Assembly (NCBI GenBank): GCA_001898385.1
Contig: MKTT01000101.1
Coordinates: 1-64,000 of the forward strand
DNA: 64,000 bases
Reading direction: 5' to 3'
Origin: Planctomycetales bacterium 71-10
GTDB taxonomy: Bacteria; Planctomycetota; Planctomycetia; Isosphaerales; Isosphaeraceae
The translations under genes were made by a program, and so were the position numbers. Shown piece by piece: positions 1 to 64,000 of the stretch (its first letter is position 1; the number at the start of each line of letters is the position of its first letter). The notes under the pieces are model-generated. The model did not search any database. It had not been told where the DNA came from and saw only the letters and a program-made list of their open reading frames with translations.

Positions 1-77
1 GTCCCGAGCAGGAGCCCCAGGGCCGCCAGGCCCGTCGAGATCCCCGGCGACATCCCTGACATTCGGCGAGGCGGCAT
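1..77 (-). CDS. Partial exported or membrane protein, N-terminus only
   Basis: A minus-strand reading frame starts with ATG at 77 and runs off the left edge of the window. The visible 25 residues are a short basic start followed by a hydrophobic stretch rich in Leu, Ala and Gly. That fits a signal peptide or first membrane segment. Other in-frame Met codons lie at codons 6 and 9, so the start is uncertain. The product cannot be named from this fragment. Confidence 0.4.
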   Translation of the reverse strand, partial: MPPRRMSGMSPGISTGLAALGLLLG

Positions 78-229
78 CGAGACGAGACCTCCGAGGCGAA
101 TGCGCCGGCCTCCCTTCCGGAATCCGGGAAGCCGACGACGTGCATTCGAAGTGATCGTCATCCGGCGCGCGCGACTGAAGCGATTATCCGGGCTGGATCG
201 ATCGCCGGCGCCAATCCCACGAGGCGACG

Positions 230-526
230 TCAGCGACCGGGATGGTCGTCGCCCGCGGCGGGCTCGTAATCCGCGCGTGCGAAGGCCGCGTCACGATCGC
301 GACGGCCGTCCACCAGGTCGACGCCGAGGGACGTGGCGGGGGCGACGCTCCCCCGGGGAGCGGCCCGCAGGTCCCGACCGATCGTCGTCCCCTCGGCCTC
401 GGGGCTCCAGGGGCGCGAACCTCGTCGCGATCCGTCGCGCCCGGCGCAGCCGACGCAGCATGCAAGGCACGCCGCGAAGACGAAGCGGGATGCGCGACCG
501 CGTCGAGGAAGGTCGAGTCGAAACAT
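230..526 (-). CDS. Possible small cysteine-rich exported protein or lipoprotein
   Basis: This 98-residue frame begins with a basic stretch and a hydrophobic segment holding four cysteines (residues about 14-27), which resembles a signal peptide with an imperfect lipobox. The rest is Arg/Asp/Gly-rich with no recognised domain. It lies between the partial gene at the left edge and the ZIP transporter, all on the minus strand. In DNA this GC-rich such frames can arise by chance, so it is a tentative gene. No homologous family is recognised. Confidence 0.33.
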   Translation of the reverse strand: MFRLDLPRRGRASRFVFAACLACCVGCAGRDGSRRGSRPWSPEAEGTTIGRDLRAAPRGSVAPATSLGVDLVDGRRDRDAAFARADYEPAAGDDHPGR

Positions 527-615
527 GGCCGCCGCCTCGCGATTCGGGTCGCCGATCTCCCCAGGGCTCGTCCCCTTGGAGATCGACGCCGCGAGGGCGA
601 CGGCTTGACTCGGTC

Positions 616-1419
616 CTATTCGAGGGTCGACGTGGCGGCCATCAGCAGAAAGCCGGCCAGCAGCGCGACCGACAGCTTGAGCCGGTCGTGGGCGTGGAAT
701 TGCAGCTCCGGCAGGAGGTCCGAGAGCGAGATGCAGAGGAACGTCCCGGCCGAGAACGACAGCGCGGCGGCCGTCAACGATTCGGCGTTCGACGGGCCCA
801 GGCGGTCGACGCCGACGAAGAAGAGCCCGGCCCCGACCGGGATCATGAGCGCGAACCCCAGGTTCACCAGGTGGGCCAGCCGCGGCGCGACCCCCGCGCG
901 GAGCATCAGGGAGACCACGGTCATGGCGTCGGCCGGCTTGTGCAGGACGGTCGCCAGGAAGACGCCCCAGGCCATCCCCCCGACCCGCCCCTGCTCCTTG
1001 GCGTCGGCGACGACCGCGGTGGCCAGGGCGACGCCGCCGATCAGCGAGTGGACGGCCAGGCCGAACGTGGCCGTGCCCCAGGACAGGGCGGGCGCGAGGT
1101 GCTCCCCGGCCTCGTCATGGCCGTGATGATGATGGGCGACCTCGGCCGGCTCGTGCTGGTGATAGGCGAAGAATCGCTCCAGCAGGAAGAGCGCGAGCAG
1201 GCCCAGCGAGGCCCACTTCACCGTATCCGGCCCCCCCATGGCCACGGCCTCGGGGAGCATGTGGAAGAACGCCGCGCCGAGCATGGTGCCCGCGGCGAAG
1301 CTGAGGTAGACCTGGAGTCGCGTGTGCGAGAGGACCAGGGCGAGCGGGGCCAGCCCCCCCAGCAGGCTGACGGCGACGATCAGCGCGCAGTATGCCGTGA
1401 GGGTGACGGGGATGACCAT
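616..1419 (-). CDS. ZIP-family divalent metal transporter
   Basis: A 267-residue integral membrane protein of the ZIP (SLC39) family, which moves Zn2+ or other divalent metals into the cytoplasm. About eight hydrophobic segments are visible. A His-rich cytoplasmic loop sits at residues 87-107. The two metal-path signatures characteristic of ZIPs follow: a HSLIGG motif at about 124 and HKPAD at about 160. Length is normal for bacterial ZIPs. It appears monocistronic. Substrate specificity (Zn, Fe, Mn) cannot be told from the sequence. Confidence 0.9.
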   Translation of the reverse strand: MVIPVTLTAYCALIVAVSLLGGLAPLALVLSHTRLQVYLSFAAGTMLGAAFFHMLPEAVAMGGPDTVKWASLGLLALFLLERFFAYHQHEPAEVAHHHHGHDEAGEHLAPALSWGTATFGLAVHSLIGGVALATAVVADAKEQGRVGGMAWGVFLATVLHKPADAMTVVSLMLRAGVAPRLAHLVNLGFALMIPVGAGLFFVGVDRLGPSNAESLTAAALSFSAGTFLCISLSDLLPELQFHAHDRLKLSVALLAGFLLMAATSTLE

Positions 1420-1521
1420 CGTGGTCCGGGCTCTCGTCTGGGGAGAGGACGCGGGACTAAACGAAATCCCCGGCCGGGGGCCGGGGATGGCAAGACCGCG
1501 CTTCGGGGAGGAGCGGTCGGC

Positions 1522-1719
1522 TCACTTCGCGTCGGGGCGCTTCGGCCCGGACTGGCCGGGGGCCAGGCGGCGCGACTTGGTCTTCGGCAGGTTGTAGACC
1601 CCGTTCCCGTGGGTCCACTTCTCATCCTCCTGGAGCAGGGCCAGGCGCTCCGGGCGGGTCAGGACGTTGCGCTGACGGCCCAGGCCGCCCGCCTTCTTGA
1701 GACTCTTGTCCAGCGACAT
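1522..1719 (-). CDS. Small basic protein, TIGR04137-like
   Basis: A 65-residue, strongly basic protein starting MSLDKSLKK. It resembles the small basic protein family (TIGR04137) described from Planctomycetes, Verrucomicrobia and Chlamydiae. The function is unknown; the size and charge suggest RNA or ribosome association. I chose the start at 1719 because a GGAG ribosome-binding site lies just upstream and the family begins this way. The longer in-frame extension to 1812 looks spurious. It is divergent from rpmF, with about 200 bp between them holding the rpmF promoter. Confidence 0.75.
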   Translation of the reverse strand: MSLDKSLKKAGGLGRQRNVLTRPERLALLQEDEKWTHGNGVYNLPKTKSRRLAPGQSGPKRPDAK

Positions 1720-1842
1720 TCGATCGACTCCAACTCTGCTCTTGCCGTCCCGTGCTCTCGCTCCCCGGGATTTTGAATCGACGATTCTACTCGGTCCTCC
1801 CCCCGGAAACAAGGCCGCCTGTCTTTATGGGCCGCGGACGAG

Positions 1843-1870
1843 TTGCAATTCCCGCCGGAATCGGGATAAT
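1843..1870 (+). promoter_or_regulatory. Predicted sigma-70-type promoter of rpmF
   Basis: TTGCAA at 1843-1848 and GATAAT at 1865-1870 are separated by 16 bp. They lie about 50 bp before the GTG start of rpmF. The match to -35/-10 consensus is good for such GC-rich DNA. Confidence 0.55.
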
Positions 1871-1922
1871 GGTCCTTTCGTCCCAGTTCGCGCCGAGCGC
1901 ATTGAAGTCGGGAGATTCTGAC

Positions 1923-2111
1923 GTGGCCGTACCGAAGAGACGCAAATCCAAGTCCGCCAAGGGGAAGCGACGGAGTCACGACGCCCTGACCCCGATCAAC
2001 CTCACCGTCTGCCCCATGTGCAAGCAGTCGGTCCCCACGCACAAGGTGCACGAGGAATGCCTCGCCGAGCACCTCAAGAACGGCACCCCCGGCCGCATGG
2101 CGCTGGCCTGA
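1923..2111 (+). CDS. rpmF: 50S ribosomal protein L32
   Basis: A 62-residue ribosomal protein bL32, a small zinc-binding component of the large subunit. The N-terminus AVPKRRKSKS is the family hallmark, and the zinc knuckle is visible as CPMC near residue 36 followed by a His-rich spacer and Cys near 50. The start is GTG at 1923. In many bacteria rpmF follows a DUF177 gene and precedes plsX or fabH. Here it stands alone next to the small basic protein and convergent with rpmB. Confidence 0.93.
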   Translation: MAVPKRRKSKSAKGKRRSHDALTPINLTVCPMCKQSVPTHKVHEECLAEHLKNGTPGRMALA

Positions 2112-2304
2112 GTCGACCTCGACACGCATTCGTTCGACGCGGATCCGCCGAGCCATATCCCGATGGTTCGGCGTCTTCGCGCGCCTCGCGCCGAAATCCT
2201 CGGGTCGCCCGTCGCCCTCGCCACGATCGGCGCATGACAAAGCCTCGCGCCGGCTTCCCGGGGCGAGGCTCGATCGCAATCAGCCCGCCGAACGCCGAAG
2301 GCGA

Positions 2305-2625
2305 TCAGATCGGGTAGAGGTTCTTCAGATTGGCGCGGGCCTCGGCGCTCCCCTTGGACGCCTTGATGAGCGGGAAGGTCTGGACCTTGCCGTCGACCTC
2401 AAGGGTGAGCTGGCCGCTGCGGATGACCGAGGTGGCGACGCGGACCTGGGTCGTGGTGCCGTTCGGCAGCCAGACGCGGATCCACTGCAAATTGGGCTTG
2501 AAGGTGCGGCGGCTGATGCCGGTCGTCTTCTTGCCGACGCCGCCGAGGTACTTCGCCTTGCCGCGCTCGGTCTTGTGGTTGCCGAACGAGGTCTTCTTCC
2601 CGCTGACTTGGCACTCGCGGCCCAT
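2305..2625 (-). CDS. rpmB: 50S ribosomal protein L28
   Basis: A 106-residue bL28-type large-subunit protein. It starts MGRECQVSGKK, matching the C-x-x-x-G-K-K opening of L28, and contains the FKPNLQ segment near residue 42 typical of the family. The C-terminal part (VDGKVQTF...NLYPI) is longer than in E. coli L28 (78 aa). ATG at 2625 is preceded by a GGAG site. It is convergent with rpmF, so two large-subunit genes that are often in other operons are side by side here. Confidence 0.9.
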   Translation of the reverse strand: MGRECQVSGKKTSFGNHKTERGKAKYLGGVGKKTTGISRRTFKPNLQWIRVWLPNGTTTQVRVATSVIRSGQLTLEVDGKVQTFPLIKASKGSAEARANLKNLYPI

Positions 2626-2924
2626 CGTTCCAACTCCTGCCCTGGCGACGCCCGGGGGCGCCGTCTGCTTTGCGATACCGTGGCTTGTAGAGGCTGCCGT
2701 CGCGGGTCCCGTTCCGGGCTGGCGTGTCGTCGGGCCGATCGCGAGGCCCGCGGGGCGATCCCGGCGACGAGGCGCATGGGACGACCGCGGGAAGAGTCTC
2801 ATTATCCCGACATCGTCGCAACTTTCAAGCCCGACCTCGCCTTCGACTTGCCCGGGGCGGCCGGTCGGGCGTATCCTGCCGGCGTTCGGGAGGATCGAGC
2901 ACCCAGGGATCGGGAACCCTCGCC

Positions 2925-5264
2925 ATGTCGCCACGAGCGGAGTGCGCCGCATTCGGCGTCGTCCTGGCGGCGTGCATCGCCGCCTTCTTCCACGACGCCC
3001 TCCGCCCCGGCCGGGTCCTCAGCCCCGCGGACGTCCTGCTCGTCCAGGCGAGCTTCCGCGACCCCGACGCCGCGCCCTACGAGCCCGAGAACCGGCTCCT
3101 GATGGATCCGGTCCTCCAGTTCCAGCCATGGCTGGCCTTCGAGCGGGCCGAGGTCCGGGCCGGCCGGCTCCCCGCCTGGAACCCGTTCGCCGGCTGCGGA
3201 GCCCCGCTCATCGCCAACGGCCAGAGCGCGGTGTTCGACCCGTTCAACCTGATCGTGTTCCTGGGCCCGTGGCCCGCCGCGCTGGCGTGGACAGCCGCCG
3301 CCCGGCTGGGGTTCGCCGGCCTCGGCGCGTTCCTACTGGCGCGGTGCTGGGGGCTCGGCCCCTGGGGACGATGGTTCGCCGGGCTCGGCTTCCCGTTCTG
3401 CGGCTTCCTCGTCGTCTGGCTCCTCTACCCCGTGACGCCGGCCGCGATCTGGCTCCCCTGGCTGCTGCTCGCCGCCGACCGCGCCCTCTCGAAGCCGAGT
3501 TCGAGGTCCGCCGGCCTACTCGCGCTGGCCGTGGGGGGCGTGCTGGTCGCCGGGCACGTCCAGACGAGCGCCCATGTGCTGCTGGCGACGGGCCTGCTCG
3601 CGGCCTGGCGACTCGCCGGGGCGGCCGATCGCCGACGCCCCGCCCTGGCGTGGACGCTCGGGATCGCGCTGGGGATCGGGATCGCTTCGGCGCAGGTGAT
3701 CGCCCTGGGCGATTACCTGACCAGGAGTCCGGTCTGGGGCGAGCGGCATCGCGAGCATCCGCCGTGGTGGCGGCTGAGCCGGCCGAGGGTCCTCGAATCC
3801 GCCTGCACGGCCCTACCCTACCTCTACGGCAGCCAGCGGAGGGGCCATCCCAACCTCGCGCGAGGGCTGGGGGTGAACAACCTGAACGAGTCGGCCGGGG
3901 GGTTCGCCGGGCTGGCCACGCTGGCCTGGCTGGCGCCGCTGGCGGCGACGGCGGCGAGGCGGAAGACCGAGACGCGGTTCCTCCTGCTGCTCCTGGGGGT
4001 CGGCTTCCTCGGCGCGTTCAAGGTCCCGCCGGTCGACAACCTCTTGCGGGCCCTGCCCGTCGTGGGCGTGACCGACAACCGTCGCCTGACGCTCTGGGTG
4101 GCGTTCGCCCTGACGTTCCTGGGGGCGATCGGGATCGACGCGATGACGCGAGGGGCGAGGCTCTCGCGACGCTGGTCCTGCGCCTGGGCCGCGGCGGGGA
4201 TCCTCCTGCTGGGGGGAGCCGTCGCCGCGCCGATGGCCGCGCCGGCCATGAGGGCCCGGGCCGAGCGCCACTATCGCGACGCGGCCGTCCCGGCCGACCC
4301 GGGCGAGGCGTCGCGACGGGGGGACCGCCAGGTCCGGGCGATGCTGGACTTCACGCCCCGCTACCTCGCGACGGCCGGGGCGGCGTTCCTGGCGATGGTC
4401 GCGACGGCCGAGTTGGCGAGGCGTCGCGCCGGGGTCGCGCGGATCGCGCCGCCGCTGCTCCTGGCCGCGACGCTCGCCGACCTGTTCGCGTTCGGCGTCG
4501 GGCTCAACCCGGCGATCAATCGCGAGGTCCACGAGTTCCAGCCGCCGGTGGTCGCGCGGCTCCGCGAGATCCTGACCGAAGGCCGCCGCGCGATCGGCGT
4601 GGGCGAGGAGCTGCCGCCGAACACCCTGATGCGGTTCGGCCTCGGCGACGTCCGGAACTACGACTCGGTCGAACTATCGCGCAGCCTCGACTTCTTCGAG
4701 CCGCTCTACGAGGAGACGGACGAGGCCCGGAGCAGCCGGCGGACGGTCTCGTGGCGGACGGTCGGGCGGGCGCTGCCGAGGCTCCGCGAGGCGGCCGTGG
4801 GCGCGATCGTCGCCGCGACGCCGCCCCCCGACCCCTCGCAGTTCGTGGCCGTCGAGCGCGTCGGCGACGCCTGGATCGCCCACCTGGACTCCCCGGCCAG
4901 GATCGGGCTGGAGGGCCCCGGGCGCGCGACGATCACGCCGTCCTCGACGCCGTCCGCGATCCGCGTCGACGTCGACGCCGAGGGCCCCGCGACGCGGCTG
5001 GTGGTCCGCGAGACCTGGGACGCGGGATGGTCGGCGACGGTGGACGGCGAGCCCGCCGTCGTGGGGAAATACGCCGAGACTTTCATATCGATACAAGTCA
5101 CGCCGGGAAGACACGATATCGCGTTGACGTATCGGCCGGCCCCCCTCCGCGCGGGGCTCGCGGCGTCGGCCGCGGCGCTCGCGACGGCGCTTCTCGCCTT
5201 GACACGACGCCCCCGATGCGGATTGATGGAAGGGGGCTTGGACGGAACCGAGCCCGCCGGTTAA
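2925..5264 (+). CDS. YfhO-like multi-pass membrane protein
   Basis: A 779-residue protein with about a dozen hydrophobic segments between residues 10 and 540 and a C-terminal beta-rich extracytoplasmic part. The layout (a membrane domain with a long first loop, then a terminal domain with an ETWDAGWSATVDG motif followed by a last membrane helix) matches the YfhO family (PF09586), GT-C-fold-like proteins thought to glycosylate envelope polymers. The substrate is unknown. A possible promoter (TTGCCC at 2848, TATCCT at 2872, 18 bp apart) precedes the ATG at 2925. Confidence 0.8.
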   Translation: MSPRAECAAFGVVLAACIAAFFHDALRPGRVLSPADVLLVQASFRDPDAAPYEPENRLLMDPVLQFQPWLAFERAEVRAGRLPAWNPFAGCGAPLIANGQSAVFDPFNLIVFLGPWPAALAWTAAARLGFAGLGAFLLARCWGLGPWGRWFAGLGFPFCGFLVVWLLYPVTPAAIWLPWLLLAADRALSKPSSRSAGLLALAVGGVLVAGHVQTSAHVLLATGLLAAWRLAGAADRRRPALAWTLGIALGIGIASAQVIALGDYLTRSPVWGERHREHPPWWRLSRPRVLESACTALPYLYGSQRRGHPNLARGLGVNNLNESAGGFAGLATLAWLAPLAATAARRKTETRFLLLLLGVGFLGAFKVPPVDNLLRALPVVGVTDNRRLTLWVAFALTFLGAIGIDAMTRGARLSRRWSCAWAAAGILLLGGAVAAPMAAPAMRARAERHYRDAAVPADPGEASRRGDRQVRAMLDFTPRYLATAGAAFLAMVATAELARRRAGVARIAPPLLLAATLADLFAFGVGLNPAINREVHEFQPPVVARLREILTEGRRAIGVGEELPPNTLMRFGLGDVRNYDSVELSRSLDFFEPLYEETDEARSSRRTVSWRTVGRALPRLREAAVGAIVAATPPPDPSQFVAVERVGDAWIAHLDSPARIGLEGPGRATITPSSTPSAIRVDVDAEGPATRLVVRETWDAGWSATVDGEPAVVGKYAETFISIQVTPGRHDIALTYRPAPLRAGLAASAAALATALLALTRRPRCGLMEGGLDGTEPAG

Positions 5265-5267
5265 GAT
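5238..5267 (+). promoter_or_regulatory. Predicted promoter inside the 3' end of the YfhO-like gene
   Basis: TTGGAC at 5238-5243 and TAAGAT at 5262-5267 with an 18-bp spacer lie about 62 bp before the ATG at 5329. The promoter would allow the zinc-knuckle gene to be expressed separately from the gene it overlaps. Confidence 0.42.
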
Positions 5268-5328
5268 CGAGCCAGATCGATCTGGGCCGGCCTCTCACCG
5301 GCGCGTGGCACTTGAGGATGAAACGCTG

Positions 5329-5643
5329 ATGGTCCACTTCACGTGCGATCTCTGCGGCAAGGATATCACCTCCTCCGGCGAAGACCGCTTCGTGGTCAAG
5401 ATGGAAGCCTATCCCGGCTTCGACCCGAACGAGATCAAGGAAGAAGACCTCGACGACGACCCGATGGAGGCCGTCGCCGACCTCATCCGCCGCGACGACG
5501 CCTTCGCCAGCCAGGACCCGGCGGACGACGCCTGCCGCCGCCGGTCCTTCCGCTTCGACCTCTGCCCCTGCTGCCACCGCCGGTTCGTCCGCAACCCGCT
5601 CGGCAAGTCGAGCGCCAACGTCCTCGACTTCAGCAAGAACTGA
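5329..5643 (+). CDS. Small protein with two CxxC zinc knuckles, unknown function
   Basis: A 104-residue acidic protein. Two cysteine pairs are visible, CDLC at residues 6-9 and CPCC at about 80-83, which together could hold one zinc. The middle is rich in Asp and Glu and holds the acidic run KEEDLDDDP. I chose ATG at 5329 because the first CxxC follows directly. A near-perfect 54-bp palindrome follows the stop. The family is not recognised; it is plausibly a conserved planctomycete protein. Confidence 0.72.
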   Translation: MVHFTCDLCGKDITSSGEDRFVVKMEAYPGFDPNEIKEEDLDDDPMEAVADLIRRDDAFASQDPADDACRRRSFRFDLCPCCHRRFVRNPLGKSSANVLDFSKN

Positions 5644-5665
5644 CCGGGGGCCCCGGGCCGCCTTC

Positions 5666-5719
5666 GAACCGACGCGAGCCGCCCCATCCCGCGCGGGATG
5701 GGGCGGCTCGCGTCGGTTC
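5666..5719. terminator. 54-bp perfect palindrome, bidirectional terminator
   Basis: Two 27-bp arms are exact reverse complements with no spacer, centred at 5692/5693. The palindrome sits in the 94-bp gap between two convergent genes. It lacks a T-run but should form an extremely stable hairpin on either transcript. Confidence 0.7.
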
Positions 5720-5737
5720 GGGGCCTTCGCCCGCGCG

Positions 5738-7105
5738 TCACCGCGCCACGAGGAACAGCACGTTCGTCACCATCGAGAGCGCCAGCACGACCGCCAGCGC
5801 GGCGATGATCTGGTTGCGGGCGTTGACGTAGGAGGCGATCTCGGCCATCCGTCCCTCGTCGACGGTCGTGGGGGCGTAGTCGTCGGCGTCGCCTTCCGCG
5901 AGGGCCTCCAGGCTGTCGGGCTTCTGGCCGGCGATCATCGGGCTGTCGCCCTGGAGCAGGCACTTGAAGTCGAGGATGAGGTCGTCGGGCGTGGTGTAGC
6001 GGTTCTCGCGGTTCTTGGCGAGCATGGTCTCGATCACCATGCCGAGGCCGCTGGAGATGTTGGTGTTGAGGTGGTCGGGCGGCACGAGGTCGACGCGGGG
6101 GTCGACGTGCTTGCGCATCACCTCGGCCGGGGTGTCGCCGCCGTAGGGGACCCGGCCGGTCACCATGTGATAGAGGGTGGCGCCCAGGCTGTAGACGTCG
6201 GCCCGGATGTCCACGTCGGTCTGCCCGCGCACCTGCTCGGGGCTGATGTAGTAGGGGGTGCCGATGGCCATGCCGGCCTCGGACAGGCCCCACGTCTCGT
6301 CGCCGGTGAGCCGGGCGAGGCCCAGGTCGGCGAGCTTCACGCCGCCGTCCTTCGTCAGGATGACGTTCTCGGGCTTCACGTCGCGATGGATCAGCCCGCG
6401 CTGGTTGGCGTGCTTCAGGGCCTCGGCGACGGCCATGGCGATCCGGACGGCGTCCTTCTCCTCGAACACCTTGTTCTTGTCGAGGAAGTCCTTGATCGTC
6501 GGCCCCTCGACGAACTCCATGACGAAGAAGTACCGGCCGCCGGCCTCCCCCGCGTCGATCGCGTTGACGATGTTGTTGTGCGACAACTTCGCCGCGATCT
6601 GGGCCTCGCGCTCGAACCGGCGGATGAACTCCTTGTTCTGGGCCAGGCCGTCGAGCAGGATCTTGATCGCGACGATCCGGTTGACGCTGTTCTGGCGGGC
6701 CTTGAAGACCACGCCCATCGACCCCTTCCCCAGCTTCTCCAGGATCGTGTAGCCGGGGATCTCCAGCTTCTTGGCCCCCGCCCCGCGCTCCTGGAGCAGG
6801 CGGGCCATCTGGCCCTTGGTCAGCACCTTGGCGCCGACCATGACGTCGAGGAGGCTCTGCGCCGGCGCGGGGGCGACGGCGTCCCCCGGGGCCTGGGCGG
6901 CGAGCTTGGCCCGGTACGCCTTGCACGCCTCGACCTCGGCCGGCGTGGCGAGCCCGCGACGGATGATCGACCGCTCCAGGTTCGACTCGTCGAGCGCCGA
7001 GAGCCCGCGGGCGTCGCGCGAGGAAGAAGACGCGGCGCCGGGGCTCGACCCGGCCGTGTTCGACGTGGTCGCGCCGGTCCTCTCGGCTTCGGTTGGTGCG
7101 GCCAT
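5738..7105 (-). CDS. Membrane-anchored Ser/Thr protein kinase
   Basis: A 455-residue Hanks-type kinase. It has an N-terminal region of about 110 residues, then the kinase domain: glycine loop GKGSMGVV, VAIKIL lysine motif, HRDVKPEN catalytic loop, DLGLA in place of DFG, and GTPYYISPEQ activation segment. The C-terminus is a single hydrophobic helix with no domain beyond it, so the kinase faces the cytoplasm without an extracellular sensor. ATG at 7105 is preferred; an in-frame upstream Met (7189) would add 28 residues. Such kinases are abundant in planctomycetes. Confidence 0.9.
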   Translation of the reverse strand: MAAPTEAERTGATTSNTAGSSPGAASSSSRDARGLSALDESNLERSIIRRGLATPAEVEACKAYRAKLAAQAPGDAVAPAPAQSLLDVMVGAKVLTKGQMARLLQERGAGAKKLEIPGYTILEKLGKGSMGVVFKARQNSVNRIVAIKILLDGLAQNKEFIRRFEREAQIAAKLSHNNIVNAIDAGEAGGRYFFVMEFVEGPTIKDFLDKNKVFEEKDAVRIAMAVAEALKHANQRGLIHRDVKPENVILTKDGGVKLADLGLARLTGDETWGLSEAGMAIGTPYYISPEQVRGQTDVDIRADVYSLGATLYHMVTGRVPYGGDTPAEVMRKHVDPRVDLVPPDHLNTNISSGLGMVIETMLAKNRENRYTTPDDLILDFKCLLQGDSPMIAGQKPDSLEALAEGDADDYAPTTVDEGRMAEIASYVNARNQIIAALAVVLALSMVTNVLFLVAR

Positions 7106-7404
7106 GCAACGTCTCCGCGCCCGCGCCCGGAGCGTCTCCGCCGGCGGGGCGTTGTCTGGAAACCAACGGATCGATCGTGAAGGCTTCATCCATCCAGGAC
7201 GGGGCCGAGACGTGAGCGGACCCCGACGGGATCCCGAAGACCCCAGATGAAGGATACCAGACTTTCCGCGGTTTGTGTCGCCCCTCCCGGCCGGCGTCGC
7301 CCGTTGACGGTCGGAGGCCCGCGAGCTTAACGTGAACTTTCCTGTCCGAGTCCCCGGGGATCGCCCCTCGGGCCGCCCCTCACCGGATTGAAGAAGGAGC
7401 CGCC

Positions 7405-8490
7405 GTGATCCCCCGAATGGTCTCCGCCCCCGTCGCGGTCGCCCTGATCGCGCTCGCCGCCCCGGCCGTCGCGCGCGAGGACGGCCGGACCGGCGACGCC
7501 GTCGTCAAGGAGATCGACGACGTCAAGCCCCCTCGGTTCGACCAGGACAAGCGCGAGGATCGCGCCTACATCGAAACCTACCTCGATGAGCTGCAGAAGG
7601 GTCGCAAGAAGCGCTCCGGCCTGATCCTGGAGCTGCTCAGGATCGACCCCAGGAACCCCCGCCTCCCCGGGCTCCTCCCCGAGCGCTGGCAGGCGATGTT
7701 CGAAGATCCGTTCGGGGGCGTGGACGAGCTGGACAAGGAGATCGAGGAGGCCGTCGAGAAGACCGGCGACGCCGGGCTGCGCGTCGAGGGGGCCTATATC
7801 AAGGCTCGGAACGCGATCCGGACCGTCTCGGACCCGGACGGGCTCGTCAAGGCCGTGGAAGCCTTCGCCGAGATCGCCCCGAGGGGGGACAGGCGGGTCG
7901 GCGGCCTCCTGTTCACCGCCTCCGAGCGCGTCGGCGACGGGGCCCGGAGGACGGCGCTGGAAGACCGCATCCTCAAGGACTTCCCCGACGTCGCCGGCCG
8001 CGTGAAGGCCGCCCGCCGCCAGCGCGAGGCGATCGGCAAGCCGTTCGAGCTGGAGTTCACCGACGCGACCACCGGCCGGGCGGTCCGCATGGCCGACCTC
8101 AAGGGGAAGGTCGTCGTCGTCGACTTCTGGGCCACCTGGTGCGGCCCCTGCGTCGCCGAGATGCCCAACATGAAGAAGCTCTACGCCGACTTCAAGGACA
8201 AGGGCGTCGAGTTCATCGGCGTCTCCCTCGACCAACCGGAGGAAGGCGGCAAGGGGCTGACCAAGCTCAAGGAGTTCGTCGCGAAGAATGAGATCGGCTG
8301 GCCTCAGTATTACCAGGGCAAGGGCTGGGACGGCGACTTCTCGCGCTCGTGGGGCATCAACGCGATCCCCCGCCTGTTCGTCGTCGGCCCCGACGGCAAC
8401 CTGGCCTCCACCTCGGCCCGGGGCAAGCTGGAGGCCCTGATCCCCGAGTTGCTGTCCAGGGCGTCGGCCGGCGAGAAGGGCGGCGATTGA
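7405..8490 (+). CDS. Exported TlpA-like thioredoxin-fold protein
   Basis: A 361-residue protein with a signal peptide (residues 1-23), a charged helical region of about 180 residues, and a C-terminal TlpA/ResA-type redoxin domain. The domain carries the active site WCGPC with cysteines at 246 and 249. The family acts as an extracytoplasmic thiol reductase, for instance in cytochrome c maturation or on exported proteins; the partner here is not known. The GTG start at 7405 follows an AAGGAG site. The gene stands alone. Confidence 0.85.
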   Translation: MIPRMVSAPVAVALIALAAPAVAREDGRTGDAVVKEIDDVKPPRFDQDKREDRAYIETYLDELQKGRKKRSGLILELLRIDPRNPRLPGLLPERWQAMFEDPFGGVDELDKEIEEAVEKTGDAGLRVEGAYIKARNAIRTVSDPDGLVKAVEAFAEIAPRGDRRVGGLLFTASERVGDGARRTALEDRILKDFPDVAGRVKAARRQREAIGKPFELEFTDATTGRAVRMADLKGKVVVVDFWATWCGPCVAEMPNMKKLYADFKDKGVEFIGVSLDQPEEGGKGLTKLKEFVAKNEIGWPQYYQGKGWDGDFSRSWGINAIPRLFVVGPDGNLASTSARGKLEALIPELLSRASAGEKGGD

Positions 8491-8507
8491 CGCCCGCGCC
8501 GGCTTCC

Positions 8508-8536
8508 TTGTGACCGCCCCGGGCGTGCGGTATCAT
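8508..8536 (+). promoter_or_regulatory. Predicted promoter of the leuB-like gene
   Basis: TTGTGA at 8508-8513 and TATCAT at 8531-8536 with a 17-bp spacer. The start codon is at 8628, giving a leader of roughly 85 nt in which I see no clear attenuator peptide. Confidence 0.5.
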
Positions 8537-8627
8537 CGAGCGGGAACGGGCCGGCCGCGCGGCGAGTGCAGCCGAGCGGGACGGCCCTCCTCTTCTTTTC
8601 GAACCCATCGAAGCGTCTGGAGCGGCG

Positions 8628-9740
8628 ATGTCCCTGCTGAAGATCGGCGTGATCCCCGGCGACGGCGTCGGGCCCGAGGTGACCGAGGTCGGCCTGAAGG
8701 TCCTGGAGAAGGTGGCCGCCCGCGACGGCCTGGCCTATGAGCTGACCCACTTCGACCTGGGCGGCGAGCGCTTCCTCAAGACGGGCGAGGTCCTCCCCGC
8801 CGGCGAGCAGGACCGCCTGCGCGGCTGCGACGTGATCCTCCTCGGCGCCGTGGGCCACCCGGGCGTGCCGCCGGGCGTGCTGGAGAAGGGCGTCCTCCTG
8901 AAGCTCCGGTTCGACTTCCACCAGTACATCAACCTCCGCCCCGTCCGGCTCTTCCCCGGCGCCCCCTGCCCCGTCACGGGCAAGGGCCCGGAGCAGATCG
9001 ACATGGTGGTGGTCCGCGAGAACAACGAGGACCTGTACGTCGGCGCCGGCGGCTTCACCTACAAGGGGACACCCGAGGAGGTCGCGATCCAGACCTCCAT
9101 GAACACCCGCGCCGGCGTCGAGCGCTGCATCCGATACGCCTTCGAGGCCGCCCGCCGTCGCGGCGAGAAGGGGGCGTTCGCCGGCCTGTCCGACGCCGAC
9201 CGCGCCAGGGGCTACACGCGGCAGGTGACGCTCGTCGCCAAGACGAACGTCCTGACCTTCGCCCACGACCTCTGGCAGCGCGCGTTCAACGAGGTCGCGG
9301 CGGATTACCCCGACGTGAAGCCGTCGTACATGCACGTCGACGCCTGCTGCATGCGGATGGTGACGAACCCCGAGTGGTTCGACGTCATCGTCACGACCAA
9401 CATGTTCGGCGACATCATCACCGACCTCGGCGCCGTCCTCCAGGGCGGGATGGGGCTGGCGGCGTCCGGGAACCTGAACCCGGACAAGACCGCCCCCAGC
9501 ATGTTCGAGCCGGTCCACGGCTCGGCCCCGGACATCGCCGGCAAGGGGATCGCCAACCCGCTGGCCGCCGTCCTCTCCGTGGCGATGATGCTCGACCACG
9601 TCGGCGCATCGGCCTCCGGCGACCGCGTCCGGCAGGCGGTGGCCGCGGTCCTCGCCGCCGGCTCCCCCCGCACGCCCGACCTGGGCGGCAAGGCGACGAC
9701 CCGCGAGGTCGGCGACGCCGTCCTGGCGGCCCTGGGCTGA
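8628..9740 (+). CDS. leuB: 3-isopropylmalate dehydrogenase
   Basis: A 370-residue NAD-dependent beta-decarboxylating dehydrogenase. The opening IGVIPGDGVGPEV, the VVRENNEDLY segment, the FGDIITDLGA motif and the late EPVHGSAPDIAGKGIANP motif are all family signatures. In leucine synthesis it oxidises 3-isopropylmalate to the 2-oxo product. Related isocitrate, homoisocitrate and tartrate dehydrogenases share these motifs, so leuB is the best call rather than certain. No other leu gene is adjacent, consistent with scattered biosynthetic genes. Confidence 0.8.
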   Translation: MSLLKIGVIPGDGVGPEVTEVGLKVLEKVAARDGLAYELTHFDLGGERFLKTGEVLPAGEQDRLRGCDVILLGAVGHPGVPPGVLEKGVLLKLRFDFHQYINLRPVRLFPGAPCPVTGKGPEQIDMVVVRENNEDLYVGAGGFTYKGTPEEVAIQTSMNTRAGVERCIRYAFEAARRRGEKGAFAGLSDADRARGYTRQVTLVAKTNVLTFAHDLWQRAFNEVAADYPDVKPSYMHVDACCMRMVTNPEWFDVIVTTNMFGDIITDLGAVLQGGMGLAASGNLNPDKTAPSMFEPVHGSAPDIAGKGIANPLAAVLSVAMMLDHVGASASGDRVRQAVAAVLAAGSPRTPDLGGKATTREVGDAVLAALG

Positions 9741-9750
9741 AATCCGGCCG

Positions 9751-9788
9751 CGAGCCGGCCGGGACCTCCGCGGGCCCCGGCCGGCTCG
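9751..9788. terminator. Bidirectional hairpin terminator between convergent genes
   Basis: Perfect 13-bp arms (9751-9763 and 9776-9788) around a 12-nt loop fill most of the 52-bp gap between the leuB stop and the end of the opposing hydrolase gene. Confidence 0.6.
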
Positions 9789-9792
9789 AGCG

Positions 9793-11559
9793 TCACCAGA
9801 ACGGCCAGTAGGACGGCGGGGCCGGGAACCCCCAGTAGGGCTGGGGCCTCGTGAACGCCTGGAGCACCGTCGGCACGCGGCGGGCGGGCTCCCATCCCAT
9901 CGTGATCAGCAGGTGCAGGTCCTGGAGGACCGGCCGGGCGGCCGACCAGTAGCCGTGCCCCAGGATCTCCGTTTCCACCTGGGCCGCATCGATGTTGTCC
10001 AGATTCCGGAGGAATTGCGCCGAGTTCCCGGCCCTTCGCTCGCGCCCATGCCTGATGTAGGACGCCCAGAGGGCCTGGTCGTTGGGGTTGAAGTAGAGCG
10101 ACACCCGCTCCGACCTCCGCTCGATGGTCGGTTGCAGTTGCGTGAAGTCCTCGATCGAGACGTCGGGCGCGGCGAGGACCACCTGCCCCATCGGCTTCGA
10201 GCCCGCCGGCAGCAGGGTATCCAGGATGGAGAAGGCTCGCATGGTCACGCGGTTACCCAGGCTGTGCGCGATGACGTGGATCTTGCCGCGGCGGTCGGCC
10301 GGCCTCGCCTCCTGCTCCTCGACGAGCGTCTTGAACACCCGGGCGAGCGCCCCATAGCTCCTCTCGGCGTTGGCCTCGTCCTGGGAGTAGTCGGACGGCC
10401 ACGGGACGGCGACCTCGTGGGCGGGCCACGAGAAGACGACCGGCGTCCCCGCGAATTCCAGGTCCTCGACCACCTGGGCCATCCTCACCACGGCGAAGTC
10501 GAAGGCCGTGTTGAAGCCGTGGACGTAGACCAGGACGTCGCGCCCGGTGTCGGCCCCCCGGACCAGGCCGCGGAAGGCGGCGTCGTCCAGGAACCGCACG
10601 GTCTCCCCGAGGATGAGGAAGTGGCGCGAGGGATCCGCGGCCTCGCCGCGCCCCGGGAGGTCCAGGGTGCCCGGCTTCCTCTCGACCGGGACGTTCACCG
10701 TGCACGATCCATAACGCACCCCGTCCCCGACCTGATCGCCGAAGCGCTGCGAGGGAGTGCCTCCCAGGGCCACGAGATTCCGGTTGGTCGCGAAGTGGAC
10801 CGGCCGCGTCTTCCAGGCCCGGAACGGCGAGGCGGGTGCCGCGAGCGGGGCCTGGGGGGCGGGAGCGGAACGGGGCGCGAACCCGACCTCCGGCGAGGGG
10901 GGAGCCATGGGCGCCGGCGCCGTCTTGGCGGGCGCCTGCGGGGCCGGCAACGTCTTAACGGGCACCTGCGGGGTCGGGAGGACGCGGGGCGTCTCGTCGA
11001 GGGGAGGCGTCGGCTCGGCGGGGGGGACCGGAGCGATTTCGACCTCCGCGGGGGGGGGCACGCGGAGCGCGGGGACGGGGATGGGTCGGGTGGAGGCGAA
11101 GAAGACGTCCTCCCTCCCGATGCGCCCCGACACCGTGTAGCGCATCATCCTCACGCCCGCGCCGGCCCGGATCGCGGAGTGAGGGATCCGGACGACGACC
11201 TCGACCAGGGCGTCGCCGCCCGGCCGGCTCGCCTTGGCGGTCGTCCGGAACGTCCCGTCGGCGGCCCTGTACGCATCCCCTTCGCCCTCAAGATACGAGA
11301 CCCTCGGACGATCCGGAGCCGGTTCCGCATCGGCGGGGCTCGGCGAGTCGTCGACCGCCCGGATCTCCAGCTCGACCTCATCCGTGCCGGGACGGAGCAG
11401 GATCAGGGCCTCCAGCTCATCCACCGGCGGATCCTGGGGGGCGCCTGGGCGGACCTCCAGCCGCAGGAGCGAGGCGGCCGGCCCCTCCGCAACCGCCGTC
11501 GCGGCCTGCCCGAACCCGACACAGGCTAGCAGCGCGACGACCCCATGCATCAGCTTCAT
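9793..11559 (-). CDS. Exported alpha/beta hydrolase of DUF900 type
   Basis: A 588-residue protein. It has a signal peptide (residues 1-23), a beta-rich N-terminal region, a Pro/Ala-rich linker with repeated PAPQAP-like units, and a C-terminal alpha/beta-hydrolase domain. The domain shows the oxyanion segment VYVHGFNTAF and the nucleophile elbow AHSLGN, both typical of DUF900 (esterase/lipase-like). It probably acts outside the cytoplasm on an ester substrate. ATG at 11559 was chosen since the signal peptide follows directly; a longer frame upstream lacks one. Substrate unknown. Confidence 0.82.
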   Translation of the reverse strand: MKLMHGVVALLACVGFGQAATAVAEGPAASLLRLEVRPGAPQDPPVDELEALILLRPGTDEVELEIRAVDDSPSPADAEPAPDRPRVSYLEGEGDAYRAADGTFRTTAKASRPGGDALVEVVVRIPHSAIRAGAGVRMMRYTVSGRIGREDVFFASTRPIPVPALRVPPPAEVEIAPVPPAEPTPPLDETPRVLPTPQVPVKTLPAPQAPAKTAPAPMAPPSPEVGFAPRSAPAPQAPLAAPASPFRAWKTRPVHFATNRNLVALGGTPSQRFGDQVGDGVRYGSCTVNVPVERKPGTLDLPGRGEAADPSRHFLILGETVRFLDDAAFRGLVRGADTGRDVLVYVHGFNTAFDFAVVRMAQVVEDLEFAGTPVVFSWPAHEVAVPWPSDYSQDEANAERSYGALARVFKTLVEEQEARPADRRGKIHVIAHSLGNRVTMRAFSILDTLLPAGSKPMGQVVLAAPDVSIEDFTQLQPTIERRSERVSLYFNPNDQALWASYIRHGRERRAGNSAQFLRNLDNIDAAQVETEILGHGYWSAARPVLQDLHLLITMGWEPARRVPTVLQAFTRPQPYWGFPAPPSYWPFW

Positions 11560-11773
11560 GACGACCTCTCGGGTGAGATTCCCTGGTGCCTGCGCGGGGC
11601 GGCCCGGCCCACCGACTCGCCGACCGCCACGATCCCAGAGACAGTACGCGGACGGGATCCGACCTTTACCACCGTGCATCGGGGAAGATCACGGCGAGGA
11701 GGGCGTCGATTTCACCGTTCTTCGACGACCGAGCGCGACTGGGGATCGGCCGAAAGCCCGGGGTCGTTCTCGC

Positions 11774-12418
11774 TCAATCCGGCTTCACGTCCCGGATCTC
11801 GACCGTCCGGAACGCGATGGTCCCGCCGTGGTTCTGCAAGCAGACGTAGCCGCGGAGGGGCTTGTCCTTGATCGCCGCGACCTCGCGCTGGTCGACGTCC
11901 TGGATCGTCTTGCCGTTCAGCACCACCCGGATGCGCGGGCCCTGGCACGTCACGTCGAGGGCGTTCCACTCTCCGGCCGGCTTCAGGGCGTTCTCGCGGG
12001 GCGCCACGTAGCGGTAGAGCGAGCCGCTGCTGTGGACGTCCGGGGCCTTGCCCACGTCGTCGATGAGCTGGATCTCATACGAGTAGAGCGAGGGCCGCGT
12101 CCCGCGCGAGTCGGCCGGGTCGAACGGGCGGGTCCGGACGCCGATGCCGCTGTTGCACTTCGGGGCCATGCGGAATTCGACGTGGAACGTGAAGTCGTCG
12201 AACTCGCGCTCCTTGTAGCGCAGGAATCCGAACCCCTTCCCCCGGCAGACGATCTGCCCGTCCTCGACGACCCACACCGGGGCCTTCGCGCCGTCGATCA
12301 CCGTCTCCGACGCCCCTTCGGCCACCCAGCCGTCGAGGCTCTTGCCGTCGAACAGCGGCGTCGCCCCGTCCTCGGCCGCGACGCCGACCAGACCCATCGC
12401 GAGCAGCGCGATCCACAT
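11774..12418 (-). CDS. Exported DUF1080 (3-keto-disaccharide hydrolase-like) protein
   Basis: A 214-residue protein with a short signal peptide and one DUF1080 domain, a concanavalin-like beta sandwich. LFDGKSLDGW near residue 22 is the classic opening. NSGIGVRTR and GEWNALDVTCQG follow in the expected order, ending at QNHGGTIAFRTVEIR. DUF1080 proteins are greatly expanded in planctomycetes; some hydrolyse 3-keto-glucosides. It is on the same strand as the DUF900 hydrolase, 214 bp upstream of it. Confidence 0.9.
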   Translation of the reverse strand: MWIALLAMGLVGVAAEDGATPLFDGKSLDGWVAEGASETVIDGAKAPVWVVEDGQIVCRGKGFGFLRYKEREFDDFTFHVEFRMAPKCNSGIGVRTRPFDPADSRGTRPSLYSYEIQLIDDVGKAPDVHSSGSLYRYVAPRENALKPAGEWNALDVTCQGPRIRVVLNGKTIQDVDQREVAAIKDKPLRGYVCLQNHGGTIAFRTVEIRDVKPD

Positions 12419-12898
12419 GGTCTCTCACCCCGAGACAGGAATCATCCGGAAGGGATCGGCCCGCCCCGGTTCTGCGGGCCGAGAGATGGCGAGGATCCTA
12501 GCACGACCCGCCGGCCCGATCGAGGGCCTACGCGTCGTCGCCGGGCCCTCGCCGCACGAGCCGGCGACGGCCGTCTTTTTTTCCGGATTCCTGAAATCGC
12601 GACGCGAGGCGCCGCGATCTTACGTCGATGATGGGCGTTCCGATCTTTGACAATTCGACGACGGAATGACGTGCGAGGACCGGTGCCGTCCGGCAGGACC
12701 GGCATGCGGAGTCGCCCCCGGGGCGAGGCCCCCGCGGGACCGATTCGCCTCAAGAGCACCAGATACGAGCATCGATCCAGGTCGCCCATGTCGTCCCCTC
12801 TGCCGCCGGGAGAGGGCGGCCGCGCAGCGGCGGGTGAGGGTCGCCGGGGCGCGGAGGGCATGCCGGGCGCGAAGGCCGAGCAAGCCGAACGACGACGG

Positions 12899-13184
12899 CC
12901 TTCTCCCTCAAGGGTGCTCCATCGAAAACATGCCGATGCGAGTCGAGCACGGTCTTCCCCCCTCGCGGGGGAAGATAGACGCCGAAGGCGTCAGATGAGG
13001 GGGACGCGCAGCACGGGCGCCGTCGGGATCCGAAGGCCCGCCCGACCGGCCCGGGATCCCGACGGCCGTCGTGCTCGTCCTCCCCCTCATCCGGCCCTTC
13101 GGGCCACCTTCCCCCGCCAGGGGGGAAGGCCGTTCATCGCTCTCATCCCGAGTGCCTTCGACGGAGCACCCTTGAGGGAGAAGG
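12899..13184. repeat. 22-bp perfect inverted repeat flanking element A
   Basis: Bases 12899-12920 and 13163-13184 are exact reverse complements (22 bp). They enclose element A and lie inside the outer pair, forming a second layer of the nested structure. Confidence 0.8.
12954..13128 (+). repeat. Dispersed composite inverted-repeat element, copy A
   Basis: A 175-bp element bounded by CTTCCCCC and GGGGGAAG. Order: boundary hairpin, GACGCC-GAA-GGCGTC hairpin, ATGAGGGGGA box, conserved core with a 12-bp inverted repeat (13019-13030 and 13055-13066), CCCCCTCAT box, GGCCC-TTC-GGGCC hairpin, boundary hairpin. The same order is found in copies B and C. Non-coding. Confidence 0.8.
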
Positions 13185-13460
13185 GCTCGATGGCGGCGCT
13201 TTTCCCGAACTCCGACGACCCTCACCCGGCCCTTCGGGCCACCCTCTCCCGGCGGGAGAGGGGACGTCGTTGGGGATCGGCGGAAGGCGGTCGGGCCGAA
13301 CGTCGCGGCGATCAGCCCGGCGGGAGCGATGAAAATCGACGCTTCGAAAACGACGAGCGAACCCAGATTTTCAGCGACGCAAGATATTAAGCCTCAACAC
13401 CTTGAACCGCATCCAAGGGAAGGACGATTCCTACGAACGGAGCCAAGGCGACGGGGCCCG

Positions 13461-14300
13461 TCAGGGCCGGGCGGTGCGTCGCGGGGAGTCGATGGGCTGG
13501 GGGGCGTCGCCGTAGGCGAGGACGGGGTCGTTGGGGGGCGGGGTGCGGCGGTCGGCCAGGAGGCCGCGGTGCCAGGAGCGCCAGGCGCGGTCCAGCTCGC
13601 GGACGTCGGAGAGGCCGTAGTGCTCGATGGTCGCCTCATCCCAGCCGGAGCGGAGGCCGTCGCGGACGAAGCGGAGGAAGCGCGGCCGGCCGCCGATCTC
13701 GATCAGGAACCGCGAGATGGAATAGCCCTGGCCGTAGAAGGCCATCAGGTCCTTGGGATACTCCTCGATGACGAACAGCTCGGCGAGGCCGATCTCGCCG
13801 CGGCGGGCGACGAGGTCGGCGGCGATCTGGTCGTGCCGCTTGCGCTCGCGCTCGTCCTCGCTCAGGAGCGAGGCCCCCTCGTCCGCCCAGCGCGGCATGG
13901 GGCCGCCGAAGAAGGCGGCGAAGACGGTGTGCGTGACCTCGTGCGGCAGCGACGAGGCCAGGATGCGGTCGAGCCGGCCCTCCACGACCATGCTCTGGTC
14001 GCTGACGTGGCCGTGGTCGAAGCCGAACGAGGTCAGGCCGCCGGCCTCGCCGCCGGTGAGCTTCACCTTGATCGGGCAGGGCTGGGCCCAGTCGGGCAGC
14101 TCGCGGCCGAGCCACGCCTTCGCGATCGCCCGTCGGCACTCCTCGGCGCGGTCGCCGACCTGCTGGGCGACCTCGCGGGTCGGGGCCTGGACCTCGAAGT
14201 TCGTCGTCCGGTACGAGGCGGCCCCGGACGGCAGCGTCGCGAGCGACAGGGCCAGGGCCGCGACGAGGCGAGACGACGACCGGGCGCAGTGAGCATCCAT
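13461..14300 (-). CDS. Exported HExxH metallopeptidase-like protein
   Basis: A 279-residue protein with a signal peptide (residues 1-28). HEVTH at 120-124 and the downstream RWADEGAS at 138-145 reproduce the zinc site of gluzincin-like peptidases (HExxH plus a later Glu, peptidase MA clan). It probably cleaves peptides outside the cytoplasm; no substrate can be named. ATG at 14300 is preceded by a GAGGAG site, and longer frames upstream lack a signal peptide. It could be catalytically weak, as the family is loosely defined. Confidence 0.75.
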   Translation of the reverse strand: MDAHCARSSSRLVAALALSLATLPSGAASYRTTNFEVQAPTREVAQQVGDRAEECRRAIAKAWLGRELPDWAQPCPIKVKLTGGEAGGLTSFGFDHGHVSDQSMVVEGRLDRILASSLPHEVTHTVFAAFFGGPMPRWADEGASLLSEDERERKRHDQIAADLVARRGEIGLAELFVIEEYPKDLMAFYGQGYSISRFLIEIGGRPRFLRFVRDGLRSGWDEATIEHYGLSDVRELDRAWRSWHRGLLADRRTPPPNDPVLAYGDAPQPIDSPRRTARP

Positions 14301-14464
14301 GCGGAGCACTCCTCCATGAGCGTTCGCGAGGGCCTCGATCCTTCGAGCCGGCGGCCGGGCCCGGGCGTCGCCCGGCCGACCGCGAAACTTTAGCAGAAAT
14401 CCCCCTCCCTGTCGCGTCCCGTTTGCCGATGGGCGCAAGCCGTCTCGCGGCATGGAATTCGAGA

Positions 14465-14493
14465 GTGTCAGCCGCGCGGCGATCGGTTAGAAT
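14465..14493 (+). promoter_or_regulatory. Predicted promoter of the CorC/HlyC transporter gene
   Basis: GTGTCA at 14465-14470 and TAGAAT at 14488-14493 with a 17-bp spacer. The TAGAAT hexamer recurs upstream of several genes in this window (for example 16210 and 44033), which supports its being a -10 box. Confidence 0.45.
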
Positions 14494-14568
14494 CCCAACG
14501 GATCGCGGGCGACTCCCGCCCCGACGCCCCGCCCCCCCATCCTCCAACAGGGAACCCGCCGGCTCGAC

Positions 14569-15924
14569 ATGGAGACGTCCCACTTCCTGATCATCGCCGG
14601 CCTGATCCTGGTCAACGCCTACTTCGTCGCCGCCGAATTCGCGCTGGTGAAGGTGAGGACCAGCCAGATCGAGCAGCTCGCCGAGCAGGGCAACTGGGCC
14701 GCCAAGCTCACCAGCAAGGCGCTCGACCGGCTGGACCTGTACCTGTCGGCCTCGCAGATCGGCATCACGGTCGCGAGCCTGGCGCTGGGGCGGACGATCG
14801 ACGAGTGGATCAACCCGATCGTGGAGCGGGCGCTCGGCTGGATCGGCCTGCCCCACGCGCCGATCGCCGTCGGCGGGGTGTCGATCGCGGTGGTGCCGCT
14901 CCTCTCGCTGTCGTTCGTGACATTCCTGCACATGGCCCTGGGCGAGCAGGCGCCGAAGACGCTGGCGATCCGGGCGTCGCGGATCGTGGCCCTGGTCACG
15001 GCGCCGCCGCTGGTCCTGCTGGCCTACATCTTCTGGCCGCTGATCTGGCTGCTGAACGCGGCCAGCAACCTGACGCTCAAGCTGATGGGGCTGGGGGGGG
15101 CGAGCCACGAGGAGATCGCCCACACCGACGAGGAGATCCGCCACATCCTCGCCGAGAGCGTCGAGGGGGGCCACCTGTCGCGGTCGGAACGGATGATGAT
15201 CGAGAACGTCCTGACCCTGGAGGACAAGACGGCCCGGCGGGTGATGATCCCCCGGCCGGACATCGTCTACCTCAGCCTCTCGCGGCCGATGGAGGAGAAC
15301 CTCCGGCTCGCCCGCCAGGCCGGACACACCCGATATCCCCTCTGCGAGGACGACCTGACGACGGTGATCGGCATGATCCACGTCAAGGACGTCTTCCGCA
15401 GCGGCGGCTTCCAGTCCGGCCGCGTCGACTTCCGCCAGCTCGTCCGCAAGGCCCCGTACCTGCCGGTCACGCTCCCCCTCGACAAGCTGCTGCTGGAATT
15501 CCAGCGCAACAAGATCCACCTGGCGATCCTGCTGGACGAATTCGGCAGCGTCGTGGGGATGGTCACGCTGGAGAACGTCCTGGAGGAGCTGGTCGGGCCG
15601 ATCCAGGACGAGTTCGACCGCGAGTCGCCCGACGTCGCCGACCAGGGGGGCGGCGTCTTCGAGGTCGAGGCGTCCTGCCCGCTCGACCGGCTGGAGGAGG
15701 CGATCGGCGTCAAGCTCCCGGAGACCGACGCCGAGACCACCGGCGGCCTGATCCTCGACCTCCTGGGCCGCCTCGCCCGCGCCGGGGATTATGTGGACGT
15801 GGAGGGCCACCGCTTCACCGTCCTGAAGGCCGACCCGACCCGGATCCGCAAGGTCCGCGTCGAGCCCATCCCCCCCGGCCCGCCGGCCGAGGGCCGCAAC
15901 GGCGACCTCCACGGCGACGGCTGA
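14569..15924 (+). CDS. CNNM/CBS-domain CorC-HlyC family transporter
   Basis: A 451-residue protein. Residues 1-165 are a DUF21/CNNM membrane domain with four hydrophobic segments. Next come paired CBS domains (about 210-345, including VMIPRPDIVYLS and the DEFGSVVGMVTLENVLEELVG stretch) and a C-terminal CorC_HlyC domain. The family mediates Mg2+ and Co2+ transport or resistance; haemolytic activity is only historical naming. The length is standard. It is transcribed alone, divergent from the HExxH gene, and followed by repeat element B. Confidence 0.9.
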   Translation: METSHFLIIAGLILVNAYFVAAEFALVKVRTSQIEQLAEQGNWAAKLTSKALDRLDLYLSASQIGITVASLALGRTIDEWINPIVERALGWIGLPHAPIAVGGVSIAVVPLLSLSFVTFLHMALGEQAPKTLAIRASRIVALVTAPPLVLLAYIFWPLIWLLNAASNLTLKLMGLGGASHEEIAHTDEEIRHILAESVEGGHLSRSERMMIENVLTLEDKTARRVMIPRPDIVYLSLSRPMEENLRLARQAGHTRYPLCEDDLTTVIGMIHVKDVFRSGGFQSGRVDFRQLVRKAPYLPVTLPLDKLLLEFQRNKIHLAILLDEFGSVVGMVTLENVLEELVGPIQDEFDRESPDVADQGGGVFEVEASCPLDRLEEAIGVKLPETDAETTGGLILDLLGRLARAGDYVDVEGHRFTVLKADPTRIRKVRVEPIPPGPPAEGRNGDLHGDG

Positions 15925-16311
15925 ACCGCGAGGGCCTGTTTGAAATATGGCATCCTGACGGCCTTCCCCCCTCGCGGGGGAAGGTGGCCCGAAGGGCCGG
16001 ATGAGGGGGAGGACGCTCCAGACGGCCGTCGGATCGCAGGGGCGGATCCATCGGGCGGGCCTTCGAATCCCGACGGCGCCCCTGCTTCGCGTCCCCCTCA
16101 TCTGACCGCTTCGCGGTCTGTCTTCCCCCGCGAGGGGGGAAGACGTCCGACGCGCTCCAAAGGCACGCCCGAACCGCGAGCCTCCCTGTCCCCTCCCCCG
16201 TCCGCGCGATAGAATCCAGCGGTCCGAGACCTGCGGGATGCGCGGTCGGCCTTACGGCCCGGCGTCGTAGCACCACCCTCCCGGCCGCCGCGGGTCCATC
16301 AGGGGTCGGTC
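15925..16311. other. Gene-free region holding repeat element B and the lutA promoter
   Basis: Bases 15963-16142 are repeat copy B. A TAGAAT hexamer at 16210-16215 lies about 100 bp before lutA and is the probable -10 box of the lut operon, though the -35 box is poor. No gene is visible. Confidence 0.6.
15963..16142 (-). repeat. Dispersed composite inverted-repeat element, copy B (reverse orientation)
   Basis: A 180-bp element inverted relative to copies A and C. Read on the minus strand it shows the same boundary hairpin, then GACCGC-GAA-GCGGTC where A has GACGCC-GAA-GGCGTC, so bases in both arms changed together. The core (16030-16078) also matches A in reverse. The left flank (CATCCTGACG at 15951-15960) matches the right flank of copy C in reverse. 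Confidence 0.8.
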
Positions 16312-17097
16312 ATGCGCGTCTCGCTGTTCATCACCTGCTTCAACGACACCCTCTTCCCCGGCACCGGCAAGGCGATGGTCGCGCTCCTGGAACGGCTCGG
16401 CCACGAGGTCGAGTTCCCGATGGGGCAGACCTGCTGCGGGCAGATGCACTACAACTCCGGCTACCATCGCGAGAGCGTGCCGCTGGTCCGCCACTTCGTC
16501 GAGACCTTCCGCGGGGCCGAGGCCGTCGTCTCGCCGTCGGCCTCGTGCGTCAGCATGGTGCAGGAGATCTACCCCAAGGTCGCCGAGGAGTACGGCGACG
16601 AGGCCCTGCGGCGCGAGGTCGCCGAGCTGGCGCCGAGGGTCCACGAGCTGTCGATGTTCCTGGTGAACGTGCTGGGGGTGGAGGACGTCGGGGCCTACTT
16701 CCCGCACCGGGTCACCTTCCACACCACCTGCCACTCCATGCGGATGCTCCACATCGGCGACGCCCCCCAGCGCCTGCTGCGGAAGGTCCGCGGGATCGAC
16801 CTGGTGGAGCTGCCGCGGTCGGACGAGTGCTGCGGCTTCGGCGGGACGTTCGCGGTCAAGAATGCGGATACGTCGATCGCCATGCTGTCCGACAAGGTCC
16901 GCTGCATCCTGGACACCCGGGCCGAGTACTGCGCCTCGGCCGACAACTCGTGCCTGATGCACATCGGCGGGTCGCTCCACCGCAACCGGACGGGCGTCAA
17001 CCCGATCCACCTGGCCGAGATCCTGGCGACGACCGAGGAAGGCATGCCGGCCGGCGGGATCGCCGCGGCGGCGGCGGACGCCGAGAGGAACGACTGA
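16312..17097 (+). CDS. lutA: Lactate utilization iron-sulfur protein LutA
   Basis: A 261-residue protein with two cysteine-rich CCG domains. Key spots are TCF near residue 9, TCCGQ near 41, TTCHS near 141 and ECCGFGG near 167. These domains bind Fe-S clusters in LutA (YkgE) and in the GlcF/HdrB families. Together with LutB and LutC it oxidises L-lactate to pyruvate in the cytoplasm or at the membrane. It is the first gene of a tight three-gene operon; lutB begins two bases after its stop. Confidence 0.92.
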   Translation: MRVSLFITCFNDTLFPGTGKAMVALLERLGHEVEFPMGQTCCGQMHYNSGYHRESVPLVRHFVETFRGAEAVVSPSASCVSMVQEIYPKVAEEYGDEALRREVAELAPRVHELSMFLVNVLGVEDVGAYFPHRVTFHTTCHSMRMLHIGDAPQRLLRKVRGIDLVELPRSDECCGFGGTFAVKNADTSIAMLSDKVRCILDTRAEYCASADNSCLMHIGGSLHRNRTGVNPIHLAEILATTEEGMPAGGIAAAAADAERND

Positions 17098-17099
17098 CG

Positions 17100-18629
17100 A
17101 TGGCCCGACACGAACCGACGACCAACGCCGAGCTGATGTCCCGCGAGGTCGTCCCTCCCCTGCCCGTCGCGCGCCCGGCCATGCCGTTCCAGGACGCCGC
17201 GCGGCTCTCGCTGGCCGACACCCAGCTCCGCTTCAACATGGGCAAGGCCACGACCACGATCCGCGGCAAGCGCGTCAAGGCCGTGGCCGAGCTGCCCGAT
17301 TGGCAGGACCTCCGCGAGGCCGGCCGCGCCATCAAGGACCGGACGCTCCGCCACCTGGACAAATACCTGGTCCAGTTCGAGGAGTCGGTGCAGCGGGTCG
17401 GCGGCAAGGTCCACTGGGCGGCCGACGCCGAGGACGCCAACCGGATCGTCGCCGGGATCGTCAAGTCCCACGGCGCGAACGAGGTCGTGAAGATCAAGTC
17501 GCTGACCACCGACGAGATCGGCCTGAACGAGGCGCTCGCCCATCAAGGGATCAAGGCGTATGAGACCGACCTCGCCGAGCTGATCATCCAGCTCGCCGAC
17601 GAGCGGTCGTCGCACATCCTGGTCCCGGCCATCCACAAGAGCCGGGCCGAGATCCGCGAGATCTTCCGCCGCACCCTGGAGAACACCGAGGGCCTGAGCG
17701 ACGACCCCAAGCAGCTCGCCGCCGCGGCGCGGGCCCACCTGCGGAAGAAGTTCCTCACCGTCCCCGTGGCCGTCAGCGGCGTGAACTTCGGCGTGGCCGA
17801 GACCGGCACCGTCTGCATCGTGGAGTCCGAGGGGAACGGCCGCATGTGCCTGACCCTCCCCAGGGTGCTCGTCTCGGTCATGGGGATCGAGAAGCTCGTC
17901 CCCACCTGGCGCGACCTGGAGGTCTACCTCCAGACCCTGCCGCGCTCCAGCACGGCCGAGCGGATGAACCCCTACACCTCGTTCTGGACGGGCCTGGCCC
18001 CGAAGCGGGACGGGCCGGACGAGTTCCACCTGATCCTGCTGGACGACGGCCGGACCAAGGTGCTCGGCGACCGCGTCGGCCGGCAGGCGTTGCAGTGCAT
18101 CCGGTGCTCGGCCTGCCTCAACATCTGCCCCGTCTACGAGCGCACCGGCGGCCACGCCTACAACTCGGTCTACCCGGGGCCCATCGGCGCCATCCTCACG
18201 CCGCAACTCGTGGGGGTCGGGAACGCGGGGTCGCTCCCCTACGCCTCGTCGCTCTGCGGGGCGTGCTACGAGGTCTGCCCGGTGAAGATCAACATCCCCG
18301 AAGTCCTGATCCACCTCCGGGGCCAGGTCGTCCGCCACAAGCAGGAGAAGCTGACGGGCCGGCTCGCCCCCGAGAACGTGGCGATGCAGGCGCTCGGCAA
18401 GGTCTTCACCTCGCCCCGCCGCTACCGGGCGATGCAGAAGATCGGCCGTCAGGGCCAGAAGCTGATGGTCAGGAAGGGGGTGATCGAGCGGTTGCCGGGG
18501 TATCTCGGCGGCTGGACGGCCGTCCGCGACGTCTTCCCCATCGCCCCGCAGACGTTCCGCGAGTGGTGGGCCCAGCGCGAGCGCACCGTCCGCCCCAAGC
18601 AGCCCCCCCGCGAGGAGACCCGCCCGTGA
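17100..18629 (+). CDS. lutB: Lactate utilization iron-sulfur protein LutB
   Basis: A 509-residue protein. An N-terminal LUD domain (DUF162) is followed by a ferredoxin-like pair of 4Fe-4S motifs: CIRCSACLNICP near 339 and CGACYEVCP near 386. A C-terminal segment after that is typical of LutB (YkgF). It should transfer electrons from lactate through its clusters. The ATG at 17100 starts two bases after lutA stops, and the stop overlaps the GTG of lutC by four bases, so translation is likely coupled. Confidence 0.92.
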   Translation: MARHEPTTNAELMSREVVPPLPVARPAMPFQDAARLSLADTQLRFNMGKATTTIRGKRVKAVAELPDWQDLREAGRAIKDRTLRHLDKYLVQFEESVQRVGGKVHWAADAEDANRIVAGIVKSHGANEVVKIKSLTTDEIGLNEALAHQGIKAYETDLAELIIQLADERSSHILVPAIHKSRAEIREIFRRTLENTEGLSDDPKQLAAAARAHLRKKFLTVPVAVSGVNFGVAETGTVCIVESEGNGRMCLTLPRVLVSVMGIEKLVPTWRDLEVYLQTLPRSSTAERMNPYTSFWTGLAPKRDGPDEFHLILLDDGRTKVLGDRVGRQALQCIRCSACLNICPVYERTGGHAYNSVYPGPIGAILTPQLVGVGNAGSLPYASSLCGACYEVCPVKINIPEVLIHLRGQVVRHKQEKLTGRLAPENVAMQALGKVFTSPRRYRAMQKIGRQGQKLMVRKGVIERLPGYLGGWTAVRDVFPIAPQTFREWWAQRERTVRPKQPPREETRP

Positions 18630-19288
18630 CGTCGTCGCGCGAGACCGTCCTGAACCGCATCCGGGCCGCCCTGAAGGACGTCCCCCCGACCGAGAAGCCC
18701 GACGACGTGGCCGTCGACCGCGGCTACCTGCACGTCGACGAGTCGCCCGAGCGGGAGCGGCTCGGACGCTTCATCGAGCGGGTCCGGGAGTACAAGGCGA
18801 AGGTCAAGATCGCCCGGCCCGACGGCCTGGCCGCCGCGATCGCCGAGTCGTGCGCGGCGCGCAAGGTCTCCCGGCTGGTGGTCCCCGCCGACCTCCCCGA
18901 CGGCTGGGCCCCGCCGGGCGTCGAGCTGGTCCGCGAGCCGGGGCTCTCGAACGACCAGCTCGACCGCAGCGACGGCGTCCTGACGGCCTCGGCGCTGGGG
19001 ATCGCCCAGACCGGGACCGTCGTCCTGGACAGCGGCCCCGGCCAGGGGCGGCGGGCGATCACGCTGGTCCCGGACTATCACCTCTGCGTGGTCTTCCAGG
19101 ACCAGGTCGTCGGCCTGATCCCGGAAGCCGTCGCCAGGCTCCAGTCCGCGGCCGAGTCGCCCGACCGGCCCATCACGTTCATCTCGGGCCCGTCGGCCAC
19201 CTCCGACATCGAGCTGAACCGCGTCGAGGGCGTCCACGGGCCGCGGACCCTGGAGGTCATCGTCGTCACCGACCTGGACGTCGAGTAG
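18626..19288 (+). CDS. lutC: Lactate utilization protein LutC
   Basis: A 220-residue LUD-domain protein (YkgG/LutC). The conserved part runs from about residue 100 to the end, with GIAQTGTVVLDSG, FISGPSATSDIE and GVHGPRTLEVIVV visible. The last motif is the diagnostic C-terminus. The GTG start overlaps the lutB stop (GTGA). No lactate permease or LutR-type regulator is adjacent in the window, so control of the operon is not evident. Confidence 0.92.
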   Translation: MTSSRETVLNRIRAALKDVPPTEKPDDVAVDRGYLHVDESPERERLGRFIERVREYKAKVKIARPDGLAAAIAESCAARKVSRLVVPADLPDGWAPPGVELVREPGLSNDQLDRSDGVLTASALGIAQTGTVVLDSGPGQGRRAITLVPDYHLCVVFQDQVVGLIPEAVARLQSAAESPDRPITFISGPSATSDIELNRVEGVHGPRTLEVIVVTDLDVE

Positions 19289-19291
19289 GCG

Positions 19292-19771
19292 TCAGGGGGC
19301 GGGGCGGGCGTCCGCGACCTTCGGCGGCTCCGGCCGCTTGAAGGTCAGGACGTCGGCGAGCGGCCCGTCGCCGGGCGTGAAGCCCTCGGGCCGAGACCCG
19401 TTGAACCCGCCGTTGCAGAGGACGAACGCGTCCCCTTCCAGCTTGTAGACCCCCTGGATCTCCGGGAGCGACTGGAACTCGCCGGCCGTGAAGCCGACCC
19501 AGTCCACCCGGCGCGGCGAGGTCGTCTCGTCCAGCTTGACCTCCCCTTTCGCGCGGATCGTCAGGCCCTGCGGGGTCTGGACGAGGACGGCCACGCGGCT
19601 CCCCTCGAACTCCATCGTCACCCGAAGCTCGCCGGCGACCCCCGCCCGGCCCTCCCACTTCCCCTGCAACCGCGAGACGTCGCCCGAAGCCGTCGCCTCG
19701 CCCGCCAGGCTCGCCGAGGCCCCCAGCACGACCAACCACCCCGCCGCCACGATCTTGCCGATGCCCTTCAT
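19292..19771 (-). CDS. Exported TIGR03067-like protein
   Basis: A protein of about 159 residues with a signal peptide (GWLVVLGASASLAG) followed by a domain beginning SRLQGKWEG. The LQGxW opening, a middle WVGF stretch and the late GVYKLEGDAFVLCN segment resemble the planctomycete TIGR03067 domain, whose function is unknown. Start may be 19771 or the Met two codons earlier (19777). It converges with lutC with only three bases between the stops. Confidence 0.65.
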   Translation of the reverse strand: MKGIGKIVAAGWLVVLGASASLAGEATASGDVSRLQGKWEGRAGVAGELRVTMEFEGSRVAVLVQTPQGLTIRAKGEVKLDETTSPRRVDWVGFTAGEFQSLPEIQGVYKLEGDAFVLCNGGFNGSRPEGFTPGDGPLADVLTFKRPEPPKVADARPAP

Positions 19772-19872
19772 CGTCATGCCCTCGCTTCGCACCGCACCGT
19801 ATTCGATCCTTCCGAAGTCTCGCCCCTCCCTGCCGTCCGCTCTCGGCCGTTCAACGTCGACGACGCCTCATG

Positions 19873-21201
19873 TCATTCCCCCTCCGTCTTGAGCCAGGCT
19901 TCGAGGTCCTTCCTCAAGGCCGCGGCCGTCTCCGGATGCTGCGCCGCCAGGTCCCGGCGCTCCGCCGGGTCGCTCGCGACGTGGTAAAGCTCGGGCTTCC
20001 CCCCCCGGGTGACGACCAGCTTGAAATCCCCGCGGAGCGCCGCGGCCTGGTCCGCCCCCTCGTCGCCCCATCGCCAGAAGACCGTCCGATCCGGGACGCC
20101 GGAGCGCCCTTCCCACGCGGGGAGAACGTCCACCCCGTCGACCTTCCAGGCCGCATCGACCGCGACGCCGGCCGCCCCGGCGAAGGTCGGCAGCAGGTCG
20201 ATCAGCGTGACCACCTCGTCCGACACCTTCCCCGCCGGGATCCGCCCCGGCCATCGGGCCAGCCCGGGGACGCGGACGCCGCCTTCCCACAACGTCCGCT
20301 TCTGGCCGCGGAACGGCCGGTTGCTGTCGAGCGCCGCGCTCACGCCGACGTTCCCGGCCTCGAAGGTCGCCCCGTTGTCGCTGGTGACGACGATCAGGGT
20401 GTCGTCGCGAAGCCCCAGGGCGTCGAGCCGATCCACGATCCGGCCGACGTTCGCGTCCAGCCGCGTGACCATCCCCGCATAGGCCGCCGACAGGTCCTTC
20501 CCGGCCTGGGGCTCGGGGAGTCGCCCCCGGCGCTTCGCGACCTCGTCCTCCGGCGCGGCGATCGTGAAGTGGGTGGCGACGTACGCCACATAGAGGAAGA
20601 ACGGCCCCTCGCGACGGCGATCCAGAAAGTCGAGCGCGCGGTCGGTGAACAGGTCGTCGGCGTAGCCGGAGACGGCGACCTTCTCCCTCCCCTGCCACAA
20701 CTGCTTCGGGAACTTCTCCCAGGCCGCCGTGGCGTCGGTGTAGCCGAAGAACTCGTCGAACCCCTGGTCGATCGGATGGACGTACTCCTTGGCACCGGCC
20801 GGGGGACGCCCGTGATGCCACTTGCCGAACAGGCCCGTGGCGTAACTCGCCGGCTTCAGGGCCTCGGCGATGGTCGTCTGCGCGGCCGGCAGGTCGTCGG
20901 TGTTCTTCGACACGCCCGAGTGGATCGGGTACTTGCCGGTCAGGAAGGCCCCCCGGCTCGGGGCGCAGATCGGGGCGGCCGTGTAGCAGCGGCGGAGCAA
21001 CACCCCCTCCGACGCCAGCCGGTCGAGCCGGGGCGTCGACCACTCCGTCCGGCCGTTGAACCCGACATCGCCCCAGCCCAGGTCGTCCGCCACGATCAGC
21101 ACGATGTTCGGGCGACGATCGGCCCCGGAGGCGAAGCCCGCCCCGAGGACCGTCATCGCCCACGCCATCGCCGCCGCGATCCCCTTGACTCGTCCGCTCA
21201 T
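19873..21201 (-). CDS. Exported sulfatase of arylsulfatase A type
   Basis: A 442-residue protein with a signal peptide (residues 1-26). ADDLGWGD near 38 supplies metal ligands. CAPSR at 79-83 is the C-x-P-S-R signature whose Cys becomes formylglycine through a maturase. GKWHHG and VTSDNGA are further active-site segments. It would remove sulfate esters from polysaccharides or smaller sulfated compounds outside the cytoplasm, a common planctomycete trait. No maturase is in the window. Length is slightly short for the family but all motifs are present. Confidence 0.92.
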   Translation of the reverse strand: MSGRVKGIAAAMAWAMTVLGAGFASGADRRPNIVLIVADDLGWGDVGFNGRTEWSTPRLDRLASEGVLLRRCYTAAPICAPSRGAFLTGKYPIHSGVSKNTDDLPAAQTTIAEALKPASYATGLFGKWHHGRPPAGAKEYVHPIDQGFDEFFGYTDATAAWEKFPKQLWQGREKVAVSGYADDLFTDRALDFLDRRREGPFFLYVAYVATHFTIAAPEDEVAKRRGRLPEPQAGKDLSAAYAGMVTRLDANVGRIVDRLDALGLRDDTLIVVTSDNGATFEAGNVGVSAALDSNRPFRGQKRTLWEGGVRVPGLARWPGRIPAGKVSDEVVTLIDLLPTFAGAAGVAVDAAWKVDGVDVLPAWEGRSGVPDRTVFWRWGDEGADQAAALRGDFKLVVTRGGKPELYHVASDPAERRDLAAQHPETAAALRKDLEAWLKTEGE

Positions 21202-21328
21202 CCGACACCTCCCCGAAGCCCCCAGGGACTTCCCATCCCTTCATCGACCCCTCAGGCGGGGTGACGACAGACTATTTATAGTATACCTACAAAATAAGTC
21301 TAGAATCGGGTGTCAGGACGATGCCTTT

Positions 21329-21358
21329 TTGACTCGACGGCCGTCCGGGGGGTATATT
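21329..21358 (+). promoter_or_regulatory. Predicted strong promoter of the htrA-like gene
   Basis: TTGACT at 21329-21334 and TATATT at 21353-21358 with an 18-bp spacer, the best consensus match in the window. It lies in a 247-bp divergent region whose part 21262-21305 is unusually AT-rich. The leader would be about 85 nt. Confidence 0.6.
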
Positions 21359-21448
21359 GAGGCGGAGTCGGTCGGGCGGGGCGATCGATCTGCGCCCACG
21401 GGAGCGACGGCCCCGGATTCGCCGGTTCTCTTGGCTCGGAGCCCAGTT

Positions 21449-22966
<1,518 letters not shown>

Positions 22967-22969
22967 GCC

Positions 22970-24013
22970 ATGCCGACCGACGCCTCCACTTCCTCCGCGC
23001 TCGCGAGCGCCATCGAGAACCTGGCCGCCGGCCGCCCCCTGGACGTGGAGTCGGCCCGGCTGGCCGTCGGGGCGATCCTCGACGGGACGGCGGGAGAGGT
23101 CGAGACGGCCGCCTTCCTCACCGCCCTGCACGTCAAGGGCGAGACCGGCGACGAGCTGCTCGGGGCGGTCCAGGCCATCCGGGAGCGGATGATCCCCTTC
23201 GACCCCGGCCGCGACGGCGGGATCGACACCTGCGGCACCGGCGGCGACCGCGCGGGGACCGTGAACATCTCGACCGGCGCGGCGGTCGTCGTCGCAGCCT
23301 GCGGCGTCCCGGTCGTCAAGCACGGCAACCGGGCGGCCTCGGGGAAATCCGGGAGTTCGGACGTCCTGCTGGAACTGGGAGTCGCGGTCGAGGCCGAGCC
23401 GGCGGTGCTGCGGCGCGGGCTCGATGAGCTGGGCGTCGCCTTCCTGTTCGCCCCGCGGTTCCATCCCGGCCTGCGCGGCGTGGCCCCGATCCGGAAGCGG
23501 CTCCCGTTCCGCACGGTGTTCAACCTGGTCGGGCCGCTGTGCAACCCGGCCTCGCCCCCGTACCAGCTCGTCGGCGTCCCCCGCGAGGCCCACGCGCGCC
23601 GGATGGCCGAGGTCCTCTCGCGGACCCCTTCGATCCGCCGCGCCGTCGTCGTCCGCGGGGCCGACGGCCTGGACGAGGTGTCGCTGGCCGGCGAGACCGA
23701 AGTCCTCCTCGTCGAGGGCGGTCGTATCGACCGCCTGACCTGGACCCCCGCCGACTTCGGCCTGCCCGAGACGCACGCGCGCGGCCTCGCCGTGGACGGC
23801 CCGGCCGAGAGCGCGGCGCTGCTCCGCAAGACGTTCCAGGGGGGCGACGGCCCGGCGCGGGCCTACATCCTCGCCAACGCGGCGGCGGCCGTCTGGACCG
23901 CCGAGGGGACGCCGCTCCGCGACGCCGTCGCCCGCGCGGCCGACGCCCTCGATTCGGGCCGGGCCGCCGACCTCCTCGCCCGCTGGGCCGAGGTGAGTCA
24001 GGAGGCGTCCTGA
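22970..24013 (+). CDS. trpD: Anthranilate phosphoribosyltransferase
   Basis: A 347-residue enzyme of tryptophan synthesis that joins anthranilate to PRPP. The PRPP loop DTCGTGGDRAGTVNISTG (about 85-102), the KHGNRAASGKSGSSD stretch and the later FNLVGPLCNP motif are all intact. Length is standard. The ATG follows the protease stop by three bases, so the two are probably co-transcribed although their roles differ. No other trp gene is nearby. Its last 16 bases overlap the convergent acetyltransferase gene. Confidence 0.93.
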   Translation: MPTDASTSSALASAIENLAAGRPLDVESARLAVGAILDGTAGEVETAAFLTALHVKGETGDELLGAVQAIRERMIPFDPGRDGGIDTCGTGGDRAGTVNISTGAAVVVAACGVPVVKHGNRAASGKSGSSDVLLELGVAVEAEPAVLRRGLDELGVAFLFAPRFHPGLRGVAPIRKRLPFRTVFNLVGPLCNPASPPYQLVGVPREAHARRMAEVLSRTPSIRRAVVVRGADGLDEVSLAGETEVLLVEGGRIDRLTWTPADFGLPETHARGLAVDGPAESAALLRKTFQGGDGPARAYILANAAAAVWTAEGTPLRDAVARAADALDSGRAADLLARWAEVSQEAS

Positions 24014-24501
24014 CGGGGCCGATCGTCGGCCGACCGCCCGATCCACAACTCTTCCAGGACGGAATAGCCCGCGTCCGCCAGGCCGAGGGCCCGGTAGCTC
24101 TCGCGGGCCCGGTGGTTCTCGTGCTCGACGTAGAGCCGGATCCCGATCACGTCGCCCGCGGCGAGGGCCTCATCGCGGATGTGGCCGTAGAGGGCCTTGA
24201 AGACGCCCCGGCCGCGGTGGTCGGCGTGGACGTAGACGCTCTGGAGCCACCAGAGCCAGCCGTTACGCCAGTCGCTCCACTCGCGGGTGATCGCCGTCTG
24301 GCCGATCACCCGGCCCGCGGACTCGGCCACCCAGTAGCGCAGCCGGTCGGGATCGGCCAGGGCGCGGGCGACGCCCTCGCGGAGGACGTTCGGATCGAGC
24401 CGCTTCGACTCGGTCTCCGCGGCGAGCCGGCCGTTGTACTCGACGATCGCGTCGAGGTCGGCGGGGTCGGCGTCCCGGATCGCAAAAGGGAGAGGCGTCA
24501 C
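23998..24501 (-). CDS. GNAT-family N-acetyltransferase
   Basis: A 167-residue GNAT enzyme that would acetylate an amine using acetyl-CoA. The core segment WWLQSVYVHADHRGRGVFKALY (with the acetyl-CoA loop R-G-R-G-V, about residues 83-105) and the later RLYVEHENHRARESYRALGL segment match the family. The GTG start overlaps the rhomboid gene stop by four bases (GTGA), so the two are translationally coupled. Substrate unknown. The 3' end overlaps trpD by 16 bp on the other strand. Confidence 0.87.
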   Translation of the reverse strand: MTPLPFAIRDADPADLDAIVEYNGRLAAETESKRLDPNVLREGVARALADPDRLRYWVAESAGRVIGQTAITREWSDWRNGWLWWLQSVYVHADHRGRGVFKALYGHIRDEALAAGDVIGIRLYVEHENHRARESYRALGLADAGYSVLEELWIGRSADDRPRQDAS

Positions 24502-25433
24502 AGGCGGTCGGCCCGCCGGTCGCGGGCGCGACGGCTGGCCTCCTGCAAGACCTTGCGCTCGTCCTCGGTGAGGCCGTCCCGGCCCTCGCGGGCGATCTTG
24601 GCGAGGACCTCGTCGAGCCTGGCGTCGAGCTGGTCTTCCGGGATCACGGAGATCGACGGCGTCATCGCGCCGACGGTCTCGCCGCGGTTCGACACGGGCG
24701 TGCGCGGCCGGGCCGGCTCGTAGCGCGGGGGGGACACGACCTTGAGGCGAGGGCGGCCGATCCGCCCCCCGACCAGCCGCGACCAGCGAAGGTCGAAGTG
24801 CTTGAAGGCCACGGCGAACGCCGCGCCCGCCAGGTGCGACTCCCAGGCGATCCGCCCCTCCTGGCCGACCTGCCCCCCTCGCCCCTCGCTGAGCAGGGGC
24901 CAGACCAGGTAGATCGTCAACAGCAGCCACATGGGGGTCGGGATGAACCCCATGAAGAGGATCTCCCGCTTGGGGTAATATAGCGTGTACAGCGTGACCA
25001 CCCCGAGCACGGCCCCCGACGCGCCGATCATCCGGCCGCCGTGATCGAAGAAGGCGACGACGGCCCAGCAGAACGTGCTCACGATCCCGGCGGCGAGGTA
25101 GAAGGCCAGGAAGTCCTTCCCCCCGTAGAGCGCCTCCACCTCGCGGCCGATGAAGTAGAGGAACAGCATGTTCCCCGCGATGTGCCAGACGTGGTCCTGG
25201 TCGTGGAGGAAGGTGGCCGTGAGGAGTTGCCAGATCCTCCCCTGGCGGAAGATCCCTGCGGGCGAGGCGGCGAACCAGGAATAGAGGCTTTCCTGGTCGA
25301 TCCGCAGCGCCCAGACCGCCACGAACACCGCCACGTTGATGACGATGAGGATGTTGCACCACGAGGACGTCAGGCCGGCCCAGGAAGGGCCGCCCCTCTC
25401 GCCACGGTAGTACTCGCGGTCGTAGATCCCCAT
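24498..25433 (-). CDS. Rhomboid-family intramembrane serine protease
   Basis: A 311-residue membrane protein with six or so hydrophobic segments. The catalytic pair is visible: Ser139 in GASGAV and His200 in ESHLAGAAFA. HIAGNMLFLYFIG near 84 is the conserved helix 2 region. After the membrane domain comes a cytoplasmic tail of about 90 charged residues ending in a helical segment, an extension that many rhomboids lack. ATG at 25433 is preferred over an upstream Met. It is coupled to the GNAT gene. Confidence 0.9.
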   Translation of the reverse strand: MGIYDREYYRGERGGPSWAGLTSSWCNILIVINVAVFVAVWALRIDQESLYSWFAASPAGIFRQGRIWQLLTATFLHDQDHVWHIAGNMLFLYFIGREVEALYGGKDFLAFYLAAGIVSTFCWAVVAFFDHGGRMIGASGAVLGVVTLYTLYYPKREILFMGFIPTPMWLLLTIYLVWPLLSEGRGGQVGQEGRIAWESHLAGAAFAVAFKHFDLRWSRLVGGRIGRPRLKVVSPPRYEPARPRTPVSNRGETVGAMTPSISVIPEDQLDARLDEVLAKIAREGRDGLTEDERKVLQEASRRARDRRADRL

Positions 25434-25557
25434 CGGCTCCGCTCCCGGAAAGGAGACGCATGGCGGTCGGTCGGGCGTCGGCCGGGGCCGCCGGATCATC
25501 ATCGGGACGGCGGCGGGGCCCGTCGACGGCCGGGGCGCAAGCTCGCTCCCCGCCGCG

Positions 25558-25938
25558 TCAGTCGAGGAGCAGGGCCTCGATCGCCTCGTTTCGGGTGTCG
25601 TAGATCGGCCAGACGATGTCGAGCGACGTCACCCGGAGCAGCTCCCGAGTCCTGGCGGTCACGCCCGAGATCGCCATCGAGCCCCCGTGCGCCGAGGCGA
25701 GCTTCCACGTCCGGATGAGCAGGGCCAGGAACATCGACCCGAAGTAGCTGACGCGGCTGAGGTCGAAGACGATCAGCGGGTTGTCCTGCTTCTTGATCGG
25801 GTCGAGGATGAGGTCGGCCGCCTGCTCCTCCAGCCGGAACGAGAGCTTCTCAAGCGCCGGGGTCGCCGTGATGACGGTCACGTCGCCGTGCCGCTCGATC
25901 GTGAAGGCTTCGTCGGTCGCGGTGTTCTTGGTGGCCAT
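25558..25938 (-). CDS. STAS-domain anti-sigma-factor-antagonist-like protein
   Basis: A 126-residue single STAS domain. The strand-loop VFDLSRVSYFGSMFLALL (about 70-87) corresponds to the SpoIIAA phosphorylation loop, with a Ser at the usual position. Such proteins relay signals by phosphorylation-controlled partner binding, for instance with anti-sigma factors. No kinase or phosphatase is adjacent, so the partner is unknown. ATG at 25938 was chosen because the domain starts just after. It is followed by the rhomboid gene on the same strand. Confidence 0.82.
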   Translation of the reverse strand: MATKNTATDEAFTIERHGDVTVITATPALEKLSFRLEEQAADLILDPIKKQDNPLIVFDLSRVSYFGSMFLALLIRTWKLASAHGGSMAISGVTARTRELLRVTSLDIVWPIYDTRNEAIEALLLD

Positions 25939-26078
25939 CGGGATGCTCGCTGCCTGAGGGGCCGAGACGGGAGGGGACGCCCTGCATGATTCCCCACCTA
26001 GCCTAGCGCCTCCGGGGCGCGTCGGCAAGGTCGAAGGAGCCCGCGTCGCTTTCCAACCTCACCCCCCGGGCGCGACGC

Positions 26079-26102
26079 CGCCCGCCGAGGTCTCGGCGGG
26101 CG
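26079..26102 (-). terminator. Hairpin terminator after the 74-aa gene
   Basis: Perfect 11-bp arms (26079-26089 and 26092-26102) with a 2-nt spacer lie just downstream of the small acidic protein gene and upstream of the STAS gene. Confidence 0.5.
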
Positions 26103-26127
26103 GGGCGAGCGAGACGGCCATGAAGCC

Positions 26128-26352
26128 TCAGGCCGACGGCCGGCAGTTCGAGAACGCGCGGACGACTTCATAGAGGTCGGGGCTGACCAGCAGCTCGTCG
26201 TCCTCGAAGTCCCGCAGCCAGACGTAGTTGTCGCGGTACGCCTGGGCCAGCAGCGGATACAGGTCGCAAAGCCGGATCGGGATGGACGGGGCCTCGACTT
26301 CCTCGTGATCTTCCTCGGGGTAGGGGAAGAGTCGCAGCCGTGCGGTCGCCAT
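26128..26352 (-). CDS. Small acidic protein of unknown function
   Basis: A 74-residue acidic protein. Acidic clusters (PEEDHEEVEAP and DFEDDE) and a tyrosine-rich middle (LYPLLAQAYRDNYVWLRDF) give it the look of a conserved small soluble protein. ATG at 26352 follows a GGAGGATG site. Its own hairpin terminator follows. I do not recognise the family. Confidence 0.62.
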   Translation of the reverse strand: MATARLRLFPYPEEDHEEVEAPSIPIRLCDLYPLLAQAYRDNYVWLRDFEDDELLVSPDLYEVVRAFSNCRPSA

Positions 26353-26633
26353 CGTTCATCATCCTCCGTGCATTCCCGCGGGCCGGGCGCCGAGCGGTCC
26401 CGTGCCCTTCTTGATCCGCTCGAGGGCCGAGCACGAGCCCGAGGCGCGGCGGCGAGACGTGAACCCGACGCGCCCGGCTCTATCCTGACGCCGCAATCAT
26501 CGGCCGCCGGCCCCGTCCCGCTCCAGGAAATCCGTACTCCCCGATCCGCCCGGACGAATCTGGCCCGATCCCCGGGCGCATGGTACAAGAGACATGAACG
26601 TTTGAATCACGGAACCGCACGGGAGGAACCGCG

Positions 26634-27452
26634 ATGAGCACCGCCCGGCCCGGCCCCCTCGCGACGGCCTCGGGGACGCCCGATCCGCTCTACGTCGACC
26701 CCTTCGACCCCGAGTTCCCGCAGAGCGACGGCAAGCCCATGGCCGACAGCACCCTCCAGTATCAGTGGATCGCCACGATCAAGGAGGGCCTGGACGCCCT
26801 GTTCGCCGACCGCGCCGACGTCTTCATCGCCGCCGACCTGCTCTGGTACGCCGACAGGAGGGACAAGTCCGACGTCGTCGCGCCCGACGTCCTGGTCGCC
26901 TTCGGCCGACCGAAGGGGCACCGCCGGTCGTATCGCGAATGGGTCGAGGAGGGCGTCGTGCCTCAGGTGGTCTTCGAGATCGACTCGCCCAGCAACACCG
27001 CCGCGGAGATGGAGCGCAAGCTGGCGATCTACGATCGCCGCGGCGTCGAGGAATATTACTACTACGACCCCGAATCCGGGAGCCTGGAGGGCTGGCGTCG
27101 CGAGTCCGGCCGGCTCCTCCCCATCCCCGACGTGGAGGACTGGACGAGCCCCCGTCTCGGGATCTCGTTCGAGGCCCCGCCCTTCAAGGACGCTTTGGTG
27201 GTCCGCGGCCCCGACGGCCGGCGGTTCCGGACTTACGTCGAACTCTCGCGCGACGTCGAGGCCGCCGAACGCCTCGCCCGCCGCGAGACCAGGCTGCGAC
27301 GCCGGGCCGAGCGCTCCGCGAAGCTCGAATCGCAGCGCGCCGACGAGGAGCGGAGGCTGCGCGAGGCCGCCGAGGCCGAGACCCGGGCCGCGCTGGAGCG
27401 GGCCGAGCGGATGGCGGCCCGGCTCCGCGAACTCGGCCTGGAGTCCGACTGA
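26634..27452 (+). CDS. Uma2-family (DUF820) putative endonuclease
   Basis: A 272-residue protein. Residues 1-190 form a DUF820/Uma2 domain of the PD-(D/E)xK nuclease superfamily: VAPDVLVAFG, VFEIDSPSNTAAEMERKLAIY and GVEEYYYYDPESG are the typical order, providing the Asp and Glu/Lys residues. The C-terminal 70 residues are a predicted coiled coil rich in Arg, Glu and Ala. The family is expanded in cyanobacteria and planctomycetes, but its biological role is unproven. Confidence 0.85.
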   Translation: MSTARPGPLATASGTPDPLYVDPFDPEFPQSDGKPMADSTLQYQWIATIKEGLDALFADRADVFIAADLLWYADRRDKSDVVAPDVLVAFGRPKGHRRSYREWVEEGVVPQVVFEIDSPSNTAAEMERKLAIYDRRGVEEYYYYDPESGSLEGWRRESGRLLPIPDVEDWTSPRLGISFEAPPFKDALVVRGPDGRRFRTYVELSRDVEAAERLARRETRLRRRAERSAKLESQRADEERRLREAAEAETRAALERAERMAARLRELGLESD

Positions 27453-27639
27453 GCACCACCCGGACGACCGGGCGCATCCGCCGCGGCCTCCGGGCTTTCG
27501 CCGTTTCAGACTCTTCGCGCGGCGGGGCCCTCCGCATTATAGTCGAAGGATCGTCCCGGCGGGCCGACCGCCCCGTGAGCCCCCGCCCCGCCGGCGACGC
27601 CCTCGACTTCCCCCCCTGCACCACGAAAAGGCCCCCTCC

Positions 27640-28704
27640 GTGAAGGCTCCTCGCAGCGGAGTGAATCGTCGCGACCTGATGCGCCTCCGGCGCATGGGCT
27701 CGTCGGCCGCCCGTCAGCCTTCCGCCGTCCCCGACGCCGCCTCCGCGACGGACCTCCTGCGCGTCCATCGGCCGGGCATGGGCTCGTCGTTCGAGATCCG
27801 GCTGGGGGCCCGCCTCCCGGGGGCCGTCGAACTCGCGTCGCGCGCCCTGGATCGGGTCGAGGAGCTTGAAAAGCAGCTCACCATCTACAGCGACGATTCG
27901 GAAGTCTCCCGCCTCAACCGCACGGCCCACCCGGGGCCGGTGGCGGTCGAGGAGGGGCTGTTCCGGCTGCTGGAGCTGGGCCGGGCGATCTCCGAGTGGA
28001 GCGGCGGGGCCTACGACGTGACCTCGGGGGCGCTGTCGCTGGCCTGGGGCTTCGTCCGGGGCCCGCGCCGGGTGCCGACGGACGAAGAGCGTGCCGAAGC
28101 GCTCGCCCGGACCGGCTGGGGCAAGCTCCGCCTCGACCCGGCGACGCGGTCGGTTTCGTTCGACGTCCCGGCGATGGTGGTGAACTTCGGGAGCATCGGC
28201 AAGGGCTACGCGATCGACCGGGCCGTCGACGTGATCCGGGGCCACCTCCTGCCGACCTCGGCCCTGGTCCACGGCGGCCGATCGAGCCTTTACGCCCTGG
28301 GCTCGCCCCCGGGCCGGTTCGCCGACCGCTGGGAGGTCGCCCTGCGGAACCCGTTCGACGAGGCGTCCCCCCTGGGCGTCTTCCGGGTCCGGAACCGGGC
28401 GATCGGGACGTCCGGCGGGGCCTTCCAGAGCTTCACGACCGGCGGCCGGAGCTACGGGCACATCCTCGACCCCCGCACCGGGGAGCCCGCCGACGGGCCG
28501 GCGAGCGTGACCGTCCTCGCGCCGACGGCGGCCGAGGCCGACGCGCTCTCGACCGCCCTGTACGTCCTCGGGCCCGACGCCGCCCGCGACCTGGTCGCGC
28601 GCCGGCCCGACGTCGGGGTCGTCTTCGTGGAACAGGGGCCGCCCGACCGCGGCCCCCGCGTCGTCGCGATGGGGCTCGGCCCCGGCGACTTCGCGTCGTG
28701 TTGA
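27640..28704 (+). CDS. apbE: FAD:protein FMN transferase, ApbE family
   Basis: A 354-residue enzyme that covalently attaches FMN from FAD to Thr/Ser of target proteins, usually on the outer face of the membrane. Family motifs are visible: PGMGSSFEIRL near 43, VNFGSIGKGYAIDRAVD near 183, GTSGGAFQSF, and HILDPRTGEPADG near 277. The N-terminus carries NRRDLMRLRR, which resembles a Tat motif but lacks a clear hydrophobic stretch. GTG start. It heads a run with the DoxX and Gfo/Idh genes, so the flavinated target may be linked to them. Confidence 0.9.
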   Translation: MKAPRSGVNRRDLMRLRRMGSSAARQPSAVPDAASATDLLRVHRPGMGSSFEIRLGARLPGAVELASRALDRVEELEKQLTIYSDDSEVSRLNRTAHPGPVAVEEGLFRLLELGRAISEWSGGAYDVTSGALSLAWGFVRGPRRVPTDEERAEALARTGWGKLRLDPATRSVSFDVPAMVVNFGSIGKGYAIDRAVDVIRGHLLPTSALVHGGRSSLYALGSPPGRFADRWEVALRNPFDEASPLGVFRVRNRAIGTSGGAFQSFTTGGRSYGHILDPRTGEPADGPASVTVLAPTAAEADALSTALYVLGPDAARDLVARRPDVGVVFVEQGPPDRGPRVVAMGLGPGDFASC

Positions 28705-28742
28705 CCGCCACACGCCAGCAGCAGAGTGAAAGGAGGCGTCCC

Positions 28743-29738
28743 CTGAACGCCGCCAGACGTTTCCAGATCGGTTTCCTCGGGGCGACCTTCCTCGTCCTGC
28801 TCCGCATCGCCATCGGCTGGCACTTCCTGTACGAGGGGCTCGACAAGGTCCAGTCGGGCGTCCACGGCAAGCCGTTCTCCGCGGAGATCTACCTCCGCAA
28901 CGCGAACGGCCCGTTCGCCCCCTACTTCCGCGGGATGCTCCCGGACCCCAACAGCCTGGAGATGCTCGACCCCGAGCGGCTCAAGAAGTCGTGGGCCGAC
29001 ATGGCCGCGAGGATCGAGACGTTCTACGGGTTCGACGAGGGCCAGCGGGCGAAGGTGAAGGACCTCCTGGCCAAGGCCGACCTCTGGGCCGACTACTGGT
29101 CCCACAACCCCACCAACGCCCCGGACGTCGCGAAGTACCTGCACGACCTCCGCGCGGCGATGCTCGTGGAGCGCGACCCGAACGCGATGTCGTTCGAGCT
29201 GGAGCGGGCCTACGAGGCCCGCAGGGCGCTGGAAGCGGACCGCAAGAAGCTCACCGAGCCCATCGTCGCCCAGACCGAGGCGCTGAAGGGGGCGATCGAG
29301 GAGTTGGCCTCGCCGGAGCGGAAAGCGAAGGGCGAATACCGCCCGCCGACGACCCCCCTGGACGTCGCCAACGTACTGACCATGTACGGGCTGATCGCCA
29401 TGGGGGCCTGCCTGATCCTGGGCTTCCTCACGCCGTTCGCCGCCCTGTGCGCCGCGACGTTCCTGGCCATGATCTACCTGTCGATGCCGCCGTGGCCCGG
29501 CCTGCCGGACAACCCGAAGGTCGAGGGCCACTACTTCATCGTCAGCAAGAACCTGATCGAGCTGATCGCCTGCCTGCTGATCGCCGCCACGCCGAGCGCC
29601 CACTGGGTGGGGCTCGACGCCCTGTTCTTCGGGGCCCGTCGCCGTCGCCGCCTGGCCCGCCGCGAGGGCCTCGCCGGCGACGACGAGTACGCCGACGACC
29701 TCGACGCCCGCAAGGCCGCCGTCGCGACCCGATCCTGA
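28743..29738 (+). CDS. DoxX-like membrane protein with a long inserted loop
   Basis: A 331-residue protein. TM1 lies at residues about 7-30 (including LRIAIGWHFLYEGLDK, the DoxX opening) and three further membrane segments at about 210-310. Between TM1 and TM2 is a hydrophilic, largely helical stretch of about 180 residues, absent from ordinary DoxX proteins (130-150 aa). No ATG/GTG lies near the 5' end. A perfect AGGAGG (28731-28736) sits six bases before CTG at 28743, so CTG is the likely start; TTG at 28701 is the alternative. DoxX proteins are linked to membrane redox systems. Confidence 0.8.
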   Translation: MNAARRFQIGFLGATFLVLLRIAIGWHFLYEGLDKVQSGVHGKPFSAEIYLRNANGPFAPYFRGMLPDPNSLEMLDPERLKKSWADMAARIETFYGFDEGQRAKVKDLLAKADLWADYWSHNPTNAPDVAKYLHDLRAAMLVERDPNAMSFELERAYEARRALEADRKKLTEPIVAQTEALKGAIEELASPERKAKGEYRPPTTPLDVANVLTMYGLIAMGACLILGFLTPFAALCAATFLAMIYLSMPPWPGLPDNPKVEGHYFIVSKNLIELIACLLIAATPSAHWVGLDALFFGARRRRRLARREGLAGDDEYADDLDARKAAVATRS

Positions 29739-29772
29739 GAGACGCCATCCCCCACCGAGAGGAATCCGGCAT

Positions 29773-31329
29773 ATGACGCACCTGACCGCCGAGCAGCGCC
29801 TCCTGGGCCGCGAGAACGCCAACCGGGCCCTGGGCATGAGCCGTCGCGACTGGCTGGCCGCCGCCGCCGCCGCCCCCGCGATGGGCGCCTTCTACTTCGG
29901 GTACAACAAGATGGGGGACAAGCCCCCCGTCAAGGCCGCGATCATCGGCACCGGCGACGAGGGCTGCCAGGCCATGATCCGGTTCCACAACCGCGACTAC
30001 CTGAACTACGTCGGCTTCTGCGACATCCGCCCCTCCCAGCAGGAGCGCTGCCGCAAGGAGTTCGCGACCCACAAGCAGTACGGCGAGGCCGACGCCAAGG
30101 CCCTGAAGATGTACGCCAACAAGGAGGAGATGTACGCCGACCCGGACGTCGAGGTCGTCGTCATCGCCCTGCCCCTGTGGCTGCACGCCCCCGTCGCCAT
30201 CGAGGCGATGAAGGCCGGCAAGCACGTCTTCACCGAGAAGCTGATGGCGCACTCGATCGCCGAGTGCAAGGAGATGTGCCGGGTCGCCCGCGAGACCAAC
30301 CGCCTGCTGGCCGTCGGCCACCAGCGGCACTACTCGGCCCTCTACGACAACGCCAACTTCCTGCTCAACAGCGGCGCCCTGGGCGACGTCCGCCACATCC
30401 GGGCCCTCTGGCACCGCAACAACGCGCAGCCCATGGTCGAGCGAGACAAGGCCGGCAACCCGGTCTTCGACGACGCCACCGGCCTGCCGAAGTACCAGAA
30501 GGACGACAAGGGGAACATCGTCTACCAGGACTCCTGGAAGCGGCCCATCCCCGACGCCGACAAGGACGTCGACTACGCCGCCCACGGCTACAAGAGCCTG
30601 GACGAGCTGGTCCGCTGGCGGCTCTACAACCGCACCGGCGCCGGCCTCATGGCCGAGCTGGGGAGCCACCAGCTCGACGCCTGCTCGATCTTCCTCGGCA
30701 AGAAGCACCCCCTCGCCGTCACCGGCGTCGGCGGCAAGTTCTTCTATAAGGACGACCGCGAGGTCGACGACCACGTCTTCACGATGTTCGAGTTCCCCGG
30801 CGCCGAGGAGTCGGACCGGATCGTCGTCACCTATTCGTCCATCAACACCAACTCGTTCGACGGCTACGGCGAGCAGGTGATGGGCTCCAAGGGGACGATG
30901 ATCGTCGCCGGCGAGAAGGAGATCCTCCTGTTCAAGGAGGCGGGCAACGCCACCCTCTCCAAGACCACCAGCGTCACCATGGAGACGCAGGGCAAGAAGC
31001 CCGTGCTGGAGACCAGCCCCAGCACCGCCGGCCCCAGCGCCGCGACGGCCATCGGCGGCCTGGCGACGGCCGACCCCTCGCGCGGCTACCGCGAGGAGCT
31101 GGAGCACTTCGCCTACTGCATCCGCCACGGCGACGCCTCGAACTTCCACGCCGACAAGGACCACCAGCCCCGCTGCAAGGGAGAGGTCGCCCTGGCCGAC
31201 GCGGTCATCGCCCTGACGACCAACATCGCCATGCGCGAGAACCGCCGGATCGAGTTCGACCCCAAGTGGTTCGACTACGCCGACGACGCCACGCCCGACG
31301 GCTCGACCGTCATCGCGAAGCGAAGCTGA
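29773..31329 (+). CDS. Tat-exported Gfo/Idh/MocA family oxidoreductase
   Basis: A 518-residue NAD(P)-type oxidoreductase. A Tat-like signal (SRRDWLAAAAAAPAMG, residues 23-38) is followed by a Rossmann fold with IGTGDEG near 56, the EKLMAHS segment that corresponds to the family EKP site, and GHQRHYSALYDN. These enzymes oxidise or rearrange sugars and derivatives; planctomycetes carry many exported ones whose cofactor supply is puzzling. It follows the DoxX gene by 34 bp, likely in one operon with apbE. Confidence 0.87.
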   Translation: MTHLTAEQRLLGRENANRALGMSRRDWLAAAAAAPAMGAFYFGYNKMGDKPPVKAAIIGTGDEGCQAMIRFHNRDYLNYVGFCDIRPSQQERCRKEFATHKQYGEADAKALKMYANKEEMYADPDVEVVVIALPLWLHAPVAIEAMKAGKHVFTEKLMAHSIAECKEMCRVARETNRLLAVGHQRHYSALYDNANFLLNSGALGDVRHIRALWHRNNAQPMVERDKAGNPVFDDATGLPKYQKDDKGNIVYQDSWKRPIPDADKDVDYAAHGYKSLDELVRWRLYNRTGAGLMAELGSHQLDACSIFLGKKHPLAVTGVGGKFFYKDDREVDDHVFTMFEFPGAEESDRIVVTYSSINTNSFDGYGEQVMGSKGTMIVAGEKEILLFKEAGNATLSKTTSVTMETQGKKPVLETSPSTAGPSAATAIGGLATADPSRGYREELEHFAYCIRHGDASNFHADKDHQPRCKGEVALADAVIALTTNIAMRENRRIEFDPKWFDYADDATPDGSTVIAKRS

Positions 31330-31452
31330 CGGCCTCGCGGCGGGCGAGCCCACCCTCGCCCGCCGCCCCCTTCCGACGGCCCCCCCTCCCGAGCCGTCGC
31401 CGCGCACGCCCCCAACGACCCGCCCGATCTTCGGCACCTTTCGAGGGCCCCC

Positions 31453-32784
<1,332 letters not shown>

Positions 32785-32804
32785 GCCGCGACCGGGGCCG
32801 CACC

Positions 32805-33449
32805 ATGCCGAACGTCGTCGCGATCGTGACGTGCGGGGGGGCGAGCCGTCGCATGGGCCGCCCGAAGGCCGACCTCCCCTTCGGGCCGGAGACGCTGCTC
32901 GAACGCGCGGTCCGACAGCTCCTCGACGCCGTCGGTTCCGTCGTCGTCGCGGCGGCCCCGGCGCAGTCGCTCCCCGACTTCGACGCCCGGAGGGTCCGGA
33001 TCGTCCGCGACCCGTCGCACCACCCAGGCCCCCTGGGCGCGCTGGGAGCGGCCCTCGCCGCCGTCCCCGAGCCGGCGGATTTCGCCTACCTGGCCGCGGT
33101 CGACGCGCCTTGTTTCTCGGCCGATTGGCTCCGGCTGCTGATCGACCGGATCGGGGACCGCGACGCGGCGGCGGCGGAGATCGACGGCCGTTGGCAGCCC
33201 TTCGCCGCGCTCTACCGCATCGGCCCGACCCGCGAGGCCGTCGCGCGGCTCCGGGCCGAGGGCGTCGAGCGGCTGACCTCCCTCCTCGACCGCCTGGCGA
33301 CGCGGCGGATCGAGGGCCGGGAACTCGCGGCGATCGACCCTGCGGGCCTCCTGTTCCGGGACCTCGACCGGCCGGAGGACTACCTCCGCGCCTTGAGGGA
33401 ATTGGCCGCCGAAGGCCCCGCCGGGCCCCGGGACGGGGGGGCGGGATGA
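32805..33449 (+). CDS. mobA: Molybdenum cofactor guanylyltransferase
   Basis: A 214-residue nucleotidyltransferase. The N-terminal TCGGASRRMGRPKADLPFG is the MobA nucleotide-binding signature, and AAVDAPCFSADWL supplies the metal-binding Asp. The domain extends to about 190. MobA adds GMP to Mo-molybdopterin for DMSO-reductase-type enzymes; the related MocA/MobA-like enzymes add CMP. It directly follows gltA and is probably co-transcribed. No other moa/moe gene is in view. Confidence 0.82.
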   Translation: MPNVVAIVTCGGASRRMGRPKADLPFGPETLLERAVRQLLDAVGSVVVAAAPAQSLPDFDARRVRIVRDPSHHPGPLGALGAALAAVPEPADFAYLAAVDAPCFSADWLRLLIDRIGDRDAAAAEIDGRWQPFAALYRIGPTREAVARLRAEGVERLTSLLDRLATRRIEGRELAAIDPAGLLFRDLDRPEDYLRALRELAAEGPAGPRDGGAG

Positions 33450-33519
33450 GCGCCTCGGACCGCGACGACCTGGCCCGAAATCGCCGGGGAATTCGCTGGG
33501 AGGCGGGATGGGGGGTGGG

Positions 33520-33525
33520 TATAAT
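33520..33525 (+). promoter_or_regulatory. Consensus -10 box upstream of the RRM gene
   Basis: A perfect TATAAT lies 162 bp before the TTG start at 33687; no good -35 box is visible. If used, it gives a leader of about 155 nt, long for this genome and a possible site of post-transcriptional control. Confidence 0.45.
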
Positions 33526-33686
33526 CGCCGCTGGTTGGGAATGGATGCGTTCGCGACACCGATCCTAGTGGACCCTCTCGCCGACTCCCCCGCCCTTCCG
33601 CCCCCGGGTCGTTCCCGGCCCCTTTCGCCTCGGCCCAGAAAGTCAAACGCGGGCCGCCTACACGTCCAGGCTCAGGAGATTGTAAG

Positions 33687-34112
33687 TTGGGCAAGAAATT
33701 GTACGTCGGGAACCTGACCTACGGGGTCTCCAACACCGACCTCGAACAGCTCTTCTCCCAGTACGGGACGGTGCAGAGCGCCCAGGTGATCACGGATCGC
33801 GAGACGGGTCGCAGCAAGGGCTTCGGGTTCGTCGAGATGGACACCGACGCCGAGGCCCAGGAGGCCATCCGGGCCCTGCACGACCAGGACCACGGCGGCC
33901 GTCGGCTCACGGTCAATGAAGCCCGGCCTCGCGAGCCCCGTTCGGGCGGCGGCGGCTTCGGCGGTGGCGGCGGCTATGGCGGCGGCGGCGGCGGCTACGG
34001 CGGCGGTGGCGGCGGCTACGGCGGTGGCGGCGGCTCCCGCGGCGGTGGCGGCGGCTATGGCGGCGGCGGCGGCGGTTACGGTGGCGGCCGGGGCGGCCGC
34101 GACCGCTACTGA
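33687..34112 (+). CDS. RRM RNA-binding protein with glycine-rich tail
   Basis: A 141-residue protein. Residues 1-80 are an RRM domain with RNP2 KLYVGNL (4-10) and RNP1 KGFGFVEM (44-51). The tail (about 86-141) is almost entirely GGGGGYGGG-type repeats ending in GRDRY. This is the bacterial glycine-rich RNA-binding protein type known from cyanobacteria and planctomycetes, often cold-induced. The TTG start follows an AGGAG site. A hairpin terminator follows at 34147. Confidence 0.92.
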   Translation: MGKKLYVGNLTYGVSNTDLEQLFSQYGTVQSAQVITDRETGRSKGFGFVEMDTDAEAQEAIRALHDQDHGGRRLTVNEARPREPRSGGGGFGGGGGYGGGGGGYGGGGGGYGGGGGSRGGGGGYGGGGGGYGGGRGGRDRY

Positions 34113-34146
34113 TCGCTCCTCGGCCGGGACCACCCCCCGGTCGACC

Positions 34147-34191
34147 GGCGGATTCGGGGCCTCACCCAACCGATCGGGCCCCGAATCCGCC
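34147..34191 (+). terminator. Hairpin terminator of the RRM gene
   Basis: Perfect 13-bp arms at 34147-34159 and 34179-34191 around a 19-nt loop, 35 bp after the RRM stop codon. Confidence 0.6.
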
Positions 34192-34244
34192 ACCGCGAGA
34201 CGAGCTTCGATCGGCCCCCTGGGCTGATCGGGAATGGAATCAAA

Positions 34245-34281
34245 AAGAGGGCCGCCCTGGGAGATCCCGGACGGCCCTCTT
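34245..34281 (-). terminator. Terminator of the DksA-like gene
   Basis: 11-bp outer arms (AAGAGGGCCG with its complement) enclose a smaller CTGGGA/TCCCGG stem. On the minus strand the stem is followed by a T-rich run, a classical intrinsic terminator for the convergent gene. Confidence 0.65.
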
Positions 34282-34310
34282 CGTTTCGAAGCCCGGCATC
34301 GGTCCGCGAA

Positions 34311-34796
34311 TCAGCGGGCGGAGTCGCTGAAGTCCATCTCGAAGTCGCTGAGGTTGATCTGGGCGTCGCCCTCGTCGTCCGCCGGCTTGGAGAAGACCTT
34401 GGCCCAGCGGTGGGTATCGGTGTCCAGCGACCGGCCGTGCTGGCCCAGCCGCTCGTTCTCCCGCTGGCAGTCGATGCAGCTGTTCGTATACGGCAGGGCG
34501 TTGAGCCGTGGCTCCGAGATCTTGCCGCCGCAGAACTCGCACCGGCCGTAGACGCCGGCGGCGATGCGCTGGAGGGCGTGCTCGATCTGGCCCAGTTCGC
34601 GGCTCTCGATCTCCACCAGGCGCGAGCTGATCTCGTCGTTCGCCGAATCCACCGCGGCGTCGATATTGTCGCCCACGCCGCCGGCTTCGGAGAACTTACG
34701 GAAGGCGTCGAGGTCCCCGGACAGAGCCTTGCGGAGGGCGTCCCGGCGGGCGACCAGCCGAGAGGTCAGGCGAAGCAGAGCGTCTTTACGGGCCAT
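34311..34796 (-). CDS. TraR/DksA-family zinc-finger regulator
   Basis: A 161-residue protein. An N-terminal coiled coil (residues 1-80, with an acidic NIDAAVDSANDE segment at the turn) is followed by a four-cysteine zinc finger: CEFC at 86-89 and CIDC at 107-110. DksA-type proteins enter the RNA polymerase secondary channel to tune promoter activity with ppGpp. The C-terminus adds about 45 acidic residues beyond the finger. It is convergent with the RRM gene. Note the two-base Asp separation normally at the DksA tip is not exact. Confidence 0.87.
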   Translation of the reverse strand: MARKDALLRLTSRLVARRDALRKALSGDLDAFRKFSEAGGVGDNIDAAVDSANDEISSRLVEIESRELGQIEHALQRIAAGVYGRCEFCGGKISEPRLNALPYTNSCIDCQRENERLGQHGRSLDTDTHRWAKVFSKPADDEGDAQINLSDFEMDFSDSAR

Positions 34797-35361
34797 CGTT
34801 ACACCTCCAGGTGTCTACCTGCTGGATCGCTGGAACTCCGCCGTCGCGGATTGAAGCCCGCACCTCCGACGAGTGACAGCGGTTGTATGAAGCGGCTCGG
34901 ATGCTGGGTCAAGAAGATGATAGCTCACCAAACGACTTTGGCCGTCCGGGCCGGCGGAATTCGGTGTGGGTTGATCGGCTCCACCCTCGCGACGGGCTCC
35001 TCATCACCCTTCCTAGCAAAGGATGCACCACCGACAAGGCTTCCAGGCCGGGCGTCTGCCGCGAGACGAGGGTATTACGTCGGTCGCGACCAAAGGTTTG
35101 ACGAATTTTCTAGGATTTTGTTCCCGACCATCCGGTGTCGGTCGGGGCGCACTCCTGACCGCGTTTTCATCAACTCGATTCAATACGGCCGGAGAATGAG
35201 CCCCGCAGACGGAGATTCCCGGCGTCTTGAAGAGGAGGGCGAGGAGGCGGGAAAACGTCGCTATTTTGGGTCCAGATCCCCGAAAATCAACGAAAAAATC
35301 CCCGTGCCGGAGAAATTCTCGAAATTCGGGCTTGCGAGACGACGTCCTTCCGCACTCGAAA
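34797..35361. other. 565-bp lower-GC region with no gene seen
   Basis: This stretch lies between the divergent-facing start of the DksA-like gene and the end of a minus-strand gene. Its GC content is visibly lower than the neighbourhood, with several A/T runs around 35100-35340. Short open frames have no domain or ribosome-binding site. A weak inverted repeat occurs near 35127-35152. I see no RNA gene. Confidence 0.5.
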
Positions 35362-36900
35362 TCAACGCGGGAGGAAGAAATCCGACACGACCCGCGGGCT
35401 CGTGTTGCCGGGGAGGTGGACGAAGTTCACATAGCGGCGCTGCTTCGGGCCGTCGAAGATCCATTGCAGCATGGTGCGCCCCTTGGTGGCCACCACGGCC
35501 TGGCTGTCCGGGCCGATCCCCAGGGACGACCGGACCTCGGCCGGCGTCTTGCCGCGGAGCCCCTGCCCTTCGTCGGAGGCGGGCGCCTCGGAGGCGACGG
35601 CCGCCGGAGCGTCCTTCACCCAATCGTCGCCCTCGCGACGGTAGCCTCGGATCTTGAACGCCTCCGCGACGAGGTCGGAGCCGGGGGCGACCTTCCAGGC
35701 GCGTTCGAGGAGCTGGCGGGCCGACTCCGCGTCGTTCAGGAGGGATTCGTACTGGCCGGCCAGCGCGACGGGGCCTTCGGCGTCGGCGTCGCTGAGGCGT
35801 TCGCGGCGATTCCGGAGCCAGTCCCGATACAGCTCGATCGCGGCGCCCGGGTCGCCCGCCCGGTCCCGCAACAGCTCGCCGACCGCCTTGACGTCGGCCA
35901 GCCGCAGCGAGCCGATCCCCTCCCGCGCGCGGGCGAGGGTCCTCTCGATCAGCGTCTTCGACACCTCGGGCCGGTCGGGGAGCAGCCGATTCGCCTCGTC
36001 GACCCCCTTCAGCGCCGACTGCACGTCCCCCGCAATCCGCGCCTCCAGCATCTTCTGCACGACGTCCGCCCAGAGCCGGCGGTCGAGGGCCTTGCGCTCC
36101 TCGGGCTTCGCCCCCCGGTACGCGGCGGCCGGATCCTGGTCGTACCGCTCCTGCAAAGCGCCGAACCCGACCCCGGCCGGGACGACGTCGGACGCGGCCG
36201 AGGGGAACAGCCCCTCGACCTCGCCCTTCAAGGTCTCCAGCGCCTCGGGCGTCGCGGCCGTCGCGAGCATGGCCCGGAACGCGCGATGCGCGAGGGCCGA
36301 GGGGGCGGGCTCGGCGACCCCCTGCTTGCGCCCCTGCCGGGCCAGGGACAGCCATTCCCGGGGGGCGTCGACCGTCGCCCGGCGGTCGTCGGCCTCGATC
36401 CTGAGGGCCTCGGCCTCGACGTCCTTGGCCCTGGCGGCGAGCGGCTCGTCGCCGAAATCCTTCGCCCGCCTGGCGGCCCATCGCGACCATTCCCGACGTT
36501 GTTCGTAGTCGCGGGCCGGGAGCGTGGCGACCGCCTCGTCGAGCCTCTTCAAATCCGGCGGCTGGAAGTCGAGCCTGGAGGCGTCGAGGTAGAGGCGCGA
36601 GCCCTCGCGCACCAGGCGCCCCGTCACGACGACGGCCGTGTTGCGCGGGGGCGAGTCGGGCCTCAACGACTCGGGCAATCGGATGGCGATGGGGGTGCGA
36701 CGCAGGTACAGCTCGTCGTAGCCGACGCGGGGATGGTTCTGGAAGAACCGGATCCGGTCGTCGACGCTCACCAATTTCCCGACGAGGTCTTCCCGCTTGA
36801 TGAGTTCGGCGGGCTCGACCGCGGTCGGGGCCTCCTGCGCCGAAGCCGCGGGGAGGCATGCCAGGGCCGCGGCGATCAGGGCGGCCGTCGCGCGCATCAT
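35362..36900 (-). CDS. Exported helical protein of unknown function
   Basis: A 512-residue protein. A signal peptide (residues 1-23, ending AASA) is followed by a beta-type region of about 90 residues and a long alpha-helical part (about 110-430) that looks repeat-like, perhaps TPR-related. A conserved-looking C-terminus, with KTPAEVRSSLGIGPD and a beta-rich WIFDGPKQRRYVNF segment, ends it. The ATG overlaps the stop of the upstream gene by four bases (ATGA). Family not recognised; the unit probably acts in the envelope. Confidence 0.75.
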   Translation of the reverse strand: MMRATAALIAAALACLPAASAQEAPTAVEPAELIKREDLVGKLVSVDDRIRFFQNHPRVGYDELYLRRTPIAIRLPESLRPDSPPRNTAVVVTGRLVREGSRLYLDASRLDFQPPDLKRLDEAVATLPARDYEQRREWSRWAARRAKDFGDEPLAARAKDVEAEALRIEADDRRATVDAPREWLSLARQGRKQGVAEPAPSALAHRAFRAMLATAATPEALETLKGEVEGLFPSAASDVVPAGVGFGALQERYDQDPAAAYRGAKPEERKALDRRLWADVVQKMLEARIAGDVQSALKGVDEANRLLPDRPEVSKTLIERTLARAREGIGSLRLADVKAVGELLRDRAGDPGAAIELYRDWLRNRRERLSDADAEGPVALAGQYESLLNDAESARQLLERAWKVAPGSDLVAEAFKIRGYRREGDDWVKDAPAAVASEAPASDEGQGLRGKTPAEVRSSLGIGPDSQAVVATKGRTMLQWIFDGPKQRRYVNFVHLPGNTSPRVVSDFFLPR

Positions 36901-38237
36901 GGTTCGGCTCCCGCTTCGGGCACGACGGACTGGTCGGACTCGGGCCACCCCAGGGCGTCGAGGGCCTTGTGGAACTGGACGAACAGGCCGCTCTTGGGTT
37001 CGAGCCGGACGACCCAGCCGCGGGCCTCGGAGTCGTACTCCAGGGCGGCGAGCCGGGCGCCGAAGACGACGTGATCGCCGGCCTTGGGCCCGGCGAGGTC
37101 GAACAGCTCGAAGCCCCGGAGGTCCACCTCGGCCGAGCGTTCGGGCCGGGCCCCCCCCGCCCGGAACGACCCGGCGTCCTCGGTGGGGAGGACGACGTAT
37201 TCGACCTTGTACCGGCCCGCGGGATCGGCCGGCGTCGCCTGGATCTTGGTGTCGAACAGGACGCCGCGGCCCTTGTATCGGTCGTTGAATCGGCCGGCCC
37301 ACTCCCTGGGCGTGGACGCCCTCGCCGCCTCGTCGAGCATATCCTCCAGGCCCTGCCCCGCGAGGTTGACGTAAAGCGCGGCCTCGTCGGCCGCCTGGCG
37401 GATGCGGTCGGCGTCCTCCACCTGGCCCCCCAGGGCGTCGACCGCCTGCTTCGCCGGGGCGAGGAGCTGGTGGGCCCGGTCGAAATCCCCGGCCTCCAGC
37501 GCCGGGATCCCCTCGACGCGGCCCAGCTCGGCCACCTGGGGGTATCCCTGGCGGACGTTCCGCCAGACGCGCAGGCCGACCGTCCCCGCGACCACCAGGG
37601 CGACGAGGCCGAAGACCCAGAGCGGGTTCCGGCCGGCCCGCTTGCGAGGACGCCCCTCGACCTCGACGACGGGCCGCCGAGGGCGGCCGCCGCGGCCCTC
37701 GCCCGGGGTCGCGGGCGGGGCCGAGGGCCCGCGATCGGGCCGCGCGGGGCGCGGCCGCCTGGGCTCGGACTTCGGCGCGGCCGCCTCGGCGACGGCCGGC
37801 GCGTCGACCTCGTCTTCCCAGGAAATCTCGGCGTCCGGCGCGGTCGCGCGGTCGACGACGTCGACGGTCGCCTCGACCGCCTCCTCCAACTCGACCGGCC
37901 CTTCCTCCACCCTCCTCGGCGCGACGAACGCCTCCGAGGCGCGCCTCGAAGCGGCCGACGCGACGCGAGGGCCGGGATCCGGCAGCGGGCTCGCGGGGAG
38001 GACGAAGACCCCCTCGCCGCAGGCCGGGCATCGCAGGGCCTGGTAGCCTTCGGTCCGCTGCCCCCGGACCCGATGGCCCAGCGGGCAGACGACGTTGTAG
38101 TACTGGACCGCGGCCTCCGGCGGCGTCGCCAGGCCCTTGATCAAGCTTTTGGCGCGGCCGAAGAACCCCAAAAGGCCACCTCTTCCCGGAGGATTCTCCC
38201 GAACTTCCGACGATCCGTCGGGCCGTGCCGGGACCAC
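36897..38237 (-). CDS. Single-pass membrane protein with N-terminal zinc ribbon
   Basis: A protein of up to 446 residues. A cytoplasmic zinc ribbon (CPLGHRV near 51 and CPACGEG near 70), an acidic then Pro/Arg-rich linker (about 85-205), one membrane helix (about 210-228) and an extracytoplasmic domain of about 215 residues follow in order. The frame opens at GTG 38237; TTG at 38171 has a better-placed AGAGG site and would still keep the ribbon. It is coupled to the exported helical protein by an ATGA overlap. Function unknown. Confidence 0.75.
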   Translation of the reverse strand: MVPARPDGSSEVRENPPGRGGLLGFFGRAKSLIKGLATPPEAAVQYYNVVCPLGHRVRGQRTEGYQALRCPACGEGVFVLPASPLPDPGPRVASAASRRASEAFVAPRRVEEGPVELEEAVEATVDVVDRATAPDAEISWEDEVDAPAVAEAAAPKSEPRRPRPARPDRGPSAPPATPGEGRGGRPRRPVVEVEGRPRKRAGRNPLWVFGLVALVVAGTVGLRVWRNVRQGYPQVAELGRVEGIPALEAGDFDRAHQLLAPAKQAVDALGGQVEDADRIRQAADEAALYVNLAGQGLEDMLDEAARASTPREWAGRFNDRYKGRGVLFDTKIQATPADPAGRYKVEYVVLPTEDAGSFRAGGARPERSAEVDLRGFELFDLAGPKAGDHVVFGARLAALEYDSEARGWVVRLEPKSGLFVQFHKALDALGWPESDQSVVPEAGAEP

Positions 38238-38292
38238 GACGAACGTAAGACAGGGAGCCGGGAATTATGAGGCCGGGCGGGGCCCAGGTCAA

Positions 38293-38325
38293 CGTCGCTC
38301 CCGCCGGGGCGATGCGGGAGCGACG
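38293..38325 (-). terminator. Hairpin terminator after the PilZ gene
   Basis: Perfect 12-bp arms at 38293-38304 and 38314-38325 with a 9-nt loop, seven bases past the PilZ stop. It separates the PilZ/STAS run from the zinc-ribbon gene. Confidence 0.6.
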
Positions 38326-38331
38326 CCCCCC

Positions 38332-38778
38332 TCAGGCTCCGAGGCCCTTCGTCACGATCTCGAAGAACGCGTCGTCGCATTCGGCGAGGAAGCGGAGGCG
38401 CGTCAGGTAATCGCCGGATTCGGTCACGGACGCCTGGAGCACCTCGGCCCGGACGCAGCCGTGGTATTCGGGGGTCCCCGGCTTCAGCCACACGTCGTCC
38501 CCCTCCGCGAAGGGGAGCGGGGACAGGATGCGGGCACCGCCCCGGCTGACGTCCTCGACCCGCGCCGCGACGGTCGCGAACTGGCCCCCGGGGACCCACC
38601 CCCCGACCCAGATCCGATAGTCCACCGCGGGCCGGCGCGGGTGGATCCGCCTTTCGAGCGAGATGTGGGGGCCCCGCCGGCGCGTGGGCCCCGAGACCGC
38701 CTTCCGATGGGACGAGCGTTGCAGGTTCAATTCCTCGGCCTCCGGGACGCACGCGATGGATCGTCGCCGCCAAAGCAA
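38332..38778 (-). CDS. PilZ-domain protein, probable c-di-GMP receptor
   Basis: A 148-residue protein. ERRIHPRRPAVDYRIWV (about 42-58) supplies the R-x-x-x-R half and VEDVSRGGARIL (about 74-85) the D/N-x-S-x-x-G half of a PilZ c-di-GMP site. The rest is the expected six-stranded barrel. The N-terminal 40 residues are basic and probably disordered. It lies 67 bp downstream of two STAS genes on the same strand. An output for the effector cannot be told. Confidence 0.75.
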   Translation of the reverse strand: MLWRRRSIACVPEAEELNLQRSSHRKAVSGPTRRRGPHISLERRIHPRRPAVDYRIWVGGWVPGGQFATVAARVEDVSRGGARILSPLPFAEGDDVWLKPGTPEYHGCVRAEVLQASVTESGDYLTRLRFLAECDDAFFEIVTKGLGA

Positions 38779-38845
38779 CGCTAGGCCGCGTCCCGGAGGG
38801 CGGGGGCCGTGTCGCCGAAAAACCTCGCGCCGGCGCGTCCGGGGC

Positions 38846-39208
38846 TCAGGCCCGCAGCAACTCCATCGACGACCTCAGGTCGCGATCCACGCCGAACAGG
38901 CGGTCGAGGTTCGAGGTCCGGAACACCTGCTGGAGGACGGGCGAGAGCTCGCAGAGCCGGAGCTTGCCGTGGGTGCCGTCGACCCGGCGCTGGAGCAGGA
39001 TGAGCTTGCTGAGCAGGGTGCTGGAGATGAGCCCGACGTCGGTGAAGTCGAGGACCAGCCGGATCGGCTTGCCGTCGTTGGGGAGCTTGGCGGCGATCTG
39101 GTCGGCGACCTCCCGGACCGTGCGCTCGTCGAACAGCTGGCGGTCGAGGAAGCGGACGACCTTGACCCCGTCGACCTCCGAGATGGTGATCCGCTCTGCT
39201 GGGGGCAT
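38846..39208 (-). CDS. STAS-domain protein (second of a pair)
   Basis: A 120-residue single STAS domain. LVLDFTDVGLISSTLLSKLILL (about 51-72) holds the phosphorylation-loop Ser in the ISST position. VFRTSNLDRLFGVDRD near the C-terminus is the usual last helix. ATG at 39208 is 20 bp after the stop of the first STAS gene, so the two are co-transcribed. Such proteins act as switchable antagonists of anti-sigma factors or in stressosome-like complexes. Confidence 0.85.
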   Translation of the reverse strand: MPPAERITISEVDGVKVVRFLDRQLFDERTVREVADQIAAKLPNDGKPIRLVLDFTDVGLISSTLLSKLILLQRRVDGTHGKLRLCELSPVLQQVFRTSNLDRLFGVDRDLRSSMELLRA

Positions 39209-39228
39209 GGAGAGGGGTCCTGGCTGGG

Positions 39229-39696
39229 TCAGTCGGATTCGGGTCCGGATCGCTTGCGACGGAGGCGGCTGAGGCCGCCCGGCGTCGGCCCGGCCGGGCG
39301 CGGGGGGGCGGATTCGGGCTCGGCGGGGGCCGGGGCCTCGCCCCGCCGGACGGCGGCGGCGGCGGCGTCCCGATCGGCGACGAACTCGAAGAGCTTGTCG
39401 AGCTTGCTGGCCCGGAAGACCTCGGCCACCGTGGGATCGACGTGGCAGAACACCACGCGCCCCCCATTCTGCCTCGCGCTCCGCTGGAGTGCCACGAAAT
39501 TCCCCAGCGCCGAGGAGCCGGCGAACCCCACCCCCCCCAGGTCGATCACCACGCAGGGGGCCCCGCCCTCCTTGACGTGGCGATCGTAGATCTCGCGCAG
39601 CTCCAGCGTGGGGGCCGGATCCAGGCGCAGGCAGTCCCAGAACTCGGCCAAAAGGTGGTCGTCGACCTTGTGGACCTGCACGGACGGCTTCAGCAT
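39229..39696 (-). CDS. STAS-domain protein with charged tail (first of a pair)
   Basis: A 155-residue protein. The STAS domain (1-118) contains VVIDLGGVGFAGSSALGNFVALQ, the canonical phosphorylation loop with its GSS serine. A Pro/Glu/Arg-rich tail of about 37 residues, absent from the neighbour, ends it. ATG at 39696 follows a GGAG site. The two STAS proteins are only distantly alike and may bind different partners. No SpoIIAB-like kinase is close. Confidence 0.85.
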   Translation of the reverse strand: MLKPSVQVHKVDDHLLAEFWDCLRLDPAPTLELREIYDRHVKEGGAPCVVIDLGGVGFAGSSALGNFVALQRSARQNGGRVVFCHVDPTVAEVFRASKLDKLFEFVADRDAAAAAVRRGEAPAPAEPESAPPRPAGPTPGGLSRLRRKRSGPESD

Positions 39697-40042
39697 CGCT
39701 CCAGCACCTGTGTCGAACCCGCCCCGGCGATCCTCGCCGCTCGCCCCGGCGGGGGGGCCGGGAGCCGACGACGAAGGGCATCGTAGCAGCGCACGACGGC
39801 CCCAACCAGGCGCGACCACCGCCCGGCGGCCGGCGCTTCCCGGAAAGGCGTCGTAAGCGGAATCCCCGCGGATCGTTCCGTGTTTTTCGCTCCACACCGC
39901 GGGGCGCGACGGCCGATCGACGTCGCCAGGGCCCGCGCCTCTAGGACGGCCCGCCCCCTCCCGCGGGCTCGACTCCGGGGTACAATGGGGGCGTCCGCAG
40001 GGATGCGACGGGAGCCTTCCCCACCCGCTCGGAGCCGCCGCG

Positions 40043-41047
40043 ATGCGTTCGATGCGATATTACGGGTGCCTCACGGTCCTGATGCTGGCGGCCTCGCACC
40101 CGGCGGCCTTCGGCCAGGGGTATGAGTGGCTCGACGCGGCCCTCCCCGAACGGAGCTTCGACTTCGGGACCGTCGCCAGGGGCTCGCAGCTCCGGCACGC
40201 CTTCCCCGTCGTGAACCGCGGGACCCAGGACATCAAGATCCTGGAGTGGCGGACGAAATGCGGCTGCACCGACGTCAAGGCCGGGGCCAAGACGATCCCC
40301 CCCGGCACCCAGACGACCGTCGAGGTGACCGTCGACACCACGCGGTTCCTCGGCCACAAGCCGTCGGGGCTGACCCTGATCTTTGAAAGCCCGTCCTACG
40401 TCCAGGTGGACCTGAACACCTCGTGCTACATCCGGGGCGACATCGTCACCAGCCCCGGCCAGCTCGATTTCGGCATCGTCCGCCGCTCGTCCACGCCGCC
40501 GACGACCTCGCTGAACCTCACCTACGCCGGCGGCCGTCCCGACTGGGCCGTCACCGCGATGCACACCCAGACCGATCGCATCGAGGCCACGTTCCGGGAG
40601 GCCGGGCGATCCCCCGAGGGCCATCCCGTCTATACGCTCTCCGCGAGCCTCAAGTCGAGCGTCCCCAACGGCTACGTCAAGGACGAGGTGACGCTGGAGA
40701 CCAACGAGGGGGAGAAGATCCCCATCTCCGTCGTCGCCAACGTCCAGGGCGCGGTGGCCGTAACCCCGGCGATCGTCAACTTCGGCCAGGTGAAGCCCGG
40801 CCAGAGCGTCACCAAGACGGTCCTCGTCCGGTCCGACAAGCCGTTCAGCATCACCAAGCTCGCCACGACGAAGGACGACCTCCAGACCGACGACCAGGCC
40901 AAGGGCCCCCAGGCCGTCCATCAGGTCAAGCTGACCCTCAAGGCCCCCGCCGACCCGGGCGCGTTCCACTCGGTGATGACCGTCAAGACCGACATCCCGG
41001 ACGAGCCCGAGGCGGTCCTGAAGGCGTTCGCGACGGTCGGCCCATGA
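40043..41047 (+). CDS. Exported DUF1573 protein
   Basis: A 334-residue protein. A signal peptide (1-24) precedes a DUF1573 Ig-like domain (about 35-130) marked by FDFGTVARGSQLRHAFPVVN and the TKCGCTDV cysteine pair at 73 and 75. Two further immunoglobulin-like segments follow, the last with VNFGQVKPGQSVTKTVLV near 250. The family is common in planctomycetes and Bacteroidetes and is exported; function unknown. A TACAAT hexamer at 39981 is a likely -10 box. The stop overlaps the glycosyltransferase start (ATGA). Confidence 0.85.
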   Translation: MRSMRYYGCLTVLMLAASHPAAFGQGYEWLDAALPERSFDFGTVARGSQLRHAFPVVNRGTQDIKILEWRTKCGCTDVKAGAKTIPPGTQTTVEVTVDTTRFLGHKPSGLTLIFESPSYVQVDLNTSCYIRGDIVTSPGQLDFGIVRRSSTPPTTSLNLTYAGGRPDWAVTAMHTQTDRIEATFREAGRSPEGHPVYTLSASLKSSVPNGYVKDEVTLETNEGEKIPISVVANVQGAVAVTPAIVNFGQVKPGQSVTKTVLVRSDKPFSITKLATTKDDLQTDDQAKGPQAVHQVKLTLKAPADPGAFHSVMTVKTDIPDEPEAVLKAFATVGP

Positions 41048-42201
41048 CGTCGGGCCGCCTCGCGCTGGCCGTCGCCGACGTCAACTGGGCCACGACGGAG
41101 AGCCTGTTCCGGGAGCTGGACGAGGGGGCCGTCGAGACGCTGGCCCTCCGCTGCATGGACTACCGCAACGGCTGGCGCAAGGGGATCCGGCCGTGGTCCG
41201 CCTCGTGCCGGACGCGGGCCGCCGGGCCGAGGCGCTGGGCTCGCGACGTCCTGCTCCCCCCCGGCCTGTTGAAGCGGCTCCCCGCCCTCGGCATGAGGCC
41301 GATCGCGCTCGCCGTCCGCCGATTCTGGGCGGAGCGTCCGGACGCCCGACGCGGGCTGGTCGCCACCTACCCGTATTACGTCCGGCTGGCCGAGGCGATC
41401 CGGCCCGACGCCCTGCTCTACTACAACTTCGACGACTACGCCCTCTACTGGCCCGACCGCGCCGACGAGCTTCTCCGCCAGGAGGACGACTTGATCGGGC
41501 GATCCGACGCGACGGTCTGCACGGCGCTCGCGCAGGCGGAGGAGTTCCGCCGTCGCGTCCCGTCGGCCGCGACGCGGATCCATCACATACCCCATGGGAC
41601 GCCGGCCGCGTTCCTGGCGAGCGGGCCGCGGCATCGGCCGGGCCCCGCGCCGGCGGACGTCACGAACCTCCCTCGCCCGCTGCTCGGATACGTCGGATCG
41701 CTGGAAGACCGCCTCGACTGGCCGCTGCTGGGGGCCGTCGCGGACGCCTTCCCGGGCGGGTCGGTCGTCGCGATCGGCCGCCCCCCCGATCCGGGTGCCG
41801 AGCCATGGCGGGCGGAATGCCGCGAGGTGCTGGGACGACCCAACGTCCACGTCCTGGGCTGGCGGCGGCAGGACGAGTTGCCCTCTTACTACCAGACCTT
41901 CGATGTGAACCTAATCCCCTACCTCGTCGACCATCCGTTCAACCGGGCCTGCTCGCCCACGAAGATCATGGACGGCATGGGGGCGACTCGGCCCATCGTC
42001 GCCACGGCGGTCCCGGAGTGCCGGCTCTACACGCACCTGTTCGACGTGGCCGAGACCCGGTCGGGGTTCGTCGAGGCGGTCGGCCGGATCGTCGCGGCGG
42101 GCTCGGACGACGGCCGGGCCGCGGCCCGATTCGACCACGCGGCGGCGAACACCTGCGCCAGGGTCGCCGCGCGGGTCGTCGCGACGATCGCCCCCGCGTA
42201 A
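41044..42201 (+). CDS. GT4-like glycosyltransferase
   Basis: A 385-residue predicted cytoplasmic glycosyltransferase of GT-B fold. The N-terminal half holds YYNFDDYALYW and IHHIPHGTPAAF. The C-terminal half has PLLGYVGSLEDRLDW, NVHVLGWRRQDELPSYYQTFDVNLIPY and a RACSPTKIMDGMGATRPIV donor-site segment, in the order seen in GT4 enzymes. It is coupled to the DUF1573 gene by a four-base overlap. Sugar donor and acceptor are unknown. Confidence 0.82.
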   Translation: MTSGRLALAVADVNWATTESLFRELDEGAVETLALRCMDYRNGWRKGIRPWSASCRTRAAGPRRWARDVLLPPGLLKRLPALGMRPIALAVRRFWAERPDARRGLVATYPYYVRLAEAIRPDALLYYNFDDYALYWPDRADELLRQEDDLIGRSDATVCTALAQAEEFRRRVPSAATRIHHIPHGTPAAFLASGPRHRPGPAPADVTNLPRPLLGYVGSLEDRLDWPLLGAVADAFPGGSVVAIGRPPDPGAEPWRAECREVLGRPNVHVLGWRRQDELPSYYQTFDVNLIPYLVDHPFNRACSPTKIMDGMGATRPIVATAVPECRLYTHLFDVAETRSGFVEAVGRIVAAGSDDGRAAARFDHAAANTCARVAARVVATIAPA

Positions 42202-42279
42202 CCGCGCGCGAAGGCGACGGCCCGAGCGGGAACCATGTGGCGGCGCGACGTTTGCGCCGCTAGAGTCGTTGGCGAAACA

Positions 42280-42535
42280 TCCTGACCGTCACGGATTTTA
42301 GATGGCTGCGACGAAGACGGTCTTCCCCCCTCGCGGGGGAAGACAGACGCCAAAGGCGTCAGATGAGGGGGACGCGGAGCACGCGAGCCGCCGGGATTTC
42401 GGAGGCCCGCATGATCGGCCCGGGATCCCGACGGCCGTCCGGCGCGTCGTCCCCCTCATCCGGCCCTTCGGGCCACCTTCCCCCGCCAGGGGGGAAGGTC
42501 GTCAGGATGGCCCCCAAAATCCGTGACGGTCAGGA
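42280..42535. repeat. 20-bp perfect inverted repeat flanking element C
   Basis: Bases 42280-42299 and 42516-42535 are exact reverse complements (20 bp). They enclose repeat copy C. The sequence differs from the 22-bp flank of copy A, so each copy sits inside its own palindrome. Confidence 0.85.
42322..42497 (+). repeat. Dispersed composite inverted-repeat element, copy C
   Basis: A 176-bp element in the same orientation as copy A. It has the same boundary hairpins, a GACGCC-AAA-GGCGTC hairpin, ATGAGGGGGA box, a core holding CCCGGGATCCCGACGG, and the GGCCC-TTC-GGGCC hairpin on the right. Confidence 0.82.
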
Positions 42536-42595
42536 AAGACCCCGCCGAAACCTCCCCTGCCGGCGAATGACGACCCCGATCGAAGGAGGGCCTCG

Positions 42596-43987
42596 ATGAG
42601 CTTCGGCCTGCGTGCGCGCCTGTCGCTGATGATGTTCTTGCAGTATTTCGTGTGGGGCATCTGGCTGCCGATGCTCGCGCAACACCTCGGGCCCAACGGC
42701 CTGAAGCTCGGCGATCAGGCGACGGGCCGGATCCTGGGGGTCTATGGGATCGGCTCGATCCTCGGTCCGTTCATCCTCGGCCAGCTCGCGGACCGTTTCT
42801 TCGCCACCGAGCGCGTGCTGGCCTTCGCGCACTTCGTGGGCGGGCTGCTGCTGATCGCGACGGCCTACGCGACCTCGTTCTGGCCGATCTTCCTGCTGAT
42901 GGTCCTCTACTGCAACCTGTACATGCCGACGATCGGCCTGACCAACTCGCTGTCGTTCCGCAGCCTGGGCGAGGAGAACCAGTCGTACTTCCCGTCGATC
43001 CGCGTCTGGGGGACGGTGGGCTGGATCGCGGCCGGCCTCTTCTTCGCCGCGTACATGGAATACAACGACCTAAACTTCTACGGCTCGCTGTTCGAGGCCG
43101 TGGGGCTCTCGGGCCTGTTCGCGGGCTTCCTCTCGTTCTGGCAGGCGTCGATCGTGCCGCTGTGGAAGTCGCTGTTCGCCCTGCCGTTCGTGGGCGAGCC
43201 GACGTTCAAGGACTGCCTCCGCGTCTCCGGGTTCTTCTCGCTCCTGTACGGCCTCTACTGCCTCACCCTGCCCCACACGCCCCCGACGCCCGCGAAGGAG
43301 TCGGACCCCATCGACAAGAAGTCGGCGATCCTGGAGTCGCTGGAGCTGATGAAGTTCCGCTCGTTCGCGGTCCTCATCGTGGTGGCGGCGCTGATCGGGA
43401 TCATGCTGGCGTTCTACTTCGCCTGCGAGAACTACTTCCTCGAATCCGTGGGCGTCGAGCCGAAGCAGATCGGGGCGTTCATGACGATCTCGCAGTTCGC
43501 CGAGGCCGCGGTCGTCCTGCTGATCCCCTGGTCGGTCGCCCGGCTGGGCTTCAAGACGACGATGCTCATCGGCATGGCGGCCTGGGCGGCGCGGTTCGGC
43601 CTCTCGGCGATCGGGTATCCCAAGGGGCTCATGATCGGCACGCTGGGCCTGCACGGCTTCGCGTTCGGGTTCTTCTTCATCGTGGCCCAGATGTTCGTCG
43701 ACCGGGCCGCGAGCAAGGACATCAAGGCGTCGGCCCAGTCGCTGCTGATCTTCGTGATCTACGGCCTGGGGACGGTGGCCGGCAGCTTCGTCGCCGGCGA
43801 GGTCCTCGCCCACTTCACCACCGGGCAGGGCGCCGCCGGCCATGACTGGCGCGCCATCTGGATGGGCCCCTTCATCCTGACCCTGGTCTGCATGGGCCTG
43901 TTCGCCTTGCTGTTCAAGGAAGGCCAGATCGGCCAGATCCGCGACGAGGCCGACGCCCACGCCGAGCCCGGCGTCGCGGCCCACTGA
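42596..43987 (+). CDS. MFS transporter, nucleoside:H+ symporter-like
   Basis: A 463-residue protein with about twelve membrane segments. The N-terminal LSLMMFLQYFVWGIWLPML and later RVWGTVGWIAAG segments recall the NupG/XapB nucleoside symporter branch of the MFS, which imports nucleosides with protons. A hydrophilic loop of about 40 residues (PPTPAKESDPIDKKSAI) divides the two halves. Substrate is inferred only from family resemblance. Transcribed alone. Confidence 0.8.
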   Translation: MSFGLRARLSLMMFLQYFVWGIWLPMLAQHLGPNGLKLGDQATGRILGVYGIGSILGPFILGQLADRFFATERVLAFAHFVGGLLLIATAYATSFWPIFLLMVLYCNLYMPTIGLTNSLSFRSLGEENQSYFPSIRVWGTVGWIAAGLFFAAYMEYNDLNFYGSLFEAVGLSGLFAGFLSFWQASIVPLWKSLFALPFVGEPTFKDCLRVSGFFSLLYGLYCLTLPHTPPTPAKESDPIDKKSAILESLELMKFRSFAVLIVVAALIGIMLAFYFACENYFLESVGVEPKQIGAFMTISQFAEAAVVLLIPWSVARLGFKTTMLIGMAAWAARFGLSAIGYPKGLMIGTLGLHGFAFGFFFIVAQMFVDRAASKDIKASAQSLLIFVIYGLGTVAGSFVAGEVLAHFTTGQGAAGHDWRAIWMGPFILTLVCMGLFALLFKEGQIGQIRDEADAHAEPGVAAH

Positions 43988-44017
43988 CCTCGCGACCGCG
44001 CGGCGGCGGGGACCTCC

Positions 44018-44126
44018 CCCGCCGCCGTCGCGTAGAATAGGAGGACGCTGCGAGGCCATCCGGGTGATCTTGAAACCCTGGAGGCCGTCCCGCCGCCGTC
44101 GCGTAGAATAGGAGGACGCTGCGAGG
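44018..44126. repeat. Tandem direct repeat, 38 bp, period 71 bp, with TAGAAT boxes
   Basis: Bases 44018-44055 and 44089-44126 are identical over 38 bp. Each copy contains TAGAAT, like the presumed -10 boxes elsewhere in the window, and an AGGAGG. The second copy ends 60 bp before the GTG start at 44187. Two tandem promoters are possible. Confidence 0.75.
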
Positions 44127-44186
44127 GCGCGTCGCCGGGAACGTCGAGGCGGGGCCCCGCGGGCGGCGGGCGGGAGACGAATCGTC

Positions 44187-46559
44187 GTGAGCCACCTCCT
44201 CCGGGCCCTGGCCCTCCTCGCCTCCCTGGCGCAGTCGCCGGCCCTCGACGACGAGACGGCGCAATACATCGCCTCCATGAAGGAGCGGCTGGACGACCGC
44301 TCGATCGATCTCGACGCCCGCGAGTCCCTGGCGCTGGAGACCGCCGCCACGCTCGACCGCGCCGCCCGCGCCGAGCCCTCGCTCGCCGGCAAGCTCGCGC
44401 GATGGGACGTCGCGGTCGAGCTGCTGGACGACTTCGACCGCAAGGACGAGGATCACCCCCGCCGCCGCGAGTTCGGCCTGCAAGCGGCCGTCTACCGCTG
44501 GGCCCAGGCCAGGGCGTGGAACGACCGCCGCGCCGTCCGCCCCGCCGAGGTCCCGAACACCGAGCGCGAGGCCGCGGCCCTGGACGACTCCATCGCCCGG
44601 CTGCGCCGGATCGTCGGCGGCGAGCCCGGCCCGGTCACCGACAACATCCGCTTCCGACTGGCCTGGGCCCTCACGGACCGCGCGGCGCTCGAAGCCGCGG
44701 GCTCCCCCTCCGCGACGCTCCGCCGCGACGAGGCCGCCGGTCTGCTGAAAGACCCGCCGACCGAGGCCAGCCTCTCCGGCTTCCACGCCCTCCTGAAGGC
44801 CGAACTCCTGCGCGAGGCCGGCAAGATCGAGGAGGCCGCGGTGCAGGTGGCCGTCGCCGCCCGGTCCCAGGCGCCCCCCCCGGAGGCGGAGATCCTCGAC
44901 GTCCTCCTGCCCATCCTCGTCGATCGCCGCGCCTTCGCCGAGGCCCGCAAGGCGATCGACGCCATGGGCCTGCCGGCCCCGGCCAAGGACCTCCAGCGCG
45001 TGCGGGTCGACCTGGGCGAGTGGAAGGCGGCCGAGCCGGGTCCCCCCGGCGCGGCCCGCCGCCGGGCGATGGAGGACGACGCCCTCGATCGGATCCGCGA
45101 GTTGAAGGCGGCCGGCGCGCCCGAACTCCGCGTCGTCCTGTCCGAACTCGCGGCGTCCGGCCTCGCGTTCGAGGCCGACGCCCCGCGCGAGTTCTGGGAC
45201 GCGGTCGCCGAGGGCTTCGAGGTCCGGGGCGACCCGGTCGCGGCCTCGGCCACGAGCGAGAAGGCGGCGGCGCGGGCCGAGCGCGACGGCCGTCGCGCCG
45301 AGGCGGCCGAGTCGCGGCTCCGCGCCGCCGGCTTCCTCTTCCAGGCGGGCCGCTTCGGCGAGGCCGATTCGCTGCTGGACAAGGTCGTGTCCGACCCGCA
45401 GGCCGGCCCGTCGCGCCCCCGGGCGAGCCTCCTCCAGGCGCTCGCGCGGGGCCGCGAGGCGGCCGGCGAGACCGACGCCCGCGCCGACCGCTACGGGCAG
45501 GCCCTCGCCCGCCACCTCCAGGAGTTCCCCGACGACCCCACGTCGATCGAGGCCCGCTGGATGCTCGGGACGTTGGAGCAGGCGCGCGGGCGCCGCGACA
45601 AGGCCCTGGAGCTGTGGAAAGCCGTGCCGCCCGAGTCCCCCCGCTGGATCCAGGCCCGCATCGCCGCCTGCGAGGCCCTCCGCCGCGCGCTGGAGGATCG
45701 CGTCGCCGCGGAGGAACGCGAGGGCCTGGAGGCCGAGGCCGAGGCCGCGAGGGCCTTCCTGGACGAGTCGGTCCAGCTCGCGCGGCAGCGGTCGGACTCC
45801 GACCGGGCCGAGCTGCTGATCGCCCAGGCCCGCCTCAACCTGACGCCGATCGTCGGCCGGCCCGCCCTGGCCCGCGAGGCCGCCGAACAATGCCTGGCCA
45901 TGAACCTGACCCCCTCGCAACGCTATCGCGCGAAGCTGGCCCGGATGGCGGCGATGGCGGCGGGGGGTCGCTACATCGAGGCCGAGCGCGAGGCCCAGCA
46001 GCATCCGAGCTGGTCCGTCCCCGAGGACCGCGCCGCGCTCCTGGACGCGGTCCGCCAGCTCGACCTCTCCGCCGCCGCCGCGGAGACCGACCTCCCCCAG
46101 CGCCGGTTCGCCCAGGTCGCGAAGGCCCTGATCGCCCCCCTGCTCCAGGATCCCGCCCTCCCGGACGCCCTCCGCAACGAGCTGACCTTCCGCCTCGCCC
46201 GCGCGCAGTTGTTCCAGGGCGACGCCCAGGGGGCCCAGGCGACGCTCCACAACTGGGCGCCGTCGACCGACAGGGCCGACGACCGCTACCTCCGCGACCT
46301 GGCCGACGCCTACTCCCGCCTCGACGCGAACGAGCTGGCGATCGACGTCCAGCGGCTCCGGATCGAGAAGCTCAACTCCGGGTCGCGGCCCTGGTTCGAC
46401 GCCCGTTACGGGCTCGCCCTGGCCTACTACCGGATGGGCCGCAAGCGGGACGCCGCGCAGCTCATCGAGGCGACCTCGATCCTGCACCCGGACCTGGGCG
46501 GCGGCCGGCTCCGCGAGAAGTTCATCCGGCTCCGTCAACGCCTCGGCTCGTCCCCGTGA
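44187..46559 (+). CDS. Large exported helical-repeat protein
   Basis: A 790-residue protein. A short signal peptide (1-19) is followed by almost entirely alpha-helical sequence rich in Ala, Glu and Arg, with repeated segments resembling degenerate TPR units (for example around 440-500 and 700-760). It may be a scaffold or assembly factor in the periplasm; no catalytic motif is seen. GTG start at 44187. Its 3' end overlaps the convergent esterase by 38 bp. The family is not recognised with confidence. Confidence 0.75.
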   Translation: MSHLLRALALLASLAQSPALDDETAQYIASMKERLDDRSIDLDARESLALETAATLDRAARAEPSLAGKLARWDVAVELLDDFDRKDEDHPRRREFGLQAAVYRWAQARAWNDRRAVRPAEVPNTEREAAALDDSIARLRRIVGGEPGPVTDNIRFRLAWALTDRAALEAAGSPSATLRRDEAAGLLKDPPTEASLSGFHALLKAELLREAGKIEEAAVQVAVAARSQAPPPEAEILDVLLPILVDRRAFAEARKAIDAMGLPAPAKDLQRVRVDLGEWKAAEPGPPGAARRRAMEDDALDRIRELKAAGAPELRVVLSELAASGLAFEADAPREFWDAVAEGFEVRGDPVAASATSEKAAARAERDGRRAEAAESRLRAAGFLFQAGRFGEADSLLDKVVSDPQAGPSRPRASLLQALARGREAAGETDARADRYGQALARHLQEFPDDPTSIEARWMLGTLEQARGRRDKALELWKAVPPESPRWIQARIAACEALRRALEDRVAAEEREGLEAEAEAARAFLDESVQLARQRSDSDRAELLIAQARLNLTPIVGRPALAREAAEQCLAMNLTPSQRYRAKLARMAAMAAGGRYIEAEREAQQHPSWSVPEDRAALLDAVRQLDLSAAAAETDLPQRRFAQVAKALIAPLLQDPALPDALRNELTFRLARAQLFQGDAQGAQATLHNWAPSTDRADDRYLRDLADAYSRLDANELAIDVQRLRIEKLNSGSRPWFDARYGLALAYYRMGRKRDAAQLIEATSILHPDLGGGRLREKFIRLRQRLGSSP

Positions 46560-47520
46560 GGCCGAACGCGCGCCGCAGGGCGGTCGCCACCTCGTCGACC
46601 GCGCGACGCCCCTCGTCGAAGAACGGATACCGGCGCAGGAATCCGTGGATCATCCCCGGGTATCGCGAGAGGGTCGTCGGCACGCCCTCGGCGTGCAGCC
46701 GCCCGGCGTAGCGCTCGCCCTCGTCGCGGAGGACGTCGTGGCCGGCCGTGATGACCAGCGCCGGCGGCAGGCCGGCCAGGCTCTCGGCGCGCAGCGGCGA
46801 GGCGTAGGGGCGGGCGCGATCGGCGCGATCGGGGAGGTACTGGTCCCAGTACCACATCATCTCGTCGCGGCTCAGGAGATGGCCCTCGGCGAAGCGGCGG
46901 TACGACTCGGTCTCGAAGTCGCAGTCGAGCGCCGGGTAGGCGAGCGCCTGGAGCGTCGGCCCGGGGACGCCGCGGTCCCGCGCCATCAGGCAGACGACGG
47001 CCGCCAGGTTGCCCCCCGCGCTGTCCCCGCAGGCGGCGACCCGGGACGGGTCGCCGCCCACCTCGCCCGCGCGGGACGCGAACCACGAGTACGCGGCGAA
47101 GGCGTCGTCCGCGGCGGCCGGGAACGGGTGCTCCGGCGCGAGCCGGTAGCCCACCGAGGCGACGATCGCACCGGAGGCGTTCGCCAGCGCCCGGCACAGG
47201 CCCTCGTGCGAGGCCAGGTCGCCGACGACCCAGCCGCCGCCGTGGAAGTAGACGACGACCGGGAGCGGCCCCTCGTCGGGGCGGATCGGCCGCACCACGC
47301 GGATCGGGATCGGCCCCCCTGGCCCGTCGATCTTCACGTCCCGCACCTCGGAGACGCGCGGCGGCCTCCCCAGGAACCTCGCGGAGACCTCCATCTGGGC
47401 GCGGGCCTGGGCCGGCGTCAGCTTGTCCACGGTCGGCAGCGAGGCCGCGTTCAGACGGTCCAGGAAATCCCGCGCCTGGGGGTCGACGGGCCCGGTCGGC
47501 AGGTCTTCAAGCATGAGCAT
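46522..47520 (-). CDS. Alpha/beta hydrolase of the hormone-sensitive lipase family
   Basis: A 332-residue esterase of family IV. The oxyanion motif HGGGW (93-97), the nucleophile elbow GDSAGG with Ser167, a late acid HDVLRDEGE and a final His in MIHGFLRR complete the triad. No signal peptide is seen, so it is probably cytoplasmic. The start is 47520 or 47514 (two Met codons); both overlap the upstream oxidoreductase stop. The 3' end overlaps the convergent repeat protein gene. Short-chain esters are usual substrates. Confidence 0.9.
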   Translation of the reverse strand: MLMLEDLPTGPVDPQARDFLDRLNAASLPTVDKLTPAQARAQMEVSARFLGRPPRVSEVRDVKIDGPGGPIPIRVVRPIRPDEGPLPVVVYFHGGGWVVGDLASHEGLCRALANASGAIVASVGYRLAPEHPFPAAADDAFAAYSWFASRAGEVGGDPSRVAACGDSAGGNLAAVVCLMARDRGVPGPTLQALAYPALDCDFETESYRRFAEGHLLSRDEMMWYWDQYLPDRADRARPYASPLRAESLAGLPPALVITAGHDVLRDEGERYAGRLHAEGVPTTLSRYPGMIHGFLRRYPFFDEGRRAVDEVATALRRAFGLTGTSRGVDGAG

Positions 47521-49165
47521 TCGTTGCGGGATGGTGGAGTCGGTAGGTCTTGTAGCCGCCCCCCAGATTGTACGCCTCCCGGCCGGCTTCCCGCAGGATC
47601 AAACCGGCCATGTATCCGCGCATGCCCACCTGGCAATGGACCACGACCAGCCGGCCGCGCGGGACCTCGTCCAGCCGCTCCCGAAGCTCGTCGATCGGCA
47701 CGTTCACGGCGCCCGGGATCGAGCCCCCGGCGAATTCCGACGGCGTGCGGACGTCGATCAGCAGCGCGTCGCGAAGCCGGCCGGACTCCAGGTCCTCGAC
47801 GTGGACCTGCCTGTCCTGGCCGTCCAGGACGTTCGACGCCACGAAGCCCGCCATGTTCACCGGATCCTTCGCCGACCCGAACTGCGGGGCGTAGGCCAAC
47901 TCCAGCTGCGTAAGGTCGCGCACCGTCATCCCCGCCTGGAGCGCCGTGGCCAGGACGTTGATCCGATTCGCCACCCCCTCCGAGCCGGCGACCTGGGCCC
48001 CGAGGAGCCGGCCCGAGCCCGGCTCGAACAGCACCTTGATCGACATCGGCTTCGCGCCGGGGTAGTAGCCGGCGTGGTGGTTGGCGTGGATATAGACCTT
48101 CGCGTGGTCGACCCCCTCGCCCCGGAGCGCCTTCTCCGTCTTGCCGGTGGTCGCGAGCGTGTGTTCGAAGAACCCGACGATCGCCGTGGCCTGCACGCCG
48201 CGGAAGCTCGCCTCCCGGCCGAAGATCGCGTCGGCGGCGATCCTCCCCTGGCGGTTGGCCGGCCCGGCGAGCGGGACCTGCGTCGGCCGGCCCGACGGGA
48301 ACTCGCGCGTCTCGACCGCGTCGCCCACGGCGTAGATCGACGGGTCGCTCGTGCACATCGTCGCGTCGACGCGGATCCCCCCGCGGGGCCCGATCTCCAG
48401 GCCGGCGTCCGCCGCGAGCCGATTCTCGGGCCGCACCCCGACGCCCAGGACGATCAGGTCCGCGGACAGCGTCGCGCCCGACTTCAACGCCAGCGCGAGG
48501 CCGCCGTCGATCGCCCGGATGGACTCGACCGAATCGCGGAGGTGCAGCGTGGCCCCCCGCGCCGCCATGGCCTCGACGAGCGGCGTGGCCATCTCGCGGT
48601 CGACGACGGGGATGATCTGGTCCTGAAGCTCGACGACGTCGGTGCGCAGCCCCCTGCGCAGGAAGTTCTCGACGAGTTCCACGCCGATGAACCCGGCCCC
48701 CACCACCGCCGCGCGGGTCGCCCCGCCGTCCACGGCGGCCTTGATCGCGTCGACGTCCTGCAGGTTCCGGAGCGTGAAGACGCCGGGCAGCCCGGCCCCG
48801 TCGATGGGCGGGACCCACGGGGCCGCGCCGGGGGCCAGGATGAGGACGTCGTAGGATTCTCGCGTCTCGGAGCCGTCGCGCAGGTCGCGGGCCGTCACGA
48901 CCTTCGCGGACCGATCGACGGCCACGACCTCGGTCCGGGTCCGGACGTCGATGCGGTAGCGCCCGCGGAGGAGTGAGGGCTTCGTCACCAGGAGCTTGTC
49001 GCGCTCCTGGATTTCATTGCCGATGTAGTACGGGAGTCCGCAGTTGGCGAACGAGACGTCGGGCCCTCGCTCGAACATCACGATCTCGGCCGATCCCGAC
49101 AGCCTGCGCGCCCTCGCCGCCGCCGAGGCCCCGCCGGCGACGCCCCCCACGATGACCAGCTTCAT
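47507..49165 (-). CDS. CoA-disulfide reductase-rhodanese fusion
   Basis: A 552-residue flavoprotein. The FAD/NAD(P)H part (1-450) starts with VIVGGVAGGASAAARARR and has the redox-active Cys42 in SFANCGLPYYIG, the single-Cys site of CoA-disulfide and NADH-persulfide reductases. The C-terminal rhodanese domain (about 455-545) holds its catalytic Cys511 in VVHCQVGMRGYMA. Such fusions reduce CoA polysulfide or persulfide. The ATG at 49165 follows a GAGG site; longer frames lack the fold. The esterase gene overlaps its 3' end. Confidence 0.92.
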   Translation of the reverse strand: MKLVIVGGVAGGASAAARARRLSGSAEIVMFERGPDVSFANCGLPYYIGNEIQERDKLLVTKPSLLRGRYRIDVRTRTEVVAVDRSAKVVTARDLRDGSETRESYDVLILAPGAAPWVPPIDGAGLPGVFTLRNLQDVDAIKAAVDGGATRAAVVGAGFIGVELVENFLRRGLRTDVVELQDQIIPVVDREMATPLVEAMAARGATLHLRDSVESIRAIDGGLALALKSGATLSADLIVLGVGVRPENRLAADAGLEIGPRGGIRVDATMCTSDPSIYAVGDAVETREFPSGRPTQVPLAGPANRQGRIAADAIFGREASFRGVQATAIVGFFEHTLATTGKTEKALRGEGVDHAKVYIHANHHAGYYPGAKPMSIKVLFEPGSGRLLGAQVAGSEGVANRINVLATALQAGMTVRDLTQLELAYAPQFGSAKDPVNMAGFVASNVLDGQDRQVHVEDLESGRLRDALLIDVRTPSEFAGGSIPGAVNVPIDELRERLDEVPRGRLVVVHCQVGMRGYMAGLILREAGREAYNLGGGYKTYRLHHPATNAHA

Positions 49166-49410
49166 CGCTGACCTCCTCGGCGACCCGATGCCGGCCCCCC
49201 TCGGGAAGAGGACGAATGCAGGGCGATGCAGCCAGGTCCGCCGTGGGCATGTTAGGCCCCGCGTGCGAGGATTTCCACGAGTCGGGACGCTTCGCAGGCG
49301 GATTCGGAATCGTCGGTCGCCGACGTCGGAAGGTGAACTTCGGCCTTCGAAATGACGGAGGCCGGCCGCCGCGAGACGCATAGGACTCGCAGCAACCGGC
49401 CCGAGCGATC

Positions 49411-49438
49411 CGACGCCTCGCCCGGGGGCGAGGCGTCG
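49411..49438 (-). terminator. Hairpin terminator of the EF-hand gene
   Basis: Perfect 13-bp arms at 49411-49423 and 49426-49438 with a 2-nt spacer, 18 bp past the EF-hand stop codon. Confidence 0.62.
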
Positions 49439-49455
49439 GTCGAGGATCATCGACT

Positions 49456-50334
49456 TCACCGGGGCTGGACGGCGGCCGGGGTCGGGGCCGTGCCGGTCGC
49501 CGCGGCGGGCGTGTTCTCGATGGCGTTCTTCACCTGATTGGGGATCGAGTTGGCCGGTTCGGGGACCTGGAGGTTCCGCACCTCGCTGACCAGGATCCGC
49601 ACGCCCGACTGCAACTCCTCGCGCGAGAGCTGGCCGTCGTTGTTGGCGTCCATGACGCGGAAGACGACGTGCGCCGGGTTCACGACGGCCTTCTCGAACT
49701 CCTCGCGGCTGACCGCGCCGTTCTTGTCCAGGTCGGCGGTCTGGAACGCGGCCTGGAGGCCCGCCCGGCCGACTTCCACGGCCGCGCCGTTCAGCTCGGC
49801 GGGCGAGATCTGGCCGTCGCCGTTGCGGTCGGCCGTGAGGAACAGGCTCTGGACGCCCGTGTTGACCGCCTGGCGCAGCTCGGTGGCGTCGAGCGAGCCG
49901 TCGCGGTTGGTGTCGACGGCCGCCATGATGTTGCGGCCGGCCTGGTCGATCTCGGGCTTCGTCCCCTGGGCGGCCGTCTCCTGCTCGGCCCGCTGGAAGA
50001 TGAACCGCAGGATGGGCCGCTGGTTGAGGAGGTTCTCGCGAGCCTGGTCGCCCTCCTCCTTCGTCAGCTTGCCGTCGCCGTTCGCGTCGGCCCGGAAGAA
50101 GAACCCGCCGACGATCAGGTTGCCGGCGTCGACGGCCTCCTTCTGCGAGATGAGCCCGTCGTTGTTCGTGTCGGCGGCCTTGAAGAGCATCTTGGCCGTA
50201 TCCTGGATGTCGCCCAGGCTGTCGATCGGGCCGGGGACCGGATCGTTCTTGTCCTTGTCGTCGGCGCGGGCCGCCCCCAGGGAGGCGGCGGCGATCATGC
50301 TGGCGGAGAGGCAGGCGAGGGTCCGTCGACGCAT
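49456..50334 (-). CDS. Exported protein with six EF-hand calcium motifs
   Basis: A 292-residue protein. After a signal peptide (residues 1-25) come six loops of the DxDxDG type: DTNNDGLIS, DANGDGKLT, DTNRDGSLD, DRNGDGQIS, DLDKNGAVS and DANNDGQLS, each ending in Glu. A Pro/Ala-rich tail closes it. It should bind Ca2+ outside the cytoplasm or on the cell surface. ATG at 50334 follows a perfect AAGGAG site. EF-hand proteins are frequent in planctomycetes; the role here is unknown. Confidence 0.9.
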   Translation of the reverse strand: MRRRTLACLSASMIAAASLGAARADDKDKNDPVPGPIDSLGDIQDTAKMLFKAADTNNDGLISQKEAVDAGNLIVGGFFFRADANGDGKLTKEEGDQARENLLNQRPILRFIFQRAEQETAAQGTKPEIDQAGRNIMAAVDTNRDGSLDATELRQAVNTGVQSLFLTADRNGDGQISPAELNGAAVEVGRAGLQAAFQTADLDKNGAVSREEFEKAVVNPAHVVFRVMDANNDGQLSREELQSGVRILVSEVRNLQVPEPANSIPNQVKNAIENTPAAATGTAPTPAAVQPR

Positions 50335-50801
50335 CAGAATATCTCCTTGTTTCGGTCTCTGCGTTCGAGTCTCTTCCTGAACCTTCATGTCAGGCGGTCT
50401 TCGCATCCAGCCACGGTCCGGCGGTTCGAGTTCCGTGACCACCTACGATGGGCATGGTGTCTTCGCAATCGGGATACCAACGGGGCCGTATTCTCGGGCC
50501 CCAGGCCCGTCGACCCCCGAAACCCCTGGAGAATTCGCGGATTGAAGCGGACGAGAAATCGACGGGCGACGTGCGGAGTGGGCCGACGACGCCCCGGGGG
50601 CGGGGGGCCGCGCGAGACCTCGCCCCGGACGCGAAGCGCCTTTCCTCACGGCCGGGAAGCGACCCGCCCTGGGAGGCACGATGCGCCTGACCACCGGCGG
50701 TATGAGCTTTGCTTCATCGGGCCTCCCGTGCGAGGCGATCGCCCTCGGCTTTCGAATTGGATCGGACGCCCGGCCCGAAGCGCCGGGCGGCGGGAGGCGT
50801 C
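50335..50801. other. 467-bp divergent intergenic region, no gene seen
   Basis: This gap separates the divergent EF-hand and RecQ genes and must hold both promoters. I see an imperfect hairpin near 50484-50504 and no clear -35/-10 pair. The short open frames lack a ribosome-binding site or domain. Confidence 0.5.
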
Positions 50802-52322
50802 ATGGCGGAGAGCAATGTTGCCCCTTCGAACTCGACGGGGCGGGGCGAGCTTGCGCGGAGGCTGCGGGCGCAATTCGGGTTCCGCTCGTTCCGGCCCGGC
50901 CAGGAGCGGGCGGTCCGCGCGGCGATGGACGGCCGCGACACGCTGGTCGTCATGCCCACCGGCTCGGGCAAGAGCCTTTGCTTCCAGCTCCCCGCGCTGG
51001 AATTGCCCGGGGCCACGATCGTCGTGAGCCCCCTGATCGCGCTGATGAAGGACCAGACCGAGGCGCTCCGCGAGCGCGGGTTCGAGGCGCTCGCCATCAA
51101 CAGCACCCTCTCCGCCGCCGCCCGGAGCGAGGCCGAGGCCCGCATCCGCGACGGCTTCTCGGGGTTCATCTACACGACCCCGGAGCAGCTCGCCGACCCG
51201 GCGTTCCGCGCGCTCCTGAAGGGGGCGACGATCGACCTGTTCGTCGTCGACGAGGCCCATTGCGTGAGCCAGTGGGGCCACGACTTCCGGCCGGAGTACC
51301 TGGCGCTGGGCTCGGTGATCGAGGACCTCGGCCGTCCCACGGTCCTCGCCCTGACGGCCACCGCCACGGCCGAGGTCGTCGAGGACGTCCTCAGGCAACT
51401 CGGCGTCCCCGACGCCGAGGTCGTCCACACCGGGTTTTTCAGACCGAATCTCCATCTCGCCGTGCAGGCCGCGCCGGATGAGGAGAAGGTCGACCGGCTG
51501 GCCGGGTTCCTCCTCCGGGAGGGGGGCGGGCCGGCCATCGTGTACTCGGCGACCGTGAAGGGCGTGGAGCAGATCGCCGCCCGTCTGGCCGAGAAGGGCC
51601 TGGTCGTGACCTCGTACCACGGCCGGATGAAGCGGGCGGATCGCGACGCCAACCAGGACCGCTTCATGAGCGGCGAGGCCCCGATCATGGTCGCGACCAA
51701 CGCCTTCGGCATGGGCATCGACAAGCCCGACGTCCGCTTCGTGGTCCACGTCCACCCGCCCGGGAACATCGAGTCCTTCTATCAGGAATTCGGCCGGGCC
51801 GGGAGGGACGGCGGGCCGGCGCATTGCCTCCTGCTCCACGACGAGGGCGACTGGAAGCTCCAGAACTTCTTCCAGGGCGGGCGCTACCCGTCCGGCGAAG
51901 ACCTCGTCAACGCCCACCACGCGCTCAAGCGATTCGGCTCGGCCCCCCCTTCGTTCGACCAACTGGCCGAGGTCGCCCCCCTGCCCCGCACGAAGCTGAA
52001 GGCGGCCCTGAATTTCTTCCGCGGCCGGCAGGTCGTCAAGGAAGACCTGGCCGGGCGGTTCCTCCTGCTGCGCGACGACCTGGACCGCGAGGACATCACG
52101 CGCCTGGCCCGCTCCTACGAGGAGAAGGACGAGCGCGATCGCATGAACCTCCAGCGGCTCATCGACTATTCCACGATGCGAGGCTGCCGCTGGGCCGCCC
52201 TCCTCGATTATTTCGGCGACGAGACGACCCTCGACGAGTGCGGCCTCTGCGACAACTGCCGCCCGGCCTCGCCGCGCGTCCCGCTTCCCCCCCGCGAGCA
52301 GACCGCCGACGCCCTCGCCTGA
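50802..52322 (+). CDS. recQ: ATP-dependent DNA helicase RecQ
   Basis: A 506-residue superfamily 2 helicase. It has Walker A PTGSGKS (52-58), [13 protein letters not shown], the ALTATAT motif III, YHGRMKR and the [10 protein letters not shown] motif VI. The RecQ zinc-binding domain follows with Cys in MRGCRW and CGLCDNC. The sequence ends shortly afterwards at about residue 500, so winged-helix and HRDC domains are largely missing, as in short RecQs. ATG at 50802 follows GGGAGG. A strong hairpin follows at 52353. Confidence 0.92.
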
Positions 52323-52352
52323 CGCCCGCTCGGCGTCTCGCTCCCATAGAGC

Positions 52353-52388
52353 CGGGGGGGGCGAGGTCACACGATCTCGCCCCCCCCG
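52353..52388 (+). terminator. Hairpin terminator of recQ
   Basis: Perfect 13-bp arms (52353-52365 and 52376-52388) with eight consecutive G:C pairs and a 10-nt loop, 30 bp after the recQ stop. Confidence 0.62.
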
Positions 52389-52442
52389 AGACGTTTGCGC
52401 AAGGACCGGCGGCAAGAAGTCCCGGGCCTTCGAAACGCCCAG

Positions 52443-52480
52443 GCCCGCCGCCCCTCGCGCGAGGCGAGGGGCGGCGGGGC
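52443..52480. terminator. Second hairpin between recQ and the DUF2382 gene
   Basis: Arms of 16 and 17 bases (one unpaired C) enclose a short loop. Its position 25 bp beyond the end of the minus-strand DUF2382 gene suggests that it terminates that gene. Confidence 0.5.
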
Positions 52481-52504
52481 CGTACACGATGACGTCTGGA
52501 GGCC

Positions 52505-53545
52505 TCAGCGGCGGTCGGGGTCGTTGCGGTGATCCCGCACCTCGACGTCGCCGTGCTTGTCGACCTTGAGCTGCTCCTTGCGGACGGTCCCGGAAGCCTG
52601 CTCGGTCCCCTGCACCTTCCGCTTGCCGACGCTGATCTCGTCGGTCACGACGGCTTCCTTCTCGATCTCGATCTCCTCGCGGCGCACGGGGACCCGGATC
52701 TCCTCCGCGCCCGAGTCCGAGATGGAGCCCGCGGCGGCCCGGCCCGAGGCCGGCCGGCGCTCGATCACGATCTCCTCGCGCTCGACGGGGACCGTGACGG
52801 TCTTGTTCTCGGTGACGACCTCCTTGCGGATGTCGACCTCGCCCGCCTCGACGGGGCGCTTGTTGACCTTCAGGCGCTCCTCGCGGAGCTGGATGGTCCT
52901 GTCGTAGGCGTCGCGCACGGCGTCCCTGGCCTTGTCCCAGGTCAGGGAGGCGGCGTGCTTGGTCTTGCCCCAGCCGGCCTTCAGGTCGTGCTCGACCTCG
53001 GCGAAGGGCTTGCCGCCGTGGCGATCATAAGCCTCGCCGGCGTAGCGGTGGGCGCCGCGGTAGTCGAACACGTCCTTCACGGCGTGCTTGGCCTTGTCCC
53101 AGCCCAGGCCGGCGGCGTGCTTGGTCTCGCCCCAGCCCGCCTTCAGCTCGCTCTCGACGTCGTGGTAGGGCCGGCCCTCGCACTTCGTCTCGCACTCACG
53201 GGCGTAGCCGTAGGCCGGCTCGTACGTCTCGTAGGTCGCGCCTTTAGCGTAGGTGCGCGAGGGGAACGACTCGCGCAGCCAGTTGTCCTCGGTGGTCGGG
53301 TCGATCATCTCGCCGACCCCCTTCCCGGCCAGCCCCCCCGCGATCGCCCCCAGCGCCGCGCCGACGGCCGTGCCGACCGGCCCGGCCACCGAGCCGATGG
53401 CGGCCCCGGTCGCGACGCCGCCCACCGCGGCGCCGATGCCCGTCTCGATCGGGTGCGATCCCGGGGCGTCGGTGATCGGATCCGGGTTGCGGCTGCCGGT
53501 CGGCGGGAGGTCGACGGACTTCTCGGGATCCTTGCGCGTCGCCAT
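52505..53545 (-). CDS. DUF2382 (YsnF/AvaK) protein with glycine zipper
   Basis: A 346-residue protein. A Gly/Ala-rich zipper-like segment (about 35-75) could enter a membrane. Next come two related stretches of about 45 residues, each with LKAGWG-TKHAA and a WDKA-K/R segment (about 135-170 and 190-225). The C-terminal third is DUF2382, with its alternating REEIVIER and RKEVVTEN beta-strands. YsnF/AvaK proteins are associated with general stress and desiccation responses. The combination of parts is unusual. Confidence 0.78.
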   Translation of the reverse strand: MATRKDPEKSVDLPPTGSRNPDPITDAPGSHPIETGIGAAVGGVATGAAIGSVAGPVGTAVGAALGAIAGGLAGKGVGEMIDPTTEDNWLRESFPSRTYAKGATYETYEPAYGYARECETKCEGRPYHDVESELKAGWGETKHAAGLGWDKAKHAVKDVFDYRGAHRYAGEAYDRHGGKPFAEVEHDLKAGWGKTKHAASLTWDKARDAVRDAYDRTIQLREERLKVNKRPVEAGEVDIRKEVVTENKTVTVPVEREEIVIERRPASGRAAAGSISDSGAEEIRVPVRREEIEIEKEAVVTDEISVGKRKVQGTEQASGTVRKEQLKVDKHGDVEVRDHRNDPDRR

Positions 53546-53780
53546 GATGTGTTCTCCCTTGGATATTTTCGGACCCGAACGGGTCGTAAGGGGCGGCGGG
53601 GGTTCCAGGGTGCTGCTCGTTCGGAGCGTCGGCCCGCCGCGACGGACGGCGAGGAATCATCGCAAACCGAATGCCACGGGCGACGACTTCGATCGCCCTC
53701 CGGCCTTCGTGGTAGGGCCCCTCACGGCATGAACGTTGCCTCGGCCGACATCGACGACATTGAGGCATGATGCATTGAAC

Positions 53781-54665
53781 ATGGCCTACGATCGGCCGGG
53801 CTCGGCCGAGGGGGGGACGGGCGTGGCGTCCGATTCCGATGGATCGATGAAGTTGCCGGCCTACGCCGGGATGATGGCCGACTATCATCGCGCCTTCGAC
53901 CCCGAGTTGCGGGGGGTGGTGGCGGCGCTCCGGGTCCGTCCCGGGGACCTCGTCGTGGACGTGGCGTCCGGCGACGGCTCCTACTCGCGATGGCTGGCCG
54001 AGCGCGTCGGCCCCGCCGGCAAGGTCCTCGCCGTGGACGTCTCGCCCGCCTTCCTCGACCTCGCCCAACGCAAGATCGGCTCGGCCTCCGTCGCCGATCG
54101 CATCCGGTTCGTCCGCATGAACCTAGACCGTCCCGCGCTGGTCGAGGCCGCGGCGGATCTCGCGTGGTGCGCCCAGAGCCTGTACAGCCTCCCCGACCCC
54201 GTCCGGGCCGTGCGCCGCATGGCACGGCTCGTCCGGGACGGCGGACGCATCGCGGTGTTCGAAAGCGACGAACTTCATCATGTGAGCCTTCCCTGGCCCG
54301 TCGACGTCGAGCTGGCGCTGCGACGGGCGGAGTTGGAGGCGTTCGAGGCGCGATCCGATCGGCCGGCGAAATTCTACATCGCCCGCGACCTCCCGCGCAT
54401 CTTCCGCGAGGCCGGCCTCCCAGGCTGCGACGTCCAGAGCTTCGCGTTCTGCCGCCGAGCCCCATTCGACGCCCCCACCCGGGGCTTCCTGTCGGCCTAC
54501 CTCGCCGACCTCCGCGAACGCACAGCCCCCCGCCTGAGCGTCGCCATGCGAAGCCGCGTCGATGAGCTGGCCGACCCCGGCTCGCCGCTTTACCTCCTGG
54601 ACGACCCGGACTCGCTGGCGGTCTGCGTCGACCACTTGGCCGTCTCGCCCGTCCGACGCGCATGA
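53781..54665 (+). CDS. SAM-dependent methyltransferase
   Basis: A 294-residue class I methyltransferase. Motif I VVDVASGDGSYSRWL (about 58-72) binds SAM, followed by VLAVDVSPAFLDLAQ and FVRMNLDRPAL, then RLVRDGGRIAVFESDE, in the Methyltransf_11/25 order. The C-terminal 100 residues, probably substrate-binding, are not recognised. ATG at 53781 was chosen over an upstream Met because of the initial fold. It is alone, with a bidirectional hairpin after it. Confidence 0.85.
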   Translation: MAYDRPGSAEGGTGVASDSDGSMKLPAYAGMMADYHRAFDPELRGVVAALRVRPGDLVVDVASGDGSYSRWLAERVGPAGKVLAVDVSPAFLDLAQRKIGSASVADRIRFVRMNLDRPALVEAAADLAWCAQSLYSLPDPVRAVRRMARLVRDGGRIAVFESDELHHVSLPWPVDVELALRRAELEAFEARSDRPAKFYIARDLPRIFREAGLPGCDVQSFAFCRRAPFDAPTRGFLSAYLADLRERTAPRLSVAMRSRVDELADPGSPLYLLDDPDSLAVCVDHLAVSPVRRA

Positions 54666-54667
54666 AA

Positions 54668-54693
54668 GGGGGCCGCGGCGAGGCGCGGCCCCC
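54668..54693. terminator. Bidirectional hairpin between methyltransferase and ettA
   Basis: Perfect 10-bp arms at 54668-54677 and 54684-54693 with a 6-nt loop, between the convergent stops at 54665 and 54729. Confidence 0.6.
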
Positions 54694-54728
54694 GATCGTT
54701 CGGCGTGAAGGGGATCGACCCGATCGCG

Positions 54729-56402
<1,674 letters not shown>

Positions 56403-56569
56403 GGGCGCGGTGGTTCCCGAAGTCGGCCGTGGATGGTGAAGGGTCGCGGTCCGAGGCCGGGCCTCGCGCAGGCGGGAGGCTCTCCCCTTGAACCGGACCC
56501 GGCGGTCTGATATCTTGATTATCCTCCAGGCGACGCAAGGGGACAAGACGACCCCTCGCGACCACCTTG

Positions 56570-56643
56570 GCCGGGGTAGCTCAGTTGGTCAGAGCGGCGG
56601 TCTCATAATCCGCAGGTCTGGGGTTCGAGTCCCCACCCCGGTA
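56570..56643 (+). tRNA. tRNA-Met (CAT), elongator type
   Basis: A 74-nt cloverleaf. The acceptor GCCGGGG pairs with CCCCGGT (one G:T), the D arm is GCTC/GAGC, the anticodon loop is CTCATAA and the T arm TGGGG-TTCGAGT-CCCCA. CAT in the loop gives Met. The acceptor lacks the initiator C:A mismatch, so elongator Met is the call; an Ile-CAT tRNA is less likely. Position 31:39 is a T:T mismatch. CCA is not encoded. Confidence 0.93.
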
Positions 56644-57161
56644 GTTCCCTTCCTCCTCCGCTCTCCGGATGCGCGGAGGCTCCTCCTCCGAACGGATGTT
56701 GAAGCCGATCTCAACAACCCCGGAAGCAGCATTACAAAGCGACATCCTCTTTGGGTTTGAACGGATTCAAACGCTCGCCGCTTTGCAAAACCACCTTAAA
56801 ATGCATCCAACCCGTCCTGCTTAAATTAATGGGCCGGTTCGGCGCTGGACCTGCTGAAGTGGCCGAGCATGTCAGCCGCCAGCGTCTCGGTGCAGCCCGC
56901 TTCTCGCGAGAATCCCGCCATTTTCAGGGATTTGAGAGGTCGACGTCGATTCAGTTCCCAGAGACTGTATGGATCGGATCGGGGGAGTGTTCCCGGAAAT
57001 CAACGTCACAGGGGCCTAGACCCATCTCGGACCAAGTTCGCTAACGAGAGGCTTGACTCGCAGCGTCGTGATTCGTTAGCTTACGTCCCTTGTTCGGAAA
57101 CGCAGGTCGAATCGTTCTCGTTCCGACCGACCACCACGGGCAGAGCAAAAGGAGAATTTGA
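56644..57161. other. 518-bp low-GC region with no gene seen
   Basis: GC content falls to about 50-55 percent in parts, against about 70 percent around it. Small open frames lack ribosome-binding sites or domains. The last 50 bp carry the AAAAGGAG site and AT-rich leader of the PEP-CTERM gene. No clear repeat or RNA gene is seen; a remnant of inserted DNA is possible. Confidence 0.5.
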
Positions 57162-57725
57162 GTGTCCAAGCTTCACCGCATCTTGTTGGCCGGTGCCATG
57201 GTCGCCCTGGCCTCGTCCACCTCGCAGGCCGGCACCCTCGGCCCGGGCGGACTCGTCGGCTCCGCCATCAGCGTGACCACGCTGGATACCTCCGACCTCT
57301 CGACCGCCACGACCTTCACCACCGACTACGCCTTCTTCGGGGGTGTTGATTCGCTGGCCGGTGTGAGCGGCATCGCCTCGGGCGTCACGCTCGACCTCTC
57401 GACCCCCGGCTCCTTCGTGATCCAGGTCGGCGACTTCAAGTTCTACAACGCCGTCGTGACGGACACCAGCTCCGATACGACCCCGACCGGCACCAAGGTC
57501 CGCTCGTTCACCCTGACCGGTTGGGCCGACCTGGGCACCAGCCCGGTCGACACCAACACGAGCACCCTGATCATCTCCTTCAACCAGGCGCAGGGCGCCC
57601 CGATTTCGTCCAGCATCTCCATCGCCGTCCCGGCCGTCATCCCCGAGCCCAGCTCGGTCGCCCTGGCCGGCATCGGCCTGGCCGCCGCTGGCCTCTTCGG
57701 CCTCCGGAAGCGCGTCGCCAAGTGA
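57162..57725 (+). CDS. Exported PEP-CTERM anchored protein
   Basis: A 187-residue protein. A signal peptide (1-23, ending SQA) precedes a Thr/Ser/Gly-rich beta-type domain of about 130 residues. The C-terminus is a PEP-CTERM signal: VIPEPSS, a hydrophobic helix and GLRKRVAK. Exosortase would cleave there and anchor the product at the surface or in the matrix. No exosortase is in the window. The GTG at 57162 follows AAAAGGAG. An intrinsic terminator follows. Confidence 0.87.
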   Translation: MSKLHRILLAGAMVALASSTSQAGTLGPGGLVGSAISVTTLDTSDLSTATTFTTDYAFFGGVDSLAGVSGIASGVTLDLSTPGSFVIQVGDFKFYNAVVTDTSSDTTPTGTKVRSFTLTGWADLGTSPVDTNTSTLIISFNQAQGAPISSSISIAVPAVIPEPSSVALAGIGLAAAGLFGLRKRVAK

Positions 57726-58437
57726 TTGCTTCGGACGCTCGTACGACCTGAAAATCCGAGAGCGTCCGGTCCCACGGGACCGGACGCTTAATTTTTTATT
57801 GGGGCGAGCGATGCCGTCGCCGGAGGCTCATCCCATAACCTCTCTTTCAAACCCACCGACGCTGTCTGGGCCGAGATCCTGTGACCGCGAAACTCCCCGA
57901 CTCGGTGCGCAGGCTGGCTTCCACATTCGATTCCTGCGATCCATGATTCGTCCCACCTTGCCGCCGCCGAACGGCTCGGCCCGCTGCCCCTTCGAGTGCG
58001 GACGTCGCGCCGGCCACAGCTAGCTTTAGACTGCGAATTCACGACGAGATCGCCTCCAGCTCGATTCACGACTGCCATGAAGAGATCGACCTGGAAATCG
58101 AGGAGAACGGCCTGGATATCTGTTTTCGCACCACTCGTCTCAACTCTAGCTCCGATCCGCGGATTCCATGAATTTTGAGCCACATCGAAACACAACCTGT
58201 ATATCAGCTTCGACTTGGGGATTAAGACAGAGTTTCACGGGTGAAAAATCCCGGGCGGAGCGAATTTCTCCCCGCCTGCGACGCCTGAGGGATTCGCCGG
58301 GCGTCACCGGGGTCGTGACGGCGCGTGATGATTCCACGCAGCATGCTCGCAAGGTCGCGAAGATCCTTGTATAGTTCAACGTTCTTGCGGTCTCCTCATC
58401 AGGTAGGAACCGTCCTCACGAGCCAGGAAGCCCACCT
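57726..58437. other. 712-bp low-GC gap between two PEP-CTERM genes
   Basis: It opens with the intrinsic terminator; after that no convincing gene is seen. A 135-codon minus-strand frame (57788-58195) has no recognisable domain and begins inside low-GC sequence. The GC level stays lower than average until about 58430. Confidence 0.5.
57761..57795 (+). terminator. Intrinsic terminator with T-run
   Basis: 13-bp perfect arms (57761-57773 and 57776-57788) are followed by TTAATTTTTTATT, the only textbook stem-plus-T-tract terminator in the window. Confidence 0.85.
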
Positions 58438-59286
58438 ATGATTCATCCCGCCGGCGTTCGTAGAAAGATCCTGGCGATGGTCGTTCTTCTGGCGGGGGCG
58501 GTGGGAGCAAGGCCGGTCTATGGCGATCCCATCTTCCAGGAAGGCGTGACGGTCGACGGGACGCTGGTAGGGACGTTCACGGTCGATACCTATGAGGAGT
58601 TCTCGGTCGTCGGGACCTCGTTCGGGATCGCGATCCAGGGGGGGTTCAACCCTTCGTCCTACGCACTCCCGCCGGGCTATGAGTATCGTTGGATCCAGAC
58701 CGTCGCCACGACCCTGCCCGCCTACTCGTGGCAATCCCCCGGGGGGACCTACGTCGATCGCACTCGCGTCGACGACGGCAGCGGAGAATTCATCCTGGCC
58801 CGCTCTCACACGCCCTTCTATAACGACGGCATCGTGACACCCGACGGGTTGTACGAGCTTCCTTTCGCCGACAATCCTTCAAGGGTCGAGGGCCCGACCG
58901 CGTTCCACGGGACGTGGAGCCTCTCGCTCGTCGCGGTCCAGGCCCGGACCGACCTCGGGGACTTCAATCAGCCCGAGCCGGGCGTCACACGCGCGATCTA
59001 TCAGCTCGCGACGTTCGTCTGGGGTTTCGACCTCGACGCCCAGTTGCGAGCCGTCCCTCGCACACCGATCGTGCAGGTCGCGCCCGATCCCCTGGCCCTC
59101 GCGCAGATCCTGGCGGACGACCCGGACGTAGCCACCTTCGGCAACAACGCGTGGGACATCCGGGCTGGCCTGCCCAGCTCGCCCGGCGTCATCCCCGAGC
59201 CGTCGTCGTACCTGCTCGCGGCCTCCGCCCTCGTCGCCGTCGGCGTGCCGACGGCCCTGCGGCGATGCCGGCCTCGGGCCGCTTGA
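58438..59286 (+). CDS. Exported PEP-CTERM anchored protein
   Basis: A 282-residue protein. A signal peptide (1-30) is followed by a beta-rich domain with several Tyr/Trp-rich segments (YEYRWIQTV, YSWQSPGGTYV) and a C-terminal PEP-CTERM signal: VIPEPSSYLL, a hydrophobic helix and RRCRPRAA. It likely sits on the surface. It is distinct in sequence from the other PEP-CTERM gene except for the sorting signal. Function unknown. Confidence 0.85.
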   Translation: MIHPAGVRRKILAMVVLLAGAVGARPVYGDPIFQEGVTVDGTLVGTFTVDTYEEFSVVGTSFGIAIQGGFNPSSYALPPGYEYRWIQTVATTLPAYSWQSPGGTYVDRTRVDDGSGEFILARSHTPFYNDGIVTPDGLYELPFADNPSRVEGPTAFHGTWSLSLVAVQARTDLGDFNQPEPGVTRAIYQLATFVWGFDLDAQLRAVPRTPIVQVAPDPLALAQILADDPDVATFGNNAWDIRAGLPSSPGVIPEPSSYLLAASALVAVGVPTALRRCRPRAA

Positions 59287-59421
59287 CCGTCCCGCACGAC
59301 CCGGTCTGGGCTCCCTGGCGGCCGCCCCGAAGCTCGGGTAGGATCGCGGTGCGGATCCCGGCCGACCGGGGCCCTCCCGCCCGGGTCGGATTCACCCGGT
59401 CGACCGATGCAGGAGCGACCC

Positions 59422-60600
59422 ATGTTCGATCCCTCGTCCATCCAGGGGAGCTTGCGCGAATTCGGCTTCGACGGCTGGCTGCTCTATGACTTCCGCGGCT
59501 CGAACGTCCCGGCCCGGCGACTGCTCGGCCTCGGCGAGAAGCCGGGATCCCGTCGATTCTTCTACATGATCCCGGCGTCCGGCGAGCCGTCCAAGCTCGT
59601 CCACGCGATCGAGCCCAACGCCCTGGAACACCTGCCGGGCCCTCGCACCATCTACCGCTCGTGGCAGGGCCTCCAGGAAGGTGTCGCAGCGCTCGTCGGG
59701 GATGCGAAACGGGTGGCGATGGAATACGCGCCGGGGCTTTCCAACCCGTACATCTCGCGCGTGGACGCCGGCACGATCGAGTTCGTGCGCAAACTTGGGA
59801 TCGACGTCGTTTCCTCGGGCGACCTGATCCAACTCTATGAATCGGCCTGGGACGACGAGCAATGGGCCATGCACCGTGCGGCCGATCGCGTCACGACCAC
59901 GGCCTTCGACGTCGCGTGGCGATTCATCGCCGACCGCACCCGCGACGGGGGCTCCGTCCGCGAGACCGAAGTCCAGGCGACCATCCTCCACCACTTCGAG
60001 GAGAACGATCTCACGACCTACAGCCCTCCCAACGTCTCGGCCGGCCCGCACAGCGGCGACCCGCACTACGAACCCGTCGCTGGGGGCGACGCCGAGATCC
60101 GCGCCGGGGATTTCGTGCTGATCGACCTCTGGGGCAAGCTGAAGCGCCCTCGATCGGTCTACAGCGACCTCACCCGCGTGGGCTTCGTCGGGGACGCCGT
60201 GCCCGAGAAGTATGAATCGATCTTCCGGGTCGTGGCCGACGCGCGAGACGCGGCGATCGACCTAGTGCGCGAGCGCTTCCGCGCCGGTCGCCCGCTCCGC
60301 GGCTACGAGGTCGACGACGCGGCCCGCGACGTGATCCGCCGCGCCGGCCATGAATCACGCTTCACCCATCGGACGGGCCACAACATCGGCCAGGAGGTCC
60401 ACGGCAACGGTGCCAACATGGACAACCTGGAGACCCACGACGAACGCCTGGTCCTCCCCCGCACCTGCTTCTCGATCGAGCCGGGCATCTACTTCGAGGA
60501 GTTCGGCGTGCGGTCCGAGGTCGACGTCTTCGTGGACGCGGCCGGGACGGTCCATGTGACGGGGGGGCTCCAGGAGTCCGTGGTGCCGATCCTGGCGTGA
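59422..60600 (+). CDS. M24-family metallopeptidase (Xaa-Pro aminopeptidase-like)
   Basis: A 392-residue protein with the creatinase/prolidase layout: an N-terminal domain (1-150) and a pita-bread domain. The metal ligands appear in order: Asp in VLIDLWG, Asp in YSDLTRVGF, His in RTGHNIGQEVHG, Glu in FSIEPGIY and Glu in RSEVDVF. It would release an N-terminal residue before Pro, or cleave Xaa-Pro dipeptides, in the cytoplasm. ATG at 59422 has AGGAG seven bases before; ATG at 59407 is less likely. Confidence 0.9.
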   Translation: MFDPSSIQGSLREFGFDGWLLYDFRGSNVPARRLLGLGEKPGSRRFFYMIPASGEPSKLVHAIEPNALEHLPGPRTIYRSWQGLQEGVAALVGDAKRVAMEYAPGLSNPYISRVDAGTIEFVRKLGIDVVSSGDLIQLYESAWDDEQWAMHRAADRVTTTAFDVAWRFIADRTRDGGSVRETEVQATILHHFEENDLTTYSPPNVSAGPHSGDPHYEPVAGGDAEIRAGDFVLIDLWGKLKRPRSVYSDLTRVGFVGDAVPEKYESIFRVVADARDAAIDLVRERFRAGRPLRGYEVDDAARDVIRRAGHESRFTHRTGHNIGQEVHGNGANMDNLETHDERLVLPRTCFSIEPGIYFEEFGVRSEVDVFVDAAGTVHVTGGLQESVVPILA

Positions 60601-60653
60601 CGGGCCGGGACGCGGGCCCGATCTCGGAGTGGTGTCCCGGCCCCTCGGCCGGC

Positions 60654-60659
60654 TATACT
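60654..60659 (+). promoter_or_regulatory. Predicted -10 box of the cheR operon
   Basis: TATACT lies 116 bp before the GTG start of cheR. A GTGTCC-like hexamer 16 bp further upstream (60632) resembles the -35 element of the CorC gene. Confidence 0.42.
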
Positions 60660-60774
60660 CGGAACCGACCAGGGATGGAGCCGTCGCGGGCGACGTGACG
60701 GACGCCGCGACCGCCGGTGCGGGCGAACCATTCGACCTCGCGAAGGACAGCCCCGCCGGGCCCGGAGGAGCGAC

Positions 60775-61602
60775 GTGGCCGAGGCCGTCGAGGACATCGA
60801 ATTCCGACTGCTGCTGGAGGCGGTCTTCCGGAAATATCACTACGACTTCCGCGGCTACTCCACGGCCTCGCTCAAGCGCCGGCTGCGCCAGGCCCGCGAG
60901 CGGATGAACTGCTCGTCCTTCTCGCAGCTCCAGGACCGCGTGCTGCACGACCCTTCCGCCTTCCCCGAGCTGATCTCATTCCTGACGGTCCAGGTGAGCG
61001 AGCTGTTCCGCGACCCGGCCTACTTCCGGGCGATCCGCGAGCGGGTGGTCCCCTACTTGCGGACTTACCCCTCGCTGAAGGTCTGGGTGGCGGGCTGCAG
61101 CGCCGGGGAGGAGGTCTACTCCCTGGCCATCCTCTTCCGCGAGGAGGGGCTGGAGGACCGGACGATGCTCTACGGCACCGACATCAACCCCGAGGCGCTG
61201 CGCCGCGCCGAGGCGGGGGTCTACGAGCTGGACCGGATCCCCTCCTTCACGGAGAACCATCGCCTCTCGGGGGGAAAGTCGTCGCTGTCGGACTACTACA
61301 CGGCGGCCTACGGCGGGGCCGTCTTCGACAAGAGCTTGCGACGCCGGGCCGTGTTCTCCGACCACAGCCTCGCGGCCGACCAGGTCTTCGCCGAGGTCCA
61401 GCTCGTCTCCTGCCGGAACGTGCTGATCTACTTCGACCGACCCCTCCAGGACCGGGCCATCGGGCTGTTCAAGGACTCCCTGTCGCGCAAGGGGTTCCTG
61501 GGCCTGGGGGCGAAGGAGAGCCTGCGGTTCTCCTCCCATGCCGACGGTTTCGAGACCTTCGACCAGGCCGAGCGGATCTACAGGAAGCGAGGCGACGCAT
61601 GA
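60775..61602 (+). CDS. cheR: CheR-type chemotaxis methyltransferase
   Basis: A 275-residue protein. An N-terminal alpha domain precedes the SAM-binding domain: VWVAGCSAGEEVYSLAIL near 105 is motif I, with TDINPEALRRAEAGVY and LVSCRNVLIYFD following. CheR methylates glutamates of chemoreceptors; no receptor is in the window. The GTG start has GGAGGA nine bases before. Its stop overlaps the CheB start by four bases (ATGA), so the three genes 60775-63754 form one coupled unit. Confidence 0.92.
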   Translation: MAEAVEDIEFRLLLEAVFRKYHYDFRGYSTASLKRRLRQARERMNCSSFSQLQDRVLHDPSAFPELISFLTVQVSELFRDPAYFRAIRERVVPYLRTYPSLKVWVAGCSAGEEVYSLAILFREEGLEDRTMLYGTDINPEALRRAEAGVYELDRIPSFTENHRLSGGKSSLSDYYTAAYGGAVFDKSLRRRAVFSDHSLAADQVFAEVQLVSCRNVLIYFDRPLQDRAIGLFKDSLSRKGFLGLGAKESLRFSSHADGFETFDQAERIYRKRGDA

Positions 61603-62177
61603 CCCCGGGACGCGCCGAGGCGGTGGCCGTGGGCGCGTCGGCCGGGGCGCTGGAGGCGCTCTCGGCCATCCTGCCCGGGCTCCCCGCCGACTATCCCCTG
61701 CCCGTCTTCGTGGTCGTCCACCTGCCCCCGGATCGGGAGAGCCTGATGGCGAGGCTCTTGCAAGACTCCTGCCGCATCAAGATCCGCGAGGCCGAGGACA
61801 AGGAGGCGATCGAGCCGGGCACGGTGTACGTCGCCCCGCCCGATTACCACCTGCTGATCGAGCCCGACCGGCGGCTCTCCCTGTCGAGCGAGGAGCCCGT
61901 CCTGTTCTCCCGCCCCTCGATCGACGTCATGTTCGAGACCGCGGCCGAGGCCTACGGCCCGGGGCTGGTGGGGGTCGTCCTGACCGGCGCGAACAGCGAC
62001 GGGGCCCGAGGGCTGCGGGCGATCCGCGCGGCCGGCGGGTCCGGGCTGGTGCAGCGGCCCGACGCCGCCACGGCCTCGGCGATGCCCCGCGCGGCGCTGG
62101 AAGCCTGCCCCGACGCCCTCGCCTTGACGTTGCAGGAGATCGCCGAACATCTTCGTGGTATGGTAGCCTCCCGATGA
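61599..62177 (+). CDS. cheB: CheB methylesterase domain protein lacking a receiver
   Basis: A 192-residue protein equal to the catalytic half of CheB. The triad is visible: Ser14 in VGASAGALEAL, His41 in VVVHLPP and Asp134 in LTGANSDGARGL. There is no N-terminal receiver domain, so it is not switched by direct phosphorylation like classical CheB. It overlaps cheR at the start and the hybrid kinase at the stop, each by four bases. Confidence 0.92.
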   Translation: MTPGRAEAVAVGASAGALEALSAILPGLPADYPLPVFVVVHLPPDRESLMARLLQDSCRIKIREAEDKEAIEPGTVYVAPPDYHLLIEPDRRLSLSSEEPVLFSRPSIDVMFETAAEAYGPGLVGVVLTGANSDGARGLRAIRAAGGSGLVQRPDAATASAMPRAALEACPDALALTLQEIAEHLRGMVASR

Positions 62178-63754
62178 GCGACGCGACCCATGAGCCCGTC
62201 TACTTCCTGATGGTCGACGACCGTGAGGAGAACCTCGTGGCGCAGGAGGCCCTCCTGCGCCGCGACGGCCTCGTCCTCCTGCGGGCGCGCTCCGGCCCGG
62301 ACGCCCTGGAGCTGCTGCTCAAGCACGAGGTCGCCCTGGCCCTGGTCGACGTGCAGATGCCGGGGATGGACGGCTTCGAGCTGGCCGAGCTGATGCGGGG
62401 GTCCGAGCGCACCCGCCGCGTGCCGATCATCTTCCTCACCGCCGGCGGGGCCGACCAGTCGCGCCGGTTCCGCGGCTACGGTGCCGGCGCGGTCGACTTC
62501 CTGAACAAGCCGCTGGAGCCGGACGTCCTGCGCAGCAAGGTCGACGTCTTCTTCGAGCTGGCCCGCCAGCGCGACGAGCTGAAGGCGGCCCTCGCCGAGA
62601 ACGCCCGGCTGCTGGAGGAGAGCCGCCGTCACGCCGCCGTCCTGCGCGAAGCCGACCGCTTCAAGGACGAGTTCCTGGCGATGCTCGCCCACGAGCTTCG
62701 GAACCCCCTCGCGGTCGTCTCCAACGCCATCCAGGTCTGGAAGCGGAGCGACCGCCCCGAGCACCAGGGCTGGGCGAAGCAGGTCATCGAGAACCAGTTG
62801 ACGACGCTCTCGCGGCTGATCGACGACCTCCTGGACGTCTCGCGGATCACCCACGGCAAGATCCGCATCAAGAAGCAGGTGCTCGACCCCGGCGCGATCC
62901 TCAACCAGGCCGTCGAGGCCGTCTCCCCGCTCATCGAGGAGCGCAAGCACGAGCTGACGGTCGATCTCGGCCACGGCTCCGCCCGCATCGACGTCGACCC
63001 GACCCGGCTCGAACAGGTCGTCGTCAACCTCCTGGCCAACGCCGCGAAATACTCGGGCGACTCCTCCAGGATCCGGCTGGCCAGCCGGGTCGAGGGCGAC
63101 CGGCTGGTCGTCTCCGTCGAGGACGAGGGGGTCGGCATCGCGCCCGAGCAGCTCCCCCGGATGTTCGAGCTGTTCGCCCAGGGCGAACGCTCGATCGCCC
63201 GCTCGGAAGGGGGGCTCGGGATCGGCTTGACCCTGGTCAAGTCGCTCGTGGAACTCCACGGCGGCACGATCGACGCCCGGAGCGAGGGCCTGGGGCGCGG
63301 CAGCACGTTCACCGTCCGCCTGCCCCTCGCGGACGCCCCCGCGGCCGAGGCGGCCGACGCCGCCTCCCGGGATCGGGCCGCCCCCGCGCGACGGCTCCGC
63401 GTCCTCGTCGTCGACGACAACGCGGACACCGCCTGGGGCCTCTCGCGGCTGCTCCAGCTCCACGGGCACGACGTCGCGATCGCCCACGACGGCCCGGCCG
63501 CCGTCGCCTCGGCGCGCGAGAGCCGCCCCGACGCCGTGCTACTCGACATCGGCCTGCCCGGCATGACCGGGTACGAGGTCGCCCGCAAGATCCGCGAAGA
63601 GCCCGGCTGCCGCGACGCCCGGCTGATCGCCGTCACCGGCTACGCCCAGGACAAGGATCGCGCCCGGACCCGCGAGGCGGGCTTCGACGACCACATGGCC
63701 AAGCCCGTCGACCTCGACGCCCTGCTCGCCAAGCTGGAGGAGCCGCGGCCGTGA
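62174..63754 (+). CDS. Hybrid kinase: receiver-HisKA-HATPase-receiver
   Basis: A 526-residue soluble protein. Receiver 1 (1-125) has phospho-acceptor Asp59 in LVDVQMPG. A short coiled coil leads to HisKA with His173 in LAHELRNPL, then HATPase_c (NLLANAAKYS, DEGVGI, GGLGIGLTLVKS). Receiver 2 (about 405-520) has Asp458 in LLDIGLPG. No membrane segment or sensor domain is present, so input probably comes from phosphotransfer to receiver 1 or from CheR/CheB. ATG overlaps the cheB stop. Confidence 0.92.
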   Translation: MSDATHEPVYFLMVDDREENLVAQEALLRRDGLVLLRARSGPDALELLLKHEVALALVDVQMPGMDGFELAELMRGSERTRRVPIIFLTAGGADQSRRFRGYGAGAVDFLNKPLEPDVLRSKVDVFFELARQRDELKAALAENARLLEESRRHAAVLREADRFKDEFLAMLAHELRNPLAVVSNAIQVWKRSDRPEHQGWAKQVIENQLTTLSRLIDDLLDVSRITHGKIRIKKQVLDPGAILNQAVEAVSPLIEERKHELTVDLGHGSARIDVDPTRLEQVVVNLLANAAKYSGDSSRIRLASRVEGDRLVVSVEDEGVGIAPEQLPRMFELFAQGERSIARSEGGLGIGLTLVKSLVELHGGTIDARSEGLGRGSTFTVRLPLADAPAAEAADAASRDRAAPARRLRVLVVDDNADTAWGLSRLLQLHGHDVAIAHDGPAAVASARESRPDAVLLDIGLPGMTGYEVARKIREEPGCRDARLIAVTGYAQDKDRARTREAGFDDHMAKPVDLDALLAKLEEPRP

Positions 63755-63772
63755 ACGCGAAGGGGTGAGGAG

Positions 63773-63843
63773 CTACCCGGCCTGGATTCGAACCAGGAAA
63801 AACAGGACCAAAACCTGTTGTGATACCGTTTCACCACCGGGTA
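63773..63843 (-). tRNA. tRNA-Gln (TTG)
   Basis: A 71-nt cloverleaf on the minus strand. The acceptor TACCCGG/CCGGGTA, D arm GTGA/TCAC, anticodon arm ACAGG-TTTTGGT-CCTGT and T arm CCTGG-TTCGAAT-CCAGG all pair. The anticodon TTG and the G discriminator fit glutamine. CCA is not encoded. Confidence 0.95.
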
Positions 63844-63889
63844 AGCGTCACGGCATTCTATCCGCGCCGGCGTCGCTCGGGAAGGCGAG

Positions 63890-64000
63890 TCATCCCGCCC
63901 ACGACACGCCGTCGACCGAGCCCTGCACCTTGTAGGCCAGGTTCTCCAGCTGGATGCTCAGGTCCACGGCCGTCACGCTGACGTGCGGCGGCGTGGCCAG
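63890..64000 (-). CDS. Partial C-terminus of an unidentified protein
   Basis: A minus-strand frame enters from the right edge and stops with TGA at 63890-63892. The visible 36 residues end with YKVQGSVDGVSWAG and are beta-like, with alternating hydrophobic positions. A real gene is likely because the frame is open to the edge and the tRNA lies just beyond its stop. The product cannot be named. Confidence 0.45.
   Translation of the reverse strand: MATPPHVSVTAVDLSIQLENLAYKVQGSVDGVSWAG

Follow-up and report, generated by a model that had tools for sequence, protein, structure and literature searches.

The nested inverted repeat at 12792-13266 of the window (the whole 64,000-nucleotide stretch of Planctomycetales bacterium 71-10 DNA analysed here) is, with a probability of about 0.87, a composite of non-autonomous mobile palindromes that were stacked by insertion. 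Read from the sequence, this explanation is supported by layers that occur independently of each other, by 9-bp duplications, by sibling loci with empty and occupied targets, by one clean locus in which the middle element sits inside another copy of itself, and by the absence of the composite next to the same gene in congeners. We refer to the outer element as O, to the inner one as A, and to the element that encloses A and lies within O as M.

Results

The window corresponds to contig C101 of a 7.73-Mb genome in 158 contigs (70% GC). The neighbours of the composite are two minus-strand genes, of which one is presumably DUF1080-like (a label taken from reading its sequence rather than from a search) and the other encodes a 330-aa protein. 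The sequence-only reading had described a concentric nested inverted repeat of three layers, and our analysis located each of these layers at the coordinates first given, within about 475 bp, although the number of layers proved to be higher than three. The outer pair (12782-12821/13237-13276) comprises 40 nt at 85% complementarity, and pairing goes on at 12823-12854/13205-13236. The left arm of O (12792..12870, plus strand, inner limit approximate) contains an end hairpin, a second hairpin and GTGAGGGTCG..GGAGGGCATG, and the right arm (13205..13266, minus strand) is inverted; both were delimited by their inverted match to one another and by stand-alone O pairs elsewhere. The 22-bp pair (12899-12920/13163-13184) matches perfectly and lengthens to 28 nt at 96%. 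Element A (12949..13134, plus strand), an inner REP-pair element with many stand-alone copies, has end hairpins at 12954-12974 and 13107-13129, second hairpins at 12978-12992 and 13093-13105, and, as had been proposed, its own core inverted repeat at 13019..13066, which measures 13 bp rather than 12 bp (GCCGTCGGGATCC at 13019-13031, GGATCCCGACGGC at 13054-13066). The layers thus comprise the arms of O, a split target hairpin and the 9-bp duplication that belongs to it, the termini and arms of M, and the end hairpins and core repeat of A. Aligned with its reverse complement, the 475-bp region matches along its full length (E 1e-54), and a single strand of the composite folds as one long hairpin at -199.7 kcal/mol vs -123.4 +/- 5.6 kcal/mol for shuffles (z = -13.75), in line with the earlier view that such nesting is hard to explain by chance. 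Spurious open reading frames arise from the repeats at 12442-13390 and 15815-16276, with recurring peptides such as PPHPALRATFPREGG, and such frames are likely to be prone to mis-annotation as proteins.

The 22-bp repeat had been taken for a separate palindromic unit; we found instead that it is the junction of a split hairpin, a target duplication and the M terminus. Its left copy consists of CCTTCTC (7 nt, 12899..12905), the left stem half of the target hairpin, which is unsplit at L028 and at C85:23597; of CCTCAAGGG (9 nt, 12906..12914), the left target duplication as defined by alignment of the M copies; and of TGCTCC (6 nt), the M end. The right copy is the reverse complement, in which the duplication CCCTTGAGG (13169..13177) is followed by GAGAAGG (13178..13184), the right stem half, recognised from the unsplit O sibling and the M alignment. 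Between the two duplications lies M (12915..13168; all these features on the plus strand), a 254-bp MITE with A inside and with the termini TGCTCCATCGAAAACA and TGCCTTCGACGGAGCA. Judging from the unsplit sibling L028, a direct duplication would place CCCTTGAGG at either end of M, whereas the duplications of the window copy are inverted, the left one being flipped relative to the right one. The same flip was found, exactly or nearly so, in two other M copies, and it would most likely have been caused by template switching or gene conversion between the inverted arms. The 22-bp repeat owes its perfect match to the near-palindromic form of the duplicated target and to the flip of its left copy; a perfect inverted repeat can therefore arise by duplication of a palindromic target site, and not from a unit of its own. 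Since the duplications are inverted, the window copy alone would not prove transposition.

Alignment of 21 M+A copies revealed common ends (TGCTGCGTCG...CGACGCAGCA) and a 9-bp target duplication, which is identical in 10/21 copies and has at most one mismatch in 14/21, while none of 20,000 shuffles was as good; about a third of the M copies carry mismatched duplications. M has a 16-bp terminal inverted repeat, with TGCTSCGTCGAAAACA inverted at both ends, and is 54-259 bp long; it holds REP-like hairpins and no transposase gene. Short length, non-coding content, terminal inverted repeats and a duplication of fixed length are the features expected of a MITE. Moreover, 20 of the 21 M+A insertions have as their duplication the loop of the 23-bp palindrome CCTTCTC-CCNNNNNGG-GAGAAGG or a variant of it, a specific insertion into a palindromic repeat that resembles the behaviour of IS1397. 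The target palindrome is scarce (37 unsplit copies in 1.23 Mb), and the binomial probability of 20/21 loop insertions is about 1e-62. The exception, at C84:99503, is an M+A copy in ordinary, non-palindromic sequence with AGTAACAGA on both sides, which shows that M and A move together as a unit. Sibling loci with and without the insertion can also be compared directly: the hairpin of O is intact at C85:23597, and in the same O context at C102:127375 (L009) M+A lies inside it with CCTCAAGGG on both sides. Neither an autonomous element with its transposase nor an insertion sequence with M termini was found among exact or one-mismatch termini in the source genome or the family, exact termini having been searched in 44 other genomes of the family, and the enzyme that mobilises M may have diverged ends or be lost. 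For O and A, we found no target duplication.

The idea of sequential insertion had come with the proposal to search for each layer alone, and these searches support it: O, M and A each occur independently, M+A is found outside O as well, in one case in plain DNA and with the clean 9-bp duplication described above, and the opposite outcome, in which every copy would consist of the same three fixed layers, was looked for and not seen. A search with the whole 475 bp recovered complete composites as well as M+A lacking O and solitary A. Arrangements were counted in a 1.23-Mb sample that was taken largely around A copies and is A-enriched, and they were complemented by genome-wide pattern counts. 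In this sample A alone, with no O or M arm, was the commonest arrangement (54), followed by single O arms (13), O pairs (12), pairs of B (7), O-M-A (5), O-B (4) and M-A (4), B being a third REP-pair family with the end hairpin CCTTCTCCC...GGGAGAAGG. O was seen empty or holding only the 23-bp hairpin, at a length of about 166-212 bp (about 166 bp with no insert). Copies of M that hold neither A nor a full B are rare, with three short ones in the source genome (101, 102 and 103 bp) and others of 54 and 92 bp in the congener G002. Genome-wide, we counted 133 exact A end hairpins, 163 O end hairpins and 29 exact 15-bp M termini; the numbers of end hairpins, the predominance of pairs and an intergenic location by crude gene calls place O, A and B among REP/REPIN elements. 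These copy numbers are lower bounds, because such repeats probably break the assembly: contigs C46, C67, C70 and C93 break inside them. C46 is short (3,009 bp) and densely packed with nested elements, and the other three have their starts inside elements.

About eight composites in the genome share the order O-M-A, as would be expected if the whole 475-bp structure were one fixed mobile unit whose layers are merely internal symmetry. However, each layer is found alone, M+A is found in other contexts, and the split hairpins hold different loops (CCTCAAGGG, CCCTTGAGG, CCACGAGGG, CCCTCGCGG), which points to separate insertions; we consider a fixed unit exceedingly improbable. Under stacking by insertion, M and A travel together, so the event at this locus was mainly the insertion of M+A into O, A having entered M before. 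Mean arm identity is 88% for O, 87% for M and 94% for A, a weak basis for an age order of the layers on which we do not rely.

The 101-103-bp M copies carry the CCTTCTC...GAGAAGG hairpin, imperfect in one of them, at their own centre. Hence, M can enter M and nesting can recurse. At C83:49335-49677 an M lies inside the central hairpin of an outer M, with the flanks GACGCGCAT/GACGCGCGT around the outer copy and CCACGAGGG/CCACGAGGG around the inner one, and removal of the inner M on paper leaves a 102-bp M of the stand-alone type. Similar arrangements were found at L064, where M+A lies in the hairpin of another M, and at C36:209932. Apart from these, an O-M-A composite at L073:14660-15180 (G000:C151) has a fourth layer on its outside, a further inverted repeat (GTTCTGCGCAAGAAATGAGGGCCCCGGGAGC) that is perfect over about 31 bp and resembles the product of fold-back copying from a single flank. 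Outward growth of the whole structure by fold-back copying, in which the end of a hairpin primes on the opposite flank and yields an inverted duplicate without any transposition, would be in keeping with this extra repeat, and the flipped duplication in the window fits template switching. Nevertheless, the direct 9-bp duplications, the insertion into the non-palindromic AGTAACAGA and the M-in-M locus with both duplications kept require transposition for M. As the origin of the onion, fold-back copying is thus very unlikely, and it may act as a minor added process.

A is not restricted to M, and it occurs inside two other wrappers, W1 and W2. W1 has the terminal inverted repeat GGGTGTGCCTTTGGA with 8-bp duplications in about 3/13 copies, whereas no target duplication was seen in the four copies of W2. 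The window itself contains a second A copy (15957..16144, minus strand, A5 end at 16144) and a third (42320-42503), which is centred in a W2 wrapper at 42281..42534 on the plus strand (CCTGACCGTCACGGATTTT ... AAAATCCGTGACGGTCAGG). Sorting of A by wrapper was rejected as a clear pattern, with 32 changes vs a weakly different 37.5 for shuffles and low tree support. Additionally, the wrapper at L068 is a hybrid, its left side being M and its right side W2. A cores seem to be exchanged among wrappers, and the lack of clear sorting together with the hybrid makes frequent recombination among copies likely; such recombination would also account for the mismatched M duplications. Within B elements, a GTAG-tagged REP pair (GTAGGCTGGGTC...GACCCAGCCTAC) occupies the centre at G000:C36:114229-114456 and 122253-122481, L057:95806 and L067:1283; in these cases a classic type of REPIN is nested inside a different element.

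A and O are present in congeners, and the exact matches to A ends listed for named genomes fall in Paludisphaera soli. Full-length or M+A matches were seen in the source genome only, among the best 16 or fewer candidates scored per genome, and the 17-bp M terminus with at most one mismatch gave 50 matches in the source genome vs 0-4 in each of five congeners. Beside the 330-aa gene, the composite is absent in four congeners, and the A copy at 15957-16144 is absent from the orthologous spacer, flanked by the same two genes, in 4/4 congeners. When window positions 12418-13461 were compared with L151-L154, one side (the 330-aa gene, a 451-aa CBS-like gene and the next gene) was conserved in the four congeners and the other was not, and a rearrangement boundary may lie in the spacer of the composite. 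Since gene order is unconserved on one side, the exact pre-insertion site of the window copy is unreadable. An independent onion of nested inverted repeats occupies the corresponding position in the congener G005, hence the nesting habit is not confined to the source species. In this onion (L152), which lies downstream of the homologue of the 330-aa gene, an A-like pair surrounds two more inverted repeats of other sequence (CTCAGTT... and GGGGACTGGCTCC...).

The comparison with congeners also bears on a possible function, in which the hairpin would be retained between its two neighbouring genes because it terminates transcription strongly or stabilises transcripts. The fold is very stable (the z of -13.75 given above), and the elements are enriched between convergent genes (36/100 vs 136/675 spacers, p about 2e-4, by crude gene calls), an enrichment that a terminator function or a tolerance of insertions at gene ends would explain. 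However, a bias to gene ends is also expected under selection against insertions in promoters, the origin of the structure is shown by target duplications and empty siblings, and the four congeners lack the composite beside the 330-aa gene. Hence, we regard a functional hairpin as an improbable explanation and retain stacking by insertion.

Discussion

We propose that O is a REP-pair (REPIN-like) element with the 23-bp hairpin near its middle, and that M is a MITE which nearly always enters the loop of this hairpin, duplicating 9 bp. At the window locus, M, with the REP pair A already at its centre, would have split the hairpin of O, and conversion would then have produced the flipped duplication. 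The target hairpin at the centre of short M copies would let M enter M, and the onion would deepen in this way. A DDE-type transposase probably acts on M in trans, and the palindrome may be recognised either as sequence or as an extruded hairpin.

Like MITEs, M is short and non-coding, with terminal inverted repeats and a target duplication of fixed length; unlike them, it has no parent insertion sequence that we could find in the source genome or the family, and its target palindrome also lies at the centre of its own short copies, so that M nests in itself. O, A and B resemble REP pairs, REPINs and BIMEs, including GTAG- and CGTC-tagged REPs (PMC3733652, PMC3116915), in being intergenic, high-copy pairs of inverted hairpins, but differ from REPs and REPINs in that their arms are much longer and contain two hairpins each. 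As in CGTC-tagged REPs (PMC3733652, PMC3116915), O and many A copies start with CGTC. CGTC precedes the hairpin here, yet the stems begin differently from those of the described families (compared by description), and membership of O and A in the GTAG or CGTC superfamilies is doubtful; for CGTC-type REPs no dedicated transposase is known (PMC3733652). A RAYT-linked REPIN was rejected for O, A and B: none of five Y1 transposase matches has these motifs at its ends. With the REP-targeting insertion sequences IS1397, IS621 and ISPpu9/10 (PMC1525189), M shares specific entry of a transposable element into REP-type palindromes; in contrast to them, it is non-coding and brings the target palindrome along with it, which makes its insertions recursive. 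Our literature search of open-access papers found no precedent for nested or self-inserting bacterial MITEs. We speculate, tentatively, that M could represent a class of self-nesting MITEs, which would recognise an extruded hairpin as such and carry that hairpin centrally, each insertion thereby offering a new target and palindromes growing by recursion; the same homing to palindrome centres might explain why A, B and the GTAG-tagged REP pair lie in the middle of other elements throughout the genus.

Many bacteria harbour short palindromic repeats, but the spread of most of them is poorly understood. This genome has preserved the successive steps, from targets that are still empty through first insertions to insertions nested in earlier ones, each with its duplications, which offers a direct route to asking if a transposase reads a palindrome as a sequence or as a folded structure. 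Long inverted repeats are usually unstable, and the composite shows that they can be built up and retained in a chromosome.
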